DNA of 34,335 nucleotides from Methanosphaera sp. GTDB taxonomy: Archaea > Methanobacteriota > Methanobacteria > Methanobacteriales > Methanobacteriaceae. Made by a program: the position numbers and the translations under genes. This document shows positions 1 through 34,335 of this stretch, piece after piece. The first letter of the stretch is position 1; each line of letters opens with the position of its first letter. The stretch spans positions 1-34,335 of the forward strand of contig NZ_JALEKL010000005.1 in assembly GCF_022768985.1 (NCBI RefSeq), given 5' to 3'. Below the pieces are notes generated by a model that saw only the letters and a program-made list of their open reading frames with translations, had not been told where the DNA came from and did not search any database.

Positions 1-125
1 GGTATGGCGACCAAAGCGATAGGGTCACATCTGATCTCGTCTCGATCTCAGTAATAAAGTCTATCTACGTTCTTGTTGGTACTATAAGCGGTAAACTTAT
101 GGGAAGGCTCGAAAGTTGCCAGCCC
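1..125 (+). rRNA. rrf: 5S ribosomal RNA (5' end at or just outside the window edge)
   Basis: The first 125 bases read as an archaeal 5S rRNA. The conserved core CGATCTCAGTAATAAAGTC corresponds to the loop region that reads CGAACUCGGAAGUUAAG in other 5S rRNAs. The ends can pair: TGGCGAC at 5-11 with GTTGCCA at 115-121, forming the terminal helix I, and the outer bases GG (1-2) can pair with CC near 124-125. The length fits the usual 120-130 nt. It is GC-richer than the flanking DNA, which turns almost purely A/T right after position 127. It probably ends an rRNA operon whose 16S and 23S genes lie to the left. The exact 5' end cannot be fixed because the window starts there. Confidence 0.88.
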
Positions 126-374
126 TTAAAAAAATACAAAAAAAAGCTATTTTTTAAACTAATTTTAACTGATATATTTTTGATTATTTATTTTTATTAA
201 TTTTATTTATTTTTTAGTAACTGTTTTTAGAAGTAATTTTATTTTTGTTTTGCAATATTTTCTATTTATTTTTCAATTAATTTTATTATATTTTAATTAC
301 ATAGATATTATTTAATTTAGACTTTTAATTTTGACTATTTTTTATTAATTTATATTTATGGAGGTTTGTTTTAA

Positions 375-1166
375 TTGTTATATTTTATAGGTCTTGGTTT
401 ATTTAGTGAAGATGATATTTCTTTTAAAGGTTATAAGGCACTTAAGAGTGTTGATTGTATTTATGCTGAGTTTTATACAGCACGTTTGATGGGTGGTAAT
501 ATTGATAAGTTGATGGATGAAATTGATGTTCCTTTTATTCAACTTAAACGAGAAGATGTTGAAGATAATAATGTCATAATAAAAGAAGCTATGGATAAGG
601 ATATTGCATTTGTTACAGCAGGTGACTCTTTAATGGCAACTACTCATACAGATTTGTATGTTGAAGCTAAAAATAAGGGTATAGAAACATGTGTTATACA
701 TGGTAGTAGTATTTTTTCTGCAGCTCCTGGACTTAGTGGTCTTCAAGCATATAAATTTGGTAAAACAACTACTGTTCCATTCCCTGATGAGAACTTCTTC
801 CCACACTCACCATATGATGCTATAAAACAGAATTCAGAAAATGGATTACATACTCTTGTTCTTCTTGATATTCAAGCTCACAAAGATAGATATATGACTG
901 TTAATCAGGCAATTGATTATTTATCAAAAGTTGAAGGTGAACGTAATGAGGGAGTATTTGATGATGATAGAATTGTAATTGGTATTGCTCATGCAGGTAG
1001 TGATAAACCTATAGTTAAAGGTGGTCGTGTATGTGATGTTAAAGACTTTGACTTTGGTGAACCACTTCATTGTATGATTGTACCTGGTGATCTTCACTTT
1101 ATTGAAGCTGAAGCTTTAATTACTCTTGCAGATGTTGATGAAGAACTTCTTAAGGATTTCCTCTAG
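375..1166 (+). CDS. dphB: Diphthine synthase (diphthamide biosynthesis methyltransferase)
   Basis: This 263-residue protein belongs to the DphB/Dph5 family. These enzymes use S-adenosylmethionine to methylate the modified histidine of translation elongation factor 2 during diphthamide synthesis, in the cytosol. The N-terminus MLYFIGLGLF and the SAM-binding motif GDSLMATTH (residues 83-91) are typical of this tetrapyrrole-methylase fold, as is the segment GLSGLQAYKFGKTTTVPF (about 119-136). Length is that of the family. The start is TTG at 375, supported by GGAGGT at 360-365, nine bases upstream. It lies about 250 bases after the 5S rRNA and appears to be transcribed alone. A run of T follows the stop codon. 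Confidence 0.93.
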   Translation: MLYFIGLGLFSEDDISFKGYKALKSVDCIYAEFYTARLMGGNIDKLMDEIDVPFIQLKREDVEDNNVIIKEAMDKDIAFVTAGDSLMATTHTDLYVEAKNKGIETCVIHGSSIFSAAPGLSGLQAYKFGKTTTVPFPDENFFPHSPYDAIKQNSENGLHTLVLLDIQAHKDRYMTVNQAIDYLSKVEGERNEGVFDDDRIVIGIAHAGSDKPIVKGGRVCDVKDFDFGEPLHCMIVPGDLHFIEAEALITLADVDEELLKDFL

Positions 1167-1344
1167 AAATTTAAATTCATAAGCATCTTTCTTTTTTTCT
1201 TATTTTTTTTTATTAAAATTCTAAATTTTAAGTGTTATTTTTAATGTTTTATTGTATATTATTTTTTTATATATTTAAAGAATATTTTTTAGTTATTTTT
1301 TTTTATCTTTAATTAGTTTTAAACTAATTTAATAGTTATTATAT

Positions 1345-1362
1345 ATACTAAATATTTAGTAT
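1345..1362. promoter_or_regulatory. Perfect 18-base palindrome in the promoter region of the adhesin-like gene
   Basis: ATACTAAATATTTAGTAT is its own reverse complement. It sits 60-77 bases before the adhesin start, overlapping an ATATATACTAAATA stretch that could be the TATA box. A second short inverted repeat, GTTCA (1385-1389) / TGAAC (1396-1400), lies between it and the ribosome binding site. A dimeric repressor site over the core promoter is one reading. AT-rich palindromes also arise by chance, so the assignment is tentative. The rest of 1167-1421 is A/T-rich and shows no gene. Confidence 0.4.
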
Positions 1363-1421
1363 TATTTTAAACATACTTTTTATTGTTCAGTTTTTTGAAC
1401 ATATCGAATACTTGGTGGAAT

Positions 1422-3131
1422 ATGAAGAATATAAAGAAAAATATTTCAATCATATTTATCTCATTATTTTTCATAACTATAATTACATCAGCTGCAGCAG
1501 CAGATGATAATAATATGACAGATACTAATAGTGATAATGAAAGTCAATTATTAGCTTATGATCATTTATATAGTAACTCTGAGTATGCGAAAAATAATCC
1601 GATAAGAAGATTGAGAGATCCAGACTTAGACATAAGAAGCGTTGATGAAGAACCATATAGTGAAGAAATAAATATAATTAGTATTTCTAACACTGATAAT
1701 AATAATAAGACTGTGAAAATTAAACAGCCTAAAACTAACGCTAGTGTAAATGTGGATGTTGATGATTCATTTAAAATACTCGGTAAACTTAAAGCAAATA
1801 CTATAGTATTTGATGAAAATCAAACCTTGATAAATTCGGGTGTTGTTACCTATTATCTTAATGATGAAGTAATATCTACTCAAAATTTAAATAATGGATT
1901 TTCAAGATTAAATTATTCACTAGATCAAACAAAAACAGCAGGACGTTATCTTTTCAAGGTAACATTTACTGATGATGAATATAACTCTAATGAGTTTTCT
2001 ACTTTCATAAATATTATGCGTAGTGATATTTGTGATGTTACAATTCCATCACAAAATATATATTCTGGTGAAGATCTAGAAATTAAGGCTGATATTTTAG
2101 ATAAGACTACAAATTCTAAACTACTTGGAAATATTTCAGCTACAGTTGTTATTAATGGACAACCTTTTATGATAACAGATATTGTTGATGGTAAGGTTGA
2201 TGTTAAAATTGCACAACTTACAGAGGGAATGTATGATATTAAATTATTAATACCTGAAAGTCAACTTTATAATGCTAAAAACATAACAACAACAGCTAAA
2301 GTTAAAAATAGACGTGCAAAAATGAATGTTTTCATTGATTCTGGAAATAAAACTATTGATAATATGACAATTCATACAACAGTTGTTGATGAAGATACAA
2401 ACAATCCTATTAATGGTGGAATTATAGAATTTAGTGAAGATAGTGTTGTTATTGGTGATGCTAATGTTATTAATGGAAGTGCAGATTTAAGCTTTGAAAA
2501 TCTTGTAATGAATACAGGAATTTATAGGTTTGATGTAGTATATATTTCAAAAAATTATGATGTTATCTCTAAAACTAAAGATATTGAAATAACACATAAA
2601 ATTGATATGAAAAATATATCACTTGATACAAGGTATGTTGGAATAGGTGAAGATTTAAATATTAATGAAACACTAAAAGATGTAGAAAATAGGGGTATTT
2701 TTGATGATGTTGTAGTTGAAGTATTCCTTGATGGTATTAATACACAAAATATGACAATTACAGATAGTCAAATGGATATTTCTATTAATACAGAAAATTT
2801 AAATTCAGGTGTTCATGATCTTAAATTAAATCTAATTCCACAACAGGATATTTATAATCCTAATCTAATTAATTCTAAAATTGTAGTAGAAAATGCTACA
2901 GTAAGTATGGATATTTTAACTAATCATCCTAAAATTGGTGATGTATTAGATGTTAATTTATTCATTATAGATTATAATATGCAAAATATTAGTGGAAATG
3001 TTATTTTTAAATTAAATGGTAAAACACTTAAAGATGAAAATAATAATACTATAAAATTAGATGTTAATAGTAATATCTTAAATTTTAAGTATAAACTTCC
3101 AAGTAATATTGGTGCTGGAAATTATATTTAA
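1422..3131 (+). CDS. Adhesin-like surface protein, N-terminal part, ended early by a frameshift
   Basis: The frame encodes a secreted protein with a clear signal peptide: MKNIKKN, then a hydrophobic stretch (about residues 8-24), then a cut near SAAAADD. An ATG at 1422 with GGTGGA at 1414-1419 directly before it fits the signal peptide far better than the in-frame TTG at 1383. After an Asp/Asn-rich linker the protein consists of repeated beta-rich modules of roughly 90-100 residues of the bacterial Ig-like type (pattern: variable gene-like opening, then GxYxxxVxY or similar). This is the architecture of methanobacterial adhesin-like proteins, thought to act in contact with host or partner cells. 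The frame stops at 3129-3131 in the middle of a module (GAGNYI then stop), while the coding sense continues in the -1 frame without a break. No C-terminal anchor is seen in either part. Confidence 0.8.
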   Translation: MKNIKKNISIIFISLFFITIITSAAAADDNNMTDTNSDNESQLLAYDHLYSNSEYAKNNPIRRLRDPDLDIRSVDEEPYSEEINIISISNTDNNNKTVKIKQPKTNASVNVDVDDSFKILGKLKANTIVFDENQTLINSGVVTYYLNDEVISTQNLNNGFSRLNYSLDQTKTAGRYLFKVTFTDDEYNSNEFSTFINIMRSDICDVTIPSQNIYSGEDLEIKADILDKTTNSKLLGNISATVVINGQPFMITDIVDGKVDVKIAQLTEGMYDIKLLIPESQLYNAKNITTTAKVKNRRAKMNVFIDSGNKTIDNMTIHTTVVDEDTNNPINGGIIEFSEDSVVIGDANVINGSADLSFENLVMNTGIYRFDVVYISKNYDVISKTKDIEITHKIDMKNISLDTRYVGIGEDLNINETLKDVENRGIFDDVVVEVFLDGINTQNMTITDSQMDISINTENLNSGVHDLKLNLIPQQDIYNPNLINSKIVVENATVSMDILTNHPKIGDVLDVNLFIIDYNMQNISGNVIFKLNGKTLKDENNNTIKLDVNSNILNFKYKLPSNIGAGNYI

Positions 3132-3832
3132 CTGCAATATATACAGCTCCATATCATTTAAGATGTGAAACAAATGGTATATTTAATGTTTCAAGACGTA
3201 ATCTTGAATCTATAAATATTGCTGATATTAAATTATATGGAGATGAAAAAAACATTCCACTTTCTATGAAAATATGTGATGTTGATGGTATTCAACTTAA
3301 AGGAGATATGAAGGTTGTTGTTAAAATTGATGGAAAATCAAATATTAAAACAACTATGAAAGATGGTGTATTGAATTTAAATATTGATACATCAAAGTTA
3401 GGATTTAAAAAACATGATGTTGAAGTTATATTTGGTGTAAATTCCAGGTATAATCAGAAATCTATAAAAACATCTATTGATATGACTCCTAATGCTATTG
3501 TTTGTGTTGAATTACTTAAACATACCTCAAACATAGAAGTAGTAACCCAAGCTATAGATATGAATAATAAATCTCTTGATGGTTCTATAATTTATAAGCT
3601 TAATAGTGTTACAATAAAAGATTCACATAATAATACATTAAAATCACAACTTAAAGATGGATGTGCAAAACTCATTTATAATACATCATCTCTAAAAACT
3701 GGTAAGTATAATCTTACAGTTAAATATGTGGGAAGTAATAATTATCAGAAAGAGTGTATTGTTGTATTTGGTGTGGATAGTTTAGATGCTCTTAAAGTTA
3801 ATAAGTCATCTAAACTTACAATGGTAGAATAA
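3128..3832 (+). pseudogene. Adhesin-like protein, C-terminal part in the -1 frame
   Basis: Reading on from T3128 in the -1 frame gives LTAIYTAPYHL, which completes the interrupted Ig-like module of the upstream gene, and then about 230 further residues of the same module type (for example GKYNLTVKYVGSNNY near the end). There is no start codon with a ribosome binding site of its own: the first ATG (3266) has none, and about 45 coding residues precede it. One lost base in the short T run at 3127-3129, a sequencing error, or ribosomal frameshifting would all explain the arrangement. The rejoined product would be about 800 residues with a signal peptide and no visible membrane anchor. The stop lies inside a terminator-like hairpin. 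Confidence 0.75.
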
Positions 3833-3863
3833 AATATTTTTTCTACCATTATACTTTTTTTTT
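3820..3863 (+). terminator. Hairpin plus T-run terminator overlapping the adhesin stop codon
   Basis: AATGGTAGAA (3820-3829) pairs perfectly with TTCTACCATT (3841-3850) over 10 bp, with an 11-base A/T loop containing the stop codon. A run of nine T follows at 3855-3863. It looks like a bacterial-style terminator, although T-runs alone are usually enough in archaea. Confidence 0.7.
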
Positions 3864-4005
3864 CAAATATTTTTTATTATTTTATTAAATCTTTAAACCT
3901 TATTTTAGTTAGCTATTTTTTTTTAAAGAAAGATTTTAAATATTTCTTACTTTATAATATTACATGATATTTAAAATAATAATTTTCGAGTGATGTATTA
4001 AAAAA

Positions 4006-4179
4006 ATGTGTAAAAAAAGAAGTAGTATAATTTTAATTTTGAAGATTTTATTTAAATTTAAGGGATTTTTTAAGTGGTTGTTAAAGCTTAAATTCTCCTT
4101 TGATAAGAAGTTTTTGAAGTTAAAATGGTTTTTTGATAAAATAAAGATCTTTTTTAGGATAATAAAAAAGATAGTGTAA
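4006..4179 (+). CDS. Putative 57-residue cationic Lys/Phe-rich peptide
   Basis: ATG at 4006 opens a 57-codon frame ending with TAA at 4177-4179. The peptide holds 16 Lys, 2 Arg, 11 Phe and 2 Trp with only 2 Asp, so net charge is about +16. It contains no Asn and no Tyr, although random A/T-rich DNA would produce AAT and TAT codons as readily as AAA and TTT, so the composition does not look like chance. Two adjacent 11-residue units, LLKLKFSFDKK (25-35) and FLKLKWFFDKI (36-46), are related and would form amphipathic helices. A TATA-like TATTTAAAATA lies at 3968-3978, so the transcript could begin only a few bases before the ATG, and only a weak GAGTGATG precedes it. The gene for another small protein follows after 15 bases. 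Function is unknown. A membrane-active peptide or nucleic-acid binder is a guess from composition. Confidence 0.5.
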   Translation: MCKKRSSIILILKILFKFKGFFKWLLKLKFSFDKKFLKLKWFFDKIKIFFRIIKKIV

Positions 4180-4194
4180 AAAGAAGTGTTTTAT

Positions 4195-4419
4195 ATGAAT
4201 AATACAAATAAAGACGTATCTTTTCTGAAGGGTGCCCACATAACTCATGATGTTTATAAAGATATTCAATTTATTCGTGATAATAAGACTTGTTTTTATG
4301 AAGTTATATGTACAAAACATGACAATAGTCAATGTCATATTTATATTGGTTATGATGGTGCTGCTGCTCGCAGAACCTATAATCGTATCATGGCATCAGC
4401 TAAGTATATTGATGAATAA
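4195..4419 (+). CDS. Small hypothetical protein (74 residues)
   Basis: The frame encodes a compact, soluble-looking 74-residue protein that I do not recognise. It has a mixed composition with two Cys and several aromatic residues, including the segment CHIYIGYDGAAARRTYNRIM near the C-terminus, which does not look like random A/T-rich translation. ATG at 4195 is preferred; an in-frame GTG at 4186 would add three residues. No strong ribosome binding site is visible (AAAAGAAG lies 9-16 bases upstream), which fits translation coupled to the cationic small gene ending at 4179. The two may form a two-gene operon. It converges with the ArcS-like gene on the other strand 55 bases downstream. Confidence 0.6.
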   Translation: MNNTNKDVSFLKGAHITHDVYKDIQFIRDNKTCFYEVICTKHDNSQCHIYIGYDGAAARRTYNRIMASAKYIDE

Positions 4420-4474
4420 ATTTTTTTTAGGAATATCTTTTCATCCCCCTTCATTATATTTTTTTTACTTTTTT

Positions 4475-5194
4475 TTAGTATAGTTGTGTGTATTTTTGTA
4501 GATAGTTTTGATGATTTTTATCTAGTAGTCTGTGTAGTGTCATTAACTCTGGATGTGTTGCTGCTCTTTGTTCTGTTAGATTTCTTAGTGTTTTGTTTTT
4601 CATGTTTTGTTGTATTTCACATATTGTATATTCTAGTTGTTTTATGTTTTCTTTTTCCAGGTCATCTGTCATGTCATATTCACTTGCTGGGTAGATGTTT
4701 GTTTGTGTCATTAGGTTGTCATTTTTTGCTTCATATATTGCACGTGATGTATCAAAGATGTCTATTCCTATGTATGCTAGTATTGGTATGATTTGTGTTG
4801 TTGCAAATGGGAAGTATAGTGTTGTGTTTGGGTTTATGTTTTCTCGTACATTGATTATTATTTCTAGTAGTTTTTCTGGATTTCTTTGTAGTTCATCTGT
4901 ATTTGCAAATGTTAGTTTTGTGTAGTTTAGTTTTTCTAGTTGTTTTGCACATTCTACTCTTAGGTCTGTGTATTGTGCTCCTTGTATTACTGCTATTTTT
5001 GTTTTGTCTTCTTCTTTTTTTGCAAGTTCTATTGTTTTTCGCATGTTTTCTTCGGCTATTTCTTTTTGTATTTTAAATGGTGTTGCTATATTTTCTACTG
5101 TGTCTAGTTGTTTGTAGTTTATTATGTTTGGTGTTTGCATTTCATCTTGTTGACCTATTCTTGCAGGTCCATCATGTGCTTTTATTTTCATCAT
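4475..5194 (-). CDS. TGT/archaeosine synthase-like N-terminal-domain protein
   Basis: This 239-residue protein resembles the tRNA-guanine-transglycosylase-like domain of the ArcS/TgtA2 family, which converts preQ0 in archaeal tRNA to archaeosine. The opening MMKIKAHDGPARIGQ matches the family N-terminus, the segment ILAYIGIDIFDTSRAIYEAK resembles the conserved stretch around the TGT barrel, and LRNLTEQRAATHPELMTLHRLLD resembles its C-terminal helices. The full-length enzyme is more than twice as long and carries a lyase-like domain and an RNA-binding PUA domain. Both are absent here, so this is either one subunit of a split enzyme or a paralogue with another role. AAGGATG lies about 11-14 bases before the two tandem ATG codons. 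A TATA-like CTATAAAAGATA lies near 5257-5268 on the complement. Assignment is by remembered family motifs and is moderate. Confidence 0.58.
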   Translation of the reverse strand: MMKIKAHDGPARIGQQDEMQTPNIINYKQLDTVENIATPFKIQKEIAEENMRKTIELAKKEEDKTKIAVIQGAQYTDLRVECAKQLEKLNYTKLTFANTDELQRNPEKLLEIIINVRENINPNTTLYFPFATTQIIPILAYIGIDIFDTSRAIYEAKNDNLMTQTNIYPASEYDMTDDLEKENIKQLEYTICEIQQNMKNKTLRNLTEQRAATHPELMTLHRLLDKNHQNYLQKYTQLY

Positions 5195-5307
5195 TTTATT
5201 TTCTACATCCTTTAAGTTTTTTTTGTTTATGTTTATATTTTTTGTTTTTTATATGGTATTATCTTTTATAGATTAATTTCATTTTTTTTTAGTTGTACCT
5301 AAGATGT

Positions 5308-5357
5308 GTGTAACCTTTAAGGTTACACAGTGTAGTTTTTTTGAAACCTTTAAATAC
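5308..5357 (+). promoter_or_regulatory. Perfect inverted repeat with a second half-site over a TATA box, upstream of hdrC
   Basis: GTGTAACCTT (5308-5317) and AAGGTTACAC (5319-5328) are perfect 10-base inverted arms around one central T. The core AACCTTTAA recurs 33 bases downstream at 5345-5353, about three helical turns away, and there runs into TTTAAATA, a good archaeal TATA box (5350-5356). The arms contain G/C in a region that has almost none. The layout is that of a regulator dimer site plus a half-site over a core promoter. It lies between the divergent ArcS-like gene and hdrC. The regulator is unknown. Confidence 0.6.
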
Positions 5358-5441
5358 TAAACTTAAAAAAATTAATAAGTAGAGATTTATACAATGGAAA
5401 AATCATTTTGTAAATTTCTACAAGTTAACTATTAAAAATTT

Positions 5442-5502
5442 ATCCAAATTGGATTTGATAAAAAATAAAAATAGGATGTGTTTTTTTATCAAAATCCACA
5501 TC
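5442..5502 (+). promoter_or_regulatory. Overlapping, mutually exclusive hairpins in the hdrC upstream region
   Basis: Three pairings compete here. ATCCAA (5442-5447) pairs with TTGGAT (5449-5454). GGATTTGATAAAAAA (5451-5465) pairs with TTTTTTATCAAAATCC (5482-5497), with one bulged base. GATGTG (5475-5480) pairs with CACATC (5497-5502). The second and third interleave and cannot both form because no loop is left to cross the long stem. A 13-codon reading frame starts at ATG 5394, before them. The remaining stretch to hdrC is A/T only and includes a possible proximal TATA box (TTATAAATTT, about 5560). Confidence 0.4.
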
Positions 5503-5606
5503 TAATAAAAAAAATATTTTTTCTTGGATGTAAAATATTTTAAATTTAAAAATAACAATTATAAATTTATTTTTTATATTGTGTATTTTATTAATGGAGT
5601 GAAAAA

Positions 5607-6170
5607 ATGACATTATTAAACGAAAGTGATTATTTAGTAACAGACGCAGATGTAGATCTTTCATTTAAAGATGAAATTATGGCAAATGGAAGTGAATCAT
5701 TAGCAGTATGTTATCAATGTGCAACCTGTTCAGGAGCATGTCCTTCAGGTAGAAGAACACCATACCTAATCAGAAAATTAGTAAGAAAAGCATTAATGGG
5801 ATTAAAAGAAGACGTAATTTCAGATGACGCAATCTGGATGTGTACAACCTGTTACGCATGTCAAGAAAGATGTCCTCGTGATGTAAAAATTGTAGAAATC
5901 GTAAAAGCTGTAAGAAACGTAGCAGCACACGAAGGCTACATGGCATTAGCACACAAAAAAACTGGTTCTTTCGTAGCAAAAACCGGTCACGCAGTACCAA
6001 TTAACGATAAAGTAAAAGCTTTACGTGCAGAAATCGGACTCCCTGAAGTACCACCTACAACAATCAGCGATGAAGCAGCTTTAGAAGAAGTACAAACTTT
6101 AATTAAAGCTACAAAATTCGATGAATTAATAGGTTACGACTGGAACACCGGTGACCTTAAAGAAGAATAA
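5607..6170 (+). CDS. hdrC: CoB-CoM heterodisulfide reductase subunit C
   Basis: HdrC is the iron-sulfur subunit of the soluble HdrABC complex. It passes electrons to HdrB for reduction of the heterodisulfide CoM-S-S-CoB, the last step of methanogenesis. The 187-residue protein has two ferredoxin-type motifs: C35, C38, C41, C45 and C79, C82, C85, C89, each followed by Pro, for two [4Fe-4S] clusters. Length is normal. ATG at 5607 follows GGAGTGA at 5596-5602. It forms an operon with hdrB 37 bases downstream, while hdrA is not in this window, as is usual in Methanobacteriales. Codon choice is richer in C-ending codons (AAC, GAC, TAC) than in most neighbours, consistent with high expression. The unusual upstream region suggests regulation. 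Confidence 0.96.
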   Translation: MTLLNESDYLVTDADVDLSFKDEIMANGSESLAVCYQCATCSGACPSGRRTPYLIRKLVRKALMGLKEDVISDDAIWMCTTCYACQERCPRDVKIVEIVKAVRNVAAHEGYMALAHKKTGSFVAKTGHAVPINDKVKALRAEIGLPEVPPTTISDEAALEEVQTLIKATKFDELIGYDWNTGDLKEE

Positions 6171-6207
6171 GTTTTTAATTGAAAATTTTTAATTAGGAGG
6201 ATAAATT

Positions 6208-7101
6208 ATGGCATATGCTTACTTTTTAGGATGTATAATGAACAACAGATACCCAGGTATCGAAAAAGCTACAAGAGTTTTAATGGAAAAACTAGGCGTA
6301 GAATTAAAAGACATGGAAGGAGCTTCATGTTGTCCAGCACCTGGAGTATTTGGATCATTTGATAAAGAAACATGGGCAACAATCGCAGCAAGAAACATAA
6401 CAATTGCTGAAGATATGGGTGGACAAATATTAACAGAATGTAACGGATGTTTCGGATCATTACACGAAGCAAACAACGCATTAAAAGAAGATGAAGAACT
6501 TAAAGAAAAAGTAAACGGATCTTTAAAAGAAATCGGAAGAGAATTCCAAGGAACAACCGATGTAAGACACTTCGCAGAAGTATTATACAACGAAGTTGGA
6601 CTTGAAAAAATCGCTGAAACCTTTGAAAAAGATTTAAACTTAAATGTTGCTGTACACTACGGATGTCACTTCCTCAAACCTAGTGACGAAGTACAAATCG
6701 ACAACCCTAAAAACCCAACAATTCTTGATGAACTTGTAGAAATTACAGGTGCAAAATCTGTACCTTACCAAGACAAAATGATGTGTTGTGGAGCAGGTGG
6801 AGGTCTAAGAGCAAGAGATCTTGAAGTAACAACAAGTTTCACACATGAAAAACTTGAAAACATGACCAAAGCTGGCGTAGATGCAATCGTAGATGTTTGC
6901 CCATTCTGTCACATGCAATTTGATGCAGGACAAGTAGAAGTAAACAACCAATACGACACAAACTACGAAATCCCAGTATTACACTTAGCTCAATTATACG
7001 GATTAGCAATGGGACTTTCACCAGAAGAATTAACACTTGACAAACAAGTAGTTGATCCTACTGAATTAGTTGAAAAAATGAACAGTCCTAGAGAAGAATA
7101 A
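6208..7101 (+). CDS. hdrB: CoB-CoM heterodisulfide reductase subunit B
   Basis: HdrB is the catalytic subunit that cleaves CoM-S-S-CoB on two non-cubane [4Fe-4S] clusters. The 297-residue protein shows both CCG-type cysteine sets: C9, C41-C42, C78, C81 in the first half and C153, C193-C194 (MMCCGAGGG), C231, C234 (CPFCH) in the second. All expected cysteines are present and length is normal. ATG at 6208 follows a strong AGGAGG at 6195-6200. It is translated after hdrC in the same operon, shares its C-ending codon preference, and is followed by a strong hairpin terminator at 7131-7190. HdrB docks on HdrC; in the full complex HdrA and the MvhADG hydrogenase supply electrons by flavin bifurcation. 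Confidence 0.97.
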   Translation: MAYAYFLGCIMNNRYPGIEKATRVLMEKLGVELKDMEGASCCPAPGVFGSFDKETWATIAARNITIAEDMGGQILTECNGCFGSLHEANNALKEDEELKEKVNGSLKEIGREFQGTTDVRHFAEVLYNEVGLEKIAETFEKDLNLNVAVHYGCHFLKPSDEVQIDNPKNPTILDELVEITGAKSVPYQDKMMCCGAGGGLRARDLEVTTSFTHEKLENMTKAGVDAIVDVCPFCHMQFDAGQVEVNNQYDTNYEIPVLHLAQLYGLAMGLSPEELTLDKQVVDPTELVEKMNSPREE

Positions 7102-7130
7102 GACTTTTTATTTTAATGTCTAAAATTCTT

Positions 7131-7190
7131 AAAAAAAGGAAGGGAATAAGATCTATCTTTTATGGTATTTCTTATTCCCTTTTTTTTATT
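7131..7190 (+). terminator. Strong hairpin terminator of the hdrCB operon
   Basis: AAGGGAATAAG (7140-7150) pairs perfectly with CTTATTCCCTT (7171-7181), and the stem extends through GU pairs and A:T pairs into the flanking A and T runs. A 20-base loop separates the arms and a T-run follows (7181-7187). The rest of 7102-7402 is A/T-rich with no gene; ATATATACTTAAT near 7378-7390, just before the next gene, may belong to its promoter. Confidence 0.8.
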
Positions 7191-7402
7191 TAAAATATCA
7201 TCACCTATAACTAAGATAAATTATTCAAACTAACACTATTTTTTAGTAAATTATACACTATTTTTATAAAAAAAAGCATATTTAGATATAATAATAATGA
7301 CAAATAGAATATTAAATATAATAATATTAAAAATATAAAAAAAAATAAGATTTAGAAAATAAAATAAATCAAAATAATATATACTTAATATGGAGTGAAA
7401 AT

Positions 7403-7687
7403 ATGCAGAAATTTATAGTAGAACTGATAGGAGTATTTAAACAACGAGATTTACCAGAAGATTATGAAAAATTTGTAGAATACAAAGCAACAATTGAAAA
7501 TAAAGAAATCGAAGATAACACACCTATTGCTGTATTAAAAGTAAAAGATACTACAAGTTACCATATCTTATTCTTAGATAGTTACTCCTCAATGGAAGAA
7601 ATTGATAAAGAAATTGAAGAATCACTTGATGGACAAATCTACAACTTCAATATTCGTAACATACTAGAAGGTCATCTCAATGGATAA
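7403..7687 (+). CDS. DUF749 family protein
   Basis: This 94-residue soluble protein resembles the methanogen-specific DUF749 family of unknown function. The pattern seen is an N-terminal strand FIVELIGVFK, a segment YKATIENKEIEDNTPIAVLK and then SYHILFLDSYSSMEEIDKEI, with small alternating strands and helices and many acidic residues. No catalytic motif or cysteine is visible. The ATG at 7403 follows GGAGTGA at 7392-7398. Its last eight bases overlap the start of the DUF2096 gene, so the two are almost certainly co-transcribed and translationally coupled. Family assignment is from remembered sequence pattern. Confidence 0.68.
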   Translation: MQKFIVELIGVFKQRDLPEDYEKFVEYKATIENKEIEDNTPIAVLKVKDTTSYHILFLDSYSSMEEIDKEIEESLDGQIYNFNIRNILEGHLNG

Positions 7688-8228
7688 TCGTGATTCTACA
7701 CAACATCCATTGTATCTTAAATGGACTGTACTAGATCACTTACTTAAAGTTCTTACAAAAACATATGAAATTCCAAAAAACATAATCAAAGATCTTCAAC
7801 TTGCACGTGCTCTTACAAACTTCTACCTTGAAAATCCAGAAGAACCTGATAGATATGCAGAACTTCCACGTATAAATGGACTTCTCAGAGATGTAGAACA
7901 ATACCTTATGCTTATATCAAAAAGCCAGGGTGAGGAATTTGTTAAAGAATGGGAAGAAAAAATTCTTCTTGCATCACAGGGAAAAGAAGTATTTAAGCCA
8001 ATAAAAATACAATCTAAATTTATTGCTGGTATGCCTGCAAACTTTGATTTTGTAAGATTTAATTTCAAAGAACCTATAGCTGAGGAAAGATTTATTGAAG
8101 TATGTGAATATGAAAATGTTATCATTGAATTTGATGATAATGATACATCAATATTTGTCTTTGGTGAAAAACCTCAAATTACAAGTGCTCTTAAAGAATT
8201 AAGTCCATTTTTTGCAGAACAGATGTAG
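7680..8228 (+). CDS. DUF2096 family protein
   Basis: The 182-residue product matches DUF2096, an uncharacterised family of methanogenic archaea. The N-terminal half is helical (PLYLKWTVLDHLLKVL, then IIKDLQLARALTNFYLENPEEPD). The C-terminal half carries the conserved stretch PANFDFVRFNFKEPIAEERF, followed by the strand pattern NVIIEFDDNDTSIFVFG and a final ALKELSPFF helix. It has no signal peptide or membrane segment. ATG at 7680 lies inside the last codons of the DUF749 gene (8-base overlap). Function is unknown. The coupling suggests that the two products act together, perhaps as a complex. Confidence 0.78.
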   Translation: MDNRDSTQHPLYLKWTVLDHLLKVLTKTYEIPKNIIKDLQLARALTNFYLENPEEPDRYAELPRINGLLRDVEQYLMLISKSQGEEFVKEWEEKILLASQGKEVFKPIKIQSKFIAGMPANFDFVRFNFKEPIAEERFIEVCEYENVIIEFDDNDTSIFVFGEKPQITSALKELSPFFAEQM

Positions 8229-8427
8229 AGTATAAAATTACAAATTTTTATTTTTTTTAACCACCATAATTCTTTTTTTTCTTACCTTTTTTTGTTATTA
8301 AATTTTATTAATATTAAAAAATAGATTATTTTACATAGAATTAATTGAAAATAATATTTTTTACTTTTTTAGATTTAAAATAAATTAGATAGAGATTATT
8401 AAATAAAATTAAGGGGAGATTATATTT

Positions 8428-9096
8428 ATGAAAATATTAGCTATTTCAGATATTCACAGTGCTCCTGAGAAGGTATATTCATATCTTGATGGAAATGTTG
8501 TTGATTATATAATAGTTATTGGTGATGTTACAGAGTTTGGTCCTGAAGATCTTTTTATTGATACATTAAATAAATTCTCAGAATATGCACCAGTATATGC
8601 TATCTTTGGAAATTGTGATCCTGAAAATGCAGATTCATTAATTGATAAATCAGAAGCAATTAATATACATAATAGATGTATAAAACTTGAAGATATCACA
8701 CTCGTTGGATATGGTGGATCTAATGTGACACCATTTGACACTCCAAATGAATATAGCGAAGAATGCGTATATGAAAATTTAAGTAAATTTAGTGATGATC
8801 TTAAAGATGATAACTTTACAATTCTTATAACACACGCACCAGCATATGGAACAGGTGCAGATGTTATACCATCAGGAGATCATGTAGGAAGTAAATCAAT
8901 ACGAAAAATTATTGAACAAACCCAGCCAACACTAAATCTATCAGGACATATCCATGAAGCAATAGCAGAAGATAAAATTGGTGAAACAATAGTACTAAAT
9001 CCTGGTGATGTAGCAAGTGATAATGCAGCAATGATAGAACTGACAGATGATGATATTAAAAATAAAAAAGTAAATATTTCAAAATTTAAATTATAA
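8428..9096 (+). CDS. Metallophosphoesterase (calcineurin-like, YfcE/MJ0936-type)
   Basis: The 222-residue protein has the full set of metal-binding motifs of the calcineurin-like phosphoesterase fold: DIH (D8, H10), GDVTEFG (G32-G38), GNCD (61-64), THAP and GHIHE in the C-terminal half. These place two metal ions that hydrolyse a phosphomono- or diester. The physiological substrate cannot be deduced. It is cytosolic, with no signal peptide. GGGGAG at 8413-8418 supports the ATG at 8428. The aryl-CoA ligase gene begins 24 bases after its stop, so it probably heads a three-gene operon. Confidence 0.85.
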   Translation: MKILAISDIHSAPEKVYSYLDGNVVDYIIVIGDVTEFGPEDLFIDTLNKFSEYAPVYAIFGNCDPENADSLIDKSEAINIHNRCIKLEDITLVGYGGSNVTPFDTPNEYSEECVYENLSKFSDDLKDDNFTILITHAPAYGTGADVIPSGDHVGSKSIRKIIEQTQPTLNLSGHIHEAIAEDKIGETIVLNPGDVASDNAAMIELTDDDIKNKKVNISKFKL

Positions 9097-9120
9097 TAAA
9101 AATTAATTAGAGGTTAATAT

Positions 9121-10449
9121 ATGGTACAACTAAGCGATGATGAAGTTTACATATTTAATGAAGAAAGAGAATGTATGAGCCGTGAAGAGCTTAAAGAATT
9201 ACAACTAAGAAGACTACAAAAATCAGTAAAATATGCATATGAAAATGTGGACTTCTACAGAAACTTATATGATGAACATGGAGTATCACCAGATGATATA
9301 AAAACACTAGAAGATATCCAGAAACTTCCATTTATTACAAAAGATGATCTTAGAAAAACATATCCATTCAAACTACAAGCAGCACCAAAAGAAGACTGGA
9401 AAGAAGTACACTCAACAAGTGGAACAACAGGAATTCCAACAGTAGCAGCATATACACAGAAAGATCTTGACATCTGGGCTGAAGTTACAGCAAGAGGACT
9501 TGCAAGTTGTGGTGTTAAAGAAAACAGTATTGTAAATGTAGCATATGGATTTGGACTTTTCACAGGTGGACATGGAGCACAATATGGAGCACAAAAAATT
9601 GGAGCACTAGCAGTTCCTATGTCATCAGGAAATACAAAAAGACAGATAAACTTCCTTAAAGATCTACCAGCAGACTTCCTTTGTTGTACACCATCGTTTG
9701 CATTATACCTTGCTGAATGTATGGAAAAAGAAGGAATGGATCCTAAGCAATTACCACTTAAAGGTGGAGTATTTGGAGCTGAAATGTGGTCTGAGGAAAT
9801 TAGACAAAAACTTGAAGATAAACTTGACATCTCAGCACAAAACATCTATGGATTAACAGAAGTAATAGGTCCTGGAGTATCAACAGAATGTCATATAAAA
9901 GAAGGAATGCACATTGCAGAAGATCACTTCTATCCTGAAATTATTGACCCTGAAACACTCGAAGTACTACCTGAAGGTGAAGAAGGAGAAATAGTTTTCA
10001 CATCCCTTACAAAAACAGGTATGCCTGTAATAAGATACAGAACAAAAGATCTTACATCACTTAACTATGAAAAATGTAAATGTGGAAGAACAACAGTTCG
10101 TATGAATAGAATTAAAGGAAGAAGCGATGACATGCTTAAAGTAAAAGGTGTAATTGTATTCCCTAAACAGATTGAAGAAGTTATCATGAAAGAAGATCTT
10201 CTTGCATCTGCATACCAGATTATTGTTTCAAGACCTGGAACACTTGATGAAATTGAAGTACAAGTTGAAATTGACCAGGCAAACTTTACAGATTCAATGA
10301 TAGATCTTGAAGAATTTAGAAATAAAATTGCTAAAAATATACGTGAAGTAATTGGAATTGGTGTAAAAGTAACACTTGCTGAACCTTACTCAATACCAAG
10401 AAGTGAAGGTAAAGCACAGAGAGTTATTGATAAAAGAGATTTCAGTTAA
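9121..10449 (+). CDS. paaK: Phenylacetate-CoA ligase family protein (aryl-acid AMP-dependent CoA ligase)
   Basis: The 442-residue protein belongs to the PaaK branch of the adenylate-forming enzymes, which join an aryl acid such as phenylacetate to CoA with ATP going to AMP. Seen motifs are the P-loop-like HSTSGTTGIPTVAAYT (97-112), YGLTEVIGPG (about 242-251), YRTKDLT and the hinge RIKGRSDDMLKVKGVIVFP before the C-terminal lid domain. Length is typical. In methanogens this family occurs with ACT-domain proteins and indolepyruvate oxidoreductase and is linked to use of arylacetates for aromatic amino acids. The ACT gene follows after 36 bases, which fits; no ior genes are visible here. Start ATG at 9121 with AGAGGTT at 9109-9115. 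Confidence 0.88.
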   Translation: MVQLSDDEVYIFNEERECMSREELKELQLRRLQKSVKYAYENVDFYRNLYDEHGVSPDDIKTLEDIQKLPFITKDDLRKTYPFKLQAAPKEDWKEVHSTSGTTGIPTVAAYTQKDLDIWAEVTARGLASCGVKENSIVNVAYGFGLFTGGHGAQYGAQKIGALAVPMSSGNTKRQINFLKDLPADFLCCTPSFALYLAECMEKEGMDPKQLPLKGGVFGAEMWSEEIRQKLEDKLDISAQNIYGLTEVIGPGVSTECHIKEGMHIAEDHFYPEIIDPETLEVLPEGEEGEIVFTSLTKTGMPVIRYRTKDLTSLNYEKCKCGRTTVRMNRIKGRSDDMLKVKGVIVFPKQIEEVIMKEDLLASAYQIIVSRPGTLDEIEVQVEIDQANFTDSMIDLEEFRNKIAKNIREVIGIGVKVTLAEPYSIPRSEGKAQRVIDKRDFS

Positions 10450-10485
10450 AATTAAATAAAAAAATTATGGAAGGAGATAGTAATT

Positions 10486-10914
10486 ATGCAACTTAAACAA
10501 GTATCAGTGTTTTTAGAAAATAAAGAAGGAAGACTTCAAAAAGCATTAAAAACACTTGCAGATAATGAAATTGATATAAGAGCTTTATCAATTGCAGATA
10601 CATCAGAATTTGGAATTCTTAGAATGATTGTATCAGAACCAGAAAAAGCAAAAGATGTACTTCAAGATGAATTTGCAGTAAGTCTTGCTGAAGTTCTTGC
10701 AATAGAAGTTGAAGATCAACCAGGTGGACTTGAAGGTGCACTTAGCATACTTACAGATAATAACTTAAATGTTGAATATGTTTATGCATTTGTAGATAAA
10801 ATTACACAAAAAGCTTTAGTTGTTCTTAAAACAGAAGATAATGATAAAGCAACTGAAGTATTAATACAAGCTAATATTTCAGTAATTAAAAGTTCTGATG
10901 CATATACATTATAG
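10486..10914 (+). CDS. Double ACT-domain protein
   Basis: The 142-residue protein consists of two ACT domains, about residues 1-68 and 69-142. The first opens LKQVSVFLENKEGRLQKALK, the second VEDQPGGLEGALSILTDNN; both show the beta-alpha-beta pattern with Gly at the first turn that binds amino acids in regulatory proteins. There is no enzymatic domain, so it is likely a stand-alone sensor. Its position 36 bases after the aryl-CoA ligase is the usual arrangement and suggests that it senses an aromatic amino acid to control that enzyme. AAGGAGAT at 10471-10478 strongly supports ATG 10486. It converges with the thiD-like gene across a 45-base gap containing a run of nine T. Confidence 0.87.
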   Translation: MQLKQVSVFLENKEGRLQKALKTLADNEIDIRALSIADTSEFGILRMIVSEPEKAKDVLQDEFAVSLAEVLAIEVEDQPGGLEGALSILTDNNLNVEYVYAFVDKITQKALVVLKTEDNDKATEVLIQANISVIKSSDAYTL

Positions 10915-10959
10915 AAACTTTTAAACTTCCTTAACCTCCCCAACTTTAATTATTTTTTT

Positions 10960-11745
10960 TTAGAATTTATTTGAAAACTGGTATGGTGTATTGTAAAATC
11001 CATTTCTTATTGCATCTTGTATGTATTCATTTGAAAGCTTACATGCATCAACAATATCATATCCTTGTATTAGTCTACTTGTTAGTGCTGCTGAATAGTT
11101 ACATCCTGTTCCATGGGTATTGTCTGATTTTATTATTTTACCCTCAATTAGTGATATTTCACCATCATGACATACCACATCATTTCCATGCATATGTCCT
11201 CCTGTAATAATACAGTTACACTTTTTATTTAATTTTAATGCAGCATCAATCATATCATCTTGTGTATCTATTTTATGACCTATTATTTCTTCTGCTTCAT
11301 ATACATTAGGTGTTGTTAAATATGCATCCTTTAGCAAATATTTATTAAGACAACTTGCAAAACAATCACCTGCAAGAGTACAGCCACTCTCTGAAATCAT
11401 AACAGGGTCAACAACAGCCTTAAGGTTATACTCACGAATCTTACCAGCCACAGCCTTAACAATATCCTCAGAATATAAAACACCAGTCTTCATATATTCA
11501 ACAGGATAAACATCCATAATTCTATCAATTGCATCTTCAATATAACTTACATCAACTTTTTGAACCATACTTACATTAAATGGATTTTGTGATGTTAAAG
11601 TAGTAGTAACACATGTAGCATAAATTCCATGAGCATGAAAACTTTTCAAATCAGCAAGAATTCCAGCACCACCTGATGGGTCAAGACCAGCAACAGACAT
11701 AGAACACAACTTACCACTAAATTTATCAATCTTCTCTAAAGACAT
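10960..11745 (-). CDS. thiD: Hydroxymethylpyrimidine (phosphate) kinase family protein
   Basis: The protein (261 residues from the chosen start) belongs to the ribokinase-like ThiD family, which phosphorylates 4-amino-5-hydroxymethyl-2-methylpyrimidine and its phosphate in thiamine synthesis. Seen motifs are SVAGLDPSGGAGILADLK near the N-terminus, KTGVL and DPVM in the middle, and the anion-hole motif HGTGCNYSAAL near the C-terminus. A start at 11745 (MSLEKID) is preferred to the ATG at 11763, because AGGAGAGG lies just before it. That start leaves a 20-base overlap with the end of cofC. The larger thiamine protein with a ThiN domain is not present, so this is the short form. An alternative is a pyridoxal/HMP kinase with broader substrates. 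Confidence 0.85.
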   Translation of the reverse strand: MSLEKIDKFSGKLCSMSVAGLDPSGGAGILADLKSFHAHGIYATCVTTTLTSQNPFNVSMVQKVDVSYIEDAIDRIMDVYPVEYMKTGVLYSEDIVKAVAGKIREYNLKAVVDPVMISESGCTLAGDCFASCLNKYLLKDAYLTTPNVYEAEEIIGHKIDTQDDMIDAALKLNKKCNCIITGGHMHGNDVVCHDGEISLIEGKIIKSDNTHGTGCNYSAALTSRLIQGYDIVDACKLSNEYIQDAIRNGFYNTPYQFSNKF

Positions 11746-12412
11746 ATAACCTCTCCTTTCCATGATTATTTAAAACATTAACACCTAACTTTTTAAGATA
11801 CATATATGTATCTGTTAATTTTCCATGTAATAATAACTCGCCAAGATCCTGTGGTGTATTAATATCAAGAGATAAGAAAAATGAATCATACACATTAACT
11901 CTACATCCAAGATCTTCTGCCTCATCAATATGTTTAAAGAAACTAAATTCACCAAACTTTGGAATAAAATCATACTTACCTTTAAAATATAACATATTAG
12001 TTCCACCACCACGAGATGGAGCAATAATAAAATCATACACATCATGATCTTTAATATATTCAATATTACTCCTTGTTATAAGTGGAATATCAGCAGGAAC
12101 AATAACAATATCACAATACTCAAATTCACACTTTGCAAAGTTGATACAATCAAGGAGTGCACAATTAAGATAATTACCACTATGCTCATGTTCCATAAAT
12201 GTTGTTAAATTAAGATCACATCCAAAATCTAGAACTTCTGAGTCCTTACTTGTAATTATAATCTCTTCAACAACACCAGTAATATTTTTAACAATATCCT
12301 TAAGCATACATTTAAGAAGATTCTTACGTTCATCTTCTGAAAGAAATGGTGAAAGACGTGTTTTTGATGTGTTAAAACTTGAAACAGGTATTATTACAAC
12401 TAAATTATTCAT
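11726..12412 (-). CDS. cofC: 2-phospho-L-lactate guanylyltransferase
   Basis: CofC activates 2-phospholactate with GTP to give lactyl-2-diphospho-5'-guanosine, the donor for coenzyme F420 assembly by CofD. The 228-residue protein has the family opening IIPVSSFNTSKTRLSPFLS, a nucleotidyltransferase-type signature like other GT-A fold enzymes, the metal-binding segment DIVIVPADIPLI, and APSRGGGTNMLYFKG. The C-terminal DINTPQDL is also typical. The start ATG at 12412 has no strong ribosome binding site and only a short A/T leader toward the divergent proS gene. It precedes the HMP-kinase-like gene with a 20-base overlap, so the two are coupled even though their pathways differ. Confidence 0.92.
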   Translation of the reverse strand: MNNLVVIIPVSSFNTSKTRLSPFLSEDERKNLLKCMLKDIVKNITGVVEEIIITSKDSEVLDFGCDLNLTTFMEHEHSGNYLNCALLDCINFAKCEFEYCDIVIVPADIPLITRSNIEYIKDHDVYDFIIAPSRGGGTNMLYFKGKYDFIPKFGEFSFFKHIDEAEDLGCRVNVYDSFFLSLDINTPQDLGELLLHGKLTDTYMYLKKLGVNVLNNHGKERLYVFRED

Positions 12413-12517
12413 ATTAAATACTATTGTTATAAAAAAGATAAATAATTAACCCCAACAATCAAGTTTAATATAAAATTTCATTAAAGAAATTTTCTTAAAT
12501 TTTATTATCATAAAAAA

Positions 12518-12530
12518 ACATAAATATATA
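12518..12530 (+). promoter_or_regulatory. Candidate TATA box of proS
   Basis: ACATAAATATATA lies 23-35 bases before the proS ATG, in the 140-base divergent gap with cofC. Its spacing implies a very short leader. An almost identical element, ACATAAATATATAA, stands before the first symporter gene near 17881-17894. Confidence 0.5.
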
Positions 12531-12552
12531 GTAATAATAAAACGGTGAGTTA

Positions 12553-13962
12553 ATGAAAAATTTTAGTGAATGGTTTCATAACATATTAGAAGAAGCAGAA
12601 ATTATAGATTCAAGATATCCAATAAAAGGTATGAGTGTATGGCTACCAAGAGGATTTCAAATAAGAAAAAACATGCTAAATACACTAGAAGAAATGCTAA
12701 ATAAAGAACATGAAGAAGTACTCTTCCCAATGCTTATACCACAAAGTGATCTTGCAAAAGAAGCAATCTATGTAAAAGGATTTGAAGATGAAGTATACTG
12801 GGTAACAAAAGGTGGAGCAAATGAACTTAATGAAAAACTTGCTCTAAGACCAACAAGTGAAACATCAATCTATCCAATGTTTGCTCTATGGGTACGTTCA
12901 CACATGGATCTTCCAATAAAAGTATATCAAACTGTAAGTACATTTAGATATGAAACAAAACATACAAGACCACTAATACGTGTACGTGAAATAACAACAT
13001 TTAATGAAACACACACAGTACATGCAACAGCTGAGGAAGCAGAAGAACAAATGAAAACAGGAATTCAAATCTATTCTGACTTATTTGACAAACTTGCAGT
13101 ACCATACACAATAAGTCAAAGACCAGAATGGGATAAATTCCCAGGATCTGAATATACAATAGCATTTGATATGATAATGCCAGATGGAAAAACACTCCAA
13201 ATAGGAACAGTACACAACCTTGGAACAACATTTGCAAAAACATTTGACATAACATATGAAGATGAACAATCAGAACACCAATATGTATATCAGACAACAT
13301 ATGGACTATCAGATCGTGTAATAGCAGCAGTAATTGCAGCACATGGTGATGAAAAAGGACTTGTTCTTCCACCAATTGTAGCACCTGAGGAAGTAATGAT
13401 TGTACCAATTATCTTCAAAGAAAACCAGGATGATGTACTTGCATTTACAGATGCACTAGAGGCAAAACTACAAGATGCAGGAATACGTACAAAACAAGAT
13501 AAACGTGACATAAGACCTGGTAAAAAATACTATGAATGGGAAAACAAAGGAGTACCACTCAGAGTTGAAGTAGGACCAAGAGATCTTGAAAATAAAAAAA
13601 TTGTATTAAACAGACGTGATACTGGTGAGAAAATATTCATGGACTACAATGAAGATACAGTAGTAGATGATATACAAGCAGTACTTGATCAAATCACAGA
13701 AGATCTTAAAGTAAAATCAAATAAATTCCAGGAAGATAAAACACACTACGTTGAATCACTAAAAGCAGTATCAAAAACCATCAATAAAAAAGGTGGAATT
13801 GTAACATTTAACTGGTGTGGAGATACTGAGTGTGGTAAACAAATTGAAGAAGAATTTAACATAGACATTCTTGGAACACAACCACAAGTTGAAGTTGAAG
13901 GAGAATGTATCCACTGTGGAAAAGAGGCAAAACACAGAGCACTTGTATCAAAAACATACTAA
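12553..13962 (+). CDS. proS: Prolyl-tRNA synthetase, archaeal/eukaryotic type
   Basis: The 469-residue class II synthetase charges tRNA-Pro. Motif 2 is seen in [18 protein letters not shown], followed by [18 protein letters not shown]. The anticodon-binding domain starts near residue 280 (VMIVPIIFK). The C-terminal zinc-like domain has [10 protein letters not shown] and [10 protein letters not shown], and the protein ends with Tyr, as archaeal ProRS enzymes do. Length matches the short archaeal form without the bacterial editing insert. GGTGAG at 12544-12549 supports ATG 12553. It is divergent from cofC and seems monocistronic. Confidence 0.96.
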
Positions 13963-13985
13963 GAATATTATGAAATTCTTTTTAA
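13961..13985 (+). terminator. Short hairpin and T-run after proS
   Basis: AAGAAT (13961-13966, overlapping the stop codon) pairs with ATTCTT (13975-13980), followed by T bases. A notable run of eight C followed by eight T stands further on at 13996-14011, in a window that otherwise has almost no G/C outside genes. Confidence 0.45.
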
Positions 13986-14175
13986 AATATAACCTCCCCC
14001 CCCTTTTTTTTATTACCTTTTTTTTGGGAAAAATATTTTCATGTAAAAATAAGATTATAATTTTTATATCAATAAAATAAGCTAATTTTTTTTTAGAATA
14101 TATATTTAAGAAAAAAAATTATGTAATTGTTTGAAAAATAGTGTAAATAAAATTTTATAAAAAAAGTGTTTGTTT

Positions 14176-14212
14176 TTTAGATAAAAAAAGAATGGAATCT
14201 TTTTTATCTAAA
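14176..14212 (-). terminator. Hairpin between convergent proS and histone gene
   Basis: TTTAGATAAAAAA (14176-14188) pairs perfectly over 13 bp with TTTTTTATCTAAA (14200-14212), with an 11-base loop. It stands 25 bases after the end of the minus-strand histone gene and probably terminates it, or both converging genes, since it is symmetric. Confidence 0.65.
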
Positions 14213-14236
14213 TTATTTTTTTTTAAATTAGCACAC

Positions 14237-14446
14237 TTAGTAGAAGTGTTTTAATGCTAATTCTACGTCTTCTGGCTGAATTGTTTTGCGATCTGCGTGG
14301 TTTGCTAAGTCAATAGCAGCAGTTGCTAATTTTTTTGCGTAAGCTTCTACAGCTTCAACAAGTTTTTCTTCAGCGTTTTTACTAATTCTTTCTGCACCTG
14401 CAGCTTTTGCGATTCTTGTTACTGGTGCTTTTGGTATTTCTGTCAT
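14237..14446 (-). CDS. hmfB: Archaeal histone, HMf family
   Basis: The 69-residue protein is a minimal histone fold: helix 1 (PVTRIAKAAGAERIS), the long central helix (about residues 24-49) and helix 3 (QPEDVELALKHFY), with the signature ADRKTI before it. These proteins wrap and compact DNA as dimers and larger multimers. Length is that of HMfA/HMfB. Several histone paralogues are normal in this order, so the exact symbol is uncertain. GGAGTTG lies about 8 bases before the ATG at 14446, with a TATA-like element about 40 bases upstream. Codons such as GCA, GCT and GAA dominate, as in highly expressed genes. Confidence 0.96.
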   Translation of the reverse strand: MTEIPKAPVTRIAKAAGAERISKNAEEKLVEAVEAYAKKLATAAIDLANHADRKTIQPEDVELALKHFY

Positions 14447-14483
14447 CTTTTTTCAACTCCTATTTTCTATTATGTACTATGTA

Positions 14484-14498
14484 TTATTTAAGTATTTC
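14484..14498 (-). promoter_or_regulatory. Candidate TATA box of the histone gene
   Basis: On the minus strand AAATACTTAAATAAT lies 38-52 bases before the histone ATG, the expected distance for a core promoter with a short leader. Just upstream a small inverted repeat, CCCTA (14508-14512) / TAGGG (14516-14520), could be a regulatory half-site pair. Confidence 0.5.
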
Positions 14499-14590
14499 TT
14501 ATTATTACCCTATTTTAGGGCTATTTTTAGTATATTTTAGCTATTTTTCCATATTTTTTAAGATAATTTTACTAAAAAAAATAAAAAAGT

Positions 14591-14619
14591 ATTAATTAAT
14601 TATTTAATTAATTAATTAA
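14591..14619. repeat. TTAA/AATT tandem repeat at the end of dapL
   Basis: The stretch consists of reiterated ATTA units, interrupted once by TATTT, and overlaps the dapL stop codon. It is self-complementary and could fold as a weak A/T hairpin at the dapL 3' end. Confidence 0.5.
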
Positions 14620-15851
14620 AATTCAAGTTTACTTATTCTTTCCATTGCCTGTTGTGTTTTTTCATATGTGTTGAAAGCTGTAAGTCTTATGTATCCTTCA
14701 CCACTTGGACCAAATCCTGCACCTGGTGTACTTACAACGTTTGCTTCATTTAGAAGTAAATCAAAGAATGCCCAGGAGTCTATGTCATTTGGTGTTTTTA
14801 CCCATATGTATGGTGAGTCTACTCCACCATATACATCAAGTCCTATTGCCTCAAGACTTTCACGTATGAGTTGTGCATTTTTAGCATAGTAGTCGAGGTT
14901 TTCTTGTGTTTCTTTTTTACCTTCTGGTGTGTAGATTGATTCTGCAGCACGTTGTACAGGGTATGATACTCCGTTGAATTTTGTTGATTGACGTCTGTTC
15001 CATAGTGGTGTTAGTTGTACATCTTCACCTTTTGAGTTTTTAATTATTAATTCTTCTGGAACTACACAGTATGCACAACGTGTTCCTGTGAAACCTGCTG
15101 TTTTTGAGTAACTTCTAAATTCTACTGCTACTTCTTTTGCACCTTCTACTTCATAGATTGAATGTGGTACATTTTCAGTTTTGATAAATGCTTCATATGC
15201 TGCATCAAAGAGTATGATTGCATCGTTGTCTTTTGCATAGTCGATCCATTCTTTAAGTTGATCTTTTGTTAGTGTTGTTCCTGTTGGATTGTTAGGGTAG
15301 CATAGGTAGATGATGTCTACATCTTCTTTTGGAAGTTCTGGTACAAAGTTGTTTTCTGCTGTTGCAGGTAGGTATACTATGTTTTCATAGTGTTGTCCAT
15401 CATCACTCATTTCTCCACTACGTCCTGCCATTACATTACTGTCTACATATACAGGATATACTGGGTCTGTTACTGCAATTATGTTGTCTTTTGCAAATAG
15501 TTCTTGGAAGTTTCCTGTGTCACATTTTGCACCGTCACTTATGAATACTTCTGTGTTTTTAAGTTCTACACCTAGTGGTTTGAAGTCATTTTCAATGATT
15601 GCATCAATAAGGAAGTCATATCCTTGTTCTGGTCCATATCCACGGAATTTTTCTGCATCTGCCATTTCATCTACTGCATCTTTGTATGCTTTTATTACAG
15701 TTTTTGATAATGGTTTTGTTACATCTCCAATTCCCATTTTTATAAGATCTACATCTGGGTTTTGATTTTGGAATTCATCTACTCTTCTTGCTATTTCTAC
15801 AAATAGGTAGTTGTTTTGTATTAAGTCAAAGTTTTCATTTACTTTTACCAT
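14616..15851 (-). CDS. dapL: LL-diaminopimelate aminotransferase
   Basis: DapL makes LL-diaminopimelate from tetrahydrodipicolinate and glutamate in one step in the lysine pathway; it is the usual route in methanobacteria. The 411-residue protein is a class I/II PLP aminotransferase. It shows [12 protein letters not shown] (37-48), [11 protein letters not shown], the CYPNNPTG loop (184-191), the PLP-contacting D216 in LFDAAYEAF, and the Schiff-base lysine K250 in [13 protein letters not shown]. All key residues are present and length is normal. It lies between gltX (52 bases upstream on the same strand) and the histone gene. No strong ribosome binding site is clear, though AAGGTGAAAACATGG surrounds the start. 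Confidence 0.95.
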
Positions 15852-15903
15852 GTTTTCACCTTAAATATTTTATTTTTTTTATATATTTTTATTGGAATTG
15901 ATT

Positions 15904-17595
15904 TTAGTTGTGTGTGTAGTAAAATACGAGTTCATCGTCTGTTTTTGCATCAAGACGTGCAAATCCAAATCTTTCAAGTTGTACAATATCATCAACTTGT
16001 GCATCTTTTGCATCTGCTTCTATGTATCCTTCAATTTCTGTGCTATCTTGCATTACTACTTTTGCTTTTATTGCATCTTGTGTTGGACTCCATTGGATGA
16101 TTGATGCTTTTTGTTTTTGTGCATCTTCTAGTGTGTAGCTGTTATATTTTGCTATGTCATCTTTGCTTATGTCGATATTTACTAAGTCCATTAGTCTTAA
16201 TGGTTTTTGTGATGTTTTTGCCTTGTCATAGTCATCTTTTGGAATGTATGCTGTTTTGTTGAAGTTAAGTTTTCTTAGTCCTTTTTCTGGTTTGTTGTAG
16301 TGTAGTTCACGTTCTATTGTTTGTTGTACTTTGTCATCTGGTATATCTTCTATGTCTACTTCTACTGCATTTGGTATGAAGAAGTATCTGTTTGTGTTTT
16401 CTTCGATTATGTTACGGTTTAGTCCGTATACTTTCTTCCAGCTTACTGTTGCATCTGCTTGTTTTGGTCCTATTTCTTCGATTAATTCATAGAGTGCTTC
16501 TTTTTTAATTCCACGTCTTGCTATTGCACGGATTGTTCCTAGTCTTGGGTCATCCCATCCTGAATATGTGCCGTCAGCTATACCTGCACGTGCTTTTGAT
16601 GTACTTAATTCTACATCATCCATTTTTAGACGTCCGTAGTGTATGAATTCTGGTACTTCCCATCCGAAGTGTTTATATAAGTATGCTTGTTTTTCACTAT
16701 TTGCTAGGTGATCTTTTCCACGTAAAACATGTGTTAGTCCGAGAAGATGATCATCTACAGTAACTGAAAAGTTCATCATAGGATATATTCTGTATTTATT
16801 TCCTACTCTTGGATGTTCTTCATCAACAAGTCTCATTGCAGCCCAGTCACGGATAGCAGGGTTTTTATGGTTGATATCTGTTTTTACACGAAGTACAGCT
16901 TCTCCTTCTTTCATCTGGTCAAATTCATTCCAGAGTTTAAGGTTTTCCTCTACTGTGTTATCACGACATGGACATGGTGTACAACTATCTTTTAGTTTTT
17001 TAAATTCTCCACCATCACATGTACACATGTATGCTGCACCAAGTTCTATTGCTTTAACTGCATATTCATAGTATATTTCCATACGGTCTGATTGTGTAAT
17101 AATTTCATCAGGTTCAATACCAAGCCATTTGATATCTTCAACTATTGATTCATATGCATCAGGATCTACACGTTTTGGATCTGTATCTTCTATTCTTAAG
17201 ATAAGTTTTCCACCATATTTTTCCTGGTATAATTTATTAAGTATTGCTGCTCTTGCATGACCTATGTGTAATGGTCCTGAAGGGTTTGGTGCAAATCTTA
17301 ATACTACACCATCTTCTGTATTTTTAAGTTCTGGTAGACCTTTTGGTTTTGTATTTTCTCTTTTATGTTCTTGTACTCCACCATATTTTTCAAGTTCAGC
17401 TTTCTGTTCATCAGGTGAGAGTTTGTTAACTTTTGCTGTCATCTTTCCAGCAATCATTGATACTGTCTTTGGATCTTTTCTCATTTCAGGATTTTTTGAC
17501 ATTACCATCCCAATAACAGATCCTGTTTGACATTGATTTGAATGCTCAACAGCATTTGTTAGAGCATATTTATAAATAGTTTCTTCAATATCCAT
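15904..17595 (-). CDS. gltX: Glutamyl-tRNA synthetase, archaeal type
   Basis: The 563-residue class I synthetase charges tRNA-Glu (and in archaea without GlnRS also tRNA-Gln, for later amidation). The N-terminal extension of about 95 residues is typical of archaeal enzymes. The nucleotide motif is FAPNPSGPLHIGHARAAILN (HIGH at 110-113), and the KMSKS-like loop reads ELSTSKARAGI. A cysteine-rich insert (MCTCDGG ... CTPCPC, about 189-211) may bind zinc. The C-terminal third is the beta-barrel anticodon domain of the archaeal/eukaryotic GlnRS-like type. ATG at 17595 is followed by MDIEETIYKYAL. It may share a transcript with dapL. Confidence 0.95.
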   Translation of the reverse strand: MDIEETIYKYALTNAVEHSNQCQTGSVIGMVMSKNPEMRKDPKTVSMIAGKMTAKVNKLSPDEQKAELEKYGGVQEHKRENTKPKGLPELKNTEDGVVLRFAPNPSGPLHIGHARAAILNKLYQEKYGGKLILRIEDTDPKRVDPDAYESIVEDIKWLGIEPDEIITQSDRMEIYYEYAVKAIELGAAYMCTCDGGEFKKLKDSCTPCPCRDNTVEENLKLWNEFDQMKEGEAVLRVKTDINHKNPAIRDWAAMRLVDEEHPRVGNKYRIYPMMNFSVTVDDHLLGLTHVLRGKDHLANSEKQAYLYKHFGWEVPEFIHYGRLKMDDVELSTSKARAGIADGTYSGWDDPRLGTIRAIARRGIKKEALYELIEEIGPKQADATVSWKKVYGLNRNIIEENTNRYFFIPNAVEVDIEDIPDDKVQQTIERELHYNKPEKGLRKLNFNKTAYIPKDDYDKAKTSQKPLRLMDLVNIDISKDDIAKYNSYTLEDAQKQKASIIQWSPTQDAIKAKVVMQDSTEIEGYIEADAKDAQVDDIVQLERFGFARLDAKTDDELVFYYTHN

Positions 17596-17625
17596 TATCT
17601 ATTCATCCATATCTTTTATTTTAGT

Positions 17626-17647
17626 TTTTAATATTGTAATATTAAAA
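17626..17647. promoter_or_regulatory. A/T inverted repeat upstream of gltX
   Basis: TTTTAATATT (17626-17635) and AATATTAAAA (17638-17647) form perfect 10-base inverted arms with a 2-base centre, 31 bases before the gltX start. It may overlap the gltX core promoter. The remaining 17596-17934 gap between the divergent genes has no gene; the right edge carries the TATA-like element of the first symporter (17881-17894) and GGAGG at 17923-17927. Confidence 0.35.
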
Positions 17648-17934
17648 TAAATTTTATTCAATCTTATGAAAAATTCAACTAAAAGTATTTTTTCATTCAT
17701 TTATATATTTGTTTTTAAATCTATAAAAATTTTATACAAATAGGATCATTTTAAAAAATTCTACGTACTCTCAAATTAAATAGAAAATATTGCACTTTTT
17801 TATTTGGTGTATATGTAACAGTTCAAAAATAGTAATTTATGATAAGGTTGTTTTAAAACTAAATGTTATAAATTCTAAAAAACATAAATATATAATAATT
17901 TTATTAATAATTCTAATAAAATGGAGGATATTTA

Positions 17935-19419
17935 TTGACAAAATCGTCTAATAACTTTAAAAAAAACAAATGGAACAGTTCATTTGCCTTTCTTATGGCA
18001 ATGATTGGGGCAGCGGTAGGTCTAGGAAACATTTGGCGATTTAATTATGTATTATATTCAGAAGGTGGGGGAGCATTCTTCATACCATACTTCACAGCGA
18101 TATTAATCATGGGAATACCATTTTTAATACTTGAATATGGAGTAGGATATAAATTTAAAGATTCTCTGTCAAATATATTAAAGAAAATCAAGCCAAAACT
18201 TGAATCACTAGGATGGTTTGTAGTACTGGCTGTATTTTTAGTACTGACATATTACATTGTAATTGTAGGATGGGACTTTATATACTTGATACTAAGTTTC
18301 TTTAAAGGATGGGGAGCAGATCCTAACATGTTCTTTGCAAATAACATAATTGTTGGTGGAGACAACATCAATGCCATAACACAACTAGTACTATCAGTAA
18401 CAGCAATAACAGCACTCTTATGGGCACTACTTTGGTATGTATCACATAAGTCAGTTGATGGAATTGAAAAAACAGTAAAGATTTTAATTCCAGTATTATT
18501 CATACTTATGATTTTCATTGTACTTTATGCATTAACACTACCAGGACAAATGTATGGAATAACAGAACTTCTTAAACCAGACTGGTCACTACTAGGTGAT
18601 GTTGGAATATGGCTTGCAGCATTTGGACAGATACTTTTCTCACTTTCAATGGGACAGGCAATGGCATTAACATATGCAAGTTATCTACCAGAAGATGCAA
18701 AACTTACAGATAGTGTACTACTTGTAGTTCTTGCAAATTCAGCCTTTGAAATATTCACAGCATTTGGAGTATTTTCAATTCTTGGATTTATGTGTCTTCA
18801 AAGTGGACTTCCAATAGAACAAGTAGCAACAAGTGGAACAGGACTCTTATTTATTGTATTCCCACAAATATTTAATATAATGGGAGATGTAGCATATATA
18901 CTTGGACCACTATTTTTCCTATGTGTACTATTTGCAGGTTTCACATCAATCATTGCACTCTTTGAGCCAATGCTAAATACAATATGTATGAAATTTAAAT
19001 TATCAAGAACAAAAGCAGCATCAATACTTACAATAATAGGATTTATAATATCAATACTATTTACAACAGGAGCAGGAAACTATCTTCTCACAGTAGTTGA
19101 TGAATTCCTAAACCAGTTTGCAATAGTTCTTGGTGTAATACTTCAGGCTGTAATTTTCGGATGGATATATGGTGTAGATAAGATAATACCACTTGTTAAT
19201 AAAAATTCAAAATTCCATGTAGGAAAACTATGGACAATAGTAATAAAGGTAGCATTACCAATAATTTTAACTATAATGTGGATACAGGGAATGCTTGAAT
19301 TAATAGGATCAAATGATCATATAACACTAGCAATTGAAGCAATTGTAACACTTATATTAATTATAGTTCCAGCCATATTAACAGCACTACCTGAAAAACA
19401 ATTAGAGGATGTAAATTAA
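17935..19419 (+). CDS. Sodium-dependent NSS/SNF-family transporter, copy 1
   Basis: This 494-residue membrane protein is a neurotransmitter:sodium symporter homologue, the family of LeuT, importing amino acids or related solutes with Na+. It has about 11-12 hydrophobic segments. TM1 holds GAAVGLGNIWRF and the GGGAFFIPY turn. TM3 has the Tyr-Tyr pair of the LeuT pocket (LTYYIVIVGWD), and TM6 reads FSLSMGQAMALTYASY. By alignment to LeuT, Asn286 and Glu290 are kept (NSAFEIF), as are the Na2 residues Thr354/Ser355 (AGFTS). Glu290 implies chloride-independent transport. Gln241 replaces LeuT Phe259 in the pocket. The start is TTG at 17935 after GGAGG. It is the first of six tandem copies. The substrate is unknown. 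Confidence 0.92.
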   Translation: MTKSSNNFKKNKWNSSFAFLMAMIGAAVGLGNIWRFNYVLYSEGGGAFFIPYFTAILIMGIPFLILEYGVGYKFKDSLSNILKKIKPKLESLGWFVVLAVFLVLTYYIVIVGWDFIYLILSFFKGWGADPNMFFANNIIVGGDNINAITQLVLSVTAITALLWALLWYVSHKSVDGIEKTVKILIPVLFILMIFIVLYALTLPGQMYGITELLKPDWSLLGDVGIWLAAFGQILFSLSMGQAMALTYASYLPEDAKLTDSVLLVVLANSAFEIFTAFGVFSILGFMCLQSGLPIEQVATSGTGLLFIVFPQIFNIMGDVAYILGPLFFLCVLFAGFTSIIALFEPMLNTICMKFKLSRTKAASILTIIGFIISILFTTGAGNYLLTVVDEFLNQFAIVLGVILQAVIFGWIYGVDKIIPLVNKNSKFHVGKLWTIVIKVALPIILTIMWIQGMLELIGSNDHITLAIEAIVTLILIIVPAILTALPEKQLEDVN

Positions 19420-19686
19420 CATTCTCTTCATTTTCTTTTTTTTACTAAATTATTTAAATTTAATTTCATAAATTATCCATTAGTTATTATTAATTCATAA
19501 TATAACTATTTAAAAAAGCTATTTTCATCATTTAATTCACTTATTTTATTCTAAATTATTTTATATTTATAAAAAGAGCATATTATTGACTATAAACTAA
19601 ATTAGTAAAAATTAAAGTAGTAGGTGATTTAATTTAAATCAGAAAATAAACAAAAAAATCAGTGGAATAGTTCATTTGCATTTCTC

Positions 19687-21120
19687 ATGGCAATGATTGG
19701 AGCAGCTATAGGTCTTGGTAATATATGGCGATTTAGCTATGTTTTATACTCCCAGGGTGGAGGAGCATTTTTCATACCATACATTACAGCAATAGTTATT
19801 ATGGGAATACCATTTCTAATAATGGAATATGCACTTGGATATAAATTTAAAGATTCACTGTCAAATATATTAAAAAAAGTAAAACCATACTTTGAATTTA
19901 TAGGATGGTTTGTAGCATTTTTAGTATTTTTAGTGTTGACATACTACGTTGTTATCATAGGATGGGATTGTCTTTATCTGATACTTAGCTTCTTTAAAGG
20001 ATGGGGAGCAGATCCTAATATGTATTTTAATAACAATATTATAATGGGAGGTTCTGAAAATTTCAGTGGAATATTTACACCAGTAATTCCTGTATCTATA
20101 ATAACAATAGTATTATGGATTATAATATGGTTTATTTCACATAAATCTCTTGATAATCTTTCAAAAGTTGTTAAAGTATTAATACCAACACTTTTCATAA
20201 TAATGGCTTTTATTATAATCTATGCTGTAACACTTCCAGGACATACAATTGGACTTTATGCACTATTTAAGCCTAACTGGTCACTTCTTTTAGATATTGA
20301 CATATGGCTTGCAGCATTTGGGCAGATATTATTCTCCCTTTCAATGGGACAGGCAATTGCATTAACATATGCTAGTTACCTCTCTGATGATGTTAAACTT
20401 GTAGATAATGTATTGTATGTTGTTGTATCAAATTCACTCTTTGAAATATTTACAGCAGTAGGAGTATTTTCTATTCTTGGATTTATGTGTCTTCAAAGTG
20501 GACTTCCAATAGAAGATGTAGCAACAAGTGGAACAGGATTATTGTTTATTGTATTTCCACAAATATTTAATATAATGGGAGATGTAGCATATATAATAGC
20601 TCCTCTATTTTTCCTATGTGTACTATTTGCAGGTATTACATCAGCATTGGCATTTCTTGAAGTAATAACAAATGGAGTGAGTATGAAATTTGGATATTCA
20701 AGAGTAAAATCTGTAACATTATTTTCAATAATAGGAGTTGCAATATCACTCATACTTACAACAGGAGCTGGAAACTACCTAATAACAATACTTGACACAT
20801 ACTTAAATCAGTTCGGAATACTTCTTGGTGTAATTCTTCAGGCAGTTGTAATTGGATGGCTTTATGGTGTTGAAAAACTTACAAGTATTATAAATGAAAA
20901 TTCAACAATAAAAGTTGGAAGATTATGGATACTGACAATAAAAATGATAATGCCTGTAATTTTAAGTATTATGTGGATATTTGGAATCTTTGATCTTATT
21001 GCATCTGAAGATCATCTGACACTAACAATTGAGGCAATAATAACAATAGCATTTATAGTAGTTCCATGTATACTTACAATACTTCCATCAAAAAATAGTG
21101 AAAATATAGAAAAAAATTAG
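19687..21120 (+). CDS. NSS/SNF-family transporter, copy 2, lacking a proper start codon
   Basis: The frame encodes a close relative of the neighbouring symporters, with GAAIGLGNIWRF in TM1, FSLSMGQAIALTYASY in TM6 (Gln at the LeuT Phe259 position, codon 20350-20352), NSLFEIF in TM7 and AGITS in TM8. Homology clearly extends upstream to 19633 (FKSENKQKNQWNSSFAFL), where the other copies begin, but no ATG, GTG or TTG exists between the in-frame TAA at 19630-19632 and the ATG at 19687. That ATG lies inside TM1 and would delete the conserved W-S-S-F-F segment. TTT at 19633 aligns with the TTG starts of the paralogues, after a weakened TAGGTG. It may be a recent pseudogene, otherwise intact to its stop. 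Confidence 0.8.
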   Translation: MAMIGAAIGLGNIWRFSYVLYSQGGGAFFIPYITAIVIMGIPFLIMEYALGYKFKDSLSNILKKVKPYFEFIGWFVAFLVFLVLTYYVVIIGWDCLYLILSFFKGWGADPNMYFNNNIIMGGSENFSGIFTPVIPVSIITIVLWIIIWFISHKSLDNLSKVVKVLIPTLFIIMAFIIIYAVTLPGHTIGLYALFKPNWSLLLDIDIWLAAFGQILFSLSMGQAIALTYASYLSDDVKLVDNVLYVVVSNSLFEIFTAVGVFSILGFMCLQSGLPIEDVATSGTGLLFIVFPQIFNIMGDVAYIIAPLFFLCVLFAGITSALAFLEVITNGVSMKFGYSRVKSVTLFSIIGVAISLILTTGAGNYLITILDTYLNQFGILLGVILQAVVIGWLYGVEKLTSIINENSTIKVGRLWILTIKMIMPVILSIMWIFGIFDLIASEDHLTLTIEAIITIAFIVVPCILTILPSKNSENIEKN

Positions 21121-21340
21121 TTAGTAATTAAATAAACAGTATTTAAAATAAAAATGAAAATAATATTTAAATTTTTCATTTTTCATATTCTTTTTTTAAA
21201 AATATTATAAATAAAATCCTCTTTTTTATATAAAATAATAAAAATCTAGTTTTTATTTAAATATACTAATTGTTTATAAATTTAAAAAACTATAAATATA
21301 TATTAATTTTATTAAAACTCAAAATATTGGGGGAGATTCA

Positions 21341-22843
21341 TTGACAGATTCATCCGATGAAGTTAAGAAAAATCAATGGGATAGCTCATTTTCTTTTCTT
21401 ATGGCTATGATCGGAGCAGCAGTAGGTTTAGGTAATATATGGAGATTTAGTTACGTAGTTTATTCACAAGGTGGAGGATCATTTTTTATACCATACTTTT
21501 TTGCAATATTAATTATGGGAATACCATTTTTAATACTAGAATATGGTCTAGGATTTAAATTTAAGGATTCACTTTCAAATATCCTTAAGAAAATCAAGCC
21601 GAAATTTGAAGTTGTAGGTTGGTTTGTAGCATTTCTAGTATTTTTAGTACTGACATACTATATTGTTATTATGGGATGGGATCTGATATATCTCATTTTA
21701 AGCTTCTTTAAAGGTTGGGGTGCAGATCCAAACATGTATTTTAATACAAATATTGTTGTAGGTGGAAACAATCTAAATGGTATATTTACACCAGTAGTTG
21801 CAGTAACAGCTGCAGTTATATTTATCTGGGCAGTATTATGGTATATTTCACATAAATCAGTTGATGGTATATCAAAAGCTGTTAAATTCCTTATTCCTGT
21901 TTTATTTATTATGATGGGATTTATTGTAATTTATGCTTTAACACTTCCTGGTAAAATGATAGGACTCACAGCACTATTTACGCCAGACTGGTCAGCCCTT
22001 GGTAATGTGGAAATATGGCTTGCAGCATTTGGACAGATTCTTTTCTCACTTTCAATGGGACAGGCAATTGCTGTAACATATGCAAGTTACCTTCCATCTA
22101 AAAGTAAACTTATTGATAATGTACTTATTGTTGTAGCATCAAATTCACTTTTTGAAATATTTACAGCAGTAGGAGTATTTTCTATTCTTGGTTTCATGTC
22201 ACTTAGAACAGGACTTCCAATAGAACAGATTGCAACAAGTGGAACAGGTCTTTTATTTGTTGTGTTCCCTGAAATATTCAACATTATGGGTGATGTTGCA
22301 TATATCATAGCACCATTGTTCTTCTTATGTGTGTTCTTTGCAGGTCTTTCAACGATCATTGCATATCTTGAGCCAATGTCTATGGCAATAACTAAGAAAT
22401 TTAAATTATCAAGATTTAAAGTAACAACAATTCTTACAGTAGTAGGTCTCATATTATCATTTGTATACACAACAGCTTCAGGAAACTTCCTTTTAACAAT
22501 TGCAGATGAATATCTTAATCAGTTTGCAATTTTACTTGGTGTAATTCTTCAGGCTATTATTGTTGCATGGTATTATGGATGTGATAAATTACTTGGTGTT
22601 TTAAATGAAAGTTCAACATTTAATGTAGGACGTAAATGGATTTTAATAATCAAAGTAGCACTGCCTATTATCTTAACAATACTATGGCTTCAAGGACTTA
22701 GAAGCGTACTTTTAACAGGAGACTTTACAGTACAGATGATTGAACTTGTAATTACAATTTTATTCATTGCAGTACCTGTAATATTAACACTACTTCCTGG
22801 AAAAGATAAAGATGATGGTAAAATTAAAGCAATAGAAGAGTAG
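21341..22843 (+). CDS. NSS/SNF-family transporter, copy 3
   Basis: A 500-residue sodium symporter homologue with the full set of membrane segments. It shows GAAVGLGNIWRFSYVVYS in TM1, LTYYIVIMGWD in TM3, FSLSMGQAIAVTYASY in TM6 (Gln241 at the LeuT Phe259 position) and NSLFEIF in TM7. Its TM8 reads AGLSTII, so the Thr-Ser pair of the Na2 site is swapped to Ser-Thr, unlike all other copies; both still offer hydroxyls. The C-terminal tail KDKDDGKIKAIEE is the donor of the tail now found on copy 4. TTG start at 21341 after GGGGGAG. It has its own TATA-like TATAAATATATA upstream (about 21291-21302), very like that of copy 1. Confidence 0.92.
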   Translation: MTDSSDEVKKNQWDSSFSFLMAMIGAAVGLGNIWRFSYVVYSQGGGSFFIPYFFAILIMGIPFLILEYGLGFKFKDSLSNILKKIKPKFEVVGWFVAFLVFLVLTYYIVIMGWDLIYLILSFFKGWGADPNMYFNTNIVVGGNNLNGIFTPVVAVTAAVIFIWAVLWYISHKSVDGISKAVKFLIPVLFIMMGFIVIYALTLPGKMIGLTALFTPDWSALGNVEIWLAAFGQILFSLSMGQAIAVTYASYLPSKSKLIDNVLIVVASNSLFEIFTAVGVFSILGFMSLRTGLPIEQIATSGTGLLFVVFPEIFNIMGDVAYIIAPLFFLCVFFAGLSTIIAYLEPMSMAITKKFKLSRFKVTTILTVVGLILSFVYTTASGNFLLTIADEYLNQFAILLGVILQAIIVAWYYGCDKLLGVLNESSTFNVGRKWILIIKVALPIILTILWLQGLRSVLLTGDFTVQMIELVITILFIAVPVILTLLPGKDKDDGKIKAIEE

Positions 22844-25800
22844 CCATCCTCTTTTCATTTTTCACTTTTTTTCTATTTTTTTTAATATTTTTATGAAATT
22901 ACTTCTTTTTTGAATATTTACCCTATTTTTATTTAAAAGTTAAATTATACATTTTTCAACTATTTTTATGAATTAATACATACTTTTTAGATTAAATTCC
23001 CTATTTTTAAAACTAAAATTATTAATACATCTCCTAATACATATAATATTTAAAAAATAACTAAAAACAAAGGGAGGGAATTATTTTTTGAATAAATCAG
23101 ATAAATCAAAAAACCAGTGGAACAGTTCATTTGCATTTCTCATGGCAATGATTGGATCAGCCGTTGGTCTGGGTAATATATGGAGATTTAACTATGTACT
23201 CTACTCTGAAGGTGGTGGTGCATTTCTAATACCATATATTATAGCAATACTTGTTATGGGAATTCCATTTCTTATACTTGAATATGGTCTTGGATATGGA
23301 CTTCGTGATTCACTATCAAATATACTAAAGAAAATTAAGCCATACCTTGAAGTTGTTGGATGGTTTACATCGTTTATTGTATTTTTAATACTTACATATT
23401 ATATTGTTATTGTAGGATGGGATGTAATATATCTGGCACTTAGCTTCTTTAAAGGTTGGGGTGCAGATCCTAACCTGTTTTTTAGCAACCATATTGTTGT
23501 AGGTGGAAATGATCTTAATTCTATTACATCATTTGTACTGCCACTTAGTATTATAACAGTACTACTTTGGATTGTATTATGGTATATTTCATGTAAGTCA
23601 ATAGATAGAATTGAAAAAACAGTAAAAGTATTAATACCACTTCTTTTCTTGTTAATGGCATTTATTGTATTTTATTCACTTACACTACCAGGACATATGA
23701 TGGGACTTCAAGCACTCTTTGAACCTAGATGGGAACTTCTTTCAGATATAAAGATTTGGCTTGCAGCCTTTGGACAGGTACTCTTTTCACTTTCAATTGG
23801 TATGACAATTGCAATAACATATGCAAGTTATCTGCCTGATGGTAGTGAAATTACAGGTAATATATTAACTGTTGTATTTTCAAATTCATTTTTTGAATTA
23901 TTTACAGCAGTAGGTGTATTTTCAATTCTTGGTTTTATGTCACTTCAAAGTGGACTTCCAATAGATCAGCTTGCAACAAGTGGAGCAGGACTATCTTTTA
24001 TAGTATTTCCACAGGTATTTAATATATTAGGTGATAGTGCATATATTCTAGGACCTATATTTTTCCTATGCATACTATTTGCTGGTATAACATCAACACT
24101 TGCACTTTTTGAAACTATGCGAAATCCAATATCAATCAAGTTTGGATATTCAAGACGTAAATCATCAACAATACTTGCAATAGTAGGAGTTATAATATCA
24201 CTCATATATACAACAGGATCTGGAAGCTTTATACTTACAGTAGCAGATAACTTCCTTAATAATACTGGATTATTATTTGCTGTTGCTCTTCAATGTATAA
24301 TCTTTGGATGGATGTATGGTGTAGATAAACTACTTCCAAAGATAAATGAAAATTCAAAGATAAAAGTTGGAAAAACATGGACAAGGGTAATTAAGTACAT
24401 CTTACCATTCATACTGTTAATATTATGGATATCAGGAGTTATGGATGTTGTAAAACTTAAAGATGTAAATGAAATGATAATACAAGCAATAATTACTATT
24501 TTAATAATTGTTGTACCTATAATATTATCAAAACTACCAGCAAAAGATAAAGACGATGGTAAAATTAAACAATAGAAGAGTAGCTATCTTCTTTTCTTAT
24601 TTTTTCTTTTTTTCTATTTTTTAGTACTTATTTTTCAATTTAATATTTAATTTTTTTATTTAGAAGTTTATATTAATCATTTTTTAATTATTTTTAGTAA
24701 ATAATACATATTTTTCATATTATTTAGTTTATTATTTAACTAAATTTATTAATACATCCTATTATACATATAATATTTAAATTTACTAAAAAACTAGAAG
24801 GGGGAATGATTTTTTGGGAAATTCAGATGATCAAATCCAAGGTCAACAGAAGACTAGGTGGAATTCTAGATTTGCATTTCTTATGGCAATGATAGGATCT
24901 GCTGTTGGTCTTGGAAATATATGGAGATTTAACTATGTACTATATTCACAGGGTGGAGGAGCATTTCTAATACCATATATTACAGCAATAATTGTTATGG
25001 GATTGCCATTTCTTATACTTGAATATGGTGTAGGATATCATCTTAGAGATTCACTTTCAAATATACTAAAAAGAATTAAGCCATACCTTGAAGTTGTAGG
25101 ATGGTTTATACTGTTAATTGTATTTTTAATACTTACATACTACCTTGTTATTGTAGGATGGGATGTTATATATCTGGCACTTAGCTTCTTTAAAGGCTGG
25201 GGTGCAGATCCTAACATGTTCTTTAGTAATAATATTGTTGTAGGAGGAGATGATCTTAATTCTATCACATCATTTGTACTACCAATGTCTCTTATAACAA
25301 TACTTCTATGGATTGTATTATGGTATACATCATGTAAGTCAATAGATAGAATTGAAAAAATAGTAAAATCATTAATACCACTTCTTTTCTTGTTAATGGC
25401 ATTTATTGTATTTTATTCACTTACACTACCAGGACATATGATAGGACTTCAAGCATTATTTAGACCTAAATGGGAACTTCTCTCAGATCCATCAATATGG
25501 GTTGCAGCCTTTGGACAGGTACTATTTTCACTTTCAATGGGTCTGTCAATTGCAATAACATATGCAAGTTATCTACCTGATGAGAGTGAAATTACAGGTA
25601 ATGTAGTTGCTGTTGCATTTTCAAATTCATTTTTTGAATTATTTACAGCAATTGGAGTATTTTCAATTCTTGGATATATGTCACTTCAAAGTGGACTTCC
25701 AATAGATCAGCTTGCAACAAGTGGAGCAGGACTTTCATTTATTGTGTTCCCACAGGTATTTAATGTAATGGGTAATAGTGCATATATTCTTGGACCTGTA

Positions 25801-26282
25801 TTTTTCCTATGTATATTCTTTGCAGGTTTAACATCACTTATTTCATTATTTGAAACAATGAGAAATGCACTTTCAATGAAGTTTGGATTTACAAGACGTA
25901 AATCATCAACAATACTAACAATTTTTGGACTTGTAATATCACTTGTTTATACAACAGGATCAGGAAGTTTCATACTTACAATAGCAGATGCATTCCTTAA
26001 TAATATGGCATTAATACTTGGTGTAATACTTCAAGCTGTGATCTTTGGATGGATGTATGGTGTTGAAAAACTAATTCCTGCAATAAATAAGAATTCAAAA
26101 CTAAAAGTAGGAAAAACATGGACTGCTGTTATAAAATATATTCTGCCTGTAATTTTATCATTACTGTGGATATGTGAAGTTATTGATGTTATAACATTTG
26201 ATGATATAAATGTTTTAATTATACAGATAATAATAGCAGCTATACTTATAATTGCACCAATAGTACTTACAAAACTACCAGC
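22801..26282 (+). repeat. Two tandem 1,741-base duplication units covering copies 4 and 5
   Basis: AAAAGAT occurs at 22801-22807 (end of copy 3), 24542-24548 (end of copy 4) and 26283-26289 (end of copy 5), each exactly 1,741 bases apart. After this heptamer copy 4 carries the tail and 3' flank of copy 3 (three mismatches and one missing base over about 55 bases). Before it, copy 4 matches copy 5 (ACTACCAGC). The upstream leaders of copies 4 and 5 are also alike (ATTAATACATC and ACATATAATATTTAAA). This is the footprint of an unequal exchange at the microhomology. Confidence 0.75.
23088..24575 (+). CDS. NSS/SNF-family transporter, copy 4
   Basis: A 495-residue symporter homologue, closest to copy 5. 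TM1 reads GSAVGLGNIWRF, with Ser where copies 1-3 have Ala at the LeuT Asn21 position. TM6 reads FSLSIGMTIAITYASY, so Met239 stands at LeuT Phe259, the residue found in many bacterial family members. NSFFELF and AGITS keep the sodium-site residues. Shared features with copy 5 include YISCKSIDRIEK and LRDSLSNILK. The C-terminus KDKDDGKIKQ comes from the copy 3 tail; loss of one base relative to copy 3 brings the stop three codons early, and the former AATAGAAGAGTAG remains just behind. TTG start at 23088 after GGGAGGG. Confidence 0.92.
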   Translation: MNKSDKSKNQWNSSFAFLMAMIGSAVGLGNIWRFNYVLYSEGGGAFLIPYIIAILVMGIPFLILEYGLGYGLRDSLSNILKKIKPYLEVVGWFTSFIVFLILTYYIVIVGWDVIYLALSFFKGWGADPNLFFSNHIVVGGNDLNSITSFVLPLSIITVLLWIVLWYISCKSIDRIEKTVKVLIPLLFLLMAFIVFYSLTLPGHMMGLQALFEPRWELLSDIKIWLAAFGQVLFSLSIGMTIAITYASYLPDGSEITGNILTVVFSNSFFELFTAVGVFSILGFMSLQSGLPIDQLATSGAGLSFIVFPQVFNILGDSAYILGPIFFLCILFAGITSTLALFETMRNPISIKFGYSRRKSSTILAIVGVIISLIYTTGSGSFILTVADNFLNNTGLLFAVALQCIIFGWMYGVDKLLPKINENSKIKVGKTWTRVIKYILPFILLILWISGVMDVVKLKDVNEMIIQAIITILIIVVPIILSKLPAKDKDDGKIKQ

Positions 26283-26316
26283 AAAAGATGAAAATTCAAC
26301 ACCAAAAATAGATTAA
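24814..26316 (+). CDS. NSS/SNF-family transporter, copy 5
   Basis: A 500-residue symporter homologue, the sister of copy 4, with most residues identical in the membrane segments. TM1 has GSAVGLGNIWRF, TM3 LTYYLVIVGWD, TM6 FSLSMGLSIAITYASY with Leu244 at the LeuT Phe259 position, TM7 NSFFELF and TM8 AGLTS. The Leu/Met difference to copy 4 is in the substrate pocket. Its tail KDENSTPKID differs from that of copy 4 and is probably the original tail of the ancestor. TTG start at 24814 after AAGGGGG; a longer polar N-terminus (MGNSDDQIQGQQKTR) precedes TM1. A hairpin terminator follows at 26333-26372. Confidence 0.92.
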   Translation: MGNSDDQIQGQQKTRWNSRFAFLMAMIGSAVGLGNIWRFNYVLYSQGGGAFLIPYITAIIVMGLPFLILEYGVGYHLRDSLSNILKRIKPYLEVVGWFILLIVFLILTYYLVIVGWDVIYLALSFFKGWGADPNMFFSNNIVVGGDDLNSITSFVLPMSLITILLWIVLWYTSCKSIDRIEKIVKSLIPLLFLLMAFIVFYSLTLPGHMIGLQALFRPKWELLSDPSIWVAAFGQVLFSLSMGLSIAITYASYLPDESEITGNVVAVAFSNSFFELFTAIGVFSILGYMSLQSGLPIDQLATSGAGLSFIVFPQVFNVMGNSAYILGPVFFLCIFFAGLTSLISLFETMRNALSMKFGFTRRKSSTILTIFGLVISLVYTTGSGSFILTIADAFLNNMALILGVILQAVIFGWMYGVEKLIPAINKNSKLKVGKTWTAVIKYILPVILSLLWICEVIDVITFDDINVLIIQIIIAAILIIAPIVLTKLPAKDENSTPKID

Positions 26317-26332
26317 AAAAAATAATAATTAT

Positions 26333-26372
26333 GTGTGGAGTATATAAATTAAACTTCACACTACCTTTTTTT
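26333..26372 (+). terminator. Hairpin terminator of symporter copy 5
   Basis: GTGTGGAG (26333-26340) pairs with CTTCACAC (26354-26361), eight pairs including one G-U, followed by a T-run from 26365. A second inverted repeat, ATCACAT (26393-26399) / ATGTGAT (26402-26408), stands further down, about 190 bases before copy 6, and could be a regulator site. Confidence 0.6.
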
Positions 26373-26595
26373 CATTTTTTTTTATTGTTAATATCACATA
26401 CATGTGATGATAAAAAAGATTAGATTTAAAAATTTTTTTCTTATTTTCCAAATATTTTAATTTTTTTTTACTTATTTTTTTAATTTTTTTAGTAAGTATA
26501 TGTTTATTTTTTTTATATTTTTTTATAAAAGTCTAAATATTGTAAATTATAAATGTATATCATGTTTAATAATTATTAATTGATTGGGGAATCTA

Positions 26596-28104
26596 TTGAC
26601 ACAATCATCAAATCAAATTAGTAAGACTAGGTGGAGCAGTACATTTGCATTTCTTATGGCAATGATTGGTTCTGCTGTTGGTCTTGGAAATATATGGAGA
26701 TTTAATTATGTTGTATATTCAAATGGTGGGGGAGCATTCTTCATACCATATTTATGTGCAATAATCTTTATGGGTGTACCATTTCTTTTAATAGAATATG
26801 GTGTAGGTTATAAATTTAGGGATTCATTTTCAAATATCTTAAAGAAGATTAAGCCATGCTTTGAAGTTCTTGGATGGCTGGTTATGCTATTTTTATTCCT
26901 TGACTTGTCATATTATATGATAGTTCTTGGATGGGATTGTATATACTTTATTTTAAGCTTCTTTAAAGGATGGGGTGCAGATCCTAACATGTTTTTTAAT
27001 GCCAATCTTATTGTTGGTGGAATGAACTTAGATAGTTTAACAACGTTTGTACTTCCAGTTACAGCAGTTACAATAATTCTCTGGGCAGTTTTATGGTATA
27101 TTTCACACAAGTCTATTGATGCAATTGAAAAGACTGTGAAAATATTAATACCTCTCATGTTCTTTTTAATGATATTTATTGTATTTTATTCACTTACACT
27201 TCCAGGACATGATGTTGGACTTCAAGCACTCTTTACGCCTGACTGGTCGGCTCTTGGAAATATTGATATTTGGCTTGCAGCATTTGGACAGGTACTTTAT
27301 TCACTTTCTATGGGTGAGGCTGTAGCACTTACATATGCAAGTTATTTACCTGAAGGATCAAAGCTTATTGATAACTTACTTGTTGTTGTTGCTTCAAATT
27401 CATTTTTTGAAATATTTACAGCAGTAGGGGTATTTTCAATTCTTGGATATATGGCACTTGAAACTGGTTGTTCTGTAGGACAGGTTGCAACAAGTGGAAC
27501 AGGACTTTTATTTATTGCATTCCCACAGGTATTTAATATAATGGGAAACTTTGCATATATACTTGGACCTGTATTTTTCCTATGTGTTCTATTTGCAGGA
27601 CTTACATCGATTGTAGGAATGTTTGAACCTATTGTTAATGCAATGTCAGCTAAGTTTGGACTTTCAAGAACAAAGGCTGCAACAATTGTAGGACTTATTG
27701 GTCTTTGTGTATCACTTATATATACAACAGGATCTGGAAACTTTATTCTTACAGTTGTTGATGAATTCTTCAGTGAATTTGCACTACTTCTTGGTGTAAT
27801 ACTTCAAGTTATTATATTTGGATGGTTCTATAGTATTGAAAAAATTGTTCCAATACTTAATGAAAATTCATCAATACATGTTGGAAAAAAATGGATATTT
27901 ACAATTAAATTCCTGCTTCCTATTATTCTAACCATTATATGGCTTAGTGGTGTTGCAGGTCTTATAGGAACACAAGATGGTGCAACAGTTCTAATTGAGG
28001 CTGTTGTTACTGTGATGTTTATAGTTGTTCCAATTGTATTAACATTACTTCCAGAAAAAAAGAGCGATGTTAATTTAAATCCAGCCATAGAAGAATCAAG
28101 CTAA
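26596..28104 (+). CDS. NSS/SNF-family transporter, copy 6
   Basis: A roughly 502-residue symporter homologue and the most divergent of the array in its pocket. TM6 reads YSLSMGEAVALTYASY: Glu241 stands at the LeuT Phe259 position and Tyr replaces the preceding conserved Phe (LeuT Phe253). An acidic side chain there could favour a basic or amine substrate. TM1 has GSAVGLGNIWRF, TM7 NSFFEIF, TM8 AGLTS, so sodium sites are kept. In TM3 the motif is DLSYYMIVLGWD, still with the Tyr pair. The TTG at 26596 is chosen over the TTG at 26584, since GGGGA (26586-26590) lies before the former, matching the other copies. A hairpin covers its stop codon. Confidence 0.91.
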   Translation: MTQSSNQISKTRWSSTFAFLMAMIGSAVGLGNIWRFNYVVYSNGGGAFFIPYLCAIIFMGVPFLLIEYGVGYKFRDSFSNILKKIKPCFEVLGWLVMLFLFLDLSYYMIVLGWDCIYFILSFFKGWGADPNMFFNANLIVGGMNLDSLTTFVLPVTAVTIILWAVLWYISHKSIDAIEKTVKILIPLMFFLMIFIVFYSLTLPGHDVGLQALFTPDWSALGNIDIWLAAFGQVLYSLSMGEAVALTYASYLPEGSKLIDNLLVVVASNSFFEIFTAVGVFSILGYMALETGCSVGQVATSGTGLLFIAFPQVFNIMGNFAYILGPVFFLCVLFAGLTSIVGMFEPIVNAMSAKFGLSRTKAATIVGLIGLCVSLIYTTGSGNFILTVVDEFFSEFALLLGVILQVIIFGWFYSIEKIVPILNENSSIHVGKKWIFTIKFLLPIILTIIWLSGVAGLIGTQDGATVLIEAVVTVMFIVVPIVLTLLPEKKSDVNLNPAIEESS

Positions 28105-28125
28105 TTCTTCTATTTTTACTTTTTT
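28087..28125 (+). terminator. Hairpin terminator overlapping the stop codon of symporter copy 6
   Basis: ATAGAAGAAT (28087-28096) pairs perfectly with ATTCTTCTAT (28104-28113) over 10 bp with a 7-base loop; T-runs follow. The left arm encodes the end of the protein (IEES), and the stop codon lies in the loop and right arm. Confidence 0.7.
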
Positions 28126-28296
28126 TAGATCTGAACAATTTTTTATAATTATTTTTACAGTTGTTGATGTAGATATAACTGCTAAATTATTAACATAATC
28201 TCCTTTTTTTTAAATTTCCAATTTCAATTTATTATTTTTTTTTAAACTAATTTTTTTTATAAATTGAATTATAAAATTATTATATAGTGAAAAGAT

Positions 28297-29454
28297 ATGA
28301 GTGATAAAAAACAAAATCCACAAAAGTCCACTCAAACATCACAAAAAAACAAGAAGATAAATAAATCTCTAAGAAATAGACTTATCATACTTATAATACT
28401 AGTCATTATACTTATGGCACTACTTGTATTTGCAAATCCATTCAGTAGTGATGGTAAAGCAAATGTTCTATCACAACCTAAGGGTAACCTTTCAATAAGT
28501 ATGACAGGAGATGTGATGTTTGGACGTAAAACACCAGCAGTTCTATCAGATAATCCATATCGTTATGTAAGTGATGTAATAGGACAGTCAGATCTACTTG
28601 TTGTAAATACAGAAAATCCATTTACAACCTCATCAAATGCTGTAAAACCTGATGTACCACTTAAGGCTGATCCAAGCTACATTAAGTATGTTAATGGAAC
28701 AAATTATACAGTAGTATCTGCTAATGCTAACAACCACGTATTTGACTATGGTATTGATGGAATGCAAGATTCAATTAAAAACTTAGATTCAGCAAATATT
28801 GCACATATTGGTGCAGGAAACAATAAAGCTGAGGCAACAAAACCATTTACAATGGAAAAAAATGGTCATAATATAACAGTATTTAACTTCATGGATAGTG
28901 AAAACTTTGCAGAATACAGCCAAGAAGTACTACCAAAGGCAACAGATACATCTGCAGGATTTGCTGCATGGGATGATGAAGAATCACCAAAACAAATAGC
29001 ACAGGCAAAAAATAATTCAGACTTTGTTATTGTATATATGCACTATGGTAATGAATATAGCAGATCTCCAAATGAAAACCAGGAAAAAATCTCACATAAA
29101 TCAATAGATGCTGGTGCTGATGCTGTTGTTGGATCACATGCCCATGTAACACAGGGTGTTGAAATGTATAATGGAAGACCAATATTTTACAATCTTGGAA
29201 ATTTCATATTTGATCAAAGTAATCCTGCAACACACAGTGCATACTTCATAAATTTCAATATTACAGATACAAATGTAACAGCAACACTATATCCAATATA
29301 TATCAATGGATATCTTCCACATTATATGGATGTTACAGATGCATCCTCATTTATTGAAACATTAAATCCACAATGTCCTGATATGAATATAGATGATAAT
29401 GGACATGGTATAATTCATTATTCAATAGATGATAAAAATAAGACCAAAAAATAA
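28297..29454 (+). CDS. CapA/PgsA-family metallophosphatase-like membrane-anchored protein
   Basis: The 385-residue protein has a polar, Lys/Gln-rich N-terminus, one membrane segment (about residues 29-46, LIILIILVIILMALLVFA) and an extracellular CapA domain. CapA proteins take part in poly-gamma-glutamate synthesis or anchoring in bacteria and have a phosphatase-like fold. Seen motifs are MTGDVMFGR (69-77), VNTENP (103-108), ANANNHVFDYG (142-152), MHYGNEY (248-254), GSHAHVTQ (279-286) and LGNFIFDQ (300-307), all with the expected Asp, Asn and His residues. No capB/capC ligase genes are adjacent, so a role in polyglutamate is not shown; cell-surface or pseudomurein-related work is possible. 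The start at 28297 has only a weak GTGAAAAG before it. It lies about 190 bases after the symporter array. Confidence 0.83.
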   Translation: MSDKKQNPQKSTQTSQKNKKINKSLRNRLIILIILVIILMALLVFANPFSSDGKANVLSQPKGNLSISMTGDVMFGRKTPAVLSDNPYRYVSDVIGQSDLLVVNTENPFTTSSNAVKPDVPLKADPSYIKYVNGTNYTVVSANANNHVFDYGIDGMQDSIKNLDSANIAHIGAGNNKAEATKPFTMEKNGHNITVFNFMDSENFAEYSQEVLPKATDTSAGFAAWDDEESPKQIAQAKNNSDFVIVYMHYGNEYSRSPNENQEKISHKSIDAGADAVVGSHAHVTQGVEMYNGRPIFYNLGNFIFDQSNPATHSAYFINFNITDTNVTATLYPIYINGYLPHYMDVTDASSFIETLNPQCPDMNIDDNGHGIIHYSIDDKNKTKK

Positions 29455-29727
29455 TTATTCACCACCTTCTAACTTTATTTTTTTTTATTTTAACTTTTTT
29501 TTTATTATTATATAAAAATGTAAATAAATACTCATAAATTAGTATAAAAATAATATAGTATAAAATTAAGATATTAAATTAATATGAGAAAATATATTCT
29601 TTTTTTTAGAATAATTGAAAAATTTTAAATTATATTAATATAATGAAAAAATGGGGAAGTATATATTTTCAGCAAAGAATAATTTAGAATAAAATTTTTT
29701 TGTATATTATTTTTTTGAGGAAATTTT

Positions 29728-31881
29728 ATGATTGATATAGAAAGAACAATTGCTACAGAATTAAATATTAAACCATGGCAAGCAAATGCAGCTATCACAC
29801 TTATTGGTGAGGATAACACAATACCTTTCATAGCAAGATACAGAAAAGAGGCAACAGGAGGACTTGATGATGAACAATTAAGAACTCTTAATGAACGTCT
29901 TAAATATCTTACAAATCTTGAAGATAGAAAGGATCAAATTATTGCATCTATTGACAAACAGGGAAAACTAACAGATGAACTAAAAGCTGAGATAGAAAAT
30001 GCAGAAACATTAATAGAAGTTGAAGATTTATACAGACCATATAAAACTAAAAAACGAACACTTGCATCAAAAGCAAAAGAAAAAGGTCTTGAACCACTTG
30101 CACTTACAATCTATGCACAGGAAATTGATCATCCAATTGAGGAGGAAGCTGAAAAATTCATAACAGATGAAGTGCCAACAGTAAAAGATGCACTTAAAGG
30201 TGCAGGTGACATAATTTCTGGTATGATATCTGATAATGCTACATTTAGACGTTTTATTCGTGATGTAACAGTAAGAAAAGGAAAAATTATCACATCACCT
30301 AAAGATGAGGAAGTATCATCAGAATATGAAATGTACTATGAGTACTCAGAATTTATCACAGATATTCCAGAACACAGAGTTCTTGCAATAAATCGTGGAG
30401 AAAAAGAAGGTATTCTTAAAGTAACAATTGAAGCACCAATTGAAAATATTAAATTCTATCTTGAAGATGAAATATTAATTAACTTTGCATCAACTCCTGA
30501 GGCAATAGAATACAATGAATATACAGAAGAATTCCTTAAAAAAGCAATGAAATCTGCATATAAAAGATTAATTGCACCATCAATTGAACGTGAAATCAGA
30601 TCAACACTTACTGATGAATCAGAAAATAAGTCAATTAAGGTATTTAAGAAAAATCTTGAACAGCTTCTTATGCAACCACCAATTGTATCAAAAAGAGTAC
30701 TTGGATGGGATCCTGCATTTAGAACAGGATGTAAACTTGCAGTTATTGATGAATTTGGAAAAGTTCTAGATACAGCAGTTATTTATCCTACAGAACCTCA
30801 AAATAAGGTTCAAGAGGCAAAAGAAGTTGTACTTAACTTAATTGACACATATGATATTGATATTATTGCACTTGGTAATGGTACAGCATCACGTGAATCA
30901 GAAGAAGTAATATCTGAAATTATTAAAGGTACTGATGTATCATATGCTATTGTAAATGAGGCTGGTGCATCTGTATATTCAGCAAGTGATCTTGCACGTG
31001 AGGAATTTCCTGACTATGATGTTACAGAACGTGGAGCTATATCAATTGCAAGAAGACTTGAAGATCCTTTATCTGAACTTGTAAAAATTGATCCTAAAAG
31101 TATTGGTGTTGGTCAATATCAGCATGATATGAATGCTAAAAAGCTTGATGAATCACTTGATGGTGTTGTTGAAAAGAGTGTAAACAATGTTGGTGTTGAT
31201 GTAAATACAGCATCTCATACTCTTATGGAGCATATTGCTGGAATTTCATCAAAAATTGCAAAAAGTATTGTAGCATATCGTGAAGAGAATGGTTCATTTA
31301 AAAATCGTGACCAGCTTCTTGATGTTAAAGGTATTGGAGCTAAAACCTTCCAACAGTGTGCTGGATTTATGAGAATTTATAATTCAAGTAATATTCTTGA
31401 TAGTACCTGTGTTCACCCTGAATCATACGATGTAGTATCTGCTCTTCTTACAATTTATGGATATGATTTATCTGATATTAGAAATGGTGGAGTAGACATT
31501 AAAATTGATGATAAGGAAAAAATTGCAGAAGAACTAGGTGTGGGTCTTTGGACACTTGAGGATATTCTAGCTGAACTTAAAAAACCTGGACGTGATCCAA
31601 GGGAAGAATTTGATATGCCACAGCTTAGAAAGGATGTTCTTGCAATTGAGGATTTAGAGGAAGGTATGGTTCTTGAGGGTGTTGTACGTAATGTTGTTGA
31701 CTTTGGTGCATTTGTTGATATTGGAGTTCACCAGGATGGACTTGTGCATATTTCACAACTTGTTGAAGATAAGTTTGTAAAACATCCTATGGATATTGTA
31801 AATGTTGGTGATATTGTAGAAGTTAAAATTTTAGATGTGGATTTAAAGCTTAATAGAATCTCACTTTCTATGATATTATAA
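29728..31881 (+). CDS. tex: Tex-family RNA-binding protein with S1 domain
   Basis: The 717-residue protein has the full Tex layout: N-terminal helical domain (1-320, with RPYKTKKRTLASKAKEKGLEPLA), a YqgF RNase H-like domain (about 323-450, VLGWDPAFRTGCKLAVID), tandem helix-hairpin-helix motifs (about 490-545, HIAGISSKIAKSIV and LLDVKGIGAKTFQQCAGF) and a C-terminal S1 domain (about 645-717, EGVVRNVVDFGAFVDIGVHQDGLVHISQL). Tex binds nucleic acid and affects transcription; it is related to eukaryotic Spt6. It is nearly universal in bacteria and sporadic in archaea, so acquisition from bacteria is plausible, though codon use matches the neighbours. GAGG at 29717-29720 supports ATG 29728. It appears monocistronic. 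Confidence 0.93.
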   Translation: MIDIERTIATELNIKPWQANAAITLIGEDNTIPFIARYRKEATGGLDDEQLRTLNERLKYLTNLEDRKDQIIASIDKQGKLTDELKAEIENAETLIEVEDLYRPYKTKKRTLASKAKEKGLEPLALTIYAQEIDHPIEEEAEKFITDEVPTVKDALKGAGDIISGMISDNATFRRFIRDVTVRKGKIITSPKDEEVSSEYEMYYEYSEFITDIPEHRVLAINRGEKEGILKVTIEAPIENIKFYLEDEILINFASTPEAIEYNEYTEEFLKKAMKSAYKRLIAPSIEREIRSTLTDESENKSIKVFKKNLEQLLMQPPIVSKRVLGWDPAFRTGCKLAVIDEFGKVLDTAVIYPTEPQNKVQEAKEVVLNLIDTYDIDIIALGNGTASRESEEVISEIIKGTDVSYAIVNEAGASVYSASDLAREEFPDYDVTERGAISIARRLEDPLSELVKIDPKSIGVGQYQHDMNAKKLDESLDGVVEKSVNNVGVDVNTASHTLMEHIAGISSKIAKSIVAYREENGSFKNRDQLLDVKGIGAKTFQQCAGFMRIYNSSNILDSTCVHPESYDVVSALLTIYGYDLSDIRNGGVDIKIDDKEKIAEELGVGLWTLEDILAELKKPGRDPREEFDMPQLRKDVLAIEDLEEGMVLEGVVRNVVDFGAFVDIGVHQDGLVHISQLVEDKFVKHPMDIVNVGDIVEVKILDVDLKLNRISLSMIL

Positions 31882-32136
31882 TTTCCTCTCCTTTTACTTT
31901 TTTTATTTTTTACTTAAATTTTAATAATCTTTATATACTTATAGTTAGATAACTTATTAAAGATAGAAGTTAAATTATTTGTCATTAATTATCATGATAG
32001 ATATATAATTTCTAAGCTAAACAATTTAACTAAATATTATAAATTTGTCAGAAAACCCATAGAAAATATTGAAGTAATATTAAAATGATTGGGTTGTTCA
32101 TTAAGTGATAAATGTTAAATAATTGGAGAAATTAAC

Positions 32137-34239
32137 ATGAAAGATCTAAAAGGACTATTTAATCCGAAGTCAGTTGCTGTTATAGGAGCATCAAATAAAG
32201 AAGAAAAAGTCGGATATATTGTAACAGACAACCTTATTAAATGTGGGTTCCCTGGAAAAATATATCCTGTAAACAATAAAGCAGACGGTGAAATATTAGG
32301 CCTACCTGCTTACAAATCAATTTCAGACATTCCAGATGATGAAATAGATCTAGTAGTAATGTCAATTCCTGCAAAATTTATAAATGCTACATTACGTGAA
32401 TGTGGTGAAAAAGGAGTTAAAAACGTTATAACACTAACAGCAGGATTTAAAGAAGTTGGTGGAGAAGGAGTAAAACTTGAAGAAGAAATGGGCGAAATTG
32501 CAAAAGAATATGGAATGAATATTCAAGGTCCTAACTGTCTTGGAAGTTTAGATACTCACACACCACTTAACGCATCATTTGCAAATGGAATGCCAAATAA
32601 AGGAAATATTGCATTTGTATCACAAAGTGGAGCTATGACAGTAGCTATTCTTGATTGGAGTATGGCTAATGGTATAGGATTTAGTAAAGTAGTAAGTTTA
32701 GGAAACAAAGTGGATGTTTCAGAAATCGATGTAATTGAACAATTAGCAGAAGATGATGAAACAAAAGTTATCTTAGGATATCTTGAAGGAATAAGTGAAG
32801 GTGACAGATTCCTTGAAGTAATGAGACGTGTAACAAAAATTAAACCAGTTATCTTACTCAAATCAGGATCAAGTCAAGCAGGTGCAAAAGCAGTATCATC
32901 ACACACAGGATCACTTGCAGGTAATGAATTTGCATTCGATGCAGCATTTGAAAACTGTGGTGTAATGAGAGCACACTCAATGCAAGACTTATTTGACTAT
33001 GGAGTTGCATTCTCAAAATCTGAAGTACCAAAAGGTAAAAACATTGCAGTAATTACAAATGCTGGTGGTGGAGGAGTACTTACAGCTGATAAAATAGAAG
33101 AATTAGGCTTAGAATTAGCAGAATTATCAGAAGAAACAAAAGCAGAACTTCAAAAATACATCCCAGATGAAGGTAGTGTAAACAACCCTATTGATGTATT
33201 AGGAGATGCACCAGCAGACAGATATGAAAAAACACTCGAAGTTGTACTACAAGAATCTAACATTGACAGTGTAATTGTAATGGCATGTCCAACAGCATCA
33301 TACAAAGCAATGGAAGTAGGTCAAGCAATTGTAGAAGCTAAGAAAACATCAGATAAACCAATTATTGTTGTAAACATGGGTGGACCTTCATTTGAAGAAG
33401 AAGAAAAAATATTAAGAGAAGCAGATATTCCAACAACTGTATTCCCAGAAACAGCTGTTACTGTACTTCAAATGATGGAAAGATATGCAACAATACAAGC
33501 TGAAAACCAAGAATCCTGTCTTGATAAAATTACAGATGTAGATAAAGATGCAGCAGCAGAAATTATAAACAATGCAAAAGCAGCAGGTAAAGATGCACTT
33601 ATTGGTAGTGAAGCATACCAAGTTGCAAAAGCATATGGAATTTCAGCAGCACCTATTGTACTTGCAAAAACAAAACAAGAAGCAGGAATTGCAGCAGAAG
33701 AAATGGAATTCCCTGTTGTTCTTAAAATTGCATCAGATAAAATATTACACAAAACCGATATTGGTGGAGTAGTAGTAAATGTACAAAGTAAAGAAGAAGC
33801 TGAAAATACATTTGAAGAAATCATGCAAAAAGCAAAAGAAGCTCACCCTGATGTAATACCAGATGGTGTGGAAGTTCAAAAAATGATGCCTTCAGGACAT
33901 GAAGTACTTGTTGGTATGTTACGTGATGCACAATTTGGTCCTATCATAGCATTTGGTATGGGTGGAGTATATGTAAATCTTATTAATGATGTATGCTTCA
34001 AACTTGGATCAGGAATTAATGATGAAGTAATTGATGATCAAATAGAAAGTACAAAAATCAGCAAACTTCTTAAAGGATATCGTGGAGATGCACCTAGTGA
34101 CATTCCAGCTGTAAAAGAAGTAATTAAACGTGTTGCAAAATTAACAATTGATTTCCCTGAAATTAAAGAGTTAGATATCAACCCTGTATTTGTATATGAA
34201 GATGGATGCAGTGCTCTTGATATAAAAATAACATTATAA
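32137..34239 (+). CDS. acd: Acetyl-CoA synthetase (ADP-forming), fused alpha-beta subunits
   Basis: The 700-residue protein fuses both subunits of the ADP-forming acyl-CoA synthetase, which interconverts acyl-CoA, ADP and phosphate with acid, ATP and CoA. The alpha part (1 to about 460) has the CoA-binding Rossmann domain (SVAVIGASNKEEKVG, 12-26), FVSQSGAM and the phospho-histidine loop SSHTGSLAG (254-262, His256). The beta part (about 470-700) is an ATP-grasp domain (KIASDKILHKTDIGGVVVNV, GMGGVYVNL). The known catalytic His is present and length is normal for the fused form. GGAGA at 32125-32129 supports ATG 32137. A TATA-like TTTATATACTT near 31930 would leave a leader of about 170 bases. 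Substrate could be acetate or an aryl acid. Confidence 0.92.
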   Translation: MKDLKGLFNPKSVAVIGASNKEEKVGYIVTDNLIKCGFPGKIYPVNNKADGEILGLPAYKSISDIPDDEIDLVVMSIPAKFINATLRECGEKGVKNVITLTAGFKEVGGEGVKLEEEMGEIAKEYGMNIQGPNCLGSLDTHTPLNASFANGMPNKGNIAFVSQSGAMTVAILDWSMANGIGFSKVVSLGNKVDVSEIDVIEQLAEDDETKVILGYLEGISEGDRFLEVMRRVTKIKPVILLKSGSSQAGAKAVSSHTGSLAGNEFAFDAAFENCGVMRAHSMQDLFDYGVAFSKSEVPKGKNIAVITNAGGGGVLTADKIEELGLELAELSEETKAELQKYIPDEGSVNNPIDVLGDAPADRYEKTLEVVLQESNIDSVIVMACPTASYKAMEVGQAIVEAKKTSDKPIIVVNMGGPSFEEEEKILREADIPTTVFPETAVTVLQMMERYATIQAENQESCLDKITDVDKDAAAEIINNAKAAGKDALIGSEAYQVAKAYGISAAPIVLAKTKQEAGIAAEEMEFPVVLKIASDKILHKTDIGGVVVNVQSKEEAENTFEEIMQKAKEAHPDVIPDGVEVQKMMPSGHEVLVGMLRDAQFGPIIAFGMGGVYVNLINDVCFKLGSGINDEVIDDQIESTKISKLLKGYRGDAPSDIPAVKEVIKRVAKLTIDFPEIKELDINPVFVYEDGCSALDIKITL

Positions 34240-34335
34240 ATTACTTAACCTCTTCATTTTTTTCTTTTTTTCTTTTTTTTTAACTTTGAATATAAAAGTC
34301 TTTCATTTAGTTTTAGTTAGGAATTATTTTTTTTT

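Follow-up and report, generated by a model that had tools for sequence, protein, structure and literature searches.

Prokaryotic NSS carriers serve as models of the transporters of human neurotransmitters, and a question of interest is how small a number of changes is enough to re-aim their substrate pocket. The closest described systems are LeuT from Aquifex aeolicus (PDB 2a65; NSS, TC 2.A.22), MhsT, a hydrophobic amino-acid NSS (PDB 4us3, 6yu2-6yu7), and SLC6A14 (ATB0,+), which carries both cationic and neutral amino acids. In one published study, LeuT F259 is equated with MhsT M236 and SLC6A14 W327, LeuT V104 is equated with SLC6A14 V128, and the residue at 259 is called a "volumetric sensor" for both LeuT and MhsT (PMC9599917). 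The same study reports that NSS family members usually have Val, Leu or Ile at the 104 position, that the 104 and 259 residues adjoin in the pocket, and that the V128F substitution in SLC6A14 abolishes Lys and Arg transport while neutral substrates are unaffected (PMC9599917). A search of the literature on NSS in Methanosphaera found none.

The window analyzed here is a whole contig (C5) of 34,335 bp from a Methanosphaera genome of 1.6 Mb, which is in 15 contigs and 98% complete. Positions 17935-28104 of the plus strand hold six consecutive ORFs that all match PF00209 (NSS/SNF), which bears out the proposal, made in an earlier sequence-only reading, of six tandem same-strand NSS paralogues over about 10 kb. 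Copy 1 matched the profile with an E value of 4.3e-86 and a score of 290 bits, above the cut-off of 27, which the remaining five copies also passed. The genome has no NSS genes besides these six (12 stretches in the profile search, corresponding to 6 genes, with E values down to 5.8e-56). Pairwise protein identity between the copies is only 58-78%, the closest pair being copies 4 and 5 (78%), and a duplication introduced during assembly is therefore unlikely. The array consists of the following features, in which residue numbers are those of LeuT (sequence per PDB 2a65):

17935-19419, plus strand: NSS copy 1; TTG start; A21/V104/Q259; codon 259 is CAG at 18655-18657; assigned by PF00209 and LeuT mapping.
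19633-21120, plus strand: NSS copy 2; A21/V104/Q259; TTT instead of a TTG start, first ATG at 19687; codon 259 at 20350-20352.
21341-22843, plus strand: NSS copy 3; A21/V104/Q259; S-T rather than T-S at 354/355; codon 259 at 22061-22063.
23088-24575, plus strand: NSS copy 4; S21/I104/M259, an MhsT-like pocket; codon 259 is ATG at 23802-23804.
24814-26316, plus strand: NSS copy 5, sister of copy 4; S21/I104/L259; codon 259 is CTG at 25543-25545.
26596-28104, plus strand: NSS copy 6; S21/D104/V111/Y253/E259 acidic pocket; likely start TTG at 26596, ORF opening at 26584.
26902-26904, plus strand: GAC codon of copy 6 for Asp at LeuT V104.
27316-27318, plus strand: GAG codon of copy 6 for Glu at LeuT F259.

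Copy 2 has TTT at 19633 where the other copies read TTG, with the GGTGA Shine-Dalgarno-like motif intact. An in-frame stop lies just before the TTT, and the first canonical in-frame start is the ATG at 19687, inside TM1, such that initiation there would lose the beginning of TM1. Possible reasons for the TTT are an error in the sequence, the use of a non-standard start codon, or incipient decay of the gene. For copy 6, the TTG at 26596, with GGGGA just upstream, is the more likely start than 26584. The intergenic gaps within the array are 213-267 bp long and 11-17% GC, and each contains T-runs of at least six residues as well as TATA-like stretches. These gaps fit single-gene transcription units, each copy probably having its own promoter, although such features carry little weight in DNA this AT-rich. 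A bacterial promoter scan returned a count near the shuffle mean, its model being bacterial and uninformative for archaea, and an Rfam search did not find a riboswitch near the array.

The residues of the ion sites and the gate have been retained across the array. N27, Y107-Y108, N286 and E290 are present in all six copies, and positions 354/355 read T-S except in copy 3, which has S-T, so that the hydroxyls are kept throughout. All of the Na1 and Na2 side chains (N27, T254, N286; T354, S355) and Y108 are represented, with Ser at the T254 position. Asn286, Glu290, the TM3 Tyr pair and the Na2 hydroxyls had earlier been named as constant, and the mapping on LeuT confirmed this for all six copies. 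The extracellular motif GWGADPN, proposed at the same time as a shared signature, does occur in every copy, but it is also found in NSS from other genera and so does not mark the array; single-copy orthologues carry variants of it, e.g., GWGSNPD. Gly24 is also retained in all six copies. In monoamine carriers (SERT/DAT/NET) Asp replaces this Gly, and no copy has that Asp. Likewise, all six have the Glu at position 290 that marks chloride-independent prokaryotic NSS. Since Gly24 and Glu290 are kept throughout, all copies are likely to be chloride-independent Na+:amino-acid symporters rather than amine transporters.

By contrast with this constant machinery, the pockets of the six copies, as mapped on LeuT, fall into at least three types. 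Position 259 reads Q, Q, Q, M, L and E in copies 1-6, position 21 is Ala in copies 1-3 and Ser in copies 4-6, and position 104 is Val in copies 1-3, Ile in copies 4-5 and Asp in copy 6. The assignments at 259 and 21 and of Tyr253 in copy 6 in the sequence-only reading were all correct. In copies 4-5, positions 21, 104 and 259 have changed jointly to S21/I104/M or L259, which is the M-type pocket of the family. Copy 6 has Asp104, Val at I111, Tyr253, Glu259 and Met at I359. Among approximately 149 NSS rows from the family, Asp104 and Tyr253 were found in copy 6 only; Glu259 occurred in 17 other rows, never with a second acidic residue at another pocket site. Asp104 of copy 6, the strongest pocket case in the array, had been overlooked in the earlier reading. 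To our knowledge, no described NSS has a di-acidic pocket of Asp104 and Glu259 with Tyr253. We predict that the substrates of copy 6 are alpha-amino acids with a cationic side chain, taken up in a Na+-coupled, chloride-independent manner.

Superposition on LeuT had been named beforehand as the test that could refute a pocket location of the variable TM6 residue. AlphaFold models of copies 4 and 6, each built from seven sequences, had moderate confidence (pLDDT 69-70) and contained 12 main helices, and their best solved matches were all NSS. The copy 4 model matched LeuT with a TM of about 0.82 and the copy 6 model matched LeuT and MhsT with target-normalised TM values of 0.79-0.84; the unwound TM6 was not seen in either fold model. 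A profile search of the PDB gave no match at a threshold of 1e-90 and was rerun at 1e-58. Positions 104 and 259 are placed in the pocket by ungapped local alignment to LeuT and the dopamine transporter and by published structures. The expected location was thus upheld at the level of fold and alignment rather than of measured distances.

To place the array in its genomic setting, the flank proteins were compared with the NSS-bearing loci of genus mates, and the order dapL-like aminotransferase, gltX, NSS, PGA_cap, Tex, acdA was conserved. In the window the flanks include:

14616-15851, minus strand: class I/II aminotransferase (PF00155), probably an LL-diaminopimelate aminotransferase; conserved upstream flank, syntenic.
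15904-17595, minus strand: gltX, glutamyl-tRNA synthetase (PF00749); conserved upstream flank, divergent, syntenic in seven genus mates.
28297-29454, plus strand: PGA_cap-family protein (PF09587); conserved downstream flank, syntenic.
29728-31881, plus strand: Tex RNA-binding protein (PF16921, PF09371); downstream flank, syntenic.

Six genus mates (G111, G116, G117, G118, G121 and G126) have a single NSS gene between gltX and PGA_cap, whereas G108, the genus mate whose flank proteins are closest (gltX 81%, acdA 85%), has three and the present genome six. As judged from this gene order, with a conserved gene that is single-copy at the syntenic site in six relatives, the array is an in-place amplification of that gene. 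A tree of 91 rows placed all six copies inside the Methanosphaera Q clade (SH-aLRT 100) and set the three G108 copies apart as a group of their own. After removal of the pocket columns, the Q clade (99/97) was retained, and the clade of the six copies was weak (80/66); a common array uniting the six window copies with G108 was not rejected (p 0.15). By NG86, dN was below dS in every copy pair (e.g., 0.14/0.39 for copies 4/5 and 0.24/0.90 for copies 1/6), indicating that the copies are or were maintained by purifying selection.

The array had been suspected to be unusually large for an archaeon, and this held within the 48 family genomes for which NSS coordinates were listed, including every genome with at least six NSS matches: no other run of at least three adjacent NSS was found besides the three of G108, although fragmented assemblies could hide some. 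The total number of NSS genes is not exceptional, as other genera have up to 14, but these are scattered or paired. Of 152 genomes of the phylum, 117 had NSS genes, and these genomes represent only 7 of 20 genera. An M-type NSS paralogue occurs in most genus mates and is missing from both this genome and G108.

The pocket of copies 1-3, on the pattern of the related genes, is the ancestral Ala21/Val104/Gln259 type: in the Q clade, eight genes from other species, of which six are syntenic, are invariant for A21/V104/F253/Q259 while being only about 80% identical overall. Across the family, M or L at 259 was paired with S21 and I104 in 55 of 65 rows, and Q259 with A or L at 21 and V104 in 46 of 49, counts that overstate the evidence because they mostly reflect two old clades. 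A tree-aware analysis of the coupling of 259 with 104 or 21 had four independent contrasts, mostly in the same direction and too few for significance. Membership of copies 4-5 in the M-type clade was rejected for the whole gene with pocket columns excluded (AU p 0.0002); single segments gave p values of 0.058 and 0.032. At 60 sites that separate the M and Q types, copy 4 was Q-like at 36 and M-like at 12, with 21, 104 and 259 among those 12, and acquisition of M-type segments by copies 4-5 was rejected as no M-like patch was present outside the pocket sites. Based on the rejected M-clade placement and the lack of a surrounding M-like patch, the M-type pocket appears to have arisen anew within the Q clade. 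The 259 codons, CAG in copies 1-3, CTG in copy 5 and ATG in copy 4, can be linked in this order by single-base changes.

The explanation we favor, with somewhat better than even confidence, is that one symporter gene was amplified in tandem with its machinery conserved while its side-chain pockets diverged. The single NSS gene between gltX and PGA_cap, which would have encoded a chloride-independent Na+:alpha-amino-acid symporter, would have been amplified in this lineage, and purifying selection would have retained the ion and gate residues as the pockets changed. Copies 1-3, with the ancestral pocket, are predicted to carry polar or small neutral amino acids. Copies 4-5, with Ser21/Ile104/Met or Leu259, are predicted to carry hydrophobic amino acids, as MhsT does, and would restore a function that elsewhere belongs to the M-type paralogue, which is missing here. 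Copy 6, having acquired Asp104/Tyr253/Glu259, is predicted to carry Lys, Arg and ornithine, the substrates with a positively charged side chain. A still more specific history, which we consider less likely than not, is that the M-type transporter was lost and that tandem copying of a Gln-type gene, with coordinated changes at 21, 104 and 259, then rebuilt a hydrophobic pocket, possibly twice (here and in G108), alongside a new di-acidic cationic pocket in copy 6.

A different history, which we regard as quite possible though short of probable, is that a multi-pocket array was already present in the common ancestor with G108, that the pocket switch had one origin, and that gene conversion homogenised the remainder. 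One of the three G108 copies is likewise S21/I104/L259, and it lies at the same PGA_cap end in what is the nearest genus mate. Runs of identical codons point to conversion between copies 4 and 5 (p 0.0025), between copies 1 and 2 (p 0.04) and between two of the G108 copies (p 0.03), which blurs the case for an independent switch in G108. A common origin was rejected for the whole gene (p 0.003), but that rejection was driven by the middle segment alone (p 0.0001), which looks converted between two G108 copies; neither the TM1-3 segment (p 0.28) nor the C segment (p 0.14) rejected it. Against an old array, the G108 trio forms its own clade (98/89), and copies 4-5 group with the other window copies in every segment, albeit with weak support. 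This alternative is about history, and the functional part of the explanation that we favor could hold under it as well.

It is unlikely, in our assessment, that the array is instead one of dosage, giving more uptake capacity or serving differing conditions, in which all copies carry the same broad neutral amino acids and the pocket changes are drift. Among the approximately 149 family NSS, the residue at 259 can be Q, M, E, L, W, S, A or F, so that variation there is not special to the array and substitutions may be neutral or merely broaden specificity; in SLC6A14 the conservative V128I change at the 104 position barely altered specificity (PMC9599917). Copies 1-3 are identical at 21, 104 and 259 and hence may share substrates. 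Relative to other TM sites invariant in the eight relatives, the pocket class was not significantly more variable (8/14 versus 71/174, p 0.18), nor was it when restricted to sites with three or more residues (p 0.23). The idea that a constant core accompanies a varying pocket thus stands for the fixed ion and gate residues and the few named positions that change jointly, but not for the pocket as a class. The residues of the eight unamplified Q-clade genes count against drift, since their invariance at 21, 104, 253 and 259 indicates that these positions are not tolerant in that gene. In addition, copies 4-5 switched 21, 104 and 259 together, and two acidic side chains in the copy 6 pocket are unlikely to spare specificity. 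The suggested specialization for different amino acids is supported in that the varying residues lie at positions tied to substrate choice by published structures and mutants (PMC9599917), and is tempered by the sameness of copies 1-3, the family-wide variability of 259 and the lack of significant pocket enrichment.

That copy 6 or the whole array carries biogenic amines or polyamines, as the mention of amines in the sequence-only reading would allow, is very improbable, because although the copy 6 pocket is acidic and the next position of TM3 is acidic in Drosophila DAT (D121; a Gly mutant in several PDB entries), all six copies keep Gly24 and the Na1 residues and thus the carboxylate site.

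Dependence of this methanogen on host or bacterial solutes, another early suggestion, was not backed by the three biosynthesis markers tested: IlvC, ArgG and TrpA are all present and show no auxotrophy. Nitrogenase and some biosynthetic losses have been reported in gut lineages, and vertebrate-associated ones are mostly complete for amino-acid pathways (PMC13135261). Based on the three marker enzymes and these mostly complete published pathways, it is more likely that the array saves biosynthetic cost or nitrogen than that it covers an auxotrophy.

The amplified and diverged array that we favor presents six natural variants of one scaffold side by side, with invariant relatives as a reference, and the differences among copies 1, 4, 5 and 6 come down to a few pocket positions that can be named. 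It shares with LeuT the fold, N27, N286, the 354/355 hydroxyls, Gly24, Y108 and Glu290. Unlike LeuT, the copies vary at 21, 104, 253, 259 and 359, have Gln, Met, Leu or Glu in place of Phe at 259, and have Thr or Ala at the position of Phe320. MhsT, which had the top sequence identity to copy 6 (30%) among the structural matches listed, resembles copy 4 in its Met at the 259 position (MhsT M236; PMC9599917), with Leu in copy 5; neither residue occurs in copies 1-3 and 6, so that the likeness at 259 is confined to copies 4-5, and the copies differ from MhsT in a longer C-terminus, 12 helices being modelled. In SLC6A14 the choice of cationic substrates hinges on the TM3 residue at the 104 position beside 259 (PMC9599917), and copy 6 predicts that TM3 Asp104 with TM6 Glu259 makes a cationic-amino-acid NSS; SLC6A14 uses Val128 and Trp327 with no acids, and this Trp/Val pair is not found in copy 6. 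The single-copy Methanosphaera Q-type NSS (e.g., G118:C1:1555137-1556606) lie at the orthologous site with about 62-66% identity and the pocket of copies 1-3, and differ from the array in having one copy, an ATG start and a pocket that has not diversified. The parts of the locus belong to the known NSS family, with the copy 6 pocket and the six-gene arrangement as new variants: one family pocket type has apparently been re-created in copies 4-5 and another apparently invented in copy 6.

Identical synonymous codons were found in runs between copies 1 and 2 of the tandem NSS array, in the TM7-EL4 region, and between copies 4 and 5, in TM4-5. Similar runs were shared by two copies at L074, apparently two of the three NSS genes of the nearest genus mate. 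These runs suggest that neighbouring NSS copies have undergone gene conversion. Copy 2 also differed at its start (positions 19633-19687 of the window), where TTT occupied the site of the TTG start common to the other copies, a TAA lay in frame immediately 5' of this TTT, and the earliest ATG fell within TM1.

No tRNA genes were found in the window, and its other features included the following:

3-124, 5S rRNA gene, where the contig begins
1383-3131, 582-residue ORF without a Pfam match
3266-3832, adjoining ORF with weak matches to Ig-like/macroglobulin domains

The 582-residue ORF looks like a surface protein.

Across the whole phylum, 7 of the 20 genera had NSS genes, and these seem to be the genera associated with the gut; this survey found NSS genes absent from other near-complete genomes within the same family. 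The NSS gene of one genus mate (L208, G120:C4:2233-3695) was interrupted by several stops and frameshifts.

Genus g9 carried NSS-like ORFs of ~790-905 residues (L204:248-2626; also L205, L206, L127, L138, L140, L146 and L153), each immediately adjoined by a normal NSS gene. Their Na+/gate residues were degenerate, with Gly in place of N27 and Ser in place of N286 (LeuT numbering) as examples, and their C-terminal tail was long, charged and of low complexity. The g9 protein is possibly a sensor, similar to a transceptor, rather than a carrier.
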